From Desulfurellales bacterium (GTDB lineage Bacteria > Campylobacterota_A > Desulfurellia > Desulfurellales > Hippeaceae), in assembly GCA_027014115.1 (NCBI GenBank), contig JALWEJ010000015.1, positions 1-58,609 of the forward strand: a stretch of 58,609 bases of DNA, given 5' to 3'. The position numbers were made by a program, and so were the translations under genes. Of the stretch, positions 1 through 58,609 are shown one piece after another. The notes below the pieces were generated by a model. It did no database searches and was not told where the DNA came from. It saw only the letters and a program-made list of their open reading frames with translations. Numbering within the stretch: position 1 is the first letter of the stretch; every line of letters starts with the position of its first letter.

Positions 1-1
1 G

Positions 2-1297
2 TTTATAGTATATACTTTCTTTGCCTACGCTGCAGCTCTTACATCATCGAGAGCCGGTCTGCTCGCTGTTCTATTTGTCTTCTTTTTTATTTTTATACAT
101 CAACGTTTCTTTAGCCTTAATATGTCAAAGAAAGAAAAATTTACGCTGATTACACTGTTTGTTATATACATAGCCGTATTTTTCTTCAGCAAGTATTCAC
201 CTTTTGCCAAATTTGCCCATCAGGGTTTGATTGCTGATAATTCTGTGGATAAACGTTTTATGATTTGGCTTGTAGCAATACTGCTCTGGTCAAAACATCC
301 GTTTTTCGGAACAGGTCTTGAAACATTCAAATTTTTGAATAATCCCTATCAAATAATATCTTGTAAAATATTAAAATTTCCTTCAGATATAATTAGCAAT
401 TTCATATTTGCTCATAATGAACCCGTTCAAATACTGGAGGAGCTTGGTATTTTTGCCTTTTTAAGTATAGTCTTTATAACTGCTTTTTACTATATCAAAG
501 TGTTAAAAGATGAAAAAAATATAAAAAATCTGCTAATTCCATCCCTCATTTTAGTCTTTATAGTTCAAGCCGGCTTATCCTGGCCGCTGCGTCATCCTGC
601 CCTGCTTGCCCTGTTTTTTGTTATTCTGGCAATGGCGGATAAAAGCAGGTTTTTTATATTTAAAGGTTATTCAAAGAATATCTTTGCTGCATCACTGTTT
701 ATAATTTATGTTTTATCTACAATCTACCTGTTTCCGCATATGAAAAATGATGTTTATTATACGTTTAAAATACAAAAAACAAAACAAATAGACAAAAAAT
801 TGGATTTACTATACAAAGCCTCGCAGGATGATTATCTTTTTTGGATAGCATCATCTCGTTTTATCTATAAAGCTGTTCCCTATTATTTAAAAATTACAAC
901 GGGAATAAAGCACATTCCGTTGTTGAAAGAAGATATCAAAAATAAAAAAATGACAAAAAAAGAGCAGAAAGAGGCTGGTAAGTTAAAAATAGAAATCCTA
1001 AAAGAAGCTAAGAAATTGGAAACACTCCATAAAATCTGGCTGAGCGAATACTATCTCGGATTGTCATATCTGTTTAACGACGATTTAAAAGATGCAAAAG
1101 TGTGTGCAAAAAGGGCAATATCAATGAACCCTAATCCACCGTATGTGTGGCATCTTTTGCATTACGCCAATGTTAGATATATTTCAATCAAAACCTACAA
1201 AACCATTGTTGATTTGTTGCCCTCAAAAAAAGATTCAACAGGAGGATTTGAGGAAATTAAAGGTGTGCAAAAAAGTTTGAAAAATAAAAATAGATAA
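2..1297 (+). CDS. O-antigen ligase/polymerase-like membrane protein (C-terminal part, 5' end outside window)
   Basis: The reading frame is open from base 2 straight into the ATG at 122, so the gene begins before the window and that ATG is internal. The visible part starts with a membrane segment and the stretch LTSSRAGLLAVL, which resembles the conserved T-S-R region of Wzy_C/O-antigen ligase family proteins. Hydrophobic segments follow around the first 220 visible residues, with a polar loop carrying HNEPVQILEELG, another feature seen in this family. The last third is charged and ends in TPR-like helices (YYLGLSYLFNDDLKDA). Known members join or polymerise surface polysaccharide in the inner membrane. 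Polymerase and ligase cannot be told apart here. No neighbouring glycan gene is visible. Confidence 0.62.
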   Translation, partial: FIVYTFFAYAAALTSSRAGLLAVLFVFFFIFIHQRFFSLNMSKKEKFTLITLFVIYIAVFFFSKYSPFAKFAHQGLIADNSVDKRFMIWLVAILLWSKHPFFGTGLETFKFLNNPYQIISCKILKFPSDIISNFIFAHNEPVQILEELGIFAFLSIVFITAFYYIKVLKDEKNIKNLLIPSLILVFIVQAGLSWPLRHPALLALFFVILAMADKSRFFIFKGYSKNIFAASLFIIYVLSTIYLFPHMKNDVYYTFKIQKTKQIDKKLDLLYKASQDDYLFWIASSRFIYKAVPYYLKITTGIKHIPLLKEDIKNKKMTKKEQKEAGKLKIEILKEAKKLETLHKIWLSEYYLGLSYLFNDDLKDAKVCAKRAISMNPNPPYVWHLLHYANVRYISIKTYKTIVDLLPSKKDSTGGFEEIKGVQKSLKNKNR

Positions 1298-1333
1298 ATC
1301 TATTATCTATTATACATAGCATCCACCTAATTA

Positions 1334-1362
1334 TTGACATTATTCATATGTTGTGTTATCAA
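1334..1362 (+). promoter_or_regulatory. Putative sigma-70 promoter for the ODP-chemoreceptor pair
   Basis: TTGACA at 1334-1339 is separated by 17 bases from TATCAA at 1357-1362. It lies 33 bases before the ODP start codon, which has a strong GGAGG at 1381-1385. The -35 is perfect and the -10 is weak, so this is a prediction from consensus only. Confidence 0.45.
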
Positions 1363-1394
1363 TAAAATATAAAGCCATAAGGAGGTAGTCTACT

Positions 1395-2177
1395 ATGTCT
1401 TATTGCAATAAATCAAACCACGAAGTTGATATTGAAAATGGTGAGGTGTTGTACGACGACGGCAATCATAAATTTATATGGCTTGGGTGGGGTAAGCTTG
1501 AAGACGGCTTGATTCAGACAAACCAATATCTAATCATAGATAACAATAAAGGGACACTACTTGATCCCGGCGGTATACACATATTTCCGAAAGTTGTTTC
1601 AAATGTCACTAAATACATAGACTTGGAAGATATTGAATACATATTTTTCTCACATCAAGACCCTGATGTCAGCTCAGGTATTCCTATGTGGCTGTCGGTA
1701 ACCAATGCACAGGTTCACATATCAGAGCTTTGGGTCAGATTTCTGCCGCATTTCGGTATATCCGATTTATCAAGGATAACAGGCATACCAGACAAGGGCG
1801 GAAAGGTTGGTAATTATCAAATCATTCCCGCACATTTTATGCATTCCCCGGGTGAACACCTCTTGTACGATGAGCAGTCAAAAATACTGTTTAATACAGA
1901 TATAGGAGCTGCCGTTTTTTCTGATGAGAATAAATACCTGTTTGTGGATTCCGATAATTTCAAAGAGCATTTGAAACTCATGGAAGGTTTTCACAAAAGA
2001 TATATGGCATCCTCTAACACATGCAAATATTATGCCAACAGAGCAAAAAGCCTGAATGCAAAAATGATAGCTCCTCAGCACGGTGCTATTTTTAGAGATG
2101 AAGGGGTTAATATGTTTTTGGATTGGATTGGCTCTTTACAATGTGGAGCTGACATAATAAACGAGATAAGCGGGTAA
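1395..2177 (+). CDS. MBL-fold diiron protein, ODP-type oxygen sensor candidate
   Basis: This 260-residue protein has the metallo-beta-lactamase fold of the flavodiiron family without a flavodoxin domain. Visible metal ligands are H87, D89 and D91 ([10 protein letters not shown]), H150 (MHSPGEH), D169 (NTDIGA) and H229 (APQHGA). The normal second His after D91 is Val, as in ODP (oxygen-binding diiron protein) sensors known from Treponema denticola, where ODP binds oxygen and signals to a cytoplasmic chemoreceptor. The next gene, 4 bases downstream, encodes exactly such a soluble receptor, which supports a sensing role over an oxygen- or NO-reductase role. GGAGG sits 9 bases before the ATG. Family assignment is strong; the ligand is inferred. 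Confidence 0.8.
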
Positions 2178-2181
2178 TGTC

Positions 2182-3087
2182 ATGTTGTGGAAAAAGAAAG
2201 ATATAGAGGAAGTTCAAACAAAGGCAGCAAAACCAGCTCCAACACCTATTTCCGGCAATCAAAGAACCGCAAATGCCATTAAAACCCTTTCTATGGGTGT
2301 TATAAAAAGTTCATTTATGTCAACCGCAACAATAGAAAGTTTTAAAATTATTTCATACGATATAGAATTTTTAGAAGATCAGATGAAAACATTTTCGGCA
2401 TCTTTGGAGGAAATGGAAGGTAACCTAAAAGGCATGGCGGGAAATATTTCAAAGGTCAATACCGATTTTGATTCCTTTAATAACAACATAAGCAACATCT
2501 CAAATAAAGTGTCAGAAAGAAACGAACAGATAGAAAACAGAAAATCCGATATAAAAGAGTTTGTTGAAAATATAAAAGAACTTGCAAAAATATCTCAAGA
2601 TATAAATAAATCAACCGGAAACATTTCAGAAATAGCAAACCAAACAAACCTGCTTGCTCTAAATGCAGCAATAGAAGCAGCAAGAGTTGGAGAAAAAGGC
2701 AAAGGATTCGCTGTTGTTGCAGATGAAATCAAAAAACTTGCGACAAAGACGGATAATTTAACAGGGAGCATTCAGGATATACTCTATGATTTCAATACAA
2801 AATTAGACGCAACGGCTCAAAAAGTTGAGGATGTATATAGTTTTTTGGAAACACTCAGCAACGACTTCAATGAATTTACCAATATTTTCATAGATATCAA
2901 CAAAGATTCAAATGACATAGCAGAATCATTAAACGAAAACAGCTTGGCTATCAATGAACATGCGGATGTTATTGACGATTTAACAAAAAGAATTGTTAAC
3001 ATCTATGAGCTGTTAAGTAGAATCATAAAAATAGTAAACACTCTTCAGGATGCAAATGTTAAAATTGAGCAACTTATAAAAATCTGA
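2182..3087 (+). CDS. Soluble methyl-accepting chemotaxis-type receptor without sensor domain
   Basis: The 301-residue protein has no signal peptide or membrane segment. After a short charged, proline-containing N-terminus it is almost entirely predicted coiled coil. The conserved receptor hairpin tip lies at about residues 153-190 ([16 protein letters not shown], then [15 protein letters not shown]), which binds CheA/CheW in known receptors. There is no PAS, HAMP or other ligand-binding domain, so input must come from a partner. The ODP gene ends 4 bases upstream, making it the obvious candidate and implying translational coupling. The cytoplasmic domain is short, so the number of heptads and methylation sites may be reduced. 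No cheA or cheW lies in the window. Confidence 0.88.
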
Positions 3088-3095
3088 ACTCCTAT

Positions 3096-3125
3096 AAGGA
3101 GGTTGCACACCTCCTTTATCTTTTT
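3096..3125 (+). terminator. Intrinsic terminator after the chemoreceptor
   Basis: AAGGAGGT (3096-3103) pairs with ACCTCCTT (3109-3116) around a 5-base loop, followed by a T-rich run. The stem happens to contain a Shine-Dalgarno-like GGAGG, but no start codon follows it within reach. It separates the chemoreceptor pair from the transporter operon. Confidence 0.7.
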
Positions 3126-3189
3126 ATTGCTTATTTTTAAAATATATGTTAAGAATTATAGATAATAAAAAATTTTTTAAGGAGGTGTT

Positions 3190-4713
3190 ATGTTGAAAAG
3201 GTTAGGTTTATTTTTCTTCAGCTTACTTTTACTCGTAAGTTTTAGCTCAAAAAGTTTTGCAGTCTCAAAGAAAAGCTACATAATTGCCGGAACAACTGAC
3301 AAAATAACATCATTAGACCCTGCAAAAGCCTATGAATATTTTTCAGATAATATTCTGCAAAATATTATGGGTGGTTTGGTTAAATACATCCCGGGAACAA
3401 CAAAAATAGTGCCTGACATGGCAGAAAGCTGGAAAATATCAAAAGACGGAAAGGTTTATACCTTTAAGCTTAAAAAAGGATTGGTCTTTTCAAACGGAGA
3501 CCCAATCGATGCAAAGGTGTATGAATACTCAATGAAAAGGGTTATAAAACTAAAACAAAACCCCGCATTTCTGCTCGCTGATGTTGTAAAGGATGTTAAA
3601 GCTCTTGACAAATATACACTTCAAATAACTCTTAAATACCCCTATTCTCCATTCATCAGCATACTTGCATTTACAATCTCATATCCTGTTGATCCAAAAG
3701 TATATCCGGCTGATAAAGTTTACAATGGACTACCTGTTTCATGCGGACCTTACATGGTTAAAAAACTTGTAAGGGGCCAAGAAATTGAGCTTGTAAGAAA
3801 TCCTAAATATTACGGCAAAAAGGCAAAGACTCCCACAATTCTTATAAAAATCTACAGAGAGGCAAACAACCTCTACATGGCTTTAAAGGGTGGAGAAATT
3901 GAACTTGCATACAGAACTCTATTGCCACAGCAGCTTGAACAGATTCAAAAAGACAAAAACTTCAAAACATACATAGGTGATTCCCCATTTATTAGAGAGA
4001 TAGTTTTCAACGCAAAATCAAAACAGTTCAGCAATCCAAGATTGAGAGAGGCTTTATCTTATGCTGTTAATAGAGCCCAGATTGCAAAAGAGATTTTCAA
4101 GGGTCAGGTTAATCCTCTCTACACATTGATTCCTGCCGGTATGTGGGGACACAAAGATGTTATGCCCCATTATAACATAAACAAAGCTGTAGCAAAACTT
4201 AAAGCACTTGGCTACACAAAAGCAAAACCTCTCAGCATTACGCTTTGGTATTCACCAAGTCACTACGGTTCAACAGAGTCTGATGTTGCTTTGATGATAA
4301 AAAACCAGTTTGAAAAAACCGGTCTTGTAAAATGCAACGTTAAATATGCCGAGTGGGCAACATATGTTGACTATTGGACAAAAGGTGTTATGGGTATGTT
4401 CTTGCTTGGGTGGTATCCAGATTACTTCGATCCTGATGATTATATGTGGCCGTTTTTGGAAACATCTGCAAGCCCGGGAATGGGTTCATTCTATTCAAAC
4501 AAATCCATGGATAAACTGCTTATAAAAGCAAGGGCTGTCAGCAGTGTAAAGGAAAGAACAAAACTTTATTACAAAGTTCAGGAGATGATGGTAAAAGAAG
4601 CTCCATATATTCCTCTATTCCAGGGTCAGCAGCAGGTTGTTGCAAAACCTAATATAAAAGGTATTTTGATGGATCCTGTCCAAATTTTCAGATACTATTT
4701 ACTATCAAAATAA
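3190..4713 (+). CDS. ABC transporter substrate-binding protein, family 5 (peptide type)
   Basis: A 507-residue periplasmic protein that captures the substrate for the importer encoded next. The N-terminus is a clear signal peptide: MLKR, a run of Leu/Phe/Ser, and a cleavage site near SKSFA-VSKK (about residue 24). The mature part matches the SBP_bac_5 (DppA/OppA/NikA) fold. This shows in TDKITSLDPAKAYEYFSDNI near the start, VYTFKLKKGLVFSNGDP near residue 90, and LLGWYPDYFDPDDYMWPF in the C-terminal lobe. Dipeptide, oligopeptide and nickel transporters all use this family, and the substrate cannot be read from sequence. The ATG follows GGAGG (3181-3185) closely. A terminator-like hairpin directly downstream probably keeps its expression above that of the membrane subunits. 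Confidence 0.88.
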   Translation: MLKRLGLFFFSLLLLVSFSSKSFAVSKKSYIIAGTTDKITSLDPAKAYEYFSDNILQNIMGGLVKYIPGTTKIVPDMAESWKISKDGKVYTFKLKKGLVFSNGDPIDAKVYEYSMKRVIKLKQNPAFLLADVVKDVKALDKYTLQITLKYPYSPFISILAFTISYPVDPKVYPADKVYNGLPVSCGPYMVKKLVRGQEIELVRNPKYYGKKAKTPTILIKIYREANNLYMALKGGEIELAYRTLLPQQLEQIQKDKNFKTYIGDSPFIREIVFNAKSKQFSNPRLREALSYAVNRAQIAKEIFKGQVNPLYTLIPAGMWGHKDVMPHYNINKAVAKLKALGYTKAKPLSITLWYSPSHYGSTESDVALMIKNQFEKTGLVKCNVKYAEWATYVDYWTKGVMGMFLLGWYPDYFDPDDYMWPFLETSASPGMGSFYSNKSMDKLLIKARAVSSVKERTKLYYKVQEMMVKEAPYIPLFQGQQQVVAKPNIKGILMDPVQIFRYYLLSK

Positions 4714-4743
4714 AATATGCTATTATCGCCCAGCTTAAAATTT

Positions 4744-4771
4744 GAGGGGTCAAGTTTGACTCCTCTTTTTT
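4744..4771 (+). terminator. Hairpin between binding protein and permease (attenuator-like)
   Basis: GAGGGGTC (4744-4751) pairs with GACTCCTC (4758-4765), one G-T pair included, followed by six T. It lies inside an otherwise co-directional operon, between the binding protein and the permeases. Partial termination here would give the usual excess of binding protein over membrane subunits. Confidence 0.68.
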
Positions 4772-4799
4772 ATGCAAATTTTTTGAGTGGTTTTATTGT

Positions 4800-5810
4800 A
4801 TGAAACTTAAAGCTTACATTTTAACAAGAATTCTTTTATCTATACCGATGATCTTAATCATCTTAACAATAGTGTTCTTTGTTCTAAGAGTACTGCCTGG
4901 AAATCCTATTTTGGCAATGCTTGGACCCAAGGCTCCGCCTGAAGTAGTACACGCAATGGAACATCAAATGGGCTTAGACAAGCCTATAATTATCCAATAT
5001 TTAGTGTATTTATCACACATAGCCGTTGGTAATTTCGGCACATCAACCTATACATCTCTGCCTGTTTTGCAGGAACTTTTACAAAAATTTCCGGCAACAT
5101 TTGAATTAACCCTTTATTCAATGGTTGTAGCTGTTTTAATAGGTATTTTTTTGGGAACCTATGCAGCATACAACTTTGGAAAAACAACGGATGTTTTTGC
5201 AAGAGTTTACTCCATATTTGTCTACTCGTTTCCTGTATTCTGGTTTGGCATCATGCTTCAGCTTGTCTTTGGTGTCTGGTTGCACTGGCTTCCTGTTTCA
5301 GGACGTTCAGCACCGTTTATGATACCGGAGCACATCTATACTGGTATATACACAATAGATGCTCTGTTAAACGGCAATTTTGAGGTGTTTATTGACGCAG
5401 TAAAACATCTCATACTGCCTGCTGTAACACTTGGTATTGTAATATCAAGCATATTTGTAAGAATGGTGCGCTCCAATGTACTTCTATCCCTATCCAGTCA
5501 ATATGTAACAGCAGCAAGGGCAAGGGGTACAACAGAAAAAAAGGTCTTATTTAAACATGCACTCAAAAACGCCATGCCGCCTATTTTGACAATTATGGGT
5601 CTGCAGTTTGCACTTTTGCTTGCGGGTGCAATATTGACAGAAACCACTTTTTCATGGCCCGGCATAGGGAATTATCTTATAACCCGTATAAGCTACAGAG
5701 ATTTTCCTGCAATTCAAGGTGCAATAGTATTTTTTGCATTCTTCGTTGCTGTCATAAGTATTCTTGTTGATATTATTAATGCTTGGATAGATCCGAGGAT
5801 TAGATACTGA
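4800..5810 (+). CDS. dppB: ABC transporter permease, DppB/OppB type
   Basis: A 336-residue inner-membrane subunit with six predicted membrane spans. The N-terminal span is followed by RVLPGNPILAML, typical of DppB-type permeases. The cytoplasmic coupling (EAA) loop is visible near residue 240 (ARARGTTEKKVLFKHALKNA), and the C-terminus carries the family's WPGIGNYL and DFPAIQGAI segments. It pairs with the next gene to form the translocation pore. Its stop codon overlaps the dppC start (TGATG). The gene symbol reflects family, not a demonstrated dipeptide substrate. Confidence 0.9.
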   Translation: MKLKAYILTRILLSIPMILIILTIVFFVLRVLPGNPILAMLGPKAPPEVVHAMEHQMGLDKPIIIQYLVYLSHIAVGNFGTSTYTSLPVLQELLQKFPATFELTLYSMVVAVLIGIFLGTYAAYNFGKTTDVFARVYSIFVYSFPVFWFGIMLQLVFGVWLHWLPVSGRSAPFMIPEHIYTGIYTIDALLNGNFEVFIDAVKHLILPAVTLGIVISSIFVRMVRSNVLLSLSSQYVTAARARGTTEKKVLFKHALKNAMPPILTIMGLQFALLLAGAILTETTFSWPGIGNYLITRISYRDFPAIQGAIVFFAFFVAVISILVDIINAWIDPRIRY

Positions 5811-6670
5811 TGTTTAGTCAAAAAATAGGAAAAAACATAAAACAGCTAATGGGCGATTCATCCGGTGTAATGTTTTTAATAGGTTTGGTTCTGCTTGTTA
5901 TGTTTATTCTTATGGCTGTTTTTGCGCCATATATTGCTCCATACAGCCCCATTAAACCATCCGGTGCGCAGCTTCTGCCTCCACAGTCAGGGCACATTAT
6001 GGGAACTGACAATCTCGGTTATGATGTATTCAGCAGGGTTATATATGGTTCAAGAATGGCATTCAGCATTGCTGCCATTGCCACGGTTATAGCTGCTGCT
6101 GTCGGTATACCGACGGGACTTATAGTGGGCTATGTCGGTGGAAAATTGGACAGCATTGTAACAATGATTATGGATTCTGTATATACGTTTCCGGGGCTTA
6201 TACTTGCCATTGCCATTGCCGCAATGCTGGGTCAAGGACTTATAAATATTTCTTTATCCATAGCCGTGGTCTACATACCAACATACTACAGAGTCATAAG
6301 AAGTCAGGTTGTAACAATAAAATCGGAACTGTATGTCGAAGGAGCAAAAGCCATAGGTGCAAAACCAAAAACAATACTTTCAAAATATGTTCTGCCCAAT
6401 GTTCTGCCTTCCACAATTGTTGTATTATCGATGAACATAGCTGATGCAATAATGACAGAAGCTGGTTTGAGCTTTCTCGGTCTTGGAATAGCTCCCCCAA
6501 CACCCGATTGGGGGTACGACCTATCCAAGGGTCAGCAGTTCATACTGCAAAACGACTGGTGGCTTGTTGTTTTTCCGGGACTTGCAATCATATTGATAGT
6601 TTTGGGCTTTAGTATGTTTTCTGAAGGTTTAAATGAATATCTAAATCCGAATATTGGTGAAAAGCGTTGA
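5810..6670 (+). CDS. dppC: ABC transporter permease, DppC/OppC type
   Basis: The second membrane subunit, 286 residues, with an N-terminal span preceded by a short cytoplasmic tail and five further spans. Family hallmarks are HIMGTDNLGYDVFSR after the first span, the coupling loop EGAKAIGAKPKTILSKYVLP, and EAGLSFLGLGIAPPTPDWG near the C-terminus. It starts on the last base of the dppB stop codon and its own stop overlaps the dppD start. All importer subunits are therefore translationally coupled. Substrate specificity rests with the binding protein. Confidence 0.9.
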   Translation: MFSQKIGKNIKQLMGDSSGVMFLIGLVLLVMFILMAVFAPYIAPYSPIKPSGAQLLPPQSGHIMGTDNLGYDVFSRVIYGSRMAFSIAAIATVIAAAVGIPTGLIVGYVGGKLDSIVTMIMDSVYTFPGLILAIAIAAMLGQGLINISLSIAVVYIPTYYRVIRSQVVTIKSELYVEGAKAIGAKPKTILSKYVLPNVLPSTIVVLSMNIADAIMTEAGLSFLGLGIAPPTPDWGYDLSKGQQFILQNDWWLVVFPGLAIILIVLGFSMFSEGLNEYLNPNIGEKR

Positions 6671-7620
6671 TTAATTTAGAGGTAAAAAATCTCAATATAA
6701 AATATAGAACAAGAAACGGAACCGTTCATGCAGTTAAAGATGCGTCATTTTTCGTGAGAAAAAAAGAAACACTGGGCATTGTCGGAGAGTCTGGGTGTGG
6801 AAAATCAACAACCGGACATGCAGTATTAAGACTTCTTCCGCCCAATGCACTCACAGACGGCGAGGTTGTATACAACGGCTCAAATATACTGAAATACTCA
6901 AATGAAAAAATGAGGCAGCTGCGGGGTAAAGATATATCCATAATCTTTCAAGATCCCATGACATCACTTGACCCCATCATGAGAATTAGAGACCATTTCT
7001 TTGAACTTATAAGGGCGCACAACCCAAAGGCAAAAGAAGAAGAAATGAGAGAAATGGCGTCCAATGCTTTGGAATCAGTTGGCGTTTCGGCAAAAAGGCT
7101 TGATAACTATCCGTTCGAGTTTAGCGGCGGTATGAGGCAAAGGGTTATGATAGCTTTAGGCATTACACTCAAACCTTCTGTTTTGATAGCAGATGAGCCT
7201 ACAACATCGCTTGATGTGGTTGTGCAGGAACAGATAATGGGCGTATTGAAGGATTTAAAACAGACACAGGATATGTCTATTATACTTATCACACATGATT
7301 TGGGCGTTGTTGCAGAGGTTGCAGACAGCGGTGTTGTTATGTATGCGGGCGAAGTTGTGGAATATGCTGATGTTCAAAACCTTTACAACAATCCGCTGCA
7401 TCCATATACACAGCTGCTTTTAAAATCAGTCCCCAACATAAAAATTGACGATATGGAATTGAGATATATACCGGGAAGCCTTCCCGATTTAAAAAATATA
7501 CCGCAAGGCTGCAGATTTAAGGACAGATGTCCTTTTGTTAAAGATATATGCAGCAAAAAAGAACCTCCGATTTTTAAGATTGACGAAAGAGAGGTCAGAT
7601 GTTGGCTGTATGATAAATAA
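6667..7620 (+). CDS. dppD: ABC transporter ATP-binding protein, DppD/OppD type
   Basis: One of two ATPases powering the importer, 317 residues. Walker A is GESGCGKST near residue 40, the signature is FSGGMRQR, and Walker B is VLIADEPTTSLD. The C-terminus has the oligopeptide-type extension with clustered cysteines (GCRFKDRCPFVKDIC), which in related proteins can hold an iron-sulfur cluster. The start is TTG at 6667, overlapping the dppC stop (TTGA); no ATG fits better. It overlaps dppF by 11 bases. Confidence 0.9.
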   Translation: MINLEVKNLNIKYRTRNGTVHAVKDASFFVRKKETLGIVGESGCGKSTTGHAVLRLLPPNALTDGEVVYNGSNILKYSNEKMRQLRGKDISIIFQDPMTSLDPIMRIRDHFFELIRAHNPKAKEEEMREMASNALESVGVSAKRLDNYPFEFSGGMRQRVMIALGITLKPSVLIADEPTTSLDVVVQEQIMGVLKDLKQTQDMSIILITHDLGVVAEVADSGVVMYAGEVVEYADVQNLYNNPLHPYTQLLLKSVPNIKIDDMELRYIPGSLPDLKNIPQGCRFKDRCPFVKDICSKKEPPIFKIDEREVRCWLYDK

Positions 7621-8596
7621 TGTTGTTGTTGTAAAAAACCTAAAAAAATATTTTCCGCTCAAGCTGCCGTGGCTTGAGGTTGTGCTGAAAAAAGAAAAGC
7701 CTGTGGTTAAAGCCGTTGATGAATTGTCGTTTTCAATAAAAGAGGGTGAGGCTTTAGGGCTTGTTGGTGAATCGGGAAGCGGAAAAACAACCGTAGGACG
7801 CTCCATTATAAGACTAATCGAACCGACAAGTGGAGACATTGAAATAAACAACACAAACATTGTAAATCTAAAAAACGAACAATTAAGACAGGCAAGAAAA
7901 GAGTTTCAAATAATATTTCAAGACCCTATGGCATCACTAAACCCATACATGACAATAGGAAAATCGGTTATGCATCCGCTTGAAATACACAACATAGGCA
8001 CACCAAAAACAAGAAAAGAGATGGTGCTTGAGCTTTTCAGAAGGGTAAATTTAATACCCGAAAAAGAATTCTTTAACAGATACCCAAGACAGTTATCAGG
8101 TGGCCAGAGACAGAGGGTGGTTATAGCAAGAGCAATTATAACAAATCCTAAATTTATAGTATCCGACGAGGCAACAGCCATGCTTGATGTTTCTGTTCGT
8201 TCACAGGTTCTGCAGCTTATGCTCGAAATTAAAAAAGAATACAATCTTGCCTTTTTGTTCATAACACACGATTTGGCAAGTGCAAAGTATATTTGCGAAA
8301 GAATCGCAGTTATGTATCTTGGAAAAATTGTAGAAATAGCAGCTACAAGAGAGCTTTTTGAAAATCCTCATCATCCGTATACAAAAATATTGATGAGCTC
8401 CATACCGGTTCCCGATCCAAACTTTAAAAAAGAAAAAATCATACCCAAAGGAGAGATCCCATCACCAACCAATATGCCCACAGGCTGCAGATTCAGAACA
8501 AGATGTCCATATGTTAAAAAAGAGTGTGAAGAAATAGATATGAATCTTGAGGATTTGGGAGACGGGCATTTAAGCGCATGTCCTTTCTTTAAATAA
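7610..8596 (+). CDS. dppF: ABC transporter ATP-binding protein, DppF/OppF type
   Basis: Second ATPase of the importer, 328 residues from the ATG at 7610. The frame is open further upstream, but residues before MINNVVVV do not resemble the family, and the ATG sits inside the end of dppD as expected for coupling. Walker A is GESGSGKTT and the signature is LSGGQRQR. The Walker B region reads VSDEATAMLD, where most relatives have DEP; the catalytic Glu is kept. The C-terminal cysteines (GCRFRTRCPYVKKEC) match the DppD extension. The gene ends 6 bases before the convergent ruvB end, and no terminator is visible between them. Confidence 0.9.
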   Translation: MINNVVVVKNLKKYFPLKLPWLEVVLKKEKPVVKAVDELSFSIKEGEALGLVGESGSGKTTVGRSIIRLIEPTSGDIEINNTNIVNLKNEQLRQARKEFQIIFQDPMASLNPYMTIGKSVMHPLEIHNIGTPKTRKEMVLELFRRVNLIPEKEFFNRYPRQLSGGQRQRVVIARAIITNPKFIVSDEATAMLDVSVRSQVLQLMLEIKKEYNLAFLFITHDLASAKYICERIAVMYLGKIVEIAATRELFENPHHPYTKILMSSIPVPDPNFKKEKIIPKGEIPSPTNMPTGCRFRTRCPYVKKECEEIDMNLEDLGDGHLSACPFFK

Positions 8597-8602
8597 AATA
8601 AA

Positions 8603-9592
8603 CTAAACCAATACTTTTTTAAATTTTGCCTGTTTGAACGCAAGGTTTGTCGCAATTCTTCCCCGTGGTGTTCTTTTTATATAACCGATTTGCAGAAGAT
8701 ACGGCTCAATTACATCCTCAATTGTATTTTTATCCTCACCAAGACTTGCAGCTATGGTTTCAACACCTGCCGGACCTCCATTGAATTTTTCCATTAGAGT
8801 TTCCATATACTTCTTATCAAGATAGTCCAATCCGTCTTCATCTATTTCAAGCATTTTGAGTGTTTTTTTTGTTATTGTGATATTTATATGCATGCTGTCT
8901 TCTATTTGTGCCAAGTCCCTAACCCTTCTTAAAAGCTTGTTTGCAATCCTTGGAGTTCCTCTTGAACGCTTTGCTATAAAAAGAGAACTCTCATCATCAA
9001 TTTCCATACCCAATAAACCGGCAGAACGTTTAACAATGAGAGATAAATCCTCTAAAGAATAAAAATCCAATCTCAAAGTAATACCGAATCTGTCCCTCAA
9101 CGGTGATGTAAGCATACCCATTCTCGTTGTTGCACCTATCAAGGTAAAAGGGGGTAAATCCAACCGTATTGTTCTTGCACCCGGTCCTTGTCCTACTATA
9201 ATATCCAGCTTAAAATCCTCCAAAGCCGAATAGAGTGTTTCCTCAACAGACCTGTTTAACCTGTGTATTTCATCTATAAAGAGAACATCTTTTGCACTTA
9301 AATTGGTTAATATTGCTGCAATATCTCCGACTTTTTCAACGGCAGGACCACTTGTTATAATTATATTTGTATTCATCTCCTTAGCTACTATGTTTGCAAG
9401 TGTGGTTTTTCCAAGCCCTGGAGGTCCGTATAAAATACAGTGCTCAAGCGCCTCATCTCTCTTCTTTGCCGCTTCTATCGCAAGGGATAGGTTTTTTACA
9501 ACATTTTCCTGACCTACATACTCTTTAAGCCTCGATGGTCTTAAATTTGAGTAATAGCTTTTCTCAACATCCTTCGCACTGCTTTCTATCAT
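8603..9592 (-). CDS. ruvB: Holliday junction branch migration helicase RuvB
   Basis: RuvB is the hexameric AAA+ motor that, with RuvA, moves Holliday junctions during recombinational repair. Visible are Walker [10 protein letters not shown], Walker B LFIDEIHR, sensor region [18 protein letters not shown] and the C-terminal winged helix ending [13 protein letters not shown] place the start at the ATG at 9592 (MIESSAKD), giving 329 residues. A TTG six codons upstream is in frame, but it sits inside the GGAGG that serves the ATG. It is alone here; ruvA and ruvC are not in the window. Confidence 0.95.
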
Positions 9593-9621
9593 AAAATCTC
9601 CATCCTCCAAAATCTAAAAAA

Positions 9622-9650
9622 AGTTTAACCCATAAAAGAATAAGTTGCAA
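9622..9650 (-). promoter_or_regulatory. Weak candidate promoter for ruvB
   Basis: On the minus strand TTGCAA (9645-9650) and TAAACT (9622-9627) are spaced by 17 bases, about 30 bases before the ruvB start. Both boxes deviate from consensus. Confidence 0.3.
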
Positions 9651-9681
9651 GCAAGTTTTGTCTATTTGTTGTCAAAAGACA

Positions 9682-9710
9682 TTGACATAAGGGTTTTGTG
9701 CGGGTATTAT
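9682..9710 (+). promoter_or_regulatory. Strong sigma-70 promoter for nfnAB
   Basis: Perfect TTGACA at 9682-9687, a 17-base spacer, and TATTAT at 9705-9710. The predicted leader before the nfnA ATG is about 140 bases and carries the palindrome at 9734-9751. Confidence 0.65.
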
Positions 9711-9733
9711 ACAGCATGAAATTTTTTGTGCAT

Positions 9734-9751
9734 CAACTAAATATTTAGTTG
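9734..9751. promoter_or_regulatory. Perfect 18-bp palindrome, candidate operator
   Basis: CAACTAAATATTTAGTTG reads the same on both strands. It lies 24 bases downstream of the -10 box of the nfnAB promoter, where a bound dimeric repressor would block elongation or initiation. It is too AT-rich and lacks a T-run, so it is not a terminator. No matching regulator gene is in the window. Confidence 0.5.
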
Positions 9752-9855
9752 AGAGGTTTGCTTATGTCCTATACAGTATGCAATATATCAAAAAATTTAA
9801 AAGGTTTCTTATTGATAAGTAATTGGTAATATAATAAATTTTTAAGGAGGGTTTG

Positions 9856-10692
9856 ATGGCAAAAATATTAAAAAAGGAGCAGTGGAGTGAAAGCATATTT
9901 TCTATGCTTATTGAAGCCAATGAAGTTGCTAAAGCTGCTCAACCGGGACAGTTTATTATCTTGATAACCCAGGAATCCGGTGAGAGAATACCTCTTACCA
10001 TAGCCGATGCATCCCCCGAAGAAGGCTGGGTACAAATAGTTTTCCAGGTTGTGGGTAAGAGTACATATGAGCTTTCTCTAATGAATGAGGGTGATAATCT
10101 CTACTCTTTTGTTGGCCCTTTGGGTATACCTTCAGAGCTTGAAAAATTTGACGGCAAAGTTATAATGGTTGGCGGAGGTATAGGAATAGCTCCTATACAT
10201 CCAATAGCAAAAAAACTTAAGGAAATGGGTAACCACGTTGTATCCATAATCGGAGCAAAAACATCCGATCTGCTCATCATGAAAGATAAAATGGAAAAGG
10301 CTTCAACAGAGCTAATAATAGCAACAGATGACGGAAGTGAAGGCACAAAAGGTTTTGTAAACCAAGTTTTGGAAAATTATCTTGAAAAAGAAAAAAATGT
10401 AAGCCAATCATGGATTATAGGCCCTCCCATTATGATGAAGTTCACAGTCCAAAGTGCACTGAAATACGGAGTTAAAACATTTGTATCTCTAAATCCTATC
10501 ATGGTTGACGGAACAGGAATGTGTGGAGCATGTAGAGTAACGGTAGGTGGTAAAACAAAATTCGCCTGTGTGGATGGACCTGAATTTGATGGGGCTTTGG
10601 TTGATTTTGATGAGCTTATGTCAAGACAGAGACAATATGTGGAAGAAGAAAAAGAGGCATATCATATGTGCCTTAATGAAAGGAGGGCTTAA
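9856..10692 (+). CDS. nfnA: NfnA-type ferredoxin-NADP+ reductase subunit (FAD/[2Fe-2S])
   Basis: A 278-residue flavoprotein of the dihydroorotate dehydrogenase PyrK/sulfide dehydrogenase-like family. An N-terminal FAD-binding barrel contains GQFIILI. It is followed by the nucleotide-binding VGGGIGIAPIHPIAKKL and a C-terminal [2Fe-2S] cysteine cluster (GMCGACRVTV then FACVDGPEF). With the next gene it matches NfnAB, the cytoplasmic complex that couples NADH and reduced ferredoxin to NADP+ reduction by flavin-based bifurcation. Sulfide dehydrogenase SudAB has the same architecture and remains possible. The ATG at 9856 lies 5 bases after AAGGAGG; a TTG one codon earlier is less likely. The nfnB start is 3 bases downstream. 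Confidence 0.82.
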   Translation: MAKILKKEQWSESIFSMLIEANEVAKAAQPGQFIILITQESGERIPLTIADASPEEGWVQIVFQVVGKSTYELSLMNEGDNLYSFVGPLGIPSELEKFDGKVIMVGGGIGIAPIHPIAKKLKEMGNHVVSIIGAKTSDLLIMKDKMEKASTELIIATDDGSEGTKGFVNQVLENYLEKEKNVSQSWIIGPPIMMKFTVQSALKYGVKTFVSLNPIMVDGTGMCGACRVTVGGKTKFACVDGPEFDGALVDFDELMSRQRQYVEEEKEAYHMCLNERRA

Positions 10693-10695
10693 TCA

Positions 10696-12111
10696 ATGGC
10701 TGAAAGAATAAAACCTGCTGAGAAATTTAAAAGAGAAAGAACTCCTATGAAGGAACAGGCTCCTCTTGAAAGGATAAAGAATTTTAAAGAAGTTCCTTTA
10801 GGATACACACTTGAAGATGCTATAGCGGAAGCTCAAAGATGTTTGCAATGCAATCCTGCTGCATGTATAGCAGGATGTCCTGCTGATGTTAGAATTCCTC
10901 AATTCATTGACAAAGTAATAGATGAAGATATAGAAGGTGCATTTCTGGAAATTAAGAAAACAAATGCTTTGCCAGCTGTTTGTGGTAGGGTATGCCCCCA
11001 AGAGGATCAATGTGAAGGCGCATGCGTAATGGAGAAAAAAGGCAAACCTATTGCAATAGGAAGACTTGAAAGGTTTGTCGCAGATAAAGCAAGAGAGCTA
11101 AATCTAAAGGATGCCGAACCAACAAGAAATGCAAACACTGCCAATAAAAAAATAGCAATTGTAGGAGCAGGTCCGGCAGGATTGGCGTGTGCGGCAGATC
11201 TTGTAAAACTTGGATACGATGTCACAATTTTCGAAGCTCTACATAAAGCAGGTGGTGTCTTAATTTATGGAATTCCGGAATTTAGATTACCAAAATCAAT
11301 TGTTGGATACGAAGTAGAAAAAATTAGAGAAATGGGAGTAAAAATCTATACAGATTATGTAATAGGATATGTCAAGAAAGTAGACGATCTTGTTGAAGAG
11401 TATGATGCAGTATTTTTAGCAAATGGTGCGGGCGCTCCGTCTTTCTTTGGAATACCAGGAGAAAACTTAAAGGGCGTTTACTCTGCAAGCGAATATTTAA
11501 CACGCTCCAACCTCATGAGAGCCTTTGACTTCCCTAAGTATGACACACCTATAACAAAAGGTAAAAAAGTGGCAGTCGTCGGTGGTGGCAATGTTGCAAT
11601 GGACGCTGTTAGAACAGCCAAGAGACTGGGTGCTGATGATGCAATAATTGTTTATAGAAGAAGTAGAACAGAGATGCCTGCAAGAGCAGAAGAGATAGAG
11701 CATGCAGAAGCCGAAGGCATACAATTTGAACTCCTCACAAACCCGGTTAAGGTTATAGGGGATGAAAACGGAAACGTCAAAGCTCTGGAGTGTGTCAAGA
11801 TGGAACTAGGTGAACCTGATGAATCGGGAAGAAGAAGACCTAAGGAAATACCTGGTTCTAACTTTACATTGGATGTAGATGTTGTAATTATTGCCATTGG
11901 TCAAAACGCCAACCCTATAGTTGCAAGAAGTGCAACAGGCGTAGAAACAAACAAATGGGGCTACTTTGTAGCTGATGAAGAAACAGGAAAAACTACGCAT
12001 CCCAAGGTTTGGGCTGGTGGAGATATAGTAACAGGTGCCGCTACTGTTATCTTAGCTGTAGGAGCAGGAAAGAAAGCTGCCAAATCTATTCACGAGACAC
12101 TATCTTCTTAA
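10696..12111 (+). CDS. nfnB: NfnB-type/GltD-like NADPH-binding iron-sulfur flavoprotein
   Basis: A 471-residue protein of the glutamate synthase small-subunit family. The N-terminal domain holds two cysteine clusters for [4Fe-4S] centres (CLQCNPAACIAGCP and CGRVCPQEDQCEGAC). FAD-binding GAGPAGLACAADL follows near residue 155, then the NADPH site VVGGGNVAMDAVRTAKRLG, and a closing GGDIVTGAATVILAVGAGKKAA. No glutamate synthase large subunit is nearby. Pairing with nfnA 3 bases upstream argues for NADH-dependent ferredoxin:NADP+ oxidoreductase rather than glutamate synthase, despite the common gltA/gltD label. The operon ends at a strong terminator. Confidence 0.85.
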   Translation: MAERIKPAEKFKRERTPMKEQAPLERIKNFKEVPLGYTLEDAIAEAQRCLQCNPAACIAGCPADVRIPQFIDKVIDEDIEGAFLEIKKTNALPAVCGRVCPQEDQCEGACVMEKKGKPIAIGRLERFVADKARELNLKDAEPTRNANTANKKIAIVGAGPAGLACAADLVKLGYDVTIFEALHKAGGVLIYGIPEFRLPKSIVGYEVEKIREMGVKIYTDYVIGYVKKVDDLVEEYDAVFLANGAGAPSFFGIPGENLKGVYSASEYLTRSNLMRAFDFPKYDTPITKGKKVAVVGGGNVAMDAVRTAKRLGADDAIIVYRRSRTEMPARAEEIEHAEAEGIQFELLTNPVKVIGDENGNVKALECVKMELGEPDESGRRRPKEIPGSNFTLDVDVVIIAIGQNANPIVARSATGVETNKWGYFVADEETGKTTHPKVWAGGDIVTGAATVILAVGAGKKAAKSIHETLSS

Positions 12112-12136
12112 CAAAATTAAAGAAAATTTAGTTTCA

Positions 12137-12174
12137 GGCGGTGAATTTATTTTAAAATTCACCGCCCTTTTTTT
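12137..12174 (+). terminator. Intrinsic terminator of nfnAB
   Basis: A perfect 12-bp stem, GGCGGTGAATTT (12137-12148) with AAATTCACCGCC (12155-12166), a 6-base loop and a seven-T run. The convergent lipoprotein gene ends just beyond it, so the hairpin may also stop transcripts from the other side, although no T-run exists there. Confidence 0.9.
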
Positions 12175-12180
12175 ATTGGG

Positions 12181-12765
12181 TTAATTTTTGAATTTTATTG
12201 CTATTGTGCCTAAGAATGACGATAAAACAAGTGTGGATTTTGTAGAATGCGGTCCGCTTTTTTTAAACTTTATTACATACTGCCTTGCCCAACTGTTTGC
12301 TTTGACAAAATACAGCCACTGCTTTGTCATATCATTAACACCTATCTCCTTAATTAATGTTGCATTCAGAGTTGTACCGTTTTTGGAGAGATACACATTC
12401 CAAAAAGAATTTCTGCTTGATAGATTGTTTATATCATCATCAGGCGTATAAAAAGCAAGCCAGTATATATCGTATTTATCAAAATCACTGAGCAATTTTT
12501 GATATTTAACAACCTTCTTAGCATCAACTCTTTGAGTATATTTAATGTATTTTTCCATAAGTTTTTTATTAAAATGTGTAGCTTGTGCAATGGCTACAGT
12601 CGTAAAATCTCTATAGAGAGTTACCTTTTTTGTGTTTCTGTCCAAATCCCTTGTAAATTCATTCTGATAACTCTTAAAACCTACACTCTTTAGCTGTGCA
12701 CAACTTGAAATAAAAACAACAACCATTAAAAGTATAGTAGTAAAATAAATAGAGTATTTTTTCAT
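12181..12765 (-). CDS. Predicted lipoprotein of unknown function
   Basis: I do not recognise this 194-residue protein. It starts with a lipoprotein signal, MKKYSIYFTTILLMVVV then FISSC, with lipidation expected at the Cys near residue 22. The mature part is basic-rich and mixed alpha/beta in character, with Trp and Tyr clusters (YDIYWLAFYTPDDD, KQWLYFVKANSWARQYV). It has no repeats or metal motifs. It is the last gene of the long cheB operon and overlaps the preceding TPR gene by 4 bases (ATGA). Together with the periplasmic binding-like protein two genes earlier, this suggests an envelope role. A membrane-anchored periplasmic location is inferred. Confidence 0.75.
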   Translation of the reverse strand: MKKYSIYFTTILLMVVVFISSCAQLKSVGFKSYQNEFTRDLDRNTKKVTLYRDFTTVAIAQATHFNKKLMEKYIKYTQRVDAKKVVKYQKLLSDFDKYDIYWLAFYTPDDDINNLSSRNSFWNVYLSKNGTTLNATLIKEIGVNDMTKQWLYFVKANSWARQYVIKFKKSGPHSTKSTLVLSSFLGTIAIKFKN

Positions 12766-13568
12766 TTGTTATTCTCCATATTTTCAAGACGCTTCAAAGA
12801 CTCTATAGCTTCTGCATTATCCGGTTCTTTCTCTAATACCCTTTTGTAGGTTTTAATGGCATCTTTAATATACCCCTGATTTTCATACAAACTTGCAAGC
12901 GTTACAGTTGCCTCTTCTTCATCTTGTTCTTGATTATCTTTCTCTTCGGATTCAACAGCATTCTCTTCAATAGTTAACTCTTCTTCACTATCCAAATCAA
13001 GTTTGGGTATATTATTAACATCTATATCTTCACCAACAGATTCACCTACAACAGAAACATTATCTTCATCTTCAATTTTTAAAACATCTTCCAAAGTTTC
13101 CTTTTTTTGTTTAGCAGTATTTTCTCCCTGCAGTTCGTCCATCAAATCTTCCAGTTTGTCCGCCTTTGGCTTAATTAATGGTGCAATCTCAACTATTTTT
13201 GACTTTATTTTTTCATTGTTAGGCTCAAGCTCAATTAACTTCTCATAAATACCCAAAGCCCTTTCATAGTCTTTTAACTGCTCATAAACAAAAGCCAAAT
13301 CCCTTAAAGCAATCTCATTGTTCTTTTGTATCTGAATCACAGTTTCAAGATAAGCCAAAGCCGCTTTATATTTTTTCTCATCCATCAATATCTTTGCTAT
13401 TTTTATAAGAGCAAGAGTATATCTTGGATAATACTTTATGCCGTCAAGTAATATTTGATACGCCTTTTCTTTTTCCTTATTCTGAAGGTATAAAACAGCA
13501 AGAGGGTAAAAATACAAACTCTTACCTTCATGTTCTTTATAGTACTTTTCGATTTTTTCTATTAACAC
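12762..13568 (-). CDS. TPR-repeat protein
   Basis: About 268 residues with tetratricopeptide repeats at both ends. At least three consecutive units lie in the first 110 residues (YPLAVLYLQNKEKEKAYQIL, YLETVIQIQKNNEIALRDLA, ALGIYEKLIELEPNN). One more follows at the C-terminus (ASLYENQGYIKDAIKTY). A very acidic linker of roughly 90 residues separates them. There is no signal peptide. I choose the GTG at 13568, which has AAGGGTAGG just upstream; an ATG at 13589 is in frame but overlaps aroB and has no ribosome-binding site. TPR proteins are scaffolds and the partner is unknown. It overlaps the lipoprotein gene. Confidence 0.8.
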   Translation of the reverse strand: MLIEKIEKYYKEHEGKSLYFYPLAVLYLQNKEKEKAYQILLDGIKYYPRYTLALIKIAKILMDEKKYKAALAYLETVIQIQKNNEIALRDLAFVYEQLKDYERALGIYEKLIELEPNNEKIKSKIVEIAPLIKPKADKLEDLMDELQGENTAKQKKETLEDVLKIEDEDNVSVVGESVGEDIDVNNIPKLDLDSEEELTIEENAVESEEKDNQEQDEEEATVTLASLYENQGYIKDAIKTYKRVLEKEPDNAEAIESLKRLENMENNK

Positions 13569-13572
13569 ATTC

Positions 13573-14649
13573 CTACCCTTTAAGTGCATCTATTGAATCC
13601 ATAATTTCGGACTTATGTAAATCACCTGTAATTATAGACTCACCTATACCCTTTGTCAAGACGAAACGCAAAATGCCCTCTTTGTTTTTTTTGTCCTGCA
13701 TCATAATTTTAAACAGCTCATCTTTTGACAAAGTTTTATCTAAAACAATAGGAAGGCTAAAAAATTCAAGCAGTGTTCTTATTGAATTAAGCGTATCATA
13801 TGTTGTTAAATTTCTTCTAACCGACAGCAACGCAGCAAAAACCTCTCCAATACTTACAGCTTCTCCGTGAAGATATCTGCTGTATCCTGTTGCACTCTCT
13901 ATGGCGTGAGCCAATGTATGACCAAAATTTAAAAGCGCTCTTCTTCCCTTCTCTTTTTCATCATTTTCTACTATTTTTACCTTGTTTTCTGTGCTTTTTG
14001 TCACAACTTGCTTTAAAACTGAAGGAACTCTCTTCTTTAAATCCTCTCTCTTTTCAACCAAAAAATTAAAAAAAACCTCATCTTGTATGATTCCATATTT
14101 AACAATTTCTGAAACTGCCGACAAAAATTCTCTTTCGGGTAGAGTGTTTAAAAAAGATATATCGGATATCACAACTTCAGGCTGATAAAAACTGCCTATT
14201 ATATTCTTAAATCCACCGTAATTTATTGCCGTTTTTCCACCTATTGAGCTATCAACCATGGCAAGCAGAGATGTGGGCATATGTATAAGGTGCACACCCC
14301 TCATGTATGTGCTTGCTGCAAATGCTGCCAAATCACCGACAACACCGCCTCCTACGGCAATTATATGTGTATATCTATCTGCTTTTCTTTTTATTAGAAA
14401 ATCATATACAGTATGTAAGGTTTTGTAGTTTTTACTCTCCTCTCCTGCTTCAAAAACAAACAAATCTTCTTTATCGGCAATATCGTGCATAATATCTTTA
14501 TAGAATCCGTAAACATTGCTGTCTGTTATTATCAATCTTCTTCTGTTTTTTGCATAATTATTTACAAATCTCCATATCCCAAAACCTACAACTATTTTGT
14601 AAGAGGTTTGCGTTCTTACTTCTATCTGTTCATAATCAATTTTTTGCAT
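13573..14649 (-). CDS. aroB: 3-dehydroquinate synthase
   Basis: AroB converts DAHP to 3-dehydroquinate, the second step of the shikimate pathway, using NAD and a divalent metal. The 358-residue length is normal. Key segments are GEESKNYKTLHTVYDFLI, the NAD-binding GGGVVGDLAAFAASTYMRGV, MVDSSIGGKTAIN, and the metal-ligand region GHTLAHAIES with HGEAVSIG. The start overlaps the upstream gene by 28 bases and the stop lies just before the TPR gene start. No other shikimate gene is in the window. Confidence 0.95.
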   Translation of the reverse strand: MQKIDYEQIEVRTQTSYKIVVGFGIWRFVNNYAKNRRRLIITDSNVYGFYKDIMHDIADKEDLFVFEAGEESKNYKTLHTVYDFLIKRKADRYTHIIAVGGGVVGDLAAFAASTYMRGVHLIHMPTSLLAMVDSSIGGKTAINYGGFKNIIGSFYQPEVVISDISFLNTLPEREFLSAVSEIVKYGIIQDEVFFNFLVEKREDLKKRVPSVLKQVVTKSTENKVKIVENDEKEKGRRALLNFGHTLAHAIESATGYSRYLHGEAVSIGEVFAALLSVRRNLTTYDTLNSIRTLLEFFSLPIVLDKTLSKDELFKIMMQDKKNKEGILRFVLTKGIGESIITGDLHKSEIMDSIDALKG

Positions 14650-15725
14650 TTCATAATCTCTCTGTAATTTAATATGTTATAATTAAAGATTCCCTCACCC
14701 TCATCATCAAAAAACAGCAATCGTCCAATAAGTCCGTCAAAATCCATAGTCGATCTCAATTTTGCTTCCAAGGAAATCCTGTCTGCATCGTTGAGCAGTC
14801 TTCCCAAATCAAATCCCAAAGCAGCCATAAAATCAGGAAAAACCTGATATTCGGACTTGTATCTTGATACAAACTCTTTGTTTTGCTTACTTTTTTTGCA
14901 CAGATAGTACGGCGTTATAAGATGCATTTTTTTAATCATATTTCTGCTTATTGGCAAAAATTGTTTGTCAACTGTAATGTCTGTTGCAAAAATATTTGCC
15001 GGGGATATATCGTAATAATCCATAAGGTTTACTATATTCAAAAAATCTCTTTGAGGGGCAAATATGACAACATTGTCGGCATAAAACGAATGAATAAACA
15101 CCTCTTCTGTTGAAAAAATACTTTCATCTTTTATTTTTTCCACTTTAAAGACAGACTTAATGAGTTCGTTGTAGTTTTTCTTTTTTTGAAATCCTTCCGT
15201 ATACACACTTCCTTTGCAGTTCTTGAAACTCTCAAGAAATATATCTTTCTTTCTCATATTTAGATTGTCGTATGAATAAAGCACAAGTGTCACGGAATTA
15301 TTATCATAAACATTTTCACATACTCTGTCTGCAAGCTGCTTTGCAGCCTTTAGTGGGTCATAGTTATATGTAAATATATTACTGCATTCGTACTGACTCC
15401 TTGCAAACGGCAAAACAGCCACAATACCGCCACTGCATAATTTTCTTTCTATTTTATTTACATTATCAGCCATAAATGGTCCCACAATAACATCACTGCC
15501 TGATAGATAGAGATTTTCAAGTGCATCTTCAACATTTTTTGATGAATCCTGAAGCGTAATCTGGTTGTTTTGAGACAAAGCCAAAGACAATCCGTTAATA
15601 AATGATTCCCCAAAGGATGCAAATATACCTTGAGAGGGTACAAGACATCCTATCCTAAGTGCATTTGCAATATTCAAATTCAGAGAAAAAACAAAAACAA
15701 AAATTATCAAAAAAGCTCTTTTCAT
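14622..15725 (-). CDS. Periplasmic binding protein type I-like protein (LppC/Peripla_BP_6 type)
   Basis: A 367-residue exported protein with an N-terminal signal peptide (MKRAFLIIFVFVFSLNLN, cleavage near NANA-LR). The mature sequence opens with IGCLVPSQGIFASFGESFINGLSLAL, the typical start of type I periplasmic binding folds. GSDVIVGPFMADNV follows, and then a repeated alpha/beta pattern. These features fit branched-chain amino-acid binding proteins and also LppC-type activators of penicillin-binding proteins. There is no lipobox Cys and no permease next to it, and murA lies in the same operon. A cell-wall-related role is therefore as likely as transport. It overlaps udg by 4 bases and aroB by 28. 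Confidence 0.65.
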   Translation of the reverse strand: MKRAFLIIFVFVFSLNLNIANALRIGCLVPSQGIFASFGESFINGLSLALSQNNQITLQDSSKNVEDALENLYLSGSDVIVGPFMADNVNKIERKLCSGGIVAVLPFARSQYECSNIFTYNYDPLKAAKQLADRVCENVYDNNSVTLVLYSYDNLNMRKKDIFLESFKNCKGSVYTEGFQKKKNYNELIKSVFKVEKIKDESIFSTEEVFIHSFYADNVVIFAPQRDFLNIVNLMDYYDISPANIFATDITVDKQFLPISRNMIKKMHLITPYYLCKKSKQNKEFVSRYKSEYQVFPDFMAALGFDLGRLLNDADRISLEAKLRSTMDFDGLIGRLLFFDDEGEGIFNYNILNYREIMKCKKLIMNR

Positions 15726-16351
15726 ATACTGGCAATCTCTTTTATCTTTTTAAGGTCGGATGTAAAGATATCAATAGCATTAGGGTTTCTAAGTAAATAG
15801 GCAGGATGATACAGAGGTACAACTTTAATATCTCCAAATACAAACACCTTTCCTCTAAGTGAACCTAATGTCCCTTTTTCATTTGTAAGCTGATATGTGG
15901 AATACCTTCCGAGTGTAGCTATGACCTTTGGTTGTATGGTTGCAATCTGATTTTTGAGGTAAGTAAAACAGCTTTCTAACTCTTTTGAGCTTGGATCCCT
16001 GTTGTTCGGAGGTCTGCATTTAAGACAATTTGCTATATAAACATCATCTCTTTTTATACCAATATCCGTCAAAAGCTCACTCAAAAGTCTGCCCGCACGC
16101 CCTACAAAGGGTTTACCCTTTAAATCTTCGTCCCTTCCGGGTGCTTCACCGACAAACATCAATCTCGCATTAACATTTCCTTCACCAAATACGGGTTGTG
16201 TTCTTGTTTTGCTGAGTTCACACTTTTTGCATACAGCAACTTTATCAAACAGCTCTTTCAAAACATCTTCTTTTGTTTTTATATCAATCTTTTTTATATA
16301 CTCAATACCAAGTTCTTCATAGAATTTTAAAATATTCACTACGGTTTTCAT
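15722..16351 (-). CDS. udg: Type 4 uracil-DNA glycosylase (iron-sulfur)
   Basis: A 209-residue base-excision repair enzyme that removes uracil from DNA, of the family common in thermophiles. It has motif 1 GEAPGRDEDLKGKPFVG and motif 2 HPAYLLRNP. Four cysteines (VCKKC, ANCLKC and one near SCFTYL) are in position to bind the [4Fe-4S] cluster. The extra N-terminal 40 residues are also found in many family 4 members. It overlaps hisG upstream and the binding-like protein downstream by 4 bases each (ATGA), so it is translated within the long operon. Confidence 0.92.
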   Translation of the reverse strand: MKTVVNILKFYEELGIEYIKKIDIKTKEDVLKELFDKVAVCKKCELSKTRTQPVFGEGNVNARLMFVGEAPGRDEDLKGKPFVGRAGRLLSELLTDIGIKRDDVYIANCLKCRPPNNRDPSSKELESCFTYLKNQIATIQPKVIATLGRYSTYQLTNEKGTLGSLRGKVFVFGDIKVVPLYHPAYLLRNPNAIDIFTSDLKKIKEIASI

Positions 16352-16956
16352 TGGATTTTGTCCAAAAGCTCCTTTATTTCAACATTGTTTGTATAAAAAG
16401 ATGTTCTGTTTGCAATAAGCATGGCTGTGGATTCGAATATCTCCTCTATAACCTCAAGACCGTTGTCTCTGAGTGTCTGTCCTGTTGAAACAATATCAAC
16501 TATGCAGTCTGCAATACCAAGCAGAGGTGCAAGTTCAATGGAACCATAAAGTTTTACAATCTCTGCATTAATGTTCTTTCTAACAAAATGCTGTTTTGCT
16601 GTTTTTACAAATTTTGTTGCAACCCTTATGTTTTTTGTTTTTGCTGAAAAGCAGTTTACATCCTTGCCTGCAACCACCATTTTGCAATAGCCTATGCCCA
16701 AATCAAGCAGTTCAAAAACATTATTGTTATGTTCCCTCAAAACATCCAAACCCACAACACCAACACATGCAGCATTATATTCCACATATGTCGCAACATC
16801 TTGAGCTCTTACTATTAGAAACTTGTATTTTTTATCTTTATCGTAAAAAAACAGTTTTCTTGAATGTTTAGGAATCTCTATATCAAGACCCTTGCTGTTG
16901 AAAAGCTCGATAGTCTCCTCCATCAGTCTTCCTTTTGGAAGGGCTATAGTAATCAT
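16348..16956 (-). CDS. hisG: ATP phosphoribosyltransferase, short form
   Basis: HisG catalyses the first step of histidine synthesis, joining ATP and PRPP. The protein begins ITIALPKGRLMEE and contains GLDVLREH and the PRPP-binding ADCIVDIVSTGQTLRDNGL. At 202 residues it is the short form, which lacks the C-terminal regulatory domain and normally needs the HisZ subunit; hisZ is not in this window. Other histidine genes occur separately at 29.6-30.3 kb and 36.3-37.0 kb. It overlaps murA and udg by 4 bases each. Confidence 0.95.
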   Translation of the reverse strand: MITIALPKGRLMEETIELFNSKGLDIEIPKHSRKLFFYDKDKKYKFLIVRAQDVATYVEYNAACVGVVGLDVLREHNNNVFELLDLGIGYCKMVVAGKDVNCFSAKTKNIRVATKFVKTAKQHFVRKNINAEIVKLYGSIELAPLLGIADCIVDIVSTGQTLRDNGLEVIEEIFESTAMLIANRTSFYTNNVEIKELLDKIQ

Positions 16957-18206
16957 TCCTTTACTCTCCTTATCTTTGCCCCTAAGTTAGAAAGCTTTTC
17001 TTCCAAGTGCTCATACCCCCTATCAAGATGATAAATTCTTGAAATCTCCGTAACACCCTCGGCTGCCAAGCCTGCAATAACAAGACTCGCACTTGCCCTT
17101 AAATCCGTCGCCATCACTTTTGCACCAACAAGTTTATCTACACCTCTTATTACAGCTTTATTGCCAATTGCCGATATATTTGCATTTAGTCTGTTAAGTT
17201 CGGCAGCATGTTGAAAGCGGTTTTCAAATATGGTTTCTTCAATTATGCTTGTACCTTTAGCTAAACTTAAAACACTCATAAACTGAGCCTGCATATCTGT
17301 TGGAAAACCGGGATATACGGAAGTTTTTATATTTATCGGGAAAATATCTTTCCCTCCCACTACTGCAGCATCTTCAGATTCAATATCAATAAAACCGCCT
17401 ACGGCTTTAAATTTTTCAAATACGGCATCCATTGCATAGACAGGTATGTTTTTTATTTTAATGTTTGATTCTGTAATCAATGATGCACACATAAATGTAC
17501 CGGCTTCTATTCTGTCAAACATAACAGCATAATCAACTCCATCCAACCTATCCACACCGTTTATAACAATCGTGCTTGTTCCTGCTCCCTTAATATCTGC
17601 ACCCATCTTGTTGAGCATATTTGCCAAATCAACAACCTCAGGCTCTTTTGCCGCATTTTTGATGAATGTTGTACCATCCGCAAAAACAGATGCCATCATA
17701 ACATTTTCTGTTCCCGTTACCGTAGGTATATCAAAATATATTTGTGAACCTTTCAATTTCCGGGCTTTGGAAACTATATAACCATGCTCAATGGATATGT
17801 CTGCGCCCATCTTTTCGAGTGCTTTTATGTGCAGGTTAACCGGTCTTACACCTATGGCACAACCTCCGGGCATAGATACTTCAGCATATCCAAAACGTGA
17901 CATCAAAGGACCAAAAACAAGTATTGATGCCCTCATTGTTTTTACAAGTTCATACGGTGCTCTTAAAGAACCTGCGTTTTTACAGTTTAACACAAGCTTT
18001 TTATTTTTTCTTTCCACTCGGCAGCCGAGATTTTCTAATAGCTTTATCATTGTATTTATATCCCGCAGTTCAGGGACATTGTGCAATACGACATCTTTAT
18101 CGGTTAGTAAACTTGCAGCCATAATGGGTAAAGATGAATTTTTGGAACCGCTTATTTCAACATAACCGGAAAGTTTGAACCCACCCTCTATGATAAATTT
18201 GTCCAT
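16953..18206 (-). CDS. murA: UDP-N-acetylglucosamine 1-carboxyvinyltransferase
   Basis: MurA carries out the first committed step of peptidoglycan synthesis, transferring enolpyruvate from PEP to UDP-GlcNAc. The 417-residue length is standard. Visible features are the N-terminal SGSKNSSLPIMAASLL, the catalytic Cys at residue 116 in MPGGCAIGVRPVNLH, the TGTENVMMASVFADG segment, and YPGFPTDMQAQFMSV. The Cys is present, so fosfomycin sensitivity at this site would be expected. Its ATG directly abuts the stop of the CoA-binding gene. Confidence 0.97.
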   Translation of the reverse strand: MDKFIIEGGFKLSGYVEISGSKNSSLPIMAASLLTDKDVVLHNVPELRDINTMIKLLENLGCRVERKNKKLVLNCKNAGSLRAPYELVKTMRASILVFGPLMSRFGYAEVSMPGGCAIGVRPVNLHIKALEKMGADISIEHGYIVSKARKLKGSQIYFDIPTVTGTENVMMASVFADGTTFIKNAAKEPEVVDLANMLNKMGADIKGAGTSTIVINGVDRLDGVDYAVMFDRIEAGTFMCASLITESNIKIKNIPVYAMDAVFEKFKAVGGFIDIESEDAAVVGGKDIFPINIKTSVYPGFPTDMQAQFMSVLSLAKGTSIIEETIFENRFQHAAELNRLNANISAIGNKAVIRGVDKLVGAKVMATDLRASASLVIAGLAAEGVTEISRIYHLDRGYEHLEEKLSNLGAKIRRVKE

Positions 18207-18662
18207 CTATAGATACCTGTTGTCCTCAAGATATTTGGAATAGGCTTTCATAAGGCAATAATCCATCACAACAATCAATCCGCCATCTTCTGCTATTTTT
18301 TTTGCCTCATCCGATATAATACCCTCCTGCATCCATACCGCTTTTGCACCTATTTGAACAGCTTTTTTGGCAATTTCCGGGCAAAACTCACTTCTTCTAA
18401 ACACATTAACAACATCTATAGGTTCTTCTATATCCTCCAAACTCTTATAACATCTTTCGCCAAGTATCTCTTTGGCTCCAGGTCTAACAGGAACTATTTT
18501 ATATCCTTTTTCCTGCATAAATTTTGGGACATAGTGACTTGCTCTGTCCTCTTTAGGGCTCATCCCGACAACGGCTATGGTCTTCATGTTTAGAATTTTC
18601 ACAATATTTTCTTCATCTTTGTGTGTAACATCTCCAAATTTGACTCTACATACATTCTGCAT
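18207..18662 (-). CDS. CoA-binding (YccU-like) protein
   Basis: A single Rossmann-type CoA-binding domain of about 151 residues. The core is KTIAVVGMSPKEDRASHYVPKFM, then GYKIVPVRPG and IDVVNVFRRSEFCPEIAKKA, ending GLIVVMDYCLMKAY. These match the CoA_binding_2 family found in YccU and in the N-terminus of ADP-forming acyl-CoA synthetases. The biochemical role of stand-alone members is not settled. The ATG at 18662 lies one base after the fliY stop and three codons after an in-frame GTG. The protein ends flush against murA. Confidence 0.85.
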   Translation of the reverse strand: MQNVCRVKFGDVTHKDEENIVKILNMKTIAVVGMSPKEDRASHYVPKFMQEKGYKIVPVRPGAKEILGERCYKSLEDIEEPIDVVNVFRRSEFCPEIAKKAVQIGAKAVWMQEGIISDEAKKIAEDGGLIVVMDYCLMKAYSKYLEDNRYL

Positions 18663-18663
18663 G

Positions 18664-19659
18664 CTATTCACCCAACGATTTAATTCTTTCTTCTTTTGTA
18701 TCTATGTTAGTAATTTTAACACCAAAACGTCCACCCACCACAACAACAACGCCCCTTGCAACAACCTTGTTATTAATCAAGATATCCATTGGTTCGTCTA
18801 TATTTTTTTCAAGCTCAATAATGGAGCCCTCTCTTAAATCCAAAAGGTCTTTAATAAGTATGTGTTTTTCCCCTATTCTTATTTTTACATCGAGATCAAC
18901 ATCAAGAATGATATCAAGATTATCGGGAGTCTTTGAAAGTTTTCTTGTCGACTCAACAGCACTATTATCTCCTTCTATTTTCTCAACATCCTCAAAGGGG
19001 ACATCGCCTTCGGATGTATCATCATCTTCAAAAACAGAATCCACATCCTCTTTTTTTGCAAAAAACACAATCGTATCATTTTTTATGTTAGGTAAGGCAA
19101 CATCAAATTCCATATAGTAAAAAGCACCGCCTTCTAATTGAGGACTTTCTTCTTTTACATCATTAATTTCCAAAGACACACTCTTGCCTATAACCTCTTT
19201 GTAAGCTGTCTGAAAACTACCGAATACCTGAGAGAGCATCTCTTTTACAGCATCCAAATCATCCGGCTCAAGCTGTTCTTTGGCCTCCCCCGGTCCCATA
19301 AGCATAAGATCCGATAAAATAGAGGCAAATTCTTTTTTGATATAGACGACAAAATTTGCACTTTTGGAATCTATATTGATTTTTGAACTTAAAAAAACCC
19401 CATCCTCAAAAGATAGTTCATCCACTTTTTTTGTGCTTAAATCTGTAAATTTTGAGACAATCTCCAAAGAAAAAACAGTCTTTAATACATCCTCTAAGGA
19501 TGTATTCATATGCTCTGCAAATTGACTTAATGCAGAATTTATGGATTCATCGTCTTGTGAATCTTCATCTAAGTCCTCTTTGCTATCATCCTGTTCTGCT
19601 TCGCCATCGCCGTTAAGCAGGCTATCTATATCATCCTGAGACAGCTCTTCATTAGCCAT
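18664..19659 (-). CDS. fliY: Flagellar motor switch protein FliY/FliN (long form)
   Basis: A 331-residue switch-complex protein. The N-terminus carries LSQDDIDSLLNGD, the CheY-P-docking type motif also seen in FliM, then an acidic stretch. The middle resembles a CheC-like domain. The last 85 residues are a FliN/SpoA domain (DVDLDVKIRIGEKH, LDLREGSIIELE, MDILINNKVVARGVV). The CheC phosphatase pattern D/S-x3-E-x2-N reads DAVKEMLS here, so the Asn is replaced by Ser. CheY-P phosphatase activity may therefore be absent. It lies 11 bases after fliM with AAGGAG before the ATG. Confidence 0.88.
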   Translation of the reverse strand: MANEELSQDDIDSLLNGDGEAEQDDSKEDLDEDSQDDESINSALSQFAEHMNTSLEDVLKTVFSLEIVSKFTDLSTKKVDELSFEDGVFLSSKINIDSKSANFVVYIKKEFASILSDLMLMGPGEAKEQLEPDDLDAVKEMLSQVFGSFQTAYKEVIGKSVSLEINDVKEESPQLEGGAFYYMEFDVALPNIKNDTIVFFAKKEDVDSVFEDDDTSEGDVPFEDVEKIEGDNSAVESTRKLSKTPDNLDIILDVDLDVKIRIGEKHILIKDLLDLREGSIIELEKNIDEPMDILINNKVVARGVVVVVGGRFGVKITNIDTKEERIKSLGE

Positions 19660-19670
19660 GCCAAACTCCT

Positions 19671-20654
19671 TTAAGTAATAATGTCACATAACTTTACAGC
19701 CTTGTTATTGCCTTTTTTTCCAAGTTTAAAAGAAAACTTTTTAACATCATTCACTCTACATGTCAGTTTTTTACTCACTTTGGAATCTAAAGCAACAATG
19801 TCGCCGGCTTTTAGATTTAAAAATTCCTGAACGCTCATTCTTCTTTTTCCAAGTTCAAAATGCATAAGAACAGATACACTCTTTAAAACCCTTATTATAT
19901 CCTCAGACCTGTCCTCAGCCATCCTTTTTGTTCTTGAGAGTATATCGTGTGTGCCAATTTTGTTTAAAATAGGCTCAACCACTATAACAGGCAAACACCA
20001 GTTGATAATGCCGCTTATTTCTCCCAACTTTACTTCAAAAACAACCAAAACAACAAGTTCCGATGGTGCAACAATCTGCACAACATTAGGGCTTGATTCT
20101 TGCTCAATTACATTAAACGATATATTCATAATAGGATTCCATGCAATACGCAGCTCAGCCATAGCCTGATTTACAACATCAAGCAAAATACTTTGCTCAA
20201 TCTCAGTAAAAGCCCTATCTATATTTGAAACTTCTCCCGCACCCCCGAGCAGTCTATCAACAAAAGAAAAACCTATTTCGGGCTCAAGTGAAAAGACACC
20301 GCTTCCATCAAGGGGTGAAAGACTTATAACATTAAAACTTACATTACTCGAAAGTGACAAAACAAATTCGGCATAGGTCATCTGATCTACACTAATAACC
20401 TCCATCTCAACTATAGACCTCAAAAAGGCAGATAGCTTAGAGGAAAAGTTACGCGCAAACTTATCATGAAGATTCTTTATTGCTCTAATCTGTTCTTTTG
20501 AAACCTTATCGGGTCTTTTGAAATCATAAAGAGAGGCCTTTTTACTTTTTAGCTCTCTTTCACTCTCTATCGCCTCTTCTTTTACCTCTACGTCATCTTG
20601 GTCTATATTGCTTAATAGAGCATCAATCTCTTCTTGGGAGAGTATCTCAGGCAT
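19671..20654 (-). CDS. fliM: Flagellar motor switch protein FliM
   Basis: FliM forms the middle layer of the C-ring and binds phosphorylated CheY to switch rotation. The N-terminal CheY-binding peptide LSQEEIDALLSNI is intact. The central domain contains the FliM signature region LLGGAGEVSNIDRAFTEIE and the C-terminus a SpoA domain (GKRRMSVQEFLNLKAGDIVALD). The length of 327 is normal. Its ATG overlaps the cheB stop (TAATG), so the two are coupled. Other flagellar genes are outside the window. Confidence 0.95.
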   Translation of the reverse strand: MPEILSQEEIDALLSNIDQDDVEVKEEAIESERELKSKKASLYDFKRPDKVSKEQIRAIKNLHDKFARNFSSKLSAFLRSIVEMEVISVDQMTYAEFVLSLSSNVSFNVISLSPLDGSGVFSLEPEIGFSFVDRLLGGAGEVSNIDRAFTEIEQSILLDVVNQAMAELRIAWNPIMNISFNVIEQESSPNVVQIVAPSELVVLVVFEVKLGEISGIINWCLPVIVVEPILNKIGTHDILSRTKRMAEDRSEDIIRVLKSVSVLMHFELGKRRMSVQEFLNLKAGDIVALDSKVSKKLTCRVNDVKKFSFKLGKKGNNKAVKLCDIIT

Positions 20655-21733
20655 TATCTACCCAAAACTATTTTAGATATATATTCTGAAATTTTATCAA
20701 GCGGTGCAATAAAGTCTGCTATACCGGATTCTGTTGGCTTTCTCGGCATACCCCAGACCACACAAGTATCCTTATCCTGAGCTATAATTGTACTGTTTGC
20801 CTTTTTAGCCTCTTGAAGACCTTTGAAACCATCATCACCCATACCTGTCATTATAACACACAATGCTTTACTGCCAAAATATTTGGCAACCGATGAAAAC
20901 ATAACATTGGCATTGGGTGTGTAAATTGTTTTCGGTTCACTGCTTATTTTAATACAGTATGCACCTTGTGAATTTTTATCAACCGTCATCTGTAAACCAC
21001 CTGGTGCAAGATATGCAACATTTGGCTGTAAAACCTCTTTATCCTCAGCCTCTTTGACTGTCAAAACTGAAACCTTGTCAAGGGACTTTGCAAAAACACC
21101 CGTAAATGTTTTTGGCATATGCTGAACTATCAATACAGGAACATTTAATTTTGGTAATTTCGCAAAGACCTTCTCCAACGATACAGGGCCACCCGTTGAG
21201 GCTGCTATTGCCACAAGTTTTATGTTCTGTTTTTCTAATTTTTTTGTTCTGCGGGGTACATCTTGAGGTTCTGACTCTGTTTTCTTTGCAGAGGTAGCAT
21301 GGGAAGATACACTTCTTCTTTCAATAGATCTTGCACCCTTTGCAGACATGATTTTTTCTATAAGGAGTTCTCTTGCCTCCTTAGAGGTTGTTTTAAAAGA
21401 TAAGACATCATTTTTCGATATATAATCAATAGCACCGAGCCTTAAAGCCTCAAGTGTTTCTTTTGCCCCATCTGTAGTCAGTGTGCTGACCATAATAACA
21501 GGTATAGGATTTTCTTTTGCTATCTGTTTTAGTGCTTCAAGTCCTGTCATCTTAGGCATTTCGATGTCCATCGTGATAACATCCGGTTTTAGAGATTTTG
21601 CTTTTTCAACAGCCTCCAGACCGTTTGCTGCTGTATCGATTACCTGAATCTTTCCAGACTCTTCCAAAATCCTTGTCAAATATTTTCTTGCTATTAATGA
21701 ATCATCCACTACCAAAACTTTAATCTTACCCAT
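20654..21733 (-). CDS. cheB: Chemotaxis response regulator protein-glutamate methylesterase CheB
   Basis: CheB removes methyl groups from chemoreceptors and deamidates them, providing adaptation. The receiver domain is intact (VVDDSLIARK, phosphorylation site D56 in VITMDIEMPKM, VSTLT, KND). A linker leads to the esterase domain with the catalytic triad: Ser in AIAASTGGP, His in VQHMP, Asp in MTGMGDDG. I use the ATG at 21733 (359 residues) because GAGG lies 8 bases before it; a GTG three codons upstream is in frame but overlaps that site. It heads the eleven-gene operon. Its likely targets include the two receptors in this window. Confidence 0.95.
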   Translation of the reverse strand: MGKIKVLVVDDSLIARKYLTRILEESGKIQVIDTAANGLEAVEKAKSLKPDVITMDIEMPKMTGLEALKQIAKENPIPVIMVSTLTTDGAKETLEALRLGAIDYISKNDVLSFKTTSKEARELLIEKIMSAKGARSIERRSVSSHATSAKKTESEPQDVPRRTKKLEKQNIKLVAIAASTGGPVSLEKVFAKLPKLNVPVLIVQHMPKTFTGVFAKSLDKVSVLTVKEAEDKEVLQPNVAYLAPGGLQMTVDKNSQGAYCIKISSEPKTIYTPNANVMFSSVAKYFGSKALCVIMTGMGDDGFKGLQEAKKANSTIIAQDKDTCVVWGMPRKPTESGIADFIAPLDKISEYISKIVLGR

Positions 21734-21753
21734 ATCAAACACCTCAAAAAATT

Positions 21754-21782
21754 TTGCTTTTTACTACCCAAAATGATATAAA
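21754..21782 (+). promoter_or_regulatory. Putative promoter for aconitase, overlapping the cheB promoter
   Basis: TTGCTT (21754-21759), 17 bases, TATAAA (21777-21782) on the plus strand. The -10 shares bases 21777-21778 with the minus-strand -10 of the cheB promoter. Confidence 0.5.
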
Positions 21783-21801
21783 CTCTACCGTAAAAAAGCA
21801 A
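21773..21801 (-). promoter_or_regulatory. Putative promoter for the cheB-fliM operon
   Basis: On the minus strand TTGCTT (21796-21801), 17 bases, TATCAT (21773-21778). The two -35 boxes of this and the aconitase promoter form the arms of an inverted repeat (TTTGCTTTTTAC and GTAAAAAAGCAAA). Confidence 0.5.
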
Positions 21802-21828
21802 ATAAATTCTATTTGGGAGGTTTAGAAA

Positions 21829-23820
21829 ATGGGTTTGACAGTTGCGCAAAAGATTTTGCAGGAACACCTTGTTGATGGCGACCTGTTCTCCGGCGATGAG
21901 ATAGGTATTAAAATAGACCAGACTCTCACACAGGACGCAACAGGAACAATGGCCGATTTGCAGTTTGAACAGATGGGTGTTCCAAGAGTAAAAACGGATG
22001 TATCCGTAAGCTATATAGACCACAAAACCGTTCAGATGGGTTTTGAAGATGCAGATGACCACACATATCTTCAGAGTTTTGCAAAAAAATACGGTCTATA
22101 TCTGTCAAAAGCAGGAAACGGTATCTGTCATCAGGTACACATCGAAAGGGTGGGTAGACCAGGCAAAACACTGCTCGGTTCAGACTCACATACACCAACA
22201 GGTGGCGGTATAGGAATGATTGCTATTGGTGCCGGTGGACTTGATATTGCATCTGCAATGGCAGGTATGCCGTTCTATCTTCCTGCACCAAAAATTGTAG
22301 GCATCAAATTAACAGGAAAATTAAATCCTTGGGTAACAGCCAAAGACGTTATACTTAAAGTTTTGCAGATTATGACAACAAAGGGAAATGTAGGAAAAAT
22401 AGTTGAATACTTCGGCGAAGGCGTAAAAACATTGACAGTTCCAGAAAGAGGAACAATTACAAACATGGGTGCAGAACTTGGAGCTACAACTAGTCTATTC
22501 CCGTCTGATGAAGAAACAAAGAGATTCCTTGAGGCTCAGGGAAGAGGAGACCAGTGGATACCTCTTGAAGCAGACCCTGATGCAAAATATGACGAAATCA
22601 TAGAAATAAACCTAAGTGAACTTGAGCCCATGATAGCTCAGCCTCACAACCCAGACAATGTTGTTAGGGTTAGAGATGTTGAGGGAACACCTGTTGATCA
22701 GGTTATGATAGGAAGCTGCACAAACTCATCATACAAAGACGGAAAAACTGTTGCAAAATTACTTAAAGACAGAACAGTTAATCCTAATGTCAGCTTCGGT
22801 TATGCACCAGGATCCAAACAGGTTCTTAGAATGCTCGCCGAAGAAGGTGAGCTTGCCAATATAGTTGCTGCAGGTGCAAGAATACTTGAGTCTGCTTGCG
22901 GATTCTGTATAGGCGCCGGGCAAGCTCCAAGAAACAACGCAATCTCAATCAGAACAAACAATAGAAACTTCTACGGAAGAAGCGGAACAGTTACAGCCAA
23001 GATTTATCTTGTAAGTCCCGAAACTGCTGTTGCATGTGCATTAACAGGTGTTATAACAGATCCGAGAGATTTGGAAGCAAAATTTGGAATTCAATATCCA
23101 AAAGTAGACATACCTGAGAAATTTATTATAGACGACAGTATGCTCTTGCCACCTGCAGACGAACAGGAAGCAGGCAGCGTAGAGCTCTACAAAGGTCCAA
23201 ACATCGTAGATCCTCCTGGCGGTGAACCGATGCCTACAGATTTAATAGGTCAGGTTACAGGAAAATTCGGAGATAAAATTACAACAGACGATATAATGCC
23301 TGCTGGTGATTTATTGAAATACAGATCAAATGTGCCAAAATATTCTGAGTATGTATTCATAAAAAGAGATCCAACATTTGCTTCAAGGTGTCTTGAAAAC
23401 AAAAAGATGGGTATATGGAACATAATCGTAGGTGGTGATAACTACGGACAGGGTTCGTCAAGAGAACATGCAGCACTCTGCCCAATGTATCTTGGAGTTA
23501 AAGCTGTTATTGCCAAAGCAATCGAAAGGATTCACAGGGCAAATCTGATTAACTTCGGTATTATTCCCTTAATATTTAAAAACCCTGACGATTATGAAAA
23601 AATCGATCAAAATGACAGAATAAAACTACTAAACATAAGAAAAGCTTTGATTGATGATACAGGAGAAATTACTCTCTACAATGAAACAAAAGGTATAGAC
23701 ATTCCTCTGATATACAGCTTGACCGACAGGGAAAGAAAAACCATCCTCGGTGGTGGTAAGATGAAACTTGCCAAAGACTTCCCAGGTAAAGGATTTGGAG
23801 AAATTACATTTGATAAATAA
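21829..23820 (+). CDS. Aconitate hydratase, Aquifex type
   Basis: This 663-residue enzyme isomerises citrate and isocitrate in the TCA cycle. Cluster-binding cysteines are visible at GSCTNSSYKDG and ESACGFCIGAGQ. Substrate-site segments are GSDSHTPTGGGIGM and, in the C-terminal swivel domain, GDNYGQGSSREHAA. The length and the N-terminal IDQTLTQDATGTMADLQFE match the group annotated as putative Aquifex-type aconitase, which is shorter than AcnA and unlike AcnB. A related isopropylmalate isomerase is split into two proteins, so this fusion favours aconitase. GGGAGG lies 8 bases before the ATG. The DsrE-like gene follows by 21 bases. Confidence 0.92.
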   Translation: MGLTVAQKILQEHLVDGDLFSGDEIGIKIDQTLTQDATGTMADLQFEQMGVPRVKTDVSVSYIDHKTVQMGFEDADDHTYLQSFAKKYGLYLSKAGNGICHQVHIERVGRPGKTLLGSDSHTPTGGGIGMIAIGAGGLDIASAMAGMPFYLPAPKIVGIKLTGKLNPWVTAKDVILKVLQIMTTKGNVGKIVEYFGEGVKTLTVPERGTITNMGAELGATTSLFPSDEETKRFLEAQGRGDQWIPLEADPDAKYDEIIEINLSELEPMIAQPHNPDNVVRVRDVEGTPVDQVMIGSCTNSSYKDGKTVAKLLKDRTVNPNVSFGYAPGSKQVLRMLAEEGELANIVAAGARILESACGFCIGAGQAPRNNAISIRTNNRNFYGRSGTVTAKIYLVSPETAVACALTGVITDPRDLEAKFGIQYPKVDIPEKFIIDDSMLLPPADEQEAGSVELYKGPNIVDPPGGEPMPTDLIGQVTGKFGDKITTDDIMPAGDLLKYRSNVPKYSEYVFIKRDPTFASRCLENKKMGIWNIIVGGDNYGQGSSREHAALCPMYLGVKAVIAKAIERIHRANLINFGIIPLIFKNPDDYEKIDQNDRIKLLNIRKALIDDTGEITLYNETKGIDIPLIYSLTDRERKTILGGGKMKLAKDFPGKGFGEITFDK

Positions 23821-23841
23821 AAATATGTAAAGGAGAAAGAG

Positions 23842-24192
23842 ATGAAAAAAATACTGTTTTATGTTGTAGAAAATCCTGATGAAACTATGAAAATGTATCA
23901 TTTGTTTCTAAACATTAAGGATTTAAGGAATAATAACTATGATGTAAAAGTTATTTTAGAAGGTGATGCAACAAAAGTTCCTGCTAAAATGTCAGAGAGT
24001 TCACACTCTTTACATTCACTTTATAATGATACAAAATCTGCTATTACTGCTGTATGTAAGGGCTGTGCCATAGCAACAGGTAGCTTAGATGCAGCAGAAA
24101 AAGAAGGATTGCCAATTATTGGGGATTTGGAAAACCATGTTTCTGTTGTCAAGTATCTAAACGACGGATATCAACTTGTTGTTGTAGGATAA
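23842..24192 (+). CDS. DsrE-like small protein
   Basis: A 116-residue cytoplasmic protein with the DsrE/F-like alpha/beta fold. It begins KKILFYVVENPDETMKMYHLF, has NYDVKVILEGDATK in the second strand, and ends with a hydrophobic strand (YQLVVVG). Two cysteines in VCKGCAIATG sit where sulfur-relay members carry their active cysteine, so persulfide handling is possible but not shown. It is 21 bases behind aconitase with an AAGGAGAAAG site, so it is probably in the same transcript. A strong terminator follows. Confidence 0.7.
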   Translation: MKKILFYVVENPDETMKMYHLFLNIKDLRNNNYDVKVILEGDATKVPAKMSESSHSLHSLYNDTKSAITAVCKGCAIATGSLDAAEKEGLPIIGDLENHVSVVKYLNDGYQLVVVG

Positions 24193-24210
24193 CTTTTTTA
24201 AATTGGACAC

Positions 24211-24245
24211 AAAAACCCGCTCAAAGTTTCTTTGAGCGGGTTTTT
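24211..24245. terminator. Bidirectional intrinsic terminator
   Basis: A perfect 16-bp stem (24211-24226 with 24230-24245) around a 3-base tip, with five A on one side and five T plus a further T-run on the other. It serves the DsrE-like gene on the plus strand and the glutamate dehydrogenase gene on the minus strand. Confidence 0.95.
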
Positions 24246-24268
24246 GTTTTGCAGAAAAAGACAGTTTA

Positions 24269-27200
24269 TTATCTTATTATTTTTTGAAGTTTATCGTAGA
24301 TAAGCATAACTGGATGCAGGTTGGTAGATTTTGTTCCAATAATAGTGTTTAAATCTGTTATGTATGTCTTGTAATCATCCTTCTTGCTTTTAATTAAGAC
24401 ATCAATATTGCCGTCAAATTCTTTGATTAGCTTTGTTGACATAATAACAGATGATAAGGTGTAATTTTTAATCATTGAAAATTGAGCAAGTCTGTCCCAT
24501 TCGTTGGATATATGTATTTCTTTTGTGTAATCCAAAATTTTCTTAATGCCAAAGTATTTATAAACCGCCTCAATAGCATTAACCACATCTTTTAAATCTT
24601 TGTTTAAGAGTTTGGCTATATTGAATGCAGGGATAAAATCGTCCAAGAAATACAGCTTGGCTATGTTTTTTGCGAGTTTTTCATTTATAATTTGTTTCAA
24701 CTCATCAACTTTTTTAAGGTAAGCATCTTTGAAAATTCCGTTTTCTATACAGCATTTTGAATAGTTCTTAATCCACTCTTTAACCTCAGCTTCTTTTTTC
24801 ATATCCAAAGAGACAGAATCTCCAAAAAGATAGAGCTGGTTGATTGTAAGTGAATTTATGGCATCAAAAATATCGAGAGAGATTTTATAAATATCCTGCT
24901 GTGGTATCTTATTTTCATAACCAAACAGCTCTTCTCTTAAATCAAGGACATCCAGCACATCATATGCAAAAATCATGGATTTCATAATTGTCGGATAGTC
25001 CTGCCCTGTGAGCATATTTATTTTCAGAAGACTTATCGCACCGTTGTTGTTTATTATCAAGTTCACAGCAAAAGTAAAAGCTATCTCGTTTCTGAGTCTG
25101 TGCTGAGGTATGTATTTGGAATATTTTTTTCTTATGGTCGGGGGAAAATACATAGTGGCATACTGCTCTATTGTATCTTCACTAAACACATTGCTCTTGA
25201 GAAGCTCATCGTAGATGAACATTTTGTTCAAAGCAAGCATAACGGACAATTCGGGCCTTACATAACCTATACCTTTGGAATTTCTAAGCGACAGATCCTT
25301 TCTTGTGGGGAAGGGATAGTCTTCTTTGTGCAGCAGTCCTTTGTTGTATAAAAACATGTTAAGTTCATAAAATAAATCCGATTCCTGTTTTGATCTGTAC
25401 TCATCTAAGCTGACAGCAAAACTCTGCATATAGTTGTGTGTTAGAACCCTTTGTGTTACCTCTTCCGATAGGTCTTCCAGCATTTTGTTTCTTTCTTCTC
25501 TGTCTTTGATAACGCCTTCTTTCATCAGATGGTTTAGCAGTATCTTCAGGTTGACCTCATGGTCAGACATATCAACGCCGGCTGAGTTATCCAAAGCATC
25601 TGTGTTAATCTTTCCTCCGTTTAGAGCGTATTCTATCCTTGCTTTTTGCGTAAGTCCGAGATTGCCGCCTTCACCGATAATTTTAGCTCTAAGCTGATTG
25701 GCATTTATTCTAACCGCATCGTTTAGTCTGTCACCTGCATCTTCATTTGTTTCGGTATGGGATTTTACATATGTTCCTATACCGCCATTCCATAACAAAT
25801 CCACATCCGCCTGCAGAATCAGTTTTATAATTTCTTCACCCGATAACTCATCAGCATCTGTTTGTAAAAACTCTTTTGCCTCTTTTGTTAACTTAATGGC
25901 TTTTGAGTTTCTGTCTGCTATAAATCCACCCTTTGACAAAAGGTCTTTATTGTAATGCTTCCATGTTAAAGCATTATCAAAGAGTCTCTTTCTCTCCTTA
26001 AAAGAAGCTTTTGGGTCTGGGTCTGGGTCTATAAATATCTCTATATGGTTAAATGCCGCCTGCAGTTTTATGGTATCCACATAAAGCAAACCGTTTCCAA
26101 AAACATCTCCGCTCATATCTCCGATACCGGCAACTGTAAATGTGTCTTTATAGATGTTTTTGCCCATTTCTCTAAAGTGTCTTTCTACACACTGCCATGC
26201 ACCTCTTGCCGTTATTCCTATAACCTTATGGTCGTAGCCGTGCTTACCGCCGCTTGCAAAAGCATCCTTAAGCCAAAAACCGTACTCTTTTTCACTTATT
26301 TCATTTGCAATATCCGAGAATGTTGCTGTTCCTTTATCGGCTGCAACAACAAGATATGGGTCAAACGCATCATAGTGAACAACATCTTGAGGGAAAACCT
26401 CTTTATTGCTCTCATCAAAATTATCCGTTACATCGAGAAGTCCTCTCATGAGGGTTCTGTATGATTTTTTTGCCCACTCAACAACCTCGTCTCTATTATT
26501 TGACTGAACCTTGACTATAAAACCGCCTTTTGAGCCAACAGGCACTATAACGGCATTTTTAACCATTTGGGTCTTCATAAGACCGAGAATTTCAAGCCTG
26601 AAATCGTCTTTTCTGTCACTCCACCTTATACCGCCTCTTGCAACTTTACCGCCTCTTAGGTGACACCCCTCCATGAATGCGGAATGCACATAAACCTCAA
26701 ACATAGGTCTCGGAAGAGGCATTGTCAGAATTTTTGATGAATCAACCTTAAATGAAATGTAGTGATATTTTCTACTTTTTTTATAAAAATTAGTTCTGAC
26801 GATGCTTTCAATAGTATTTAAAATGGAGTGCATAATTCTATATTCATGTATGTCATTAATTGTTTCCAGAGAAACCTTTATATCTCTATAGATGTTGCTT
26901 GTATCAAATCCCGCAAATTCCGGTGAAAATCTCTTGTCAAAAAAGTCTATTAACATAGCAGAGATGTGGTAATACTTGTTCAAGACAGAAACAAGAGACG
27001 ATTTTTTAATTTGAAAATTAACCTGCATGAGATAGTTGCCGAGTGCTCTTAATAAATCTATATATTCCCACTTTAAAGCGGATGATGTCGTTAGTTTATT
27101 TAAACCGTCATCCTCCATAATTCTATCCCAAATTGCTTCAAAATTACTCTTTATGGCAGCAAACAGAGCATCTTTGTCTTCCATGTTGAGAGTAAGTGTA

Positions 27201-29044
27201 TCTATTGAAAATCTTTGAATATAAACATCTTTTCCATCTATTTTTATGTTGGTAAAATCCTCATACAAAACATTCAATCCCATATTGTTCAACTTCGGCA
27301 AAATCTCATACAGAGGGGATTTGCTTAATGAATATATATTGAAAAACACACTGTCGTGCTGCGTATATATGGAAACCTGTTGTTTCTTTGTTTTTATAAG
27401 TTTTTCCAAATTATCCAAATCAAAGATAGCCTCTTCTGGTGATGTTTTGGATACATACTCTTCGTTAAAGCTTTTTAAATATCTGTTGGATATGTATGCG
27501 GCTTTACCGTAACCCATTTTTTTTATCAATAATGTATTGAAATTATCCTTCCAACTGGACACTATGTTCCTAAAATCGGATTCAATCTGTTTGATATCTA
27601 TGACTGGCTTTCTGTCCTTTGCAAATATCAGATAGTAATGAATCCTTATTATACGGGAACTTTGTGTGATAATTTTATATTCAATATCTCTTGTGCTTAG
27701 ATTTTTTTTCATGTATTCGGTAAATGATTCCAGATTCTTTTGCGAGTAAAACTTTACAGGCAAAACAACCATTAAATACAAACCATGTATTAAGCTTGTC
27801 TGCCTTGTTAGTATCTTAATTTTTTCTTCTGTTTCACAAGTCAAAAGCTCTTCAAGCAAAATCTTCAAATCCTCGGTTTTCGAAATAAACAAATCATCCT
27901 TAGGCAGGGTGTTGAAAATATCAATCGTATGCCTCTGCTCAAAGGAATCCTCAACAATATTTTCCTCAAACAATATTCTATCCAGCTTGGACTTCAAAAA
28001 CGGTATGTTTGAAGCCTGCTCTTTTAGAGCTTTTGGTGTAAACAAGCCTATTATGATATTTCTTCTGACAGGCTTTAAGTTTTCATCAAGCTCAGATATG
28101 GCAATGTAATCCATTCTTCTTGTATCGTATACATTGCTTTTTGAGTTTGTTTTGTCTATAACCATAATATTGCCGCTTTTGACAGTTTCCTGAGCAACCT
28201 CAGGCAAATCCTTAATGGATGTTTTCTTTATAAACCTTGAATTTTCGGTTTTCCTAAGAATTCCAAGACAGGAGTCTTTATCCATTTGAATCAAAATATC
28301 ATCTTTCGTGTATTCAAGGTTGTAGCTTCTTGCTCCAAGAAACAGGAAGTTTCCATCCAAAAGCCACATTAAAAACTCTTTGATATCTTCAGTTTCTTTT
28401 TCCGTAACCTTTTTTAAGTATATAGGGTCGTTCAGCTTTCTTGCTATATATTTTGTTCTTTTTTCCATCTCTTTAAAATCATCAACAGCAAGCGAGCTCT
28501 CTAATACGGCAATTTCTATATCTTTTTGCAGTTTATCCTTTTGTATATCGCTTATAGCGTCAATTAGGAAATAAAGATAAAGTTCTTTATCTCCGCTTTC
28601 CTGAGAGGATTTAATTTCAACAAGCTTTCCGCTTTTCTCTCTTTTGGATGTCAAAATGGGCTGAATGCTAAATTCTATAAAGAAGTCATTGAGATTGTTT
28701 ATGATTGAGGTAATACTATCCACAACAAAAGGGTTGTTTTGTGTCAAAAGCTTTATTTGGGTATATTTTTTATTGCTTATTGATATATCGGTCAACGAGA
28801 TTTTTAATTTATCTTTTGTGGTTTCTATAAAGTTCAAGCCATCGACCATCAGTCTTTTTATATCTTCTATTGAAAACTTTTCCACAAAACTTTCTAATTT
28901 TGAATAATTCAAAGATGAATCTACAAAAATATCAATAAGCTCTTTTGAGAAATCACCCTTTTTTGCCACATAACTTTTTATCTGCTTTATCATCGTTGAG
29001 TAATTATTTCTATCCAGCCTTTCAACAGACTCTTTATTCATCAC
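24269..29044 (-). CDS. gdh: Large NAD-dependent glutamate dehydrogenase (GDH-180 type)
   Basis: A 1591-residue enzyme oxidising glutamate to 2-oxoglutarate with NAD+. It belongs to the giant Bac_GDH family rather than the common 450-residue form. The catalytic domain is central: ARGGIRWSDRKDDFR near residue 800, MVKNAVIVPVGSKGGF just after, and the nucleotide-binding VAGIGDMSGDVFGNGLL near 970. The long N-terminal half carries ACT-like regulatory segments in relatives, and the C-terminal region is helical. GGAGG precedes both a GTG at 29044 and an ATG one codon later; either may start. It stands alone, 60 bases after mog. It links amino-acid use, perhaps from the peptide importer, to the TCA cycle. 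Confidence 0.92.
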   Translation of the reverse strand: MMNKESVERLDRNNYSTMIKQIKSYVAKKGDFSKELIDIFVDSSLNYSKLESFVEKFSIEDIKRLMVDGLNFIETTKDKLKISLTDISISNKKYTQIKLLTQNNPFVVDSITSIINNLNDFFIEFSIQPILTSKREKSGKLVEIKSSQESGDKELYLYFLIDAISDIQKDKLQKDIEIAVLESSLAVDDFKEMEKRTKYIARKLNDPIYLKKVTEKETEDIKEFLMWLLDGNFLFLGARSYNLEYTKDDILIQMDKDSCLGILRKTENSRFIKKTSIKDLPEVAQETVKSGNIMVIDKTNSKSNVYDTRRMDYIAISELDENLKPVRRNIIIGLFTPKALKEQASNIPFLKSKLDRILFEENIVEDSFEQRHTIDIFNTLPKDDLFISKTEDLKILLEELLTCETEEKIKILTRQTSLIHGLYLMVVLPVKFYSQKNLESFTEYMKKNLSTRDIEYKIITQSSRIIRIHYYLIFAKDRKPVIDIKQIESDFRNIVSSWKDNFNTLLIKKMGYGKAAYISNRYLKSFNEEYVSKTSPEEAIFDLDNLEKLIKTKKQQVSIYTQHDSVFFNIYSLSKSPLYEILPKLNNMGLNVLYEDFTNIKIDGKDVYIQRFSIDTLTLNMEDKDALFAAIKSNFEAIWDRIMEDDGLNKLTTSSALKWEYIDLLRALGNYLMQVNFQIKKSSLVSVLNKYYHISAMLIDFFDKRFSPEFAGFDTSNIYRDIKVSLETINDIHEYRIMHSILNTIESIVRTNFYKKSRKYHYISFKVDSSKILTMPLPRPMFEVYVHSAFMEGCHLRGGKVARGGIRWSDRKDDFRLEILGLMKTQMVKNAVIVPVGSKGGFIVKVQSNNRDEVVEWAKKSYRTLMRGLLDVTDNFDESNKEVFPQDVVHYDAFDPYLVVAADKGTATFSDIANEISEKEYGFWLKDAFASGGKHGYDHKVIGITARGAWQCVERHFREMGKNIYKDTFTVAGIGDMSGDVFGNGLLYVDTIKLQAAFNHIEIFIDPDPDPKASFKERKRLFDNALTWKHYNKDLLSKGGFIADRNSKAIKLTKEAKEFLQTDADELSGEEIIKLILQADVDLLWNGGIGTYVKSHTETNEDAGDRLNDAVRINANQLRAKIIGEGGNLGLTQKARIEYALNGGKINTDALDNSAGVDMSDHEVNLKILLNHLMKEGVIKDREERNKMLEDLSEEVTQRVLTHNYMQSFAVSLDEYRSKQESDLFYELNMFLYNKGLLHKEDYPFPTRKDLSLRNSKGIGYVRPELSVMLALNKMFIYDELLKSNVFSEDTIEQYATMYFPPTIRKKYSKYIPQHRLRNEIAFTFAVNLIINNNGAISLLKINMLTGQDYPTIMKSMIFAYDVLDVLDLREELFGYENKIPQQDIYKISLDIFDAINSLTINQLYLFGDSVSLDMKKEAEVKEWIKNYSKCCIENGIFKDAYLKKVDELKQIINEKLAKNIAKLYFLDDFIPAFNIAKLLNKDLKDVVNAIEAVYKYFGIKKILDYTKEIHISNEWDRLAQFSMIKNYTLSSVIMSTKLIKEFDGNIDVLIKSKKDDYKTYITDLNTIIGTKSTNLHPVMLIYDKLQKIIR

Positions 29045-29104
29045 AACATCCTCCGTAATTAAAAATTAAACTAATTTTAACTTATACAAACCAAAAGTCA
29101 ATTG

Positions 29105-29599
29105 TTAAGTGGCACACGGAGTAGTATCACCATTTAGTTTATCTACAGCATGAGGCAGTACCTCAATAATATACTCTAAGTTTTCTTTAACGGCTTTTGG
29201 TGAGCCGGGTAAATTGATTATAAGTTTACTATTTCTAACACCTGCAACCATCCTTGAAAGCATTGCCCTTTTGGTATACTTCAAAGAGTTGAACAGCATA
29301 GCTTGGCTGATAAAAGGTATCTCATATTCCAAAATCTCTTTTGTAGCCTGAGGTGTAACATCCCTCTCATACAGCCCTGTTCCGCCACTTGTTAAAATTG
29401 CATCAACATTTTCTAAATTTGAAAACTCAATCAATCTGTTTTTTATAAGCTCAAATTCGTCAGGTATGATTTCATATTCAACAAGTTTTGCGTTTATGAC
29501 TGCAAGTATATCTTCAACAATAGGTTTTATTTTGTCGTCCTTTGGATTTTTGTACCGAGAATCACTCAAAACCAAAAGAGCAAATCTATATTCTGACAT
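29105..29599 (-). CDS. mog: Molybdopterin adenylyltransferase-like protein (MogA/MoaB family)
   Basis: A 164-residue protein of the MoCF-binding family, which adenylates molybdopterin before molybdenum insertion. It has [16 protein letters not shown] at the N-terminus, the signature [21 protein letters not shown], and [17 protein letters not shown]. MogA and MoaB paralogues are not easily separated by these motifs. It overlaps hisF by 14 bases and no other cofactor gene is near. Its presence implies molybdo- or tungsto-enzymes elsewhere in the genome. Confidence 0.88.
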
Positions 29600-30338
29600 T
29601 GATACCCTCTTTTTTTAGATATTCTTTTGTTTGTTTGATGGTATACTCCCCAAAATGAAAAATCGATGCTGCCAAAGCCGCTGTTACACCTACATCGAAA
29701 GCATCTTTCATATGTTTGGGCGAGCCTGCGCCACCTGAAGCTATGACCGGTATATCAACAGCATCAACGATGGATTGTGTAAGCTCTATATCGTAGCCGT
29801 TTTTTGTTCCGTCTGCATCCATGCTTGTCAATAGTATTTCGCCAGCACCCCTATCCTGCACCTCTTTTGCCCACAAAACAGCATCTTTGCCTGCTGCAAT
29901 CCTTCCACCATTTATAAAAACCTCAAACCCCAACTTGGTTCTTCTTGCATCAATAGCAATTACAATACATTGACTGCCGAATATTCTCGAAGATTCATCT
30001 ATCAAAGAAGGGTTCTTTACAGCAGTCGAGTTAATCGATGTTTTATCTGCTCCGGCTTTTAGAAGTTTTCTTATATCATCTATACTGTTTATACCGCCAC
30101 CCACAGTAAGAGGCATAAACACTTTGGCTGCTGTCCTTTCAACCACATCGATTATTGTTTTTCTTTTTTCATGGCTTGCTGTTATATCCAAAAAAATCAA
30201 TTCATCGGCTTGCTGTTTATCATAAACCACTGCCTGTTCAACAGGGTCACCCGCATCCTGTAGATTAACAAAATTTATACCCTTAACAACCCTTCCGTCT
30301 TTAACATCGAGGCAAGGTATCACCCTTTTTACCAACAT
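29586..30338 (-). CDS. hisF: Imidazole glycerol phosphate synthase cyclase subunit
   Basis: HisF, with the glutaminase HisH, makes imidazole glycerol phosphate and AICAR. The 250-residue TIM barrel begins [16 protein letters not shown] with the catalytic Asp in CLDVKDG. It continues with [13 protein letters not shown], the second catalytic Asp in [13 protein letters not shown], and the phosphate site VIASGGAG. The ATG follows AAGGAGAG. hisH is not adjacent. The first gene of a short transcript with mog. Confidence 0.97.
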
Positions 30339-30380
30339 ATAGAACTCTCCTTATATATCAGAATACCCATTCATAAAAAA

Positions 30381-30409
30381 ATTATAGTGCTTTTCTGTAT
30401 CACAATCAA
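30381..30409 (-). promoter_or_regulatory. Putative sigma-70 promoter for hisF-mog
   Basis: On the minus strand TTGATT (30404-30409), a 17-base spacer and a perfect TATAAT (30381-30386), about 40 bases before the hisF ATG. Confidence 0.65.
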
Positions 30410-30429
30410 GAAAAAAGGAATTTTTGCCA

Positions 30430-30468
30430 AAAAACAAAAAAAGGCAGGCCGCTGACGACCTGCCTTTT
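30430..30468 (-). terminator. Intrinsic terminator of the NIT chemoreceptor gene
   Basis: AAAAGGCAGG (read at 30439-30448 on plus) pairs with CCTGCCTTTT (30459-30468) around a 10-base loop. The minus strand then runs into T-rich sequence. It stops transcripts of the receptor before they reach hisF. Confidence 0.8.
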
Positions 30469-30492
30469 GAATGCTGCGGTTTAATTTTATAT

Positions 30493-32481
30493 TTATACTT
30501 TAAATCTTCCCACAAGCTGATTAACTCTGTCTGCTATGGAATTTAGCTGATCTGCCGATTTTGCCACCTCTCCAACAGCTTTTGCATTTTCTCTTGCGGC
30601 ATCTGCCACCTCTCTTATCTGCATGTCAATCTCTGCAACTGTTGATGAGAGTTCCTCCGTCGCTGCAGAAGTCGAATTAACCTCTTCTATGACACTGTTT
30701 GTTCTTTCAACAACCTGCTCTATATGTTCTTTGTCTTCTTGAGCCTTAATCTCTTCTGCAAGTATCATTTCGCTTGCCTGTTTTGTCTTATCAACAGCAG
30801 TTGTTGTATCGTTCTGCATCTTCCCAATCATAGACTTTATCTCTTCTGTTGCATGCTGTGTCTTTTCTGCAAGTTTTCTAACCTCATCTGCAACAACAGC
30901 AAAGCCGCGTCCTGCCTCACCGGCTCTTGCTGCCTCTATTGCAGCATTCAATGCAAGTAAATTTGTCTGGTCTGCTATTTCGTTAATAACACCTACTATT
31001 TGACCAATCTGTTTAGAGGCTTCACCGACTGTGTTTATCTGCTCCATTGCCTCTTTTGCAAGAAGGGCGTTCTGTCTCATTCTTTCAAGTCTTTCTTCTA
31101 TATCCCTAAGCATCTGCTGGTTGACATCTCCAACATCGGCAGCAAGCGTGTTGATGTTTTCTGTTGAGCGGGCAACACCATCTACAGCTTGAGATGTGTC
31201 ATTGACAGCATTGGCTATCTCCTGCATGCTTCTTGTTGTTTCTTCTGTTGTCGAGGACATCTGGTTGGAGGCTTGGAATAATCCGGAGGAATGCGTCTCA
31301 AGCTCTTTTACACTGCTTTTAACATCCTTAATCATAACCTGGGTTTTTTCTATAAACTTATTAAACCAATCGGCTAATTCTCCAAGTTCGTCTTTTGAGT
31401 TTATATTGATTCTTTGTGTTAAATCACCCTCTCCCTCAACAAGCTCTTTTGTTTCATTCGTCAATGTTTTTATGTTTGCAAGAACATATTTGAATATGGA
31501 GAATATCAACAGCATGATGGCTAATATTCCTACGGCAAACATGGATAAATAAATCATCAAATCCTTTAGAGATTGACCTATCTCTTTTGACATGTCGTTT
31601 AGTATGGTATCTTCCATAAAATCTTCTATATTCTTTAAAATATTAATTTTCTTAGTTATTGTTGCAAACCAGTATTTGGGGTCAACATTAAAACCGCCTG
31701 TAAGCATGTTGTCTATAGCAATCTTTCTCATTCTGTCCACTTCATCAATACTCTTTCCGTGAAAATGCATATTGTAGTAATCAAGAAACTTTTTATTTGC
31801 AGATATCTTGAACGAATGGAAATAGCTCTTCTGTTCTGCAATAAGCGTGATAAATTTTTCATACATACCTTTTCTGAATTTGCCCTGAGCAAATGTATTG
31901 GACAAAACTGCTCTTTCTATTCCAGCTCTTTCTTTTGAGAGTAGGAAATTTGTATATGCATTAAGCTCTTTGGATATGTTGGGGTCGTCTATGGCAAAAC
32001 CGATGGAACCTACTGCATTTAATAAATCCGCATTTATTTTTGTATAGTATTTAACCTCGTTTTGAACGGTTACGGATAGGGAGTCGACTTGACTTCTTAT
32101 GTTCTGGAGGCTGCTGAGCTGACTCATTGCGCTGTTGTAATATTTTGCAAATCTTGCGTTATAACCGTTTATATCCATATGGGATGCTGCTTCTTTGAGC
32201 TCTCTCAATTTTTTATCTGTCAGTAATCTTTGGTTTGCAAGTATAGATTTAAACTTTGCTCCCTTTGCACCAAGGTATCCTGCCGAAGCTCCTCTTTCTT
32301 TTTGAGTTTCATGAACAAGACTGCCTATCTTGACAGCAAGCAGTACAGCTTCTTTTGAATCTTTTATATTGCTGTATGTTTTAAACTTTTCATAAGATAA
32401 GAGTAATGCAAAAAAGAGTATAACCAAAGAAATAATAAAAATCACAAAAGAGAGCTTCTTTTTTAAACTCATATCCTTCAT
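30493..32481 (-). CDS. Transmembrane chemoreceptor with NIT (nitrate/nitrite-sensing) domain
   Basis: A receptor of about 662 residues. One membrane span follows the basic N-terminus ([19 protein letters not shown]) and a second lies near residues 312-335 ([17 protein letters not shown]). The periplasmic domain between them carries NIT hallmarks: [15 protein letters not shown] near residue 58 and [21 protein letters not shown] near 190. Members of this family are linked to nitrate and nitrite sensing. A HAMP domain follows ([18 protein letters not shown]), then a full signalling domain with tip [20 protein letters not shown] use the ATG at 32481 after GGGGG; a GTG two codons earlier overlaps it. 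It has no C-terminal CheR-binding pentapeptide. Confidence 0.87.
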
Positions 32482-32510
32482 AGCCACCCCCTAACTTAAG
32501 AATTCTAATT

Positions 32511-32539
32511 ATTCTACACAAATAATGTATTCATATCAA
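32511..32539 (-). promoter_or_regulatory. Putative promoter for the NIT chemoreceptor
   Basis: On the minus strand TTGATA (32534-32539), 17 bases, TAGAAT (32511-32516). No flagellar sigma-28 motif was seen in the same gap. Confidence 0.45.
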
Positions 32540-32606
32540 TAAATTTATTTTTTTCCAAAAGAGCATAAAGTCAATCCCAAAAAATTTTTTGCTTAACAAT
32601 GAAGTA

Positions 32607-32635
32607 TTTACAAGCTTCGGGAATTATAGTATAGT
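32607..32635 (+). promoter_or_regulatory. Promoter predicting a leaderless thioesterase mRNA
   Basis: TTTACA (32607-32612), a 17-base spacer, TATAGT (32630-32635). Transcription would start near 32642, which is the A of the thioesterase ATG. No Shine-Dalgarno sequence lies upstream. Confidence 0.5.
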
Positions 32636-32641
32636 TAATTT

Positions 32642-33118
32642 ATGAGAAATCTGCCGAGATATAAAAAATGTTTTGTATGTGGGAAAGAAAATCCTATAGG
32701 ACTCAATGTAACATTCAAAACAGACAACAAAAAGGTCTATGCATCAATAACATTGGATAATAGATACATAGGTTATGCAGACAGAATTCACGGTGGTATT
32801 GCAGCATCACTGCTTGATGAGATAATGGGCTGGTCATGTAGTGTTGTTACAAAAAAACTGTACTACACAGCAGAGCTGACCGTTAAATACAAAAAACCGA
32901 TACCTTCAAATTGTGAGCTCTTCTTTGAAGCCGAAATGGCTGCACAAAAGCACTCTTTGTGTCTTGCAAAAGCAGAATTAAGAGATGCACAAAACAATAT
33001 TCTTGCACAAGCAAACGGAAAATATTTTCCTATTAACGATGAATCGGAATATGAAATTTTAAGGATGCTTCACCATGAGCCTGAGGATAACTCACCTGTT
33101 ACAAAAGATGATATCTAA
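32642..33118 (+). CDS. Hotdog-fold thioesterase (PaaI/YbgC-like)
   Basis: A 158-residue single-domain hotdog protein. The N-terminal CFVCGKENPIGLNV has a CxxC found in a subgroup of PaaI-like thioesterases. The hotdog helix carries GYADRIHGGIAASLLDEIMGW with the expected HGG. The C-terminal strand reads LTVKYKKPIPSNCELFFEAE. Such enzymes hydrolyse acyl-CoA thioesters; the substrate is unknown. The start lacks a ribosome-binding site and coincides with the predicted transcript start. Its stop codon overlaps the convergent argJ stop by 4 bases, with no terminator between them. Confidence 0.85.
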   Translation: MRNLPRYKKCFVCGKENPIGLNVTFKTDNKKVYASITLDNRYIGYADRIHGGIAASLLDEIMGWSCSVVTKKLYYTAELTVKYKKPIPSNCELFFEAEMAAQKHSLCLAKAELRDAQNNILAQANGKYFPINDESEYEILRMLHHEPEDNSPVTKDDI

Positions 33119-34317
33119 GTGTGATACTCCGCATTGATTTTTACATAATCGTAGCTTATATCACTAAACCACATGTTGTAGCTTGATGTGCCCAATCCCA
33201 CATCAATAAGAATTTTTATTTCATGGTTTTTCATATATTCATTAAGTTTCTGTTTGTCAGCAGAGGCTTTTTTGCCAAATTCAAAAACAGGGCAATCCCC
33301 GATATAAACCTTTAGTTTATCTGGATTTATATTGGAGTTAGCATAACCTACGGCATCGACAATCCTGCCCCAATTCGGATCTTGACCAAACAGAGCAGTT
33401 TTTACAAGCAGGGAATTGGAAATGCTTCTTGCAATATTCTCTGCATCACTGCAGGAATCCGCACCGACCACAATAACCTCGGCAAGTTTTGTTGCTCCCT
33501 CTCCGTCTTTTACTATCATTTTAGCCAAATTTGTACACAAATGAGTAAGATTGTCTTCGAAAAACCTATAGAGTTCACCGTCATCTACGATTTTTTCATT
33601 TTCAGATTCAAGTGTGCTTGCTATAAACACCGTATCATTCGTTGATGCATCACCATCAACGCTAATTCTGTTAAAAGAATGGTCAACTGCGTGCTTAAGG
33701 GCTGTATCAAGCATTTCTTTTGATATGTTTATGTCAGTAACTATAAATCCCAGCATTGTTCCCATGTTGGGATGTATCATACCGGCACCCTTTGCTGCAC
33801 CGCCAATTGCAAACGGTTTTCCAAAAAAACTGCATTCAAGGGCATATTCTTTTGGGTATGTGTCTGTTGTCATTATGGACTTTGCAAATTCATTGGCGTT
33901 ATTTCCCATATTATCTATCAACTCATCCAAAGAAGAGTTTATGTTTTGATAAGGCAAATCCTCTCCTATGATTCCCGTTGATGCAACAAAGATTTCATCT
34001 TTTTTCACACCAAGCTTGCTTGATAAATTATTCACTATGGATTCTATCGCCTCAAATCCGTTTGCGTTGCAGGCATTGGCGTTTCCGCTGTTTACGATTA
34101 CAGCTTTTATGTTATGGTTTTTTTTCATAAGCTCCATATCATACAAAACAGGAGCTGCTTTTATCTTGTTTTTGGTAAAAACTGCCGAGGAAACCGTATC
34201 TTTTCCAAAATATATCAATCCGACATCTTTTGGTTTTTTTGTCAGATGAGCACCTGCAGCAGCTGTTTTTACAGAACTTGCTATATTTATCGATTTATTA
34301 GATTCTTTTACTTTCAT
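33115..34317 (-). CDS. argJ: Bifunctional ornithine acetyltransferase/N-acetylglutamate synthase
   Basis: ArgJ moves acetyl from N-acetylornithine to glutamate, recycling acetyl in arginine synthesis, and in bifunctional forms also makes N-acetylglutamate from acetyl-CoA. The self-cleavage site is visible in GAGMIHPNMGTMLGF, where the Thr of GTML becomes the N-terminal nucleophile of the beta chain. Other family stretches are VNSGNANACNANG, DGDASTNDT and FGQDPNWGRI. The length of 400 residues is usual. The start overlaps the argC stop (ATGA). Confidence 0.95.
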   Translation of the reverse strand: MKVKESNKSINIASSVKTAAAGAHLTKKPKDVGLIYFGKDTVSSAVFTKNKIKAAPVLYDMELMKKNHNIKAVIVNSGNANACNANGFEAIESIVNNLSSKLGVKKDEIFVASTGIIGEDLPYQNINSSLDELIDNMGNNANEFAKSIMTTDTYPKEYALECSFFGKPFAIGGAAKGAGMIHPNMGTMLGFIVTDINISKEMLDTALKHAVDHSFNRISVDGDASTNDTVFIASTLESENEKIVDDGELYRFFEDNLTHLCTNLAKMIVKDGEGATKLAEVIVVGADSCSDAENIARSISNSLLVKTALFGQDPNWGRIVDAVGYANSNINPDKLKVYIGDCPVFEFGKKASADKQKLNEYMKNHEIKILIDVGLGTSSYNMWFSDISYDYVKINAEYHT

Positions 34318-35336
34318 GGGTAATAAGGGTAGGGCATAAGCCCCTCTGTTTCATTCAGATTAAACATAATATTCATATTTTGAACCGCCTGTCCGCTTGC
34401 CCCTTTAATTAGATTATCTATCACACTTACTATAACCACCCTACCGCTTCTTGAATCAACCTCAAATCCTATATCGCAGAAGTTGCTGCCTTTAACATTA
34501 TTTGTTGACGGCAGACCTTTTGAAATTCTGACAAACGGGCTGTTTAAATAAAACTTCTCATACAAATCAAATAGATATTCTTTATCTATAGGGTTTTTGG
34601 GCTGGACATACACTGTTGATAAAATTCCTCTCTGCATCGGTATAAGGTGTGGTGAGAATATAAGCTGCACATCTGTATTTGAAATTTTTGACAAAAACTC
34701 TTCAATCTCGGGTGTGTGCCTGTGGTTGCAGACAGAATATGCCTTGAAATTTTCATTTACTTCACAATACTGCAAACCTTCTTTTACACCCCTACCGGCA
34801 CCGCTTACACCGGATTTTGAGTCGGCTATAATATTTTTGGTGTCGATATATTTGAGTATAGGGGCAGCTGCAAGTATAACGCTTGTTGCATAACAACCGG
34901 GGTTTGCAGTAAGCGTTGACATCTTTATCTGCTTTCTGTTTATTTCGCAAAGCCCATAGACGGCTTCTTTTAAAATATCTTGAGCTAAATGTTCTTTTTT
35001 ATACCATGTTTTATATGTGTCGGCATTGGACAACCTAAAATCGGCACTCAAATCTATAATCTTCACATTTCCATATACCTGTTTTGCTATATCCATAGAA
35101 ACGGTGTGAGGAAGTGCTAAAAACAGAACATCAAGATTTTTTATGCGTTCTATGTCTATATCTTCAACCGTTATATCTATCAATCCCTTAAATTGAGGGT
35201 ATATATCTGATAATTTTTTTCCTACATCACTTCTTGAGGCTATATAATTTAAAACCGTATCTTTATGGAAGGATAGAATCTTTACAAGTTCCAAACCGGC
35301 AAAACCGGTTATTCCAACAATACCAGCACTAATCAT
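34314..35336 (-). CDS. argC: N-acetyl-gamma-glutamyl-phosphate reductase
   Basis: ArgC reduces N-acetylglutamyl phosphate to the semialdehyde with NADPH. It begins ISAGIVGITGFAGLELVKIL (nucleotide binding) and has the catalytic Cys in LTANPGCYATSVILA and the family segment SGVSGAGRG. I place the start at the ATG at 35336, giving 340 residues. A GTG nine codons upstream lies within the rpsI terminator hairpin and cannot be right. The ATG follows the terminator's T-run directly and has no Shine-Dalgarno sequence, which is unusual. The argJ gene overlaps its end. Confidence 0.93.
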   Translation of the reverse strand: MISAGIVGITGFAGLELVKILSFHKDTVLNYIASRSDVGKKLSDIYPQFKGLIDITVEDIDIERIKNLDVLFLALPHTVSMDIAKQVYGNVKIIDLSADFRLSNADTYKTWYKKEHLAQDILKEAVYGLCEINRKQIKMSTLTANPGCYATSVILAAAPILKYIDTKNIIADSKSGVSGAGRGVKEGLQYCEVNENFKAYSVCNHRHTPEIEEFLSKISNTDVQLIFSPHLIPMQRGILSTVYVQPKNPIDKEYLFDLYEKFYLNSPFVRISKGLPSTNNVKGSNFCDIGFEVDSRSGRVVIVSVIDNLIKGASGQAVQNMNIMFNLNETEGLMPYPYYP

Positions 35337-35339
35337 TTT

Positions 35340-35380
35340 AAAAAATAAAAAACCCGCAAACACTGCTTTGGTGCTGCGGG
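35340..35380 (-). terminator. Intrinsic terminator after rpsI, directly before the argC start
   Basis: On the minus strand CCCGCA pairs with TGCGGG, with inner CAC/GTG pairs (35353-35380), followed by a 13-base A/T run rich in T (35340-35352). The argC ATG begins three bases later. Confidence 0.82.
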
Positions 35381-35398
35381 CATAATATTGTTAATTGA

Positions 35399-35791
35399 TT
35401 ATCTCTTGGACCACTGGAATGATTTTCTTGCTTTCTTTCTGCCGTATTTCTTTCTCTCTTTTGCCCTTGCATCCCTTGAAAGCAAACCGAGGGGTTTAAG
35501 AGTTCCTCTCAAATTAGGGTCATACTCAACCAAAGCTTTAGAAATACCGTGCCTTAAAGCTTCAGCCTGAGCCATTATACCGCCGCCTTTAACAGTAGCC
35601 AAAATATCTATTTTGCCTGTTAGGTTAGCCATATTGATAGGATATTGAATCTTTAGTTTTGCGTCTGCCAAACCGCCGAAATACTCATCCAACGACTTTT
35701 TATTGACTGAAATCGAACCACTTCCGTTAGATATCCATACCCTTGCAACAGATGTTTTTCTCTTTCCGGTTGCATAAAATCTATTTTCCAT
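35399..35791 (-). CDS. rpsI: 30S ribosomal protein S9
   Basis: A 130-residue ribosomal protein of the small-subunit head whose C-terminal tail reaches the P-site tRNA. It starts NRFYATGKRKTSVARVWI and ends with the conserved KKYGRKKARKSFQWSKR, including the terminal K-R. The spacing to rplM is 10 bases, with AAGGGGTG before the ATG. The rplM-rpsI order is the standard bacterial arrangement. A terminator follows. Confidence 0.98.
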   Translation of the reverse strand: MENRFYATGKRKTSVARVWISNGSGSISVNKKSLDEYFGGLADAKLKIQYPINMANLTGKIDILATVKGGGIMAQAEALRHGISKALVEYDPNLRGTLKPLGLLSRDARAKERKKYGRKKARKSFQWSKR

Positions 35792-35801
35792 TTAGCACCC
35801 C

Positions 35802-36230
35802 TTAAACTTCTACCTTGATAGGATTCTGCGCCTTGTGAGGATGTTCCTCACCTGCATAAACCTTAAGTTTTGTAATTATTCTGTTTGAGAGCCTATTCTT
35901 TGGAAGCATTCCCTTAACGGCATGCGTAATCACCCTTTCGGGGAACTTCTCAAGCATCTCTTTTGCGCTTACCGCTTTGATACCGCCAATATATCCGCTG
36001 TGTCTGTAGTAATGCTTCTGCTCAAGTTTATTTCCTGTCAGCCTAACATCTTTTGCGTTAATTACAACAACAAAAGCACCAGTATCAACATTTGGCGTAA
36101 ATGTAGGCTTGTTTTTTCCTCTCAAAAGAACGGCTATCTGAGTAGCTATCCTTCCCAATGTTTTTCCTTTGGCGTCTATTAAATACCATTGCCTGTTTTC
36201 AGGTTCAAATTTTCCCATAAAAGTTTTCAT
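35802..36230 (-). CDS. rplM: 50S ribosomal protein L13
   Basis: A 142-residue large-subunit protein needed early in assembly. It shows [19 protein letters not shown] at the N-terminus, [20 protein letters not shown] in the middle and [22 protein letters not shown] towards the end. GAGGAG lies 10 bases before the ATG. It heads a two-gene transcript with rpsI from the promoter at 36278-36306. Confidence 0.98.
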
Positions 36231-36277
36231 CTTTGCAAACTCCTCTTTTAAGTCTCCAAATCAACAAAGCAATGTGC

Positions 36278-36306
36278 TTTATATATAAGTTTTCTTATCT
36301 TGTCAA
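36278..36306 (-). promoter_or_regulatory. Strong sigma-70 promoter for rplM-rpsI
   Basis: On the minus strand a perfect TTGACA (36301-36306), a 17-base spacer and TATAAA (36278-36283). It sits in the 81-base gap after hisIE. The predicted leader of about 40 bases shows no obvious autoregulatory fold. Confidence 0.75.
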
Positions 36307-36311
36307 GTAAA

Positions 36312-37028
36312 TTACTTGTTTCTCGTTTTTTTCTCAAGTTTTCCCGACACATTAAAGCGCCTTTTAAGTTCTTTTGTAATGCTCTCAGGCGGTATATTAA
36401 AATAAGCCAATCCCACAAGTATGTGAAAAAATGTATCTGCAACCTCATACACAATTTCACTTTCATCTTTATCCTTCATGGCTATAACAACCTCAGTCGC
36501 CTCTTCACCGATTTTTTTTGTAATTTTGTTTATACCCTTTTTAAATAATTCCGCAGTATATGAATCATCCGGCATCTCTTCTTTTCTTTTAAGCAGAAGT
36601 TTGTATATTTCACCCAAAATATCCTCTTTGTCTTCAAGATTGTAAAAGATACCGTCAAAATTCTCATCCAAAACACCGTCAATTTCCTTTGTTTGTCCTC
36701 TGTAGAACTCCCTGTAAAAACAGCTTCTGTGATTTGTGTGACAGGCTGCACCAATTTGCTCAACCTTTAAAAGCAGTGTATCCTCATCGCAGTCATAAAA
36801 AATCTGTTTAACCTTCTGCAAATGACCGCTTGTTTCTCCCTTTTTCCACAATTTTTGTCTGCTTCTTGAATAGTAATGGGCATACCCTGTTGAAACTGTT
36901 TTTTCTACTGCCTCTTTGTTTGCATACGCAACCATCAACACATCTTTGCTGTAAAAATCCTGAACAACAACAGGAACAAGACCGTTTTTGTTAAATTTTA
37001 TAATTTCCGACAGATTTTCCAATGACAT
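36312..37028 (-). CDS. hisI: Bifunctional phosphoribosyl-AMP cyclohydrolase/phosphoribosyl-ATP pyrophosphatase
   Basis: A HisI-HisE fusion of 238 residues doing steps 2 and 3 of histidine synthesis. Residues 1-120 are HisI, with [15 protein letters not shown], the metal-binding DCDEDTLLL and [15 protein letters not shown]. Residues from about 145 are HisE, with the MazG-like helices [15 protein letters not shown] and [15 protein letters not shown]. It stands alone between mqnE and rplM, separate from hisG and hisF. The short C-terminus is basic. Confidence 0.96.
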
Positions 37029-37097
37029 AAAAACTCCTTTTTATTACTTTTGCTCTTTTAGAATATTACATTTTCATCTGCAAACTATCAACTTGTT

Positions 37098-37126
37098 TTG
37101 ACAATTATATCTTTGTTTTATAATAT
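37098..37126 (+). promoter_or_regulatory. Putative sigma-70 promoter for mqnE-mqnC
   Basis: Perfect TTGACA at 37098-37103, then TAATAT at 37121-37126 with a 17-base spacer. A perfect TATAAT overlaps it at 37119-37124 but with a 15-base spacer. Confidence 0.6.
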
Positions 37127-37164
37127 GCTTGGTCAACTAATTTTTTTAAAGAGGGATGTTGGGT

Positions 37165-38247
37165 ATGTGTCTTGAATCTGTTGAAGAAAAAATCAAAAAC
37201 AGCGAGCCTGTAAACCTTGAGGATGCAAAATGTGTATTAAACTCAAATGATTTAATAAAAATCGGTCAACTTGCAAGGAGCATAAAACTAAAAAAGAGCT
37301 CAGAAAAGGTCTATTTTGTTTTTAATAAGCACATCAACTATACAAATTTGTGTGTATCAAAATGCAAATTCTGCGCATTCTACAGAAACGGAGACGAAAA
37401 TGATGCATACACAATGGAGATAGACGACATAATAGAAGAAATAGCAAAAATGCCCGAAGGCATAAGAGAGGTTCATATAGTAGGAGGTTTGCACCCTAAA
37501 AAGCCGTTTTCATACTATGTGGATATGGTCAGTTTGATAAAAAAACACTTCAAAAACATAAACGTCAAAGCCTTTACGGCTGTTGAGGTAGACTATTTCT
37601 CAAAACTTGAGGGTATAGACTACAAAGAAACACTTACTATACTAAAAAATGCCGGTTTGGATTCTATGCCGGGAGGCGGTGCCGAGGTGTTTTCAGAAAG
37701 GGTCAGAAAAAAGCTTTATCCCAACAAGATACCTTACGAGCAGTGGGCAGAAGTTCATAAAACTGCTCATTCACTGAACATACCGACAAATGCTACACTA
37801 CTTTTTGGCCATATAGAAACAGACGATGAAATTATAGACCACTTGTTTAAATTGAAAAAAATTCAAGAAGAATCACCGGGTTTTTTGTGCTTTATACCGC
37901 TCAGCTTTCATCCTGCAAACACACCTCTTGAGGGAAATATTGAAAAAGTTGACGCTGTCAAAGAGTTGAAGGTTCTTGCTTTATCCCGTATGATTTTGGA
38001 CAACTTCCCGCATATAAAAGCATATTGGGTCATGCTTTCACCAAAAATAGGTCAAATCGGCCTGCATTTCGGTGCCGACGATATTGACGGAACAATAGGT
38101 CAGGAAAGGGTAACACACGCTGCAGGTGCCAAAAGTCCTTTGGGTTTGGCAATAAATAATATGGTAGGCATGATAAGGAATGCAGGGTTTATTCCTGTCG
38201 AAAGAGATGCTTTATATAATGAGTTAAAGGTGTATGACAATGATTGA
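37165..38247 (+). CDS. mqnE: Aminofutalosine synthase (radical SAM)
   Basis: MqnE joins 3-enolpyruvoyl-benzoate to the adenosyl radical to form aminodeoxyfutalosine in the futalosine route to menaquinone. The radical-SAM CX3CX2C is CVSKCKFC near residue 70. It is followed by EVHIVGGLHPKKPFSYY, LDSMPGGGAEVFSERVR and HIKAYWVMLSPKIGQIGLHF, which match MqnE rather than MqnC. I use the ATG at 37165, nine bases after GAGGG; an ATG three codons earlier touches that site. It overlaps mqnC by 8 bases. Confidence 0.93.
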   Translation: MCLESVEEKIKNSEPVNLEDAKCVLNSNDLIKIGQLARSIKLKKSSEKVYFVFNKHINYTNLCVSKCKFCAFYRNGDENDAYTMEIDDIIEEIAKMPEGIREVHIVGGLHPKKPFSYYVDMVSLIKKHFKNINVKAFTAVEVDYFSKLEGIDYKETLTILKNAGLDSMPGGGAEVFSERVRKKLYPNKIPYEQWAEVHKTAHSLNIPTNATLLFGHIETDDEIIDHLFKLKKIQEESPGFLCFIPLSFHPANTPLEGNIEKVDAVKELKVLALSRMILDNFPHIKAYWVMLSPKIGQIGLHFGADDIDGTIGQERVTHAAGAKSPLGLAINNMVGMIRNAGFIPVERDALYNELKVYDND

Positions 38248-39304
38248 TATATACAATGAAATAGAAAATGGCGAAAGAATTTCAAAAGTAGAGTGTATAG
38301 AATTGCTAAAAAAAGGCGATTTTCTAAAACTCGGTGAGCTTGCAGGTAAAATTTGTTTTAAAAAACACCCAAAAAGAGTTGTAACATTCATTCTCGATAC
38401 AAATATAAACTACACAAATGTATGCTATGCGAGATGCTCTTTTTGTGCTTTTTATCGAAACAAAACAGATAAGGATACATATACACTGAGCATAGATGAG
38501 CTAAAAAGCAAGATAAAAGATGCAGAAAAAAAGGGTGTGACAACCGCTTTAATTCAAGGTGGCCTAAACCCTGATTTACCCTATTCCTATTATCTTGACT
38601 TGGTATCTGAGTTATCCAAAAGCTCAGTTTATGTCCACGCATTTTCACCACCTGAGATAGATTTGATGTCAAAGATATCAAAAAAAAGCATAAAAGAGGT
38701 GTTCAGCGATCTAAACCAAGCCGGATTAAAAACCATGCCCGGAGGTGGCGCTGAAATCCTATCAGAACCTGTTCGAAGCAAAATATCACCTAAAAAAATC
38801 AACACCGAAAGGTGGCTTGAGATAATGGAAGAGGCTCACAACTTGGGCATAAAAACAACGGCAACCATGATGTTTGGACATATTGAAACTGATGAAGATA
38901 TTGCAGAGCATCTTGAAAATATAAGGTCTCTGCAGGATAAAACAGGAGGTTTTTCGGCTTTTATTGCATGGGATTTCAAAAAAGAAAACAACGAATTAGG
39001 GAAGCAGGTTACAAAAACTGTATCTGGTATAGACTATCTAAAGATTGTCGCGGTATCGAGAATATATCTTGATAATTTTGACAATATACAGGCATCCTGG
39101 GCATCTCAGGGTAAAGATGTCGGTGAGGTTGCACTGCATTTCGGTGCAAATGATATGGGCAGTATGCTTGTTGAGGAAAATGTTATGAGACAAGCCGGTT
39201 TCAGAGCTGAATCCACAACAAAAGAAATAGCAAGTATCATAAAAAAAGCCGGATTTAAACCTGCTTTGAGAACAACCGACTATAAAATTATAGATTATTT
39301 GTAA
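38240..39304 (+). CDS. mqnC: Cyclic dehypoxanthinyl futalosine synthase (radical SAM)
   Basis: MqnC closes the ring of dehypoxanthinyl futalosine, a later step of the same menaquinone pathway. The radical-SAM motif is CYARCSFC. Diagnostic stretches are ALIQGGLNPDLPYSYYLDL, HAFSPPEIDLMSKIS, TMPGGGAEILSEPVR, TTATMMFGHIE and the C-terminal HFGANDMGSMLVEENV. It is clearly homologous to mqnE, its neighbour, and the pair shares an overlap. Start chosen at 38240 for its spacing from AAAGG; an ATG two codons earlier is possible. Confidence 0.93.
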   Translation: MIDIYNEIENGERISKVECIELLKKGDFLKLGELAGKICFKKHPKRVVTFILDTNINYTNVCYARCSFCAFYRNKTDKDTYTLSIDELKSKIKDAEKKGVTTALIQGGLNPDLPYSYYLDLVSELSKSSVYVHAFSPPEIDLMSKISKKSIKEVFSDLNQAGLKTMPGGGAEILSEPVRSKISPKKINTERWLEIMEEAHNLGIKTTATMMFGHIETDEDIAEHLENIRSLQDKTGGFSAFIAWDFKKENNELGKQVTKTVSGIDYLKIVAVSRIYLDNFDNIQASWASQGKDVGEVALHFGANDMGSMLVEENVMRQAGFRAESTTKEIASIIKKAGFKPALRTTDYKIIDYL

Positions 39305-39342
39305 AATAAATCTTTCTTTTTGCATTTATAACAAGAGGAATA

Positions 39343-40224
39343 ATGAATGACTTAAGCGTTTTGTTTTTGTTGTTTTTAACAACATTGGCATGGGGTATGG
39401 GTTTTCCTATTTCAAAAGTTGGTATAGAATATATACCGCCTTTTACCTTTGCTTTTCTAAGGTTTTTTATAACATCCTTTTTGTTTTTTATCGTCTTAAG
39501 AAAACACAAAAATGTGACAAGGGATTTGAAAGAACATCTTATCGGTTTATCCATCATGGGTTTAAGCGGCATAACCATATACAATTTTTTCTATCTGTAC
39601 TCCTTAAAGCTAACACTTGCTTCAAACTCTGTAATTATTGCATCGTTTAATCCGATTATCACAACAATTATGGCATCTTTTATATTGAAAGAAAAAATAA
39701 ACAAAATAATGTCTTTTGGTATATTCGTCTCTCTTTTGGGTGTAATGACAATTATCAGCAGAGGCTCTTTTGGAAGCATTATACATCTATCGTTTAATAG
39801 TGGCGATTTATTTATGCTTGTTGCCACATTCCTCTGGGCAATTTACTCAATTGCAGGCAAAAAGGTTATAAACCACATAGGCCATTCAAAATCTGTTGCA
39901 TTATCAACAATACTTGGCACAATATATCTCATACCTTTTGTTATCTTTGAAAACGGCAATAAAAATATACTTACATACCCTACAGCAGCATGGGGAAGCG
40001 TATTTTATATGGCGTTTGTTGCCACATTTTTTGCCTTCAGCGTCTGGTATAAGGGCGTTGAAAAATTCGGGGCATCCAAAACAAGCATATTTGTCAATCT
40101 TGTTCCTGTTTTTGGCGTGTTGGCATCATCTTTTATGCTCCATGAAAGAATATCAACAGTAACAATACTTGGCGGCATAATGGTAATTGTAGGCGTAATA
40201 ATAACAAACAGGGCAAAAACATAA
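39343..40224 (+). CDS. EamA/DMT-family transporter
   Basis: A 293-residue inner-membrane protein with ten predicted spans in two homologous EamA halves. The first half begins LAWGMGFPISKVGIEYIPP and has FLRFFITSFLFF and YSLKLTLASNSVII. The second has TFLWAIYSIAGKKVI and ends VTILGGIMVIVGVIITNRAK. The family exports amino acids, metabolites or drugs; the substrate is not readable. It follows mqnC by 38 bases with AAGAGGA before the ATG, so it may be co-transcribed, but a link to menaquinone is speculative. Confidence 0.87.
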   Translation: MNDLSVLFLLFLTTLAWGMGFPISKVGIEYIPPFTFAFLRFFITSFLFFIVLRKHKNVTRDLKEHLIGLSIMGLSGITIYNFFYLYSLKLTLASNSVIIASFNPIITTIMASFILKEKINKIMSFGIFVSLLGVMTIISRGSFGSIIHLSFNSGDLFMLVATFLWAIYSIAGKKVINHIGHSKSVALSTILGTIYLIPFVIFENGNKNILTYPTAAWGSVFYMAFVATFFAFSVWYKGVEKFGASKTSIFVNLVPVFGVLASSFMLHERISTVTILGGIMVIVGVIITNRAKT

Positions 40225-40274
40225 AAAATCCACAAAACATACCTTTATTTTACAAACACTCAATTAAATTTCTC

Positions 40275-40303
40275 TTGATATTGCACGATATTTAATTTAA
40301 TAT
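40275..40303 (+). promoter_or_regulatory. Putative promoter for the unknown gene and the EF-G-like gene
   Basis: TTGATA (40275-40280), 17 bases, TAATAT (40298-40303). The leader is about 110 bases and AT-rich. I see no convincing hairpin in it. Confidence 0.45.
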
Positions 40304-40417
40304 ATTTTTAGTCAAAGTGATTTTTTAAAAGCTCTAACCTTGTGAGGCTCTTTAAAATACGATTTAGGTATATGTTAAACAAGTCTTTATTAAAGTTTTA
40401 GAAAGGAGTAGTTGCCC

Positions 40418-41038
40418 ATGGAAACTCTTACTATTTGCGTTCCGTTTTTTGCTCTTCCCGGTCTATCAAACGATTGCAGCTCCATTGTAGGCAATCAAAA
40501 TCTTATCCTAAGAGACATCCTATCTCTTAATCCGCTCAAGAAAGGTGAATATGAAAACGGCCCATATCTTGAAGGTTTTAATGCCGACGGCAAATTGGAT
40601 TATGTTTTCTACTTTGAAGAGGTGGAAAAAATCCTAGAAAAAAAAGAGTATGACAAAATTTACATACTTTTTAGAGCCATCTACAAACCTTACCAAAAAG
40701 ATACTCAGCACCTTGTTGTAGGTTATTATGTTGTTGAAAATACTCAAGGAATGGAAATAGCACCCGGTGTTTATTCGATAAGTGGCACAGATGCCCATTT
40801 TGTTGATTATGAAGATGCTTTTGATATATCAGAAACAATTATCGGATACAACCTGCAGGATTCTATCATGAAAAGCAACAGTGAAAATCATCCTGAATAC
40901 AAAGATATGGTTAATGACTGGTTTGAGCATATAAAAAATAAAGATAATAAAATAGACGAATACATTGAAAGAAGCAAACAGCTGAGAGCAAAAAGAACAG
41001 AAGAGGAGTTTCAAAAAGCATTAAAGAGCTGTCTTTAA
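40418..41038 (+). CDS. Conserved-looking cytoplasmic protein of unknown function
   Basis: I do not recognise this 206-residue protein. It has no signal peptide and no membrane segment. The N-terminal half is beta-rich with aromatic strands (TICVPFFALPGLS, YVFYFEEVEKIL, KIYILFRAIYKPY, HLVVGYYVVEN). A middle segment PGVYSISGTDAHFVDYEDAF is followed by a charged, helical C-terminus rich in Lys and Glu. The ATG at 40418 lies 9 bases after AAGGAG; an in-frame TTG two codons earlier is less likely. It sits 25 bases before the EF-G-like gene behind the same promoter, so the two probably act together or share regulation. Confidence 0.75.
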   Translation: METLTICVPFFALPGLSNDCSSIVGNQNLILRDILSLNPLKKGEYENGPYLEGFNADGKLDYVFYFEEVEKILEKKEYDKIYILFRAIYKPYQKDTQHLVVGYYVVENTQGMEIAPGVYSISGTDAHFVDYEDAFDISETIIGYNLQDSIMKSNSENHPEYKDMVNDWFEHIKNKDNKIDEYIERSKQLRAKRTEEEFQKALKSCL

Positions 41039-41063
41039 AAATTAAATCGGAGGTATTCTTTGT

Positions 41064-43073
41064 ATGGGAGTAGATATTGACAAAAAAAGGGTAGTTGCAG
41101 TCTGTGGGGATGGTGGTTGCGGCAAAACAACACTTGTTGAGGATATGCTGTTCTTAACCAAAAAAACAACAAGAAAGGGCTCCACAGACAAAGGAAATAC
41201 CGTAATGGATTTTGACAACGAAGAGATAGAAAGAAAAAATTCGCTTCAACTTGCCGTTGGCAACACCCAATGGAAAAAAAATCTTATATATTTCATTGAT
41301 ACACCAGGGTATCACAACTTCATAGCAGATGCTCTTTGCGGAATAAGGGCGGCTGATTCCATTATTATGCTTATTGATGCAAAAGACGGAGCAAAAGCCC
41401 AATCAGAAAGACTGTTTGGTGAAGCAAAAAAAGAACAGAAACCCATTCTGTTTTATTTGAACGGTTTTGATAAAGAAGATGTTGATGTAAACACTGCCAT
41501 AAATTCCATAAAAACCGAATTGACCGAAAAGGCTTTTTTACTGCATCTGCCCATTATAGAACAAAACAGCATCACAGGATATGTTGATGTTTTGGAACAG
41601 AAAGCATACAGCTACGAAAAAGGTGAAATAGACATACCGTCTGATGTTCAGGATATGTTGGAAGAAAAATATATGGAGCTTGTTGAAGAAATCTCAACAT
41701 ACGATGATGAGTTGATGGAAAAATACTTAGAGGGCGAAGAGTTAGATAAAAACACAGTAACAGACATCCTAAAACAGGCAGTTGCAGATGCATCCATGTA
41801 TCCTGTTTTGCTGGGCTCGGCTTTAAAAGGCGTAGGAAGCGAACAGCTGCTTGATGCAGTAGTCGAACTTCTGTCTCCACCTAAAGAAGAGTATGATACA
41901 GATGTTGCACTTGTATTCAAAACATACAACGACCCGCAGCTCGGCAAGATGAGTCTTTTAAGAGTGTGTTCGGGTAAATTTTCATCCGATTCAAACTACT
42001 TCAACGTAAACAAAGACCAGGAAGAAAGACTTGGAGCCCTTCAAATAATGCAGGGCAAAAATTTAACAAAAACAGAAGAGGCAGCAGCCGGTGATATTGT
42101 TGCTGTTGCAAAACTCAAGGTAACCCAAACAGGTGACACCATATCAGTTAAGGGTTCTGATGCTGTTTGTGATTTTGTCGAAATGCCGCTTCCGTTTATC
42201 TCTTATGCTGTATATGGAACATCCAAAGGCGATGAAGAAAAACTCGGCGCAGCTATAAACAAAGTCATCGAATCTGACCCCTCCTTGAAATTTGAACGAA
42301 ACGACGAAACAAAAGAATTTATCCTTACGGGAATGGGTGCTATGCATCTTGAGGTTACAGCATCAAAACTAAAGAGTAAATTTGGTGTCGAGGCAATATT
42401 GAAGCTGCCGAAAGTGGCATACAAAGAAACTATAAAAGGTAAAACACAGTCGCATGGAAGATATAAAAAACAGACAGGCGGGCATGGACAGTTCGGTGAT
42501 TGTATAATAGAAATAGAGCCTCTTTCAAGAGGTGGTGGTTTTGAATTTGAGGATTTAATTGTAGGTGGAGCCATACCAAGACAGTTCATACCGTCGGTTG
42601 AAAAAGGTATAAAAGCGGCAATGGAACAAGGAATATTGGCAGGCTATCCGATGATTGACATAAAAATAAAACTTGTTGACGGCTCATATCACCCTGTAGA
42701 TTCAAGTGATTTGGCATTTCAAATGGCAGGTTCCATAGCATTTAAAGATGGTGTTGTAAAATGCAAACCCATACTACTTGAGCCTATTGTAGAAATGGAA
42801 GTCTATGTACCTGATGAAAACATGGGCGATGTTATAGGAGATCTAAACTCAAGAAGAGGCAGGGTTTTGGGCATGGAACCCTACGAAGATAAAAAAGGCT
42901 ATCAAAGAATCAAAGCACTTGTTCCTCAAGCTGAAATCTTGGAATATGCACCGTCACTCAGATCGATTACAGGAGGAAAGGCGTTTTTCAAATACCAATT
43001 CTCCACATATGAAGAGGTGCCTCAACAGATAGCCGAAAAGATAATAGAAGAATCCAAACAGGAAAAAGAATAG
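41064..43073 (+). CDS. Elongation factor G-like GTPase (FusA2-type)
   Basis: A 669-residue protein with the five-domain EF-G layout: GTPase domain, domain II, and domains III-V (GMGAMHLEVTASKL, GGHGQFGDCIIEIEP, PVDSSDLAFQMAGSIAF, DLNSRRGRVLG). G1 is GDGGCGKTT. Switch II reads DTPGYHNF, with Tyr where translocases have the catalytic His. The G4 motif NKxD is NGFD. DTPGY is known from EF-G-like paralogues, so this is unlikely to be the main translocase. A role in ribosome rescue, recycling or stress is inferred only. CGGAGG lies well before the ATG. A terminator follows the stop. Confidence 0.88.
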   Translation: MGVDIDKKRVVAVCGDGGCGKTTLVEDMLFLTKKTTRKGSTDKGNTVMDFDNEEIERKNSLQLAVGNTQWKKNLIYFIDTPGYHNFIADALCGIRAADSIIMLIDAKDGAKAQSERLFGEAKKEQKPILFYLNGFDKEDVDVNTAINSIKTELTEKAFLLHLPIIEQNSITGYVDVLEQKAYSYEKGEIDIPSDVQDMLEEKYMELVEEISTYDDELMEKYLEGEELDKNTVTDILKQAVADASMYPVLLGSALKGVGSEQLLDAVVELLSPPKEEYDTDVALVFKTYNDPQLGKMSLLRVCSGKFSSDSNYFNVNKDQEERLGALQIMQGKNLTKTEEAAAGDIVAVAKLKVTQTGDTISVKGSDAVCDFVEMPLPFISYAVYGTSKGDEEKLGAAINKVIESDPSLKFERNDETKEFILTGMGAMHLEVTASKLKSKFGVEAILKLPKVAYKETIKGKTQSHGRYKKQTGGHGQFGDCIIEIEPLSRGGGFEFEDLIVGGAIPRQFIPSVEKGIKAAMEQGILAGYPMIDIKIKLVDGSYHPVDSSDLAFQMAGSIAFKDGVVKCKPILLEPIVEMEVYVPDENMGDVIGDLNSRRGRVLGMEPYEDKKGYQRIKALVPQAEILEYAPSLRSITGGKAFFKYQFSTYEEVPQQIAEKIIEESKQEKE

Positions 43074-43087
43074 AAAATTAAGATTAC

Positions 43088-43117
43088 GAGCCCCTTTTTG
43101 CAAGGGGCTCGGTTTTA
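43088..43117 (+). terminator. Intrinsic terminator after the EF-G-like gene
   Basis: GAGCCCCTT (43088-43096) pairs with AAGGGGCTC (43102-43110) around a 5-base loop, then GGTTTTATT. The convergent usp gene ends at 43118. Confidence 0.88.
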
Positions 43118-43558
43118 TTACATTTTTACTTCAAGTACAGGTTTCGAAGATAATCTCATAACCTTTTCTGTTACGCTGCCGAACATAAATCTTTCAAGTC
43201 CGCTTTTTCCGTGAGCTCCCATCACTATCAAATCTATATCGTTTTTATCAGCAAATTCAACTATTTTATGCGGTGCATCTCCAACCTCTATTACAACCTC
43301 AACATTGCCGTTTAAATTGTATCTGTTTCTTAGATGTTCTATCTCCTTGATAGCCTCCTCCTTCATTGAGTTTATTATCTGCTCAGCCGGAAGAGAAGGA
43401 ACATATCCTACAGCTGCATTAATATCCGTGATACAGTGATAGATATACAATTTGGCATCAAATTTTTCCGCAACAATCTTTGCATATTTCATTGCATATT
43501 CCGAATTTGCAGATAAATCGGTCGGAGCTAAAATTTTCTTAACCGATATATTCTCCAT
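43118..43558 (-). CDS. Universal stress protein
   Basis: A single UspA domain of 146 residues. It begins VKKILAPTDLSANSEYAMKYA and ends with the ATP-binding pattern MGAHGKSGLERFMFGSVTEKV, in which the G-2x-G-9x-G-S/T residues are complete. It therefore belongs to the nucleotide-binding subgroup. It follows asd by about 10 bases and is probably expressed with it. The function of most Usp proteins is general stress survival. Confidence 0.93.
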   Translation of the reverse strand: MENISVKKILAPTDLSANSEYAMKYAKIVAEKFDAKLYIYHCITDINAAVGYVPSLPAEQIINSMKEEAIKEIEHLRNRYNLNGNVEVVIEVGDAPHKIVEFADKNDIDLIVMGAHGKSGLERFMFGSVTEKVMRLSSKPVLEVKM

Positions 43559-43568
43559 AACACTCTCC

Positions 43569-44579
43569 TTAATTGTTTTCTATAATTTTCTCGGCTATCT
43601 GAACAGCATTAAGTGCTGCACCTTTTCTTATCTGGTCACCAACAATCCAGAAAGACAGCCAATTTTTACCGTTTAGGTCCTCCCTAATCCTGCCAACTTC
43701 GCAATCATCTTTGTTGCTTGCAAATAAAGGCATAGGATATATACCCTGTTCAATATCATCAACAACCTTTACGCCGGGGAATTTGTCAATTAGCTCCACA
43801 GCCTTTTCTTTTGTTATATCCTTTTCAAGTTCAACCGTTACAGCTTCGGAATGAGCTCTAAATACAGGCAGCCTCACACATGTAGCAGAAATCAATATAT
43901 TATCATCATGAAGCATTTTTCTTGTTTCGTTAACCATCTTCATCTCTTCTTTTGTGTAATCATTATCCAAAAATATGTCAACCTGAGGAATAACATTAAA
44001 AAGAAGCTGATACGGAAATTTTTCTATGGGTAGCTCTTCGTTTTTTGCCCATGCAGCAGCCTGCTTTTCAAGCTCTTCCATTGCTTGAGCACCAGCTCCT
44101 GAAGCAGCTTGATATGTAGAGACTATAATCCTTTTGACTTTTGCGTAATCATAGAGAGGCTTTATGGCCATAAGCATAATAATTGTTGTGCAGTTCGGAT
44201 TTGCTATTATGCCTTTATGTTTAAAAATATCCTCAGAGTTTACCTCAGGAACAACCAAAGGAACATCCTGATCCATTCTAAAGGCCGAGCTGTTATCGAT
44301 AACTACGGCTCCAGCTTCAACCGCATAAGGAGCAAGTTCCCTACTTCTTGATGCACCAGCGGAGAAAAGTGCTATATCAATGCCTTTAAAAGAATCTTTT
44401 GTTGTCTCCTCAACAGTATATTCTTTATCTTTAAACTTTATTTTTTTACCCTTAGAGCGTTTGGAAGCCAAAAGTTTTAACTCTTTAATTGGAAAATTTC
44501 TTTCATTAAGAATTTTTAACATTTCTTCCCCAACAGCGCCTGTTGCGCCAACCACAGCCACATTGTACAAATCAGACAC
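43569..44579 (-). CDS. asd: Aspartate-semialdehyde dehydrogenase
   Basis: Asd reduces aspartyl phosphate to the semialdehyde, feeding lysine/diaminopimelate, threonine and methionine synthesis. The 336-residue protein has NADP-binding GATGAVGEEMLKIL, the catalytic Cys130 in ANPNCTTI, the Gln of YQAASGAGAQAM, and the His of RLPVFRAHSEAV, so it is fully active by motif. The start is GTG at 44579, nine bases after GGAGG; that GGAGG begins at the stop codon of the upstream pseudogene (TAGGAGG). It is the only intact copy here. Confidence 0.95.
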   Translation of the reverse strand: MSDLYNVAVVGATGAVGEEMLKILNERNFPIKELKLLASKRSKGKKIKFKDKEYTVEETTKDSFKGIDIALFSAGASRSRELAPYAVEAGAVVIDNSSAFRMDQDVPLVVPEVNSEDIFKHKGIIANPNCTTIIMLMAIKPLYDYAKVKRIIVSTYQAASGAGAQAMEELEKQAAAWAKNEELPIEKFPYQLLFNVIPQVDIFLDNDYTKEEMKMVNETRKMLHDDNILISATCVRLPVFRAHSEAVTVELEKDITKEKAVELIDKFPGVKVVDDIEQGIYPMPLFASNKDDCEVGRIREDLNGKNWLSFWIVGDQIRKGAALNAVQIAEKIIENN

Positions 44580-44592
44580 TTTACAAAACCTC

Positions 44593-45615
44593 CTAAAGAT
44601 ATTCTTCGATAAGCACTTCAGCTATCTTGACCGCATTTAAAGCAGAACCAATTCTTAAATTGTCTGCCGAGTTCCATGCACCAAATTCGTTGTCTGAAAC
44701 TCTATTAGCTCTCAACCTACTCACAAATACATCATCTTTTCCAACTGTATCAATTGCGGTAGAATACCTTAAATCTTTGTGATTATCAACCATTTTACAG
44801 CTATTTGAATTGTTTATCAAATTTTTTATGCTGTCAATATCAAAAGGCTTTTTTGTTGTTACATTAACAGATTCAAGATAACCTCTAAATATGGGCACAA
44901 CAGCCTGGGTTGCAAAAACAGACATGTTTTTTTCATGAAAAATTCTACCCATTTCATTCATTAGCCTATCCTCTTCTTCAAAGAATCTGTCATCTGACAA
45001 ATCACCAATACCTGATATGCAGTTGAAAACTATTTTTTGATTAAAAATCTTTGGCTTTATGTCTTCATGCCTAAACTCAAACCACGCCTTTGTCTGGTTA
45101 AACAACTCCTCTGTAGCACTCATACCAAATACTCCAGCAGAGGCGTATATAGATACAACAACCCTTTCTACTCCGTAGTTGTCAATAATGGGCTTAAGTG
45201 CCAAAGAAGTAACTGTTGATGAACAACTCGGCAAACAGATAATACCTCTGTTTTTATAAAAATCCATATCATCTTTATTTATATCTGCAACAACCATAGG
45301 AATATCCTTTTCGTTTCTGAAATAACCGCTTATATCAATCACTACACATCTGCTCTATGTGGAAATCTCCGCAAATTCTTTACTGATATTATTTGTGGCG
45401 CAAAAAAAGGCTATATCCACACCCTTAAACGACTGTTTATCAAGCACATCAATGTATATCTCTTTATTTTTATACGGCAGGCTTTTGCCCAAAAATTCAT
45501 CACTTGCCAAAAGCTTTACGGATTTTACAGGAAAATTTCTTTAATCCAGTATGGATATTAACTCCCTTCCAACAACACCTGTTGCGCCAACTATGGCTAT
45601 ATTGTATCCTTTTAA
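44593..45615 (-). pseudogene. Decayed paralogue of aspartate-semialdehyde dehydrogenase (USG-like)
   Basis: Reading one minus-strand frame from about 45615 to 44593 gives a full-length Asd-like protein interrupted by two in-frame stops: TAA at 45541-45543 (after GVVGRELISILD) and TAG at 45355-45357 (before CVVIDISGYF). The codon 5 bases after GGAGG, where the start belongs, is TTA. No frameshift is seen, and homology runs on both sides of each stop. An open stretch of 249 codons remains from a GTG at 45342, without a ribosome-binding site. Compared with asd it keeps the Cys (LPSCSST) but lacks the catalytic Gln (YASAGVFG) and His (FRGYLES). It was therefore probably a non-catalytic USG-1-type homologue before decay. 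Confidence 0.85.
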
Positions 45616-45666
45616 TTTATCCTCCTATATAATAATTTAATACATAGATTGATTTTTTAAACTTAA

Positions 45667-46233
45667 TTAAATAACTGTTGTGTTATTGAATTTGTTCATA
45701 GCTACAGTATAGCCATCTTCTATTATGCTTATTGCCGCATCTTTGGCATTTTCTGCGGCTTGTCTTATAATATTCAGCTCGTCTTTGTTGAATTGAGACA
45801 ATACATGTTCTTTTGGATTGCCTTTTTTGCCGACACCAATCTTAATTCTCACAAACTCTTTGCTGTTTATCGATTCTATTATGGATTGAACACCCCTATG
45901 TCCTCCGCTTGATGAGTTTTTCTTTATTTTTATTTTAGAAAACTCCATATCTATATCGTCATGAATAACTATGATATTGTCTACATCAATCTTATAGAAA
46001 TCGACAACCAAAGATACACTGATTCCGCTTAAATTCATGTATGTTGAAGGCTTCAAAACCAATATCTTCTGAGCATTATAATTAAAATCGCCTATATAAC
46101 CTCTGAATTTTTGTGATTGGGAGAAATTAAAATTGAAAGAAACGGATAGCAGATCACACACCATAAAACCCACATTGTGGGGTGTAAAAACATACCTGCT
46201 ACCCGGATTGCCTAAACCGACAATTAGATACAT
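45667..46233 (-). CDS. pth: Peptidyl-tRNA hydrolase
   Basis: Pth frees tRNA from prematurely released peptidyl-tRNA. The 188-residue protein begins LIVGLGNPGSRYVFTPHNVGFMVCD with the catalytic His in PHNVG. It continues KPSTYMNLSG, the catalytic Asp region VIHDDIDM and SGGHRGVQSI. The length is normal. No Shine-Dalgarno sequence is visible before the ATG, which lies 28 bases after the rplY stop. The rplY-pth order is common in bacteria. Confidence 0.96.
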   Translation of the reverse strand: MYLIVGLGNPGSRYVFTPHNVGFMVCDLLSVSFNFNFSQSQKFRGYIGDFNYNAQKILVLKPSTYMNLSGISVSLVVDFYKIDVDNIIVIHDDIDMEFSKIKIKKNSSSGGHRGVQSIIESINSKEFVRIKIGVGKKGNPKEHVLSQFNKDELNIIRQAAENAKDAAISIIEDGYTVAMNKFNNTTVI

Positions 46234-46261
46234 GATTAAGAGCTGCTTGTTGTGCGAAGCT

Positions 46262-46855
46262 CTATTCTACTTCCATCTCCTCCTCTTCTTCCTCTGCTGT
46301 CTCTTCTTCCTCTTTCACTCTACCCAAAACGGCAACGACTGTAAAGTTCTTGGTTGATTTAACCTTTACACCTTCAGGTATGTCCAAATCAAACACATGA
46401 ACAACATCGCCTATATTTAATTCCGTTACATCAACAACAATCTCGTTTGGAATAGCTTCCGGTAAAGCCTCAACCATAATTTTCTTCCTCGGCTGATACA
46501 AGTCACCACCCAGCTTAACGCCTTTTGACTCACCTTTAACAACCACAGGGACAAACAGGGTAACCGTTTTACCTTCTGTAAGCTTATAGAAATCTATATG
46601 TCTTATATCCTCAGTAACAGGATGCCACTGTATCTCTTTTACTATCACCTGATATTTGTTTTTACCTTCTACTTCAACCTCAAACTTGTCGTTTCTTCTG
46701 CTTTTTCTCAAAGCAGCTAATAAATCCGATTTATCCATTTCTATATGCTGATTATCAGTATCAATACCATATATAACTCCGGGTACTTTACCCTCTCTTC
46801 TAAGTTTTCTTGCAGCCTTTGTTCCAAGCTCCCTTTCTTTTGCAGTAATAATCAT
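46262..46855 (-). CDS. rplY: 50S ribosomal protein L25 (CTC/TL5 form)
   Basis: A 197-residue L25 of the long, general-stress type that binds 5S rRNA. The N-terminal domain begins ITAKERELGTKAARKLRREG and has VPGVIYGI. The C-terminal beta domain contains the HIDFYKL segment and EIVVDVTELNIGDVVHV. The tail is strongly acidic, mostly Glu over the last 18 residues. It lies between prs and pth in the classic prs-rplY-pth arrangement. Confidence 0.96.
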   Translation of the reverse strand: MIITAKERELGTKAARKLRREGKVPGVIYGIDTDNQHIEMDKSDLLAALRKSRRNDKFEVEVEGKNKYQVIVKEIQWHPVTEDIRHIDFYKLTEGKTVTLFVPVVVKGESKGVKLGGDLYQPRKKIMVEALPEAIPNEIVVDVTELNIGDVVHVFDLDIPEGVKVKSTKNFTVVAVLGRVKEEEETAEEEEEEMEVE

Positions 46856-46882
46856 CTTGCATCAACTCCCTTAACTTTTTAT

Positions 46883-47818
46883 TTATTCAAAAATAGCACT
46901 TAAAGATTCTTTATGATAAACCCTTCTTATGGCCTCACCTATAAGCTCACCTACAGATAAAACCTTAACTTTATCCGTTGGCGTTTTGTTGGAAAATTTT
47001 ATCGTATTCGTAACTACAAGCTCGACAATAGGCGACTCATTAATTTTATCAATAGCCTTCCCGCTTAAAATCGGATGTGTACAGCATGCGTATACAGCCT
47101 CAGCCCCTTCCTTATCCAACGCTTTTGCTGCATTTGTAAGTGTTCCTGCCGTATCGACTATATCATCAACAATAATAGCCGTTTTACCCTTTATGTCACC
47201 TATGATGTGCATAATCTCGCTAACATTGGGTTTTGGCCTTCTTTTATCTATAATGGCTATGGAACAGCCAAGTTTTTTTGCATAGTATCTTGCCCTTTCA
47301 ACACCGCCAGCATCGGGAGAAACTATAACAAGCTCATTTGCTGATATCTTTCTTATGTAGTCCAATAAAATAGGAGCAGCATATAAATGGTCTACCGGTA
47401 TATCAAAAAATCCCTGTATTTGACCTGCATGCAAATCCATAGACATTATTCTGTTTGCTCCCGCAACCGTTATCAAATCCGCCACAAGCTTTGCAGAAAT
47501 GGGCACTCTTGGCAAAACCTTTCTGTCCTGCCTTGCATAAGCATAATACGGAACAACAATATTTACGGAACTTGCACTTGACCTTTTCAAAGCATCAAGA
47601 GTGACAAGCAACTCCATTATGTTATCGTTTACAGGCGCAGAAAGAGACTGAATAAGAAAAACATCAGCACCTCTTACGCTTTCGTCTATCTGAACATAAA
47701 CCTCGCCGTCACTAAATCTTGATATTTCCGATTTGGCAAGCGGCTTTCCTAAATATTCACTAATCTCTTTTGCCAGCTCTATATTCGCCGTTCCACTAAT
47801 TAATTTAAGGCCTGTCAT
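46883..47818 (-). CDS. prs: Ribose-phosphate pyrophosphokinase
   Basis: Prs makes PRPP from ribose 5-phosphate and ATP for nucleotide, histidine and tryptophan synthesis. The 311-residue enzyme shows RFSDGEVYVQIDESVRG, the YYAYARQDRK ATP site, DLHAGQIQGFFDIPVDHLYA, and the PRPP loop VDDIVDTAGTL. All expected catalytic segments are present. GAAGAGAG precedes the ATG. It is 24 bases after the tRNA-Gln gene, so they may share a transcript. Confidence 0.97.
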   Translation of the reverse strand: MTGLKLISGTANIELAKEISEYLGKPLAKSEISRFSDGEVYVQIDESVRGADVFLIQSLSAPVNDNIMELLVTLDALKRSSASSVNIVVPYYAYARQDRKVLPRVPISAKLVADLITVAGANRIMSMDLHAGQIQGFFDIPVDHLYAAPILLDYIRKISANELVIVSPDAGGVERARYYAKKLGCSIAIIDKRRPKPNVSEIMHIIGDIKGKTAIIVDDIVDTAGTLTNAAKALDKEGAEAVYACCTHPILSGKAIDKINESPIVELVVTNTIKFSNKTPTDKVKVLSVGELIGEAIRRVYHKESLSAIFE

Positions 47819-47841
47819 ATTACTCTCTTCAATTTTTTCAA

Positions 47842-47915
47842 TGGCTGGGGTAGGTGGATTCGAACCACCGATCGAGGATCCAAAGTCCTCTGCCTTACCG
47901 CTTGGCTATACCCCA
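47842..47915 (-). tRNA. tRNA-Gln(TTG)
   Basis: The 74-base cloverleaf folds completely. A 7-bp acceptor stem (TGGGGTA with TACCCCA), D stem GCC/GGC, anticodon stem GAGGA/TCCTC with loop CTTTGGA and anticodon TTG, and T arm GGTGG/CCACC with TTCGAAT. Discriminator G and an encoded CCA end the gene. Confidence 0.97.
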
Positions 47916-47967
47916 AGAAAAACGGCTGTGCCACATCAAGAAGCACAGCACGATTGTTTCCTATTCT

Positions 47968-48252
47968 TTAAGAATTTTCTTCCTCTTGTTTCTCCTCAGA
48001 CATTGCTTTGTCGTATTCGCTCAAAACAGCTGTCTCAAGTTTCTGTCTCATGTCATTGTTTAGAGGATGGGCAACATCCTTAAAGCTTCCGTCTTTCATC
48101 TTTCTCGACGGCATAGCAACAAACAAACCCTTTTGTCCGCTGATAATCTTTAAATCTCTTACAACAAATTCATTGTCAAAAATTACTGTTGCAAAACCCT
48201 TTAGCTTTTCATCACCCTCAATAGGACTTACCCTTACTTCTGTAATCTCCAT
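47968..48252 (-). CDS. spoVG: SpoVG-family regulator
   Basis: A 94-residue SpoVG homologue, a small nucleic-acid-binding protein that acts as a site-specific regulator in Firmicutes and Borrelia. It begins EITEVRVSPIEGDEKLKGFA and has the signature VRDLKIISGQKGLFVAMPSRK, followed by FKDVAHPLNNDMRQKLE. The acidic C-terminus is also usual. Despite its name it occurs in many non-sporulating bacteria. It lies 6 bases after ispE with AAGGAAGG before the ATG. Confidence 0.95.
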   Translation of the reverse strand: MEITEVRVSPIEGDEKLKGFATVIFDNEFVVRDLKIISGQKGLFVAMPSRKMKDGSFKDVAHPLNNDMRQKLETAVLSEYDKAMSEEKQEEENS

Positions 48253-48258
48253 AAAGCT

Positions 48259-49125
48259 TTACCTTCCTTCATCTGCGAAATTTACTGTTTTACAAAAGAT
48301 ACCTTCTGAAACCAACATTTCCTCAATATCTTCCCCTGCTCTCACCTCCGGATTAGTAATTGAAAACATGCTTGCACCACTACCGGATAGCAGCGCATTA
48401 CCAAAATGTTTACTCAAAACAGATTTAAGCTTTTTAAGCTTGTAGAACTTTTTCAAAACTACCTCTTCCAAATCGTTGCAAAGATACGACATGGACGACT
48501 CAAGGTTACACCTGTCGCCATTAATAACAAATGGCATTTTATTGATAGGTTTGTCAATTGTCAACAAGAATTTTGAATATTGCTTATAAACATATGCCGT
48601 ACTGATATGAATTTTTGGAATTGCTAAAAAAACATTTAGCTTTTTTGTATCACAATCAATCTCATTAATAATCTCACCTCTGCCTTTTGCCAATGCAGCT
48701 GGGCTTTTCGATAAGAAAAAAGGAACATCGCTGCCAAGTGAGCATGCTATATCGTAAATTTCCTTATCGCTCAGAGGATAATCAAACAACTCATTCAAAC
48801 CGCATAAAGTGCATGCGGCGTTAGAACTACCACCTCCAAGACCCGAACCAAGAGGTATCGTTTTTTCAATGTCTATAGAAACAGCAGGAGAAATTCGGGC
48901 TTTTTCGAAAAATTTTTCAGCTGCACGATATGCAAGATTTTTTTTGTTGTTTATCTCTTCTATGTTTGTTTTTAGCACTATGGATTTTTTTTGGATTTTT
49001 TTCAACTCTATGTTATCAAAAAAATTAATCTTATGCATTAATGTTAAAAGTTCATGGTATCCGTCATGCCGTTTTTTCAAAACACACAAAAAAAGATTTA
49101 TTTTTGCAAAAGATTTCATAATCAA
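48259..49125 (-). CDS. ispE: 4-diphosphocytidyl-2-C-methyl-D-erythritol kinase
   Basis: IspE phosphorylates CDP-methylerythritol in the MEP route to isoprenoids, which also supplies the menaquinone side chain. This GHMP kinase has the N-terminal SFAKINLFLCVLKKRHDGYHEL, ATP-binding IPLGSGLGGGSSNAAC and the C-terminal LLSGSGASMFSI. Two starts are possible: TTG at 49125, 7 bases after GGGAG and overlapping the previous stop, or ATG two codons later. The ispE-spoVG order is conserved widely. The length of 288 is normal. Confidence 0.95.
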   Translation of the reverse strand: MIMKSFAKINLFLCVLKKRHDGYHELLTLMHKINFFDNIELKKIQKKSIVLKTNIEEINNKKNLAYRAAEKFFEKARISPAVSIDIEKTIPLGSGLGGGSSNAACTLCGLNELFDYPLSDKEIYDIACSLGSDVPFFLSKSPAALAKGRGEIINEIDCDTKKLNVFLAIPKIHISTAYVYKQYSKFLLTIDKPINKMPFVINGDRCNLESSMSYLCNDLEEVVLKKFYKLKKLKSVLSKHFGNALLSGSGASMFSITNPEVRAGEDIEEMLVSEGIFCKTVNFADEGR

Positions 49126-50384
49126 AACAAAGCTCCCAATTTTTTTGCCATACTTTTAACATCTGCTTTTATCTTTTCTTCGTCTATATTTACAAATTCC
49201 CTATCTTTCAAGATTATCCTGCCGTTAATAACAACTGTTGAAACATCTCTTGAATTTGCAGCATATGCGATATATGAATAGGGGTCGTACAACGGTACAG
49301 ACTCTAAAGAATCAAGTTTTATAATAACTATATCGGCTTTAAAACCCTCTTTTAATTTCCCCGATTTTTCAAAAATAGAGTTTGTAGCTATTTCAAATGT
49401 CTTTTTTGCGTTTAATGCTGTCTCATCACCGGATAAAACCTTTTGAACAAAACTCATGGTGCGCATCTCTTCTATAATATCTAGATTGTTGTTGCTTGCA
49501 GAGCCGTCTGTCCCCAACAGTATTTCAATGTCTTTATTCAACATTGCCGCAATAGGTGCTATACCACTTGCAAGCTTTAGGTTACTCTGCGGTACATTTA
49601 CAACCTTCGCTCCACTTTTGTTTATCAATTTCATATCATTATCGTTAGATGCAACACAGTGTGCAAGATAGGTGTTTTTGCCGAGCAAACCTACGCTATA
49701 CAAAACCTCAAGCGGTCTTTTTTTCTTATCTTTCAAAACCATTCTTACCTCACTGTCGGTTTCGTTTGCGTGTGTGTGGATAATTGAATTTGCTGCCGAT
49801 TTGGCTATTTTTTCCAAGCTTTCAACCGATAGTGTGTATGTAGAATGCGGCGCGAAACTTACCTTTATGTTGTCGCTTTCAAACTCCTTTTGAAGGGAAA
49901 TTGTTTTTGAAATTGCCTCTTGAGCATCTCTGCAGCTTGGCGTTTTAAAATCTATAACACCCTCACCTATCACACCCTTTAGGCCAATCTCAAGCGCCGC
50001 TTTTGCAACCTCTTCCTCAAAAAAGTACATATCCATAAAACAGCCAACACCGCTTCTTATCATCTCAAGCATGGATAATTTTGAGCACGTATAGACCATT
50101 TCTTTGTTCACATTCTCAGCCTCACTTGGAAAAATATGGTTATTCAGCCACTCCATTAACGACAAATCATCAGCCATACCCCTAAAAAGACTCATTGCAA
50201 GATGCGTGTGGGCGTTGCAGAATGTCGGTATAACAAGACAATTTTGTGCATCAATCACAGAATCTGCTCTTTGTTTATCTATATTTTTTGATATTTTGAC
50301 TATTGTGTCGTTTTCTATAAGTATATCGCATATTTTATCATTACCTTTTAGACAATACCCGTTTTTTATTAGTATTCGGCTCAT
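49122..50384 (-). CDS. Amidohydrolase of the MTA/SAH deaminase family
   Basis: A 420-residue metal-dependent deaminase. Metal ligands are seen in FCNAHTHLAMSLFRGMADD, HTHANETDSEVRM, AHCVASND and LGTDGSASNNNLD. The MSLFRGMADD stretch is typical of 5'-methylthioadenosine/S-adenosylhomocysteine deaminases and of aminodeoxyfutalosine deaminase (MqnX), which belong to one family. Two contexts compete. A purine nucleoside phosphorylase gene overlaps its start, which fits deamination-first MTA salvage. The genome also has mqnE and mqnC, and some aminofutalosine pathways use such a deaminase. I cannot choose between them from sequence. Confidence 0.88.
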   Translation of the reverse strand: MSRILIKNGYCLKGNDKICDILIENDTIVKISKNIDKQRADSVIDAQNCLVIPTFCNAHTHLAMSLFRGMADDLSLMEWLNNHIFPSEAENVNKEMVYTCSKLSMLEMIRSGVGCFMDMYFFEEEVAKAALEIGLKGVIGEGVIDFKTPSCRDAQEAISKTISLQKEFESDNIKVSFAPHSTYTLSVESLEKIAKSAANSIIHTHANETDSEVRMVLKDKKKRPLEVLYSVGLLGKNTYLAHCVASNDNDMKLINKSGAKVVNVPQSNLKLASGIAPIAAMLNKDIEILLGTDGSASNNNLDIIEEMRTMSFVQKVLSGDETALNAKKTFEIATNSIFEKSGKLKEGFKADIVIIKLDSLESVPLYDPYSYIAYAANSRDVSTVVINGRIILKDREFVNIDEEKIKADVKSMAKKLGALF

Positions 50385-51190
50385 TCTACACCCTCTAAAA
50401 ATTTATTTAACAGAAGGGAGAGTTTTTTTGATGAATTTTTTGCTGTCTTAATTACAGAATCGAGAGGGGCTTTTGACATGCAGTCCGGTTTATTTAGATT
50501 TGTTATTATGGATACGGATACACAATCTATACCCATATGCCTCAATGCTATCACCTCAGGCACTGTTGACATACCTACGGCATCAGCGCCAATCATTCTA
50601 AAAAATCTTGTTTCTGCGGGTGTCTCCATAGACGGACCGCTTACGCCTATATAAACACCCTCCTGTAGTTCAATTTTGTTTTCTACAGCTGTTTTTTTAA
50701 GTTTCTCCATATATTTTTTATTGTAGGGTTCACTCATGTCGGGAAATTTTTCTCCAAGTTCGTCTATATTCTTACCCTTAAGTGGATTTGCTCCCATCAT
50801 ATTTATATGGTCATTTGCAGCCATCAAATCACCTTTTTTAAAATTGGGGTTTAATCCTCCGGCAGCATTTGTCAAAATCACAAGCTTTGCACCGCACATG
50901 CCGAGCAGCCTTGCCAAAAAAACAACCTCGTACATAGAATAGTCCTCATAATAATGAAATCTCCCGTTTGCAACAACTATTTTTTTGCTTTTCATTCTAA
51001 TGTATTCAAAAAATCCTTTATGTGACGGTGTTGTTGGTTTTGGCATGTTTGGTATTTGAGCATACTCAAGTCTCTTTTTTGTATCGTAATTAATATCTAT
51101 ATTTATACCTGTTCCCGTGATAATCGCATAATCAATTTCACCTGCAAGATTTAAAAATACCTCTTTTGCCTGCTTTAGTTTTAAAAACAT
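50381..51190 (-). CDS. Purine nucleoside phosphorylase (trimeric type)
   Basis: A 269-residue phosphorylase that splits purine nucleosides to base and ribose 1-phosphate. Active-site stretches are GRFHYYEDYSMYEV, LTNAAGGLNPNF, SGPSMETPAETRF and AVGMSTVPEVIALRHMGI. The ATG at 51190 sits directly behind GGAGGAGGA; the frame stays open upstream but that stretch is not family-like. The stop overlaps the deaminase start (ATGA). With that partner it may act on methylthioinosine or inosine. The purine preference is unproven. Confidence 0.9.
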   Translation of the reverse strand: MFLKLKQAKEVFLNLAGEIDYAIITGTGINIDINYDTKKRLEYAQIPNMPKPTTPSHKGFFEYIRMKSKKIVVANGRFHYYEDYSMYEVVFLARLLGMCGAKLVILTNAAGGLNPNFKKGDLMAANDHINMMGANPLKGKNIDELGEKFPDMSEPYNKKYMEKLKKTAVENKIELQEGVYIGVSGPSMETPAETRFFRMIGADAVGMSTVPEVIALRHMGIDCVSVSIITNLNKPDCMSKAPLDSVIKTAKNSSKKLSLLLNKFLEGVE

Positions 51191-51209
51191 GTCCTCCTCC
51201 AACAATTGT

Positions 51210-51223
51210 CTTGTAATTACAAG
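51210..51223. promoter_or_regulatory. Perfect 14-bp palindrome before the phosphorylase operon
   Basis: CTTGTAATTACAAG is self-complementary. It lies 20 bases before the phosphorylase ATG and next to a minus-strand TATATT (51225-51230) that could be a -10 box. The position fits an operator, but the -35 is poor and no regulator is in the window. Confidence 0.4.
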
Positions 51224-51346
51224 CAATATAGCAAAACAGACACGCAAAAAAAACAAAAATCTCTTCTTTTGCTCATGGTAACTGGTCCAATTGCTTTAGG
51301 TGGTAAGTATGTTGGGACATATCTGGTTTATTCAAATCTATAGAAA

Positions 51347-51375
51347 TTGAATTTTTCAAACAAACAATATAATAT
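51347..51375 (+). promoter_or_regulatory. Putative promoter for ychF-ribF with a near-palindrome over the -10
   Basis: TTGAAT (51347-51352), 17 bases, TAATAT (51370-51375). An imperfect inverted repeat, CAAACAATATA with TATATTGGTTTG (one-base bulge), covers the -10 region at 51361-51385. Confidence 0.5.
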
Positions 51376-51412
51376 ATATTGGTTTGAATTTGACAAAAAG
51401 AGAGGATGTGTC

Positions 51413-52510
51413 ATGGGATTTAAATGCGGTATCGTGGGTTTGCCAAATGTTGGAAAATCCACAACATTTAATGCTTTAAGCAGGGGTTCTGCCGAGAGTT
51501 CGAATTTTCCTTTTTGCACAATAGAGCCGAATGTCGGCATAGCGTCCGTTAACGATAAAAGACTCTACAAACTCGTTGAGATGGTCAATCCTAAAAAAGT
51601 TACACCGGCGGTTGTTGAGTTTGTGGATATTGCAGGATTGGTAAAGGGTGCGAGCACGGGTGCAGGTCTTGGCAATAAATTTTTATCTCACATAAGAGAT
51701 GTTCAGGTTGTTGTGCATGTTGTCAGATGCTTTGAAGATGAAGATATTGTGCATCAGGAGGGCAGTGTTGACCCCAGAAGGGATATTGAAACAATAGATA
51801 CAGAGCTTATGCTTGCGGATTTGCAGACAATTGAAAATAGGATGAATAAATCATCAAAGTTGGCAAAATCCGGTGATAAACACTACAAACAGGAAATGGA
51901 AGTTTTGGGAAAGTTTAAAGAGCAGCTTGAAAAAGGTGAACCGCTCAGAATGAATGATAAGCATACAAAAGATGAGCTTTTGCTTATAAATGAACTTAGG
52001 CTGTTATCGGCAAAGCCGGTTATCTATGTTGCCAATGTTTCAGAAGATGAATTAAACGGCAACAAATACTCAACTGTTGTTGAAGATACAGCAAAAAAAG
52101 AAAATGCCCCCGTTATCGTTCTATCAAGCAAAATAGAAGAGGAAATATCAAAACTTGATACAGATGAAGAAAAGAGAGAGTTTATGGAGATGCTGGGATT
52201 GGAGGAATCCGGTCTTGATAAACTAATAAAAACAGGTTACTCGATGCTCGGTTTGATTACATTCTTTACAGCAGGAGAAAAAGAGGTTAGGGGCTGGACA
52301 ATAAAAAAAGAGACAACGGCAAAAGAGGCGGCAGGCACAATCCACAGCGATATAGAGAGGGGTTTTATTAGAGCGGAGATTATTTCATACGATGATTATG
52401 TGGCGGTTGGCGGAGAAAAGAATGCCAAAGAAAAAGGTTTGATGCGGCTTGAGGGAAAAGATTATATTATGCAGGACGGAGATGTTGTATATTTCAGGTT
52501 TAATGTATGA
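51413..52510 (+). CDS. ychF: Redox-regulated ATPase YchF (Obg-like)
   Basis: A 365-residue P-loop protein of the Obg family that binds ATP and associates with ribosomes. G1 is GLPNVGKST, G3 DIAGLVKGA, and G4 is NVSE instead of NKxD, the feature that gives YchF its ATP preference. A coiled coil follows around residues 130-200 and a TGS domain ends in MQDGDVVYFRFNV. I use the ATG at 51413 after GAGAGG. An upstream in-frame ATG at 51347 falls inside the promoter. The stop overlaps ribF (ATGA). Confidence 0.96.
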   Translation: MGFKCGIVGLPNVGKSTTFNALSRGSAESSNFPFCTIEPNVGIASVNDKRLYKLVEMVNPKKVTPAVVEFVDIAGLVKGASTGAGLGNKFLSHIRDVQVVVHVVRCFEDEDIVHQEGSVDPRRDIETIDTELMLADLQTIENRMNKSSKLAKSGDKHYKQEMEVLGKFKEQLEKGEPLRMNDKHTKDELLLINELRLLSAKPVIYVANVSEDELNGNKYSTVVEDTAKKENAPVIVLSSKIEEEISKLDTDEEKREFMEMLGLEESGLDKLIKTGYSMLGLITFFTAGEKEVRGWTIKKETTAKEAAGTIHSDIERGFIRAEIISYDDYVAVGGEKNAKEKGLMRLEGKDYIMQDGDVVYFRFNV

Positions 52511-53421
52511 AAATAATAAGGGATATTAGCAGCAGATGTAACATAAAAAATCCGGTTGTGGCACTCGGTAATTTTGATGGTATACATATAGGGCATCAGG
52601 CACTTATTAAAAAAGCCGTATCCATGGCAGGCTCCATTGACGGAACACCCGTTTTATTCACATTTTATCCGCATCCCTTAAAGATTATAAAACAAAAAGC
52701 TGCACCGTTTATTATTCAGCGTTTTAAGGAAAAAGCAAAGATATCAGAGAATCTCGGAATCGAAATTGTTGTATGTGCAAAATTTACTAAAGAATTTGCA
52801 AATATGAATCCGAAAAATTTCATAGCAGATATACTTGTGAAGAATCTTGGTATAAAGGGTGTCTGTGTAGGGCATGATTATACATTTGGAGAGGGTGGAA
52901 GAGGCAGTATAAAGACATTGAGGGAGTATTCAAATGTATACGGTTTTGAACTTGTGGTTATACCGCCTGTAAAGATTGACGGCATAATCGTTAGTTCAAC
53001 AAAAATCAGAGAGTTTTTAAGAAACGGTGAGATAAGCAAAGCAAACAAATTTTTGGGGCGTCCTTATTCTATCGCAGGTGTTGTGGCAAAAGGTGACGGA
53101 CGTGGAAGCGGTCTTGGTTTTCCCACTGCAAACATATACCCAAAAAATGAGATAATGCTAAAAAACGGTGTTTATGCAGCCTATGTTTTTTTAAAAGGTA
53201 AAAAATACAAAGCAGCCGTTAATGTGGGTTTTAATCCAACATTTAAAGGAAAAGATAAACACATAGAGGCATTTTTAATAAATTTTGACAAAGATATATA
53301 CGGTCAAAAAATAGAGATAGAATTTATGCAGTTTGTAAGAAGCGAACAGAGATTTAAGAGGGTTGAGGATTTGATTGCACAAATAGGAAAAGATGTAAAA
53401 CAGATAGAAACCATTCTTTAA
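52507..53421 (+). CDS. ribF: Bifunctional riboflavin kinase/FAD synthetase
   Basis: RibF makes FMN and then FAD. The N-terminal nucleotidyltransferase has ALGNFDGIHIGHQALI, FYPHPL and IVSSTKIREFLRNGEI. The C-terminal flavokinase begins GRPYSIAGVVAKGDGRG, continues GLGFPTANIYP and ends near IEIEFMQFVRSEQRF. The length of 304 is standard. It overlaps ychF by 4 bases. The next gene, a nitroreductase, would use its product as cofactor. Confidence 0.96.
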   Translation: MKIIRDISSRCNIKNPVVALGNFDGIHIGHQALIKKAVSMAGSIDGTPVLFTFYPHPLKIIKQKAAPFIIQRFKEKAKISENLGIEIVVCAKFTKEFANMNPKNFIADILVKNLGIKGVCVGHDYTFGEGGRGSIKTLREYSNVYGFELVVIPPVKIDGIIVSSTKIREFLRNGEISKANKFLGRPYSIAGVVAKGDGRGSGLGFPTANIYPKNEIMLKNGVYAAYVFLKGKKYKAAVNVGFNPTFKGKDKHIEAFLINFDKDIYGQKIEIEFMQFVRSEQRFKRVEDLIAQIGKDVKQIETIL

Positions 53422-53447
53422 ATTTTTAACTTTTTAGAAGGTGACTT

Positions 53448-54116
53448 ATGAATGTTACAGATGCTGTAAGAGAAAGATTTTCGGTGAGGGCTTATCTTGA
53501 TAAACCTGTTAATAAGGATACCGTTTATAAATTGCTTGATATTGCACGCTTTTCACCATCAGGGCATAATGCACAGCCTTGGGAGGTTGCTGTTGTTACG
53601 GGGAAAGCAAAAGAACAGCTCTCGGAGAAACTTATAGATGCCGTAAACACAAAAATTGAAAGAAAATATGATTACTCATACAGCACAAAAGATGTTCCTT
53701 TGTTTATAAAAGAAAGAAAAGATGCCTGCAATATTAAGGTGTTTAAACATAAGAATATTAATCCGAAAACAGACAAAGAGAAACTCAAGGAGCATATACT
53801 TGAAAACTTCAGATGTTTTGGGGCACCTGTCTGTTTGATTATATCGAGGGATAAAAAGTTGGGTGAGGATGCTTTTGTTGATATAGGCTTGTTTGCTCAG
53901 ACTATTATGCTTACGGCGCTTGAGTTTGGTCTTGCAACATGTCCTCAAACTTCAATTGTAGCGTATGCAAAACTGCTCCATGATGAGTTGAATATACCGG
54001 ATGATAAAATTATTGTTATGTCTTTAACACTAGGTTATCCGGACATGAACGCTCACATAAATAAATTGAGAATGGATAGAGATACGGTTGATAAATTTAC
54101 GACATTCTATGAATAA
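53448..54116 (+). CDS. Nitroreductase-family flavoprotein
   Basis: A 222-residue FMN-binding oxidoreductase. The FMN contact RFSVRAY near residue 10 is followed by LDIARFSPSGHNAQPWEVAVV. The C-terminal part has TALEFGLATCPQTS and VMSLTLGYPDMNAH, all usual in the family. Members reduce nitro compounds, quinones or flavins with NAD(P)H, and the natural substrate is unknown. AAGGTGA precedes the ATG. It lies between ribF and recG in a co-directional run, with recG starting 2 bases after its stop. Confidence 0.9.
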   Translation: MNVTDAVRERFSVRAYLDKPVNKDTVYKLLDIARFSPSGHNAQPWEVAVVTGKAKEQLSEKLIDAVNTKIERKYDYSYSTKDVPLFIKERKDACNIKVFKHKNINPKTDKEKLKEHILENFRCFGAPVCLIISRDKKLGEDAFVDIGLFAQTIMLTALEFGLATCPQTSIVAYAKLLHDELNIPDDKIIVMSLTLGYPDMNAHINKLRMDRDTVDKFTTFYE

Positions 54117-54118
54117 AA

Positions 54119-56263
54119 GTGAACGACTACAAAGAACTGCTTGATAAAATAGAAAGCGAACTCCTCAAAGCCCTTTTCTATAAAAACAGAAAGAGGGCTT
54201 TGGTGCTTTTCAAAAAAAAGAATAGCCTTCTTAAGCCTACCAAAACCGCACAATGGCTGCTTGATGAAATAGATTTAAAACCCTTCGGCGCATCTGTAAG
54301 AAAAAAACTTTCCGCAAAAAACATATTAAAAAACTTGGATATGGTTTATTTAAAACCTTTGCGTTTCGAAGATTACTCTCTAAAAAATCTAAAGGATGTT
54401 AAAGATTTTAATTATTGTGCCATTGAGGGTAGTATTTATTCAATAAAGAAAAGAAGAAGTATCTACTCAATCTTTTTAAAAACAGACGAAGGATTTGTAT
54501 CCTGCAATTGGTTTAGATTAACTCCTTATACAAGAAACCTCATCAATGCATTAAAAAAGAGTGAAACTGTTGTCTGTCTTGGTCAAATCAGATTTGATAA
54601 TTTTAAGTATACAATGAATCATCCAAAAATCGTAAGGCATGATAAGTTTGTCTCAAGCAAAGAAACAATTTATCCGTCTATACTCAACATGAGAAATTCC
54701 ACAACAAAAAAAATAATTGATAATATTCTAAAGGAACAGCCAAAAAAACCTTATGACTACCTTCCGTATACATTAATTGCAAAAAACAGGCTGCTTTTTT
54801 TAAGTGAAACCATAGATTGTTTTCATACGGGTAAAGAAGAAGATGAAGTTGTAAGGCGTCTTAAGTACGAAGAGCTGTTTATGCTTCTTTTTGGACTTAG
54901 ACTTCAAGAAAAACAGATAAAAAGCAAATATGCTCCTGCTATCGACATAAATAAAAAACAGTTTGCCGATATTGTCAATGCTTTGGATTTCAAACTTACA
55001 AATGATCAAATAAAAGTTCTGCATGAAATTTTCTTAGATTTCAAAAAAGAAGAACCTATGCTGAGGCTCTTGCAGGGCGATGTAGGCTGCGGAAAAACAA
55101 TCGTTGCGCTTATTTCTGCACTATTTGTGAATAAAAATGGTTATCAGGCCGTATTTTTAGCACCCACCCAGCCTCTTGCGCAGCAGGTATTTCAAGAAAC
55201 AAAAAAAACACTTGAAAGATACGATATAAATATCGAAATTCTTCTTAGTTCTACAAAAAACAAGAATGAAATATATGAAAAAATAAAAAACGGTGAAATT
55301 GACTTAATTGTGGGTACCCATGCTCTGCTGCAGGAGGATGTTGAGTTTAAAAATCTTGGATTTATAGTTATAGATGAGCAGCATAGATTTGGTGTTGAGC
55401 AGAGAAAAACTATAATGGGTAAGGGGCTGTTTCCGCATGTTTTGATTATGAGCGCAACGCCTATTCCAAGGAGTCTTGCGATGGTTTTGTATTCAAAAAC
55501 CAACCTATCCACAATCAAGGAAAAGCCAAGAGGTAGAATTAATGTAAAAACCCTCCATTTTTATGAAAAAGATAGAGAGAAGGCTTATGAAATAGCGAAA
55601 AAAGAGATGGAAAAATCACATCAGGTTTATGTTGTTGCGCCGTTAATTGATGAATCCGAGAGCATGAAGGATATGAAAAATGTAAACGATTTGTATGAAA
55701 AACTAAAAGCCAAATTTAAAGATTTTAAAGTGGAGCTACTGCATGGAAAAATGAACCCTCAAGACAAAGAAAAAATTGTTAAAAATTTCAGGAATGGATA
55801 TATTGACTGCCTCATAAGTACAACTGTTATAGAAGTTGGTATTGATGTAAAAAATGCTACGGTAATTATTATTGAAAATGCAGAAAGGTTTGGTTTGTCA
55901 CAACTGCATCAGCTGCGGGGAAGGGTGGGTAGGAGTTTTCTTGAATCCTATGCACTGCTTGTAACAAAAAATTCGTTATCCGATGTTGCAGAAAAACGCA
56001 TAGAGGCTATGCTTTCAACAAATGACGGTTTTGAGCTTGCAAACATAGATTATCAACTTAGAGGTTCGGGTGAAATATTGGGAACAAAGCAGCACGGCAA
56101 AGATTTGGTTTATACGGATATTATAAATGACAGTGGGTTGATAAAAACAGTTAAAGATGATATTGATAGATTGATTAAGCTGAATTATCCGATTAACGAA
56201 GGTCTTAAGATGATGTTGGAATACAAGTGGCAAAAGAAAATTAATTATATTTATGTGGGGTGA
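54119..56263 (+). CDS. recG: ATP-dependent DNA helicase RecG
   Basis: RecG reverses stalled replication forks and helps resolve recombination intermediates. The 714-residue protein has an N-terminal wedge (OB-fold) region up to about 230. The helicase core follows with LLQGDVGCGKTIVA, APTQPLAQQ, the RecG-specific DEQHRFGVEQR, MSATPIPRSLAM, TTVIEVGIDV and QLRGRVGRS. The start is GTG at 54119, two bases after the nitroreductase stop. The wedge domain is divergent but the core is intact. Confidence 0.96.
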   Translation: MNDYKELLDKIESELLKALFYKNRKRALVLFKKKNSLLKPTKTAQWLLDEIDLKPFGASVRKKLSAKNILKNLDMVYLKPLRFEDYSLKNLKDVKDFNYCAIEGSIYSIKKRRSIYSIFLKTDEGFVSCNWFRLTPYTRNLINALKKSETVVCLGQIRFDNFKYTMNHPKIVRHDKFVSSKETIYPSILNMRNSTTKKIIDNILKEQPKKPYDYLPYTLIAKNRLLFLSETIDCFHTGKEEDEVVRRLKYEELFMLLFGLRLQEKQIKSKYAPAIDINKKQFADIVNALDFKLTNDQIKVLHEIFLDFKKEEPMLRLLQGDVGCGKTIVALISALFVNKNGYQAVFLAPTQPLAQQVFQETKKTLERYDINIEILLSSTKNKNEIYEKIKNGEIDLIVGTHALLQEDVEFKNLGFIVIDEQHRFGVEQRKTIMGKGLFPHVLIMSATPIPRSLAMVLYSKTNLSTIKEKPRGRINVKTLHFYEKDREKAYEIAKKEMEKSHQVYVVAPLIDESESMKDMKNVNDLYEKLKAKFKDFKVELLHGKMNPQDKEKIVKNFRNGYIDCLISTTVIEVGIDVKNATVIIIENAERFGLSQLHQLRGRVGRSFLESYALLVTKNSLSDVAEKRIEAMLSTNDGFELANIDYQLRGSGEILGTKQHGKDLVYTDIINDSGLIKTVKDDIDRLIKLNYPINEGLKMMLEYKWQKKINYIYVG

Positions 56264-56267
56264 AAAA

Positions 56268-57044
56268 ATGAGGCTTGGCATAACTCAGATGGAGATAGCA
56301 GCAGGAGATGTGAAAAAAAATCTAAAACAGGGAATTGAGCTGATTGAAAAAGCAAAAGAACAGGCTTGCGATTTGATACTTCTGCCGGAGGTGTGGACTA
56401 CGGGTTTTTTGTTTAAAAAGCTAAAAGAATTATCCAAAACAACACCCGACATATTGGATAAACTAAAAGAGCTGTCAAACAACATAACAATTTGCGGAAG
56501 TTATGTTGTGGATGATAAAAATAGTGACAAAAAGGTGTTTAATAAATTTTTTGCCATAAATGGTGGCGAAATTGTATTTGAATATACAAAAGCTATGCTT
56601 TTTGGTGTAACCGGCGAGGATAGATATTTCTCATCTGGAGATATAAACCAAAATAACACTTTTGTGATAAACAATATAACATTTGGTGTAAGTGTTTGCT
56701 ATGAACTTAGGTTTCCGGAATTTTTCAGGAAAGCGGCATTTGAAGGCGCTTTAGTGCATCTTCATTCTGCAGTCTGGCCTATATCAAGACTTGAACATTG
56801 GCAGATATTAACAAAAGCCCGTTCGATAGAAAATCAGGTTTATTTTTTGTGCTCAAACGGCACAGGTATCAGTGGAAAATGGGAGCTGGCAGGTCATTCA
56901 ACCATTTACAGCCCTTGGGGTGAACAGCTGTGCAGTCTAAATATGGATACAAACATATCCTTTATAGATATAGATTTAAACATAATAGAGCAAGCCAGAG
57001 AAAGCCTGCCAAGTTTATATGATTCTATAAAATATTTTAAGTAA
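56268..57044 (+). CDS. Carbon-nitrogen hydrolase (nitrilase/omega-amidase type)
   Basis: A 258-residue member of the nitrilase superfamily. The catalytic triad is visible: Glu in LLPEVWTTGF, Lys in EYTKAMLFG and Cys in GVSVCYELRFPE. This layout is closest to omega-amidase (YafV/Nit2-like) proteins, which repair or degrade deaminated glutamine metabolites; other amidases are possible. The ATG at 56268 follows GGGGTGA, which overlaps the recG stop region; an upstream in-frame codon at 56253 lies within recG. Its end overlaps the convergent zinc-finger gene by 8 bases. Confidence 0.9.
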   Translation: MRLGITQMEIAAGDVKKNLKQGIELIEKAKEQACDLILLPEVWTTGFLFKKLKELSKTTPDILDKLKELSNNITICGSYVVDDKNSDKKVFNKFFAINGGEIVFEYTKAMLFGVTGEDRYFSSGDINQNNTFVINNITFGVSVCYELRFPEFFRKAAFEGALVHLHSAVWPISRLEHWQILTKARSIENQVYFLCSNGTGISGKWELAGHSTIYSPWGEQLCSLNMDTNISFIDIDLNIIEQARESLPSLYDSIKYFK

Positions 57045-57366
57045 AAATTTTTAGAGGCATTTCTTCTTTTTTCTTATATTCGCCTCTTTTAATTCCTTCT
57101 TCTATGTCAATCTGCTTCTGCTCCTGCATCTGTCTTAGATGTTCTTTTTCGTCTCTTATTCTGCCTCTCTCTTTTGCAACCTTCAGCAGTTTCTCACCTA
57201 CTTTTTTTCCTGTATGCTTTATTGTTTCGTTGGGTATGAAAACTGCTTTACATTCGGGACATCTGTAAACCTCTATGTCGTGGACGGTTATCATTTCACC
57301 CTTGACAGGTCTTTTAAAAGGCGTTTTTACTCTAATCATATCCCTTCCGCAGTATTTACATCTCAT
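57037..57366 (-). CDS. Small YgiT-type zinc-finger protein
   Basis: About 109 residues. The N-terminal half is a zinc ribbon with MRCKYCGRDM and YRCPECKAVFIPNE (two CxxC pairs), like the YgiT/MqsA N-terminal domain. The C-terminal half is a highly charged helix rich in Lys, Glu and Arg with no helix-turn-helix that I can see. No MqsR-like toxin lies next to it, so a toxin-antitoxin role is unsupported. The ATG at 57366 follows GGGGGTGA; an upstream in-frame start falls near the terminator and is rejected. Function unknown. Confidence 0.75.
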   Translation of the reverse strand: MRCKYCGRDMIRVKTPFKRPVKGEMITVHDIEVYRCPECKAVFIPNETIKHTGKKVGEKLLKVAKERGRIRDEKEHLRQMQEQKQIDIEEGIKRGEYKKKEEMPLKIFT

Positions 57367-57392
57367 ATCAGCATCACCCCCAATAAATAGAT

Positions 57393-57428
57393 AAAAAACG
57401 GGGAGAAAAGTATGCACAATTCTCCCCT
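57393..57428 (-). terminator. Intrinsic terminator of the CoA-transferase genes
   Basis: GGGGAGAA (57400-57407) pairs with TTCTCCCC (57420-57427) around a 12-base loop. On the minus strand six T follow (57393-57398). It stops transcription from the CoA-transferase genes before the zinc-finger gene. Confidence 0.85.
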
Positions 57429-57447
57429 TTGGCATAATCTAACAAAA

Positions 57448-58518
57448 TTAAATCTTTACTCTCCAAGGCTTGCCGTGTTCTTTTTCATACTCTACTTCTC
57501 TCATTGTCTTTCTGCTTAGATATATTCTTGTTGGATCAACAATCATTCTCAAAACTTTAAGCTGTTCAACTGTTGGTTTTGGAGTTTCGGGAATATCATC
57601 TGTTGGTGTTAGAACTTTGCCTTCTCTATTTTTGAGTTCCCATGTAACATTTTCAATAACATCTTTCAACTCAACACCCGGGTGAACACTTCTGAGCCTC
57701 ATATCAAAGCTTCCGTCTTCAGGATACGATTCCATAACGCAGATGTCTGAAGCCATTAAGCCTTTTCCGCCTCTTGGTACACCATAATCCCATCTTGTTT
57801 CACCCTCTGGTCCTCTTGCACCTGCCATTGTTGTTAGATAGCAGCATTTATATGGGAATCTTCTCTTTTCCTGAACCATAATTGCCAATGTAAAGTCAGA
57901 CTGCTGTCCGATTGGGTTTGCACCACCGGAACCTGTAAATCTAACAGGAGGTCCCTGTTTAAAATCGTCTGCTCTTTCTGCCTGATTTCTCTCGCCGTTT
58001 TTAATAATGGACGGCCAATAGCTCTGTCCTTTGTCTGCATTCCAAATAGCCGTTGAGTTTATATTTCCATACTCATCATACTCAGCTCCACCCAAAACAC
58101 CGCCTGTAACATAACCGCGCTGCTCATATGTTCCGAAAGCATCAGCCATTGAAAGTGCTGTCGAGGACATATATGTTCCGCGGATATCAGCAACAGAAAT
58201 AGGAATATGCTCAAATTTAGGATCGAGCATTCCAGCTTCCATAACAGTAATGGCGGCAGGGTTGATTGTGTGCTGTGCTTCTGCCATTGTCAAAACAGGA
58301 AGTCCTGTTCCAACAAACATTGATGCACCGTATGGAATCATTGTTGAGCCTGAAATTGCAAGCAGCTCTATTGTTGTAAATTCATCAGGCGGCAAATCAA
58401 ATTCTTTGCAGTATGCTTCGTATTCAGCATCTGTTATACCAGAACTGAAGTCCTTAACCAAATTTATTATCTCTTCAACCGTAGATATTTTAACCGGCAT
58501 TTTTACTGGTTGTGCCAT
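57448..58518 (-). CDS. Family I CoA-transferase, beta-type subunit (GctB-like)
   Basis: A 356-residue protein of the glutaconate CoA-transferase-like family. The catalytic Glu is visible in ITVMEAGMLDPKFEHIP, and VRFTGSGGANPIGQQSDF and YDYGVPRGG-type glycine stretches follow (here WDYGVPRGGKGL). In relatives this subunit carries the covalent glutamyl-CoA. Glutaconate, succinate:acetate or another acid could be the substrate. In acetate-using sulfur reducers a succinyl-CoA:acetate transferase would feed the TCA cycle, but that is inference. GGAGG precedes the ATG. The alpha-type gene ends 14 bases upstream. Confidence 0.82.
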   Translation of the reverse strand: MAQPVKMPVKISTVEEIINLVKDFSSGITDAEYEAYCKEFDLPPDEFTTIELLAISGSTMIPYGASMFVGTGLPVLTMAEAQHTINPAAITVMEAGMLDPKFEHIPISVADIRGTYMSSTALSMADAFGTYEQRGYVTGGVLGGAEYDEYGNINSTAIWNADKGQSYWPSIIKNGERNQAERADDFKQGPPVRFTGSGGANPIGQQSDFTLAIMVQEKRRFPYKCCYLTTMAGARGPEGETRWDYGVPRGGKGLMASDICVMESYPEDGSFDMRLRSVHPGVELKDVIENVTWELKNREGKVLTPTDDIPETPKPTVEQLKVLRMIVDPTRIYLSRKTMREVEYEKEHGKPWRVKI

Positions 58519-58532
58519 TTTTCCCTCCTCAA

Positions 58533-58609
58533 TTAAATAGGTCTGTAGAGATCAGGTTTATATCCGTATTTAGCATCAGCCCTTAACTCAAATAACCTTT
58601 GGAAACCTG
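58533..58609 (-). CDS. C-terminal end of the CoA-transferase alpha-type subunit (cut by window edge)
   Basis: Twenty-four codons of a minus-strand frame are visible, ending FELRADAKYGYKPDLYRPI and a TAA stop at 58533-58535. The frame is open to the window edge. The beta-type subunit starts 14 bases after it with its own GGAGG, which is the usual order for two-subunit family I CoA-transferases. The identity is inferred from this position; the fragment itself is too short for a firm call. Confidence 0.6.
   Translation of the reverse strand, partial: GFQRLFELRADAKYGYKPDLYRPI

Follow-up and report, generated by a model that had tools for sequence, protein, structure and literature searches.

A di-iron ODP-family protein encoded with a sensorless cytoplasmic chemoreceptor in a Desulfurellales bacterium: a new example of a two-gene unit known from Treponema and other phyla

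Coupling of the di-iron ODP proteins to signaling genes in eight phyla was reportedly found by Muok et al. in 2019, and the peroxo-diiron adduct of ODP is said to destabilize phospho-CheA. In Treponema denticola, the ODP protein TDE2498 acts as an oxygen sensor for chemotaxis, and the sensorless receptor TDE2496 modulates CheA; loss of ODP alters the order of CheA in the receptor array, and tomograms show no visible fixed place of ODP in that array (PMC7666581). The interaction between ODP and the receptor is direct and depends on conformation, according to a review of the original work (PMC6978683). According to the TREND paper (PMC7319448), ODP genes were seen in the original analysis to share operons with MCP genes, in two gene orders, to lie beside other signaling genes, and to be fused to signaling domains.

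The window analyzed here, a stretch of 58,609 nucleotides from a Desulfurellales bacterium, is contig C15 of a genome that totals 1.72 Mb in 103 contigs. Among named genomes, those of Desulfurellales and Hippea are its closest relatives, which makes the host a Hippeaceae-type bacterium. The window contains an ODP gene and a receptor gene on the same (+) strand with 4 bases between them (Table 1), and this pair is a well-supported new example of the two-gene unit known from Treponema and other phyla. An earlier, sequence-only reading had interpreted the two open reading frames as an ODP-type sensor and a sensorless cytoplasmic receptor with a precedent in T. denticola; their positions and spacing are as it claimed, and the protein families, the metal ligands, and the conserved adjacency all agree with that core proposal. 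As far as features visible from sequence are concerned, the pair fits the T. denticola mechanism in every one. TDE2498 (6qnm and 6r9n) and TDE2496 belong to the same families as the proteins of the window, with the full ligand set in the ODP and a receptor that likewise has no sensor or membrane part, and Treponema loci (e.g., L110 and L140) likewise have the ODP gene followed by the receptor gene. The differences from T. denticola lie in the phylum and in the che operon, which contains CheV and CheX, and overall identity between the receptor of the window and those of the spirochaete loci is just ~20-25%. The solved ODPs of both T. denticola and T. maritima (6qrq and 6qwo) are 56% identical to the ODP protein, with a model TM of 0.90 for the latter, and Tm14 of T. 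maritima (3g67 and 3g6b) groups among the partner receptors in the tree described below. Desulfurella acetivorans (CP007051, L080) has an orthologous pair in the same order, with ODPs that are 64-66% identical, but its pair lies inside the che operon, whereas that of the window stands alone. The 5' neighbor of the pair is a membrane protein gene and the 3' neighbor is the first gene of an apparent peptide-type ABC transporter cluster, so neither flank points to another function. A promoter scan gave 13 candidates versus 8.6 ± 3.1 in shuffled sequences, and none is claimed.

Table 1. Positions of the ODP-receptor unit, its metal ligands and segments, and a related chemotaxis gene in the window.
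Feature	Position	Strand	Basis or remark
ODP-family di-iron sensor protein, 260 aa	1395..2177	+	Pfam ODP PF19583, phmmer, AlphaFold model
Metal-ligand motif H87-Q-D89-P-D91	1653..1667	+	Asp89 replaces Glu of flavodiiron proteins
Metal ligand H150	1842..1844	+	Invariant in 79 linked ODPs
Metal ligand D169, by homology the bridging Asp	1899..1901	+	Invariant in 79 linked ODPs
Metal ligand H229	2079..2081	+	Invariant in 79 linked ODPs
Sensorless cytoplasmic chemoreceptor of 301 aa, no HAMP or membrane segment	2182..3087	+	MCPsignal PF00015 2.2e-32, hydropathy, predicted hairpin
N-terminal segment, residues 31-52, candidate ODP contact	2272..2337	+	Conserved across phyla, 76 partner receptors
Putative adaptation site, residues 72-81, conserved E76-E77	2395..2424	+	AxEExxxT consensus in partner receptors
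CheA/CheW-contact hairpin tip, residues 141-190	2602..2751	+	Top conservation of receptor; aligned to Tsr and T. maritima tips
Intrinsic-terminator-like hairpin and T-rich tail, end of two-gene unit	3096..3125	+	8-bp stem
CheB methylesterase, chemotaxis machinery of same cell	20654..21742	-	PF01339 6.4e-59

A search for the two families as neighbors across genomes, which the sequence-only reading had put forward as a check, bore out the pairing in eight phyla: Campylobacterota, Spirochaetota, Aquificota, Nitrospirota, Thermotogota, Synergistota, Methylomirabilota, and Thermodesulfobacteriota. Among 80 loci, which were the named loci best matching the ODP alignment, an MCP gene is found immediately downstream on the same strand in 78, mostly within ~20 bases; this adjacency is far beyond chance, although the loci were chosen by similarity to mostly receptor-linked ODPs and the resulting 98% should not be read as the frequency among ODPs at large. 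One exception, a locus from Nitrospirae (L086:2562-8000), shows a differing arrangement of CheA, CheW, two full-length MCPs, ODP, CheR, and CheB, in which both MCPs are upstream and CheR and CheB are downstream of the ODP gene, and the other of the 80 loci (L139) has no adjacent MCP. The pairwise distances of the ODPs and of their receptors correlate with r = 0.86 over 74 pairs, a value to which the shared ancestry of the genomes contributes in part, and the best of 1000 permutations reached 0.10. A tree that also included other MCPs puts the partner receptors to one side of a branch, and the 3g67 receptor (Tm14) falls among them; none of 500 shuffles was as low, but the support of the branch is weak (63) and the branches are long. 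The alignment of the receptors and the tree were made without L151, which has a 1115-aa ODP reading, and without L093 and L119, whose short reads reflect contig ends or late starts. The surroundings of the pair vary from genus to genus. In another genome (G034, L056:6062-7548), a distant ODP is followed by an unusually short receptor of 243 aa with hairpin insertions, possibly a diverged form of this two-gene unit.

Evidence for a link to the chemotaxis machinery comes from relatives in the same order. Three Desulfurella-like genomes have the gene order cheA-ODP-MCP-cheW inside the chemotaxis operon, which in D. acetivorans reads cheA-ODP-MCP-cheW-cheV-cheX-cheZ-like-cheY, and in Nitrospirota the pair lies beside che/MCP genes. 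The genome of the window has the same che operon minus the ODP-MCP pair, which sits away from it. Family searches of this genome, from which its content of che genes, other MCPs, and flavodiiron proteins was taken, found one each of CheA, CheW, CheV, and CheR, to which the CheB of the window can be added. Because one CheA was found, the signal of the receptor most likely goes to that kinase. The che operons of the order (L049:2632-3834 and L063:4156-5361) also have CheX adjoining a CheZ-like gene, whose Pfam match is weak in Desulfurella and absent in the genome of the window, and the two are possibly CheY phosphatases encoded together. A C-terminal response-regulator domain was recognized in the CheA of the genome of the window (L063:6891-9251), and no such match was obtained for that of Desulfurella.

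With gene content, metal ligands, fold, receptor anatomy, conserved adjacency, and operon context in relatives established in this analysis, we are confident that the ODP binds iron and O2 and signals through the downstream receptor to CheA, as in T. denticola. Homology to the T. denticola proteins suggests the binding of iron and O2, the contact between ODP and the receptor, and the effect on CheA. The di-iron center, held in the metallo-beta-lactamase fold of ODP, would bind O2 and sense iron loading, and the cytoplasmic receptor encoded downstream would sense the ligation state, probably through its distal end, where ordinary receptors carry their membrane or sensor part and where we infer the docking site to be. 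The tip of the receptor would couple to the single CheA with CheW/CheV and thereby set the phosphorylation of CheY and swimming, while CheR/CheB would serve for adaptation of the receptor. The candidate direction of the response would be repulsion from oxygen.

The receptor is soluble and without an input domain, as the sequence-only reading had it, and amounts to the signaling hairpin alone. The MCP signaling domain is its sole domain, and domain search, hydropathy, and the predicted structure revealed no membrane segment, HAMP, or input domain; the maximum 19-residue hydropathy is 0.9, versus 2.0-3.2 in seven of the eight other MCPs of the genome. The predicted structure is one long hairpin composed of helices 25-168 and 170-300, with low confidence in the first 20 residues. 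Its relatives of solved structure are E. coli Tsr and two receptors of T. maritima, that of 2ch7 and the soluble receptor Tm14 (3g67/3g6b). Besides the tip, conservation among 76 partner receptors rises at residues 31-50, at residues 71-80, where an EE pair resembles a methylation site, and at residues 251-260. The first of these regions belongs to the N-terminal segment 31-52, which lies in the CheA-distal part of the hairpin and would be a natural candidate for the contact with ODP. The putative adaptation site at the second is assigned from the AxEExxxT consensus and from the presence of both CheR and CheB in the genome. The coiled coil, corresponding to residues 60-295 of the window receptor, is exactly 236 residues long in 61 of the 76 partner receptors.

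The proposal that the short length of the receptor implies a compact array geometry fared less well. The receptor is short mostly because the membrane, HAMP, and sensor parts are absent, its residues 77-260 align to residues 297-480 of Tsr with no net gap, and the length of the hairpin is constant in 61 of 76 partner receptors. Compared with the membrane MCPs of the same genome, its hairpin is probably shorter by about two heptads (~14 residues) per arm, a difference that rests on the after-tip lengths and on alignments with receptors of known structure and for which a heptad shift scan was ambiguous: the after-tip length is 137 residues, versus 150 in five of the eight other MCPs, and the N arm has a 14-residue gap relative to the membrane MCPs. 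One such membrane MCP, which carries a NIT (nitrate/nitrite sensing) domain, is encoded in the window itself (30493-32487, - strand); it aligns with no net gap to 6s18, a longer receptor, and has 28 residues in excess of Tsr. The partner family typically shows this difference in height, which as yet tells nothing of a compact array. Because its hairpin falls short of those of membrane receptors by two heptads per arm, the receptor might, with ODP, form a separate soluble array apart from the membrane array, which would be a variant compatible with the best explanation. The after-tip lengths, the gap in the N arm, and the extra residues of the membrane MCP relative to Tsr are in keeping with such an array, but one CheA and one CheW were found in the genome, slips by heptads make the alignment ambiguous, and cytoplasmic arrays were not seen in T. 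denticola (PMC7666581); we regard its existence as unlikely.

The assignment of the sensor protein itself is firm. Its match to Pfam ODP PF19583 has an E-value of 1.9e-69 and a score of 233.8 bits (cut-off, 27.2), its flavorubredoxin match is weak, and phmmer retrieved 6qnm from T. denticola (4e-92) and 6qrq from T. maritima (3e-91). The best PDB folds for its AlphaFold model (pLDDT 93) were ten ODP chains with TM of 0.82-0.90, after which flavodiiron proteins ranked with lower scores. All six ligand residues that the sequence-only reading had listed, H87, D89, D91, H150, D169, and H229, are present and are identical in 79 of 79 aligned receptor-linked ODPs; the invariance of the first three is partly built in because they form part of one of the two patterns with which the loci were searched for, while the latter three lie outside. 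Domain search also upheld the claimed lack of a flavodoxin domain, as neither a flavodoxin nor a rubredoxin domain was detected in this single-domain protein of 260 aa. The suggestion that NO might be sensed as well found no backing, the described ligands of ODP being Fe(II) and O2. Residues V92, S93, G95, A173, and F175 occupy positions special to receptor-linked proteins and are candidates for contact or switch positions. The unit might instead sense mainly iron, through Fe2+ loading, or another small ligand, and in the title of Muok et al. (2019) the T. denticola ODP is indeed termed an Fe(II) and oxygen sensor, but the ligand set and fold match those of 6r9n, an ODP crystallized with a peroxo-diiron site, which makes a role without oxygen quite improbable.

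Flavodiiron proteins such as ROO, FlRd, and FprA share the metallo-beta-lactamase fold and most metal ligands with the ODP protein, but they possess a flavodoxin domain and an HxExD motif; identification as a flavodiiron O2/NO reductase was rejected, as the ODP protein has neither the C-terminal flavodoxin domain nor the Glu ligand of HxExD. Even though anaerobes need detoxifying enzymes and the fold superfamily is common to both groups, it is extremely improbable that the ODP is an oxygen/NO reductase lying next to the receptor gene by chance, given that it lacks flavodoxin and rubredoxin domains, that its gene adjoins no flavin or rubredoxin partner gene, that Asp89 replaces the Glu of flavodiiron proteins (HQDPD versus HAEQD in the genome's own homolog), that the genome has, at another site next to a desulfoferrodoxin gene, a gene for a true flavodiiron protein of 431 aa with a flavodoxin domain, and that adjacency to a receptor in nearly all loci is unexpected for an enzyme. 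That flavodiiron gene (G000:C44, L042:3362-5569) also has a Fur-family regulator gene nearby, and the three likely constitute an oxygen-defense cluster.

The genome encodes further ODP proteins. One of 581 aa (G000:C67:1669-3414, L041) combines an N-terminal ODP domain with a C-terminal GGDEF domain and represents a sensor of the ODP type with output to c-di-GMP in the genome that carries the pair; ODP proteins of similar size are found in most genomes of the family. A second stand-alone ODP paralog of 248 aa (G000:C95:4013-4759, L040) is ~40% identical and keeps all the ligands, with no obvious signaling gene directly adjoining and with surroundings that vary among relatives. A more speculative scheme, which we think has only a small chance of being correct, is that the shorter ODP receptor forms a separate soluble array or inserts unusually into the taller membrane array and, together with an oxygen signal relayed to c-di-GMP by the ODP-GGDEF protein, brings about a coordinated swim-or-settle response.

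The pair alone leaves the current understanding of oxygen signaling by ODP through a receptor to CheA unchanged. The present analysis documents the ODP-receptor unit throughout Desulfurellales, and in Desulfurella the location of the pair within cheA-ODP-MCP-cheW connects it with the main chemotaxis kinase, independently of the genetics of T. denticola. The paired sequences also point to receptor segment 31-52 as a possible contact or switch, and signaling from a soluble sensor to a sensorless receptor could be studied with the proteins of cultivable relatives such as Desulfurella. For the organism itself, an anaerobic, Hippea-related cell, the ODP sensor and its receptor would provide a means to steer by oxygen.
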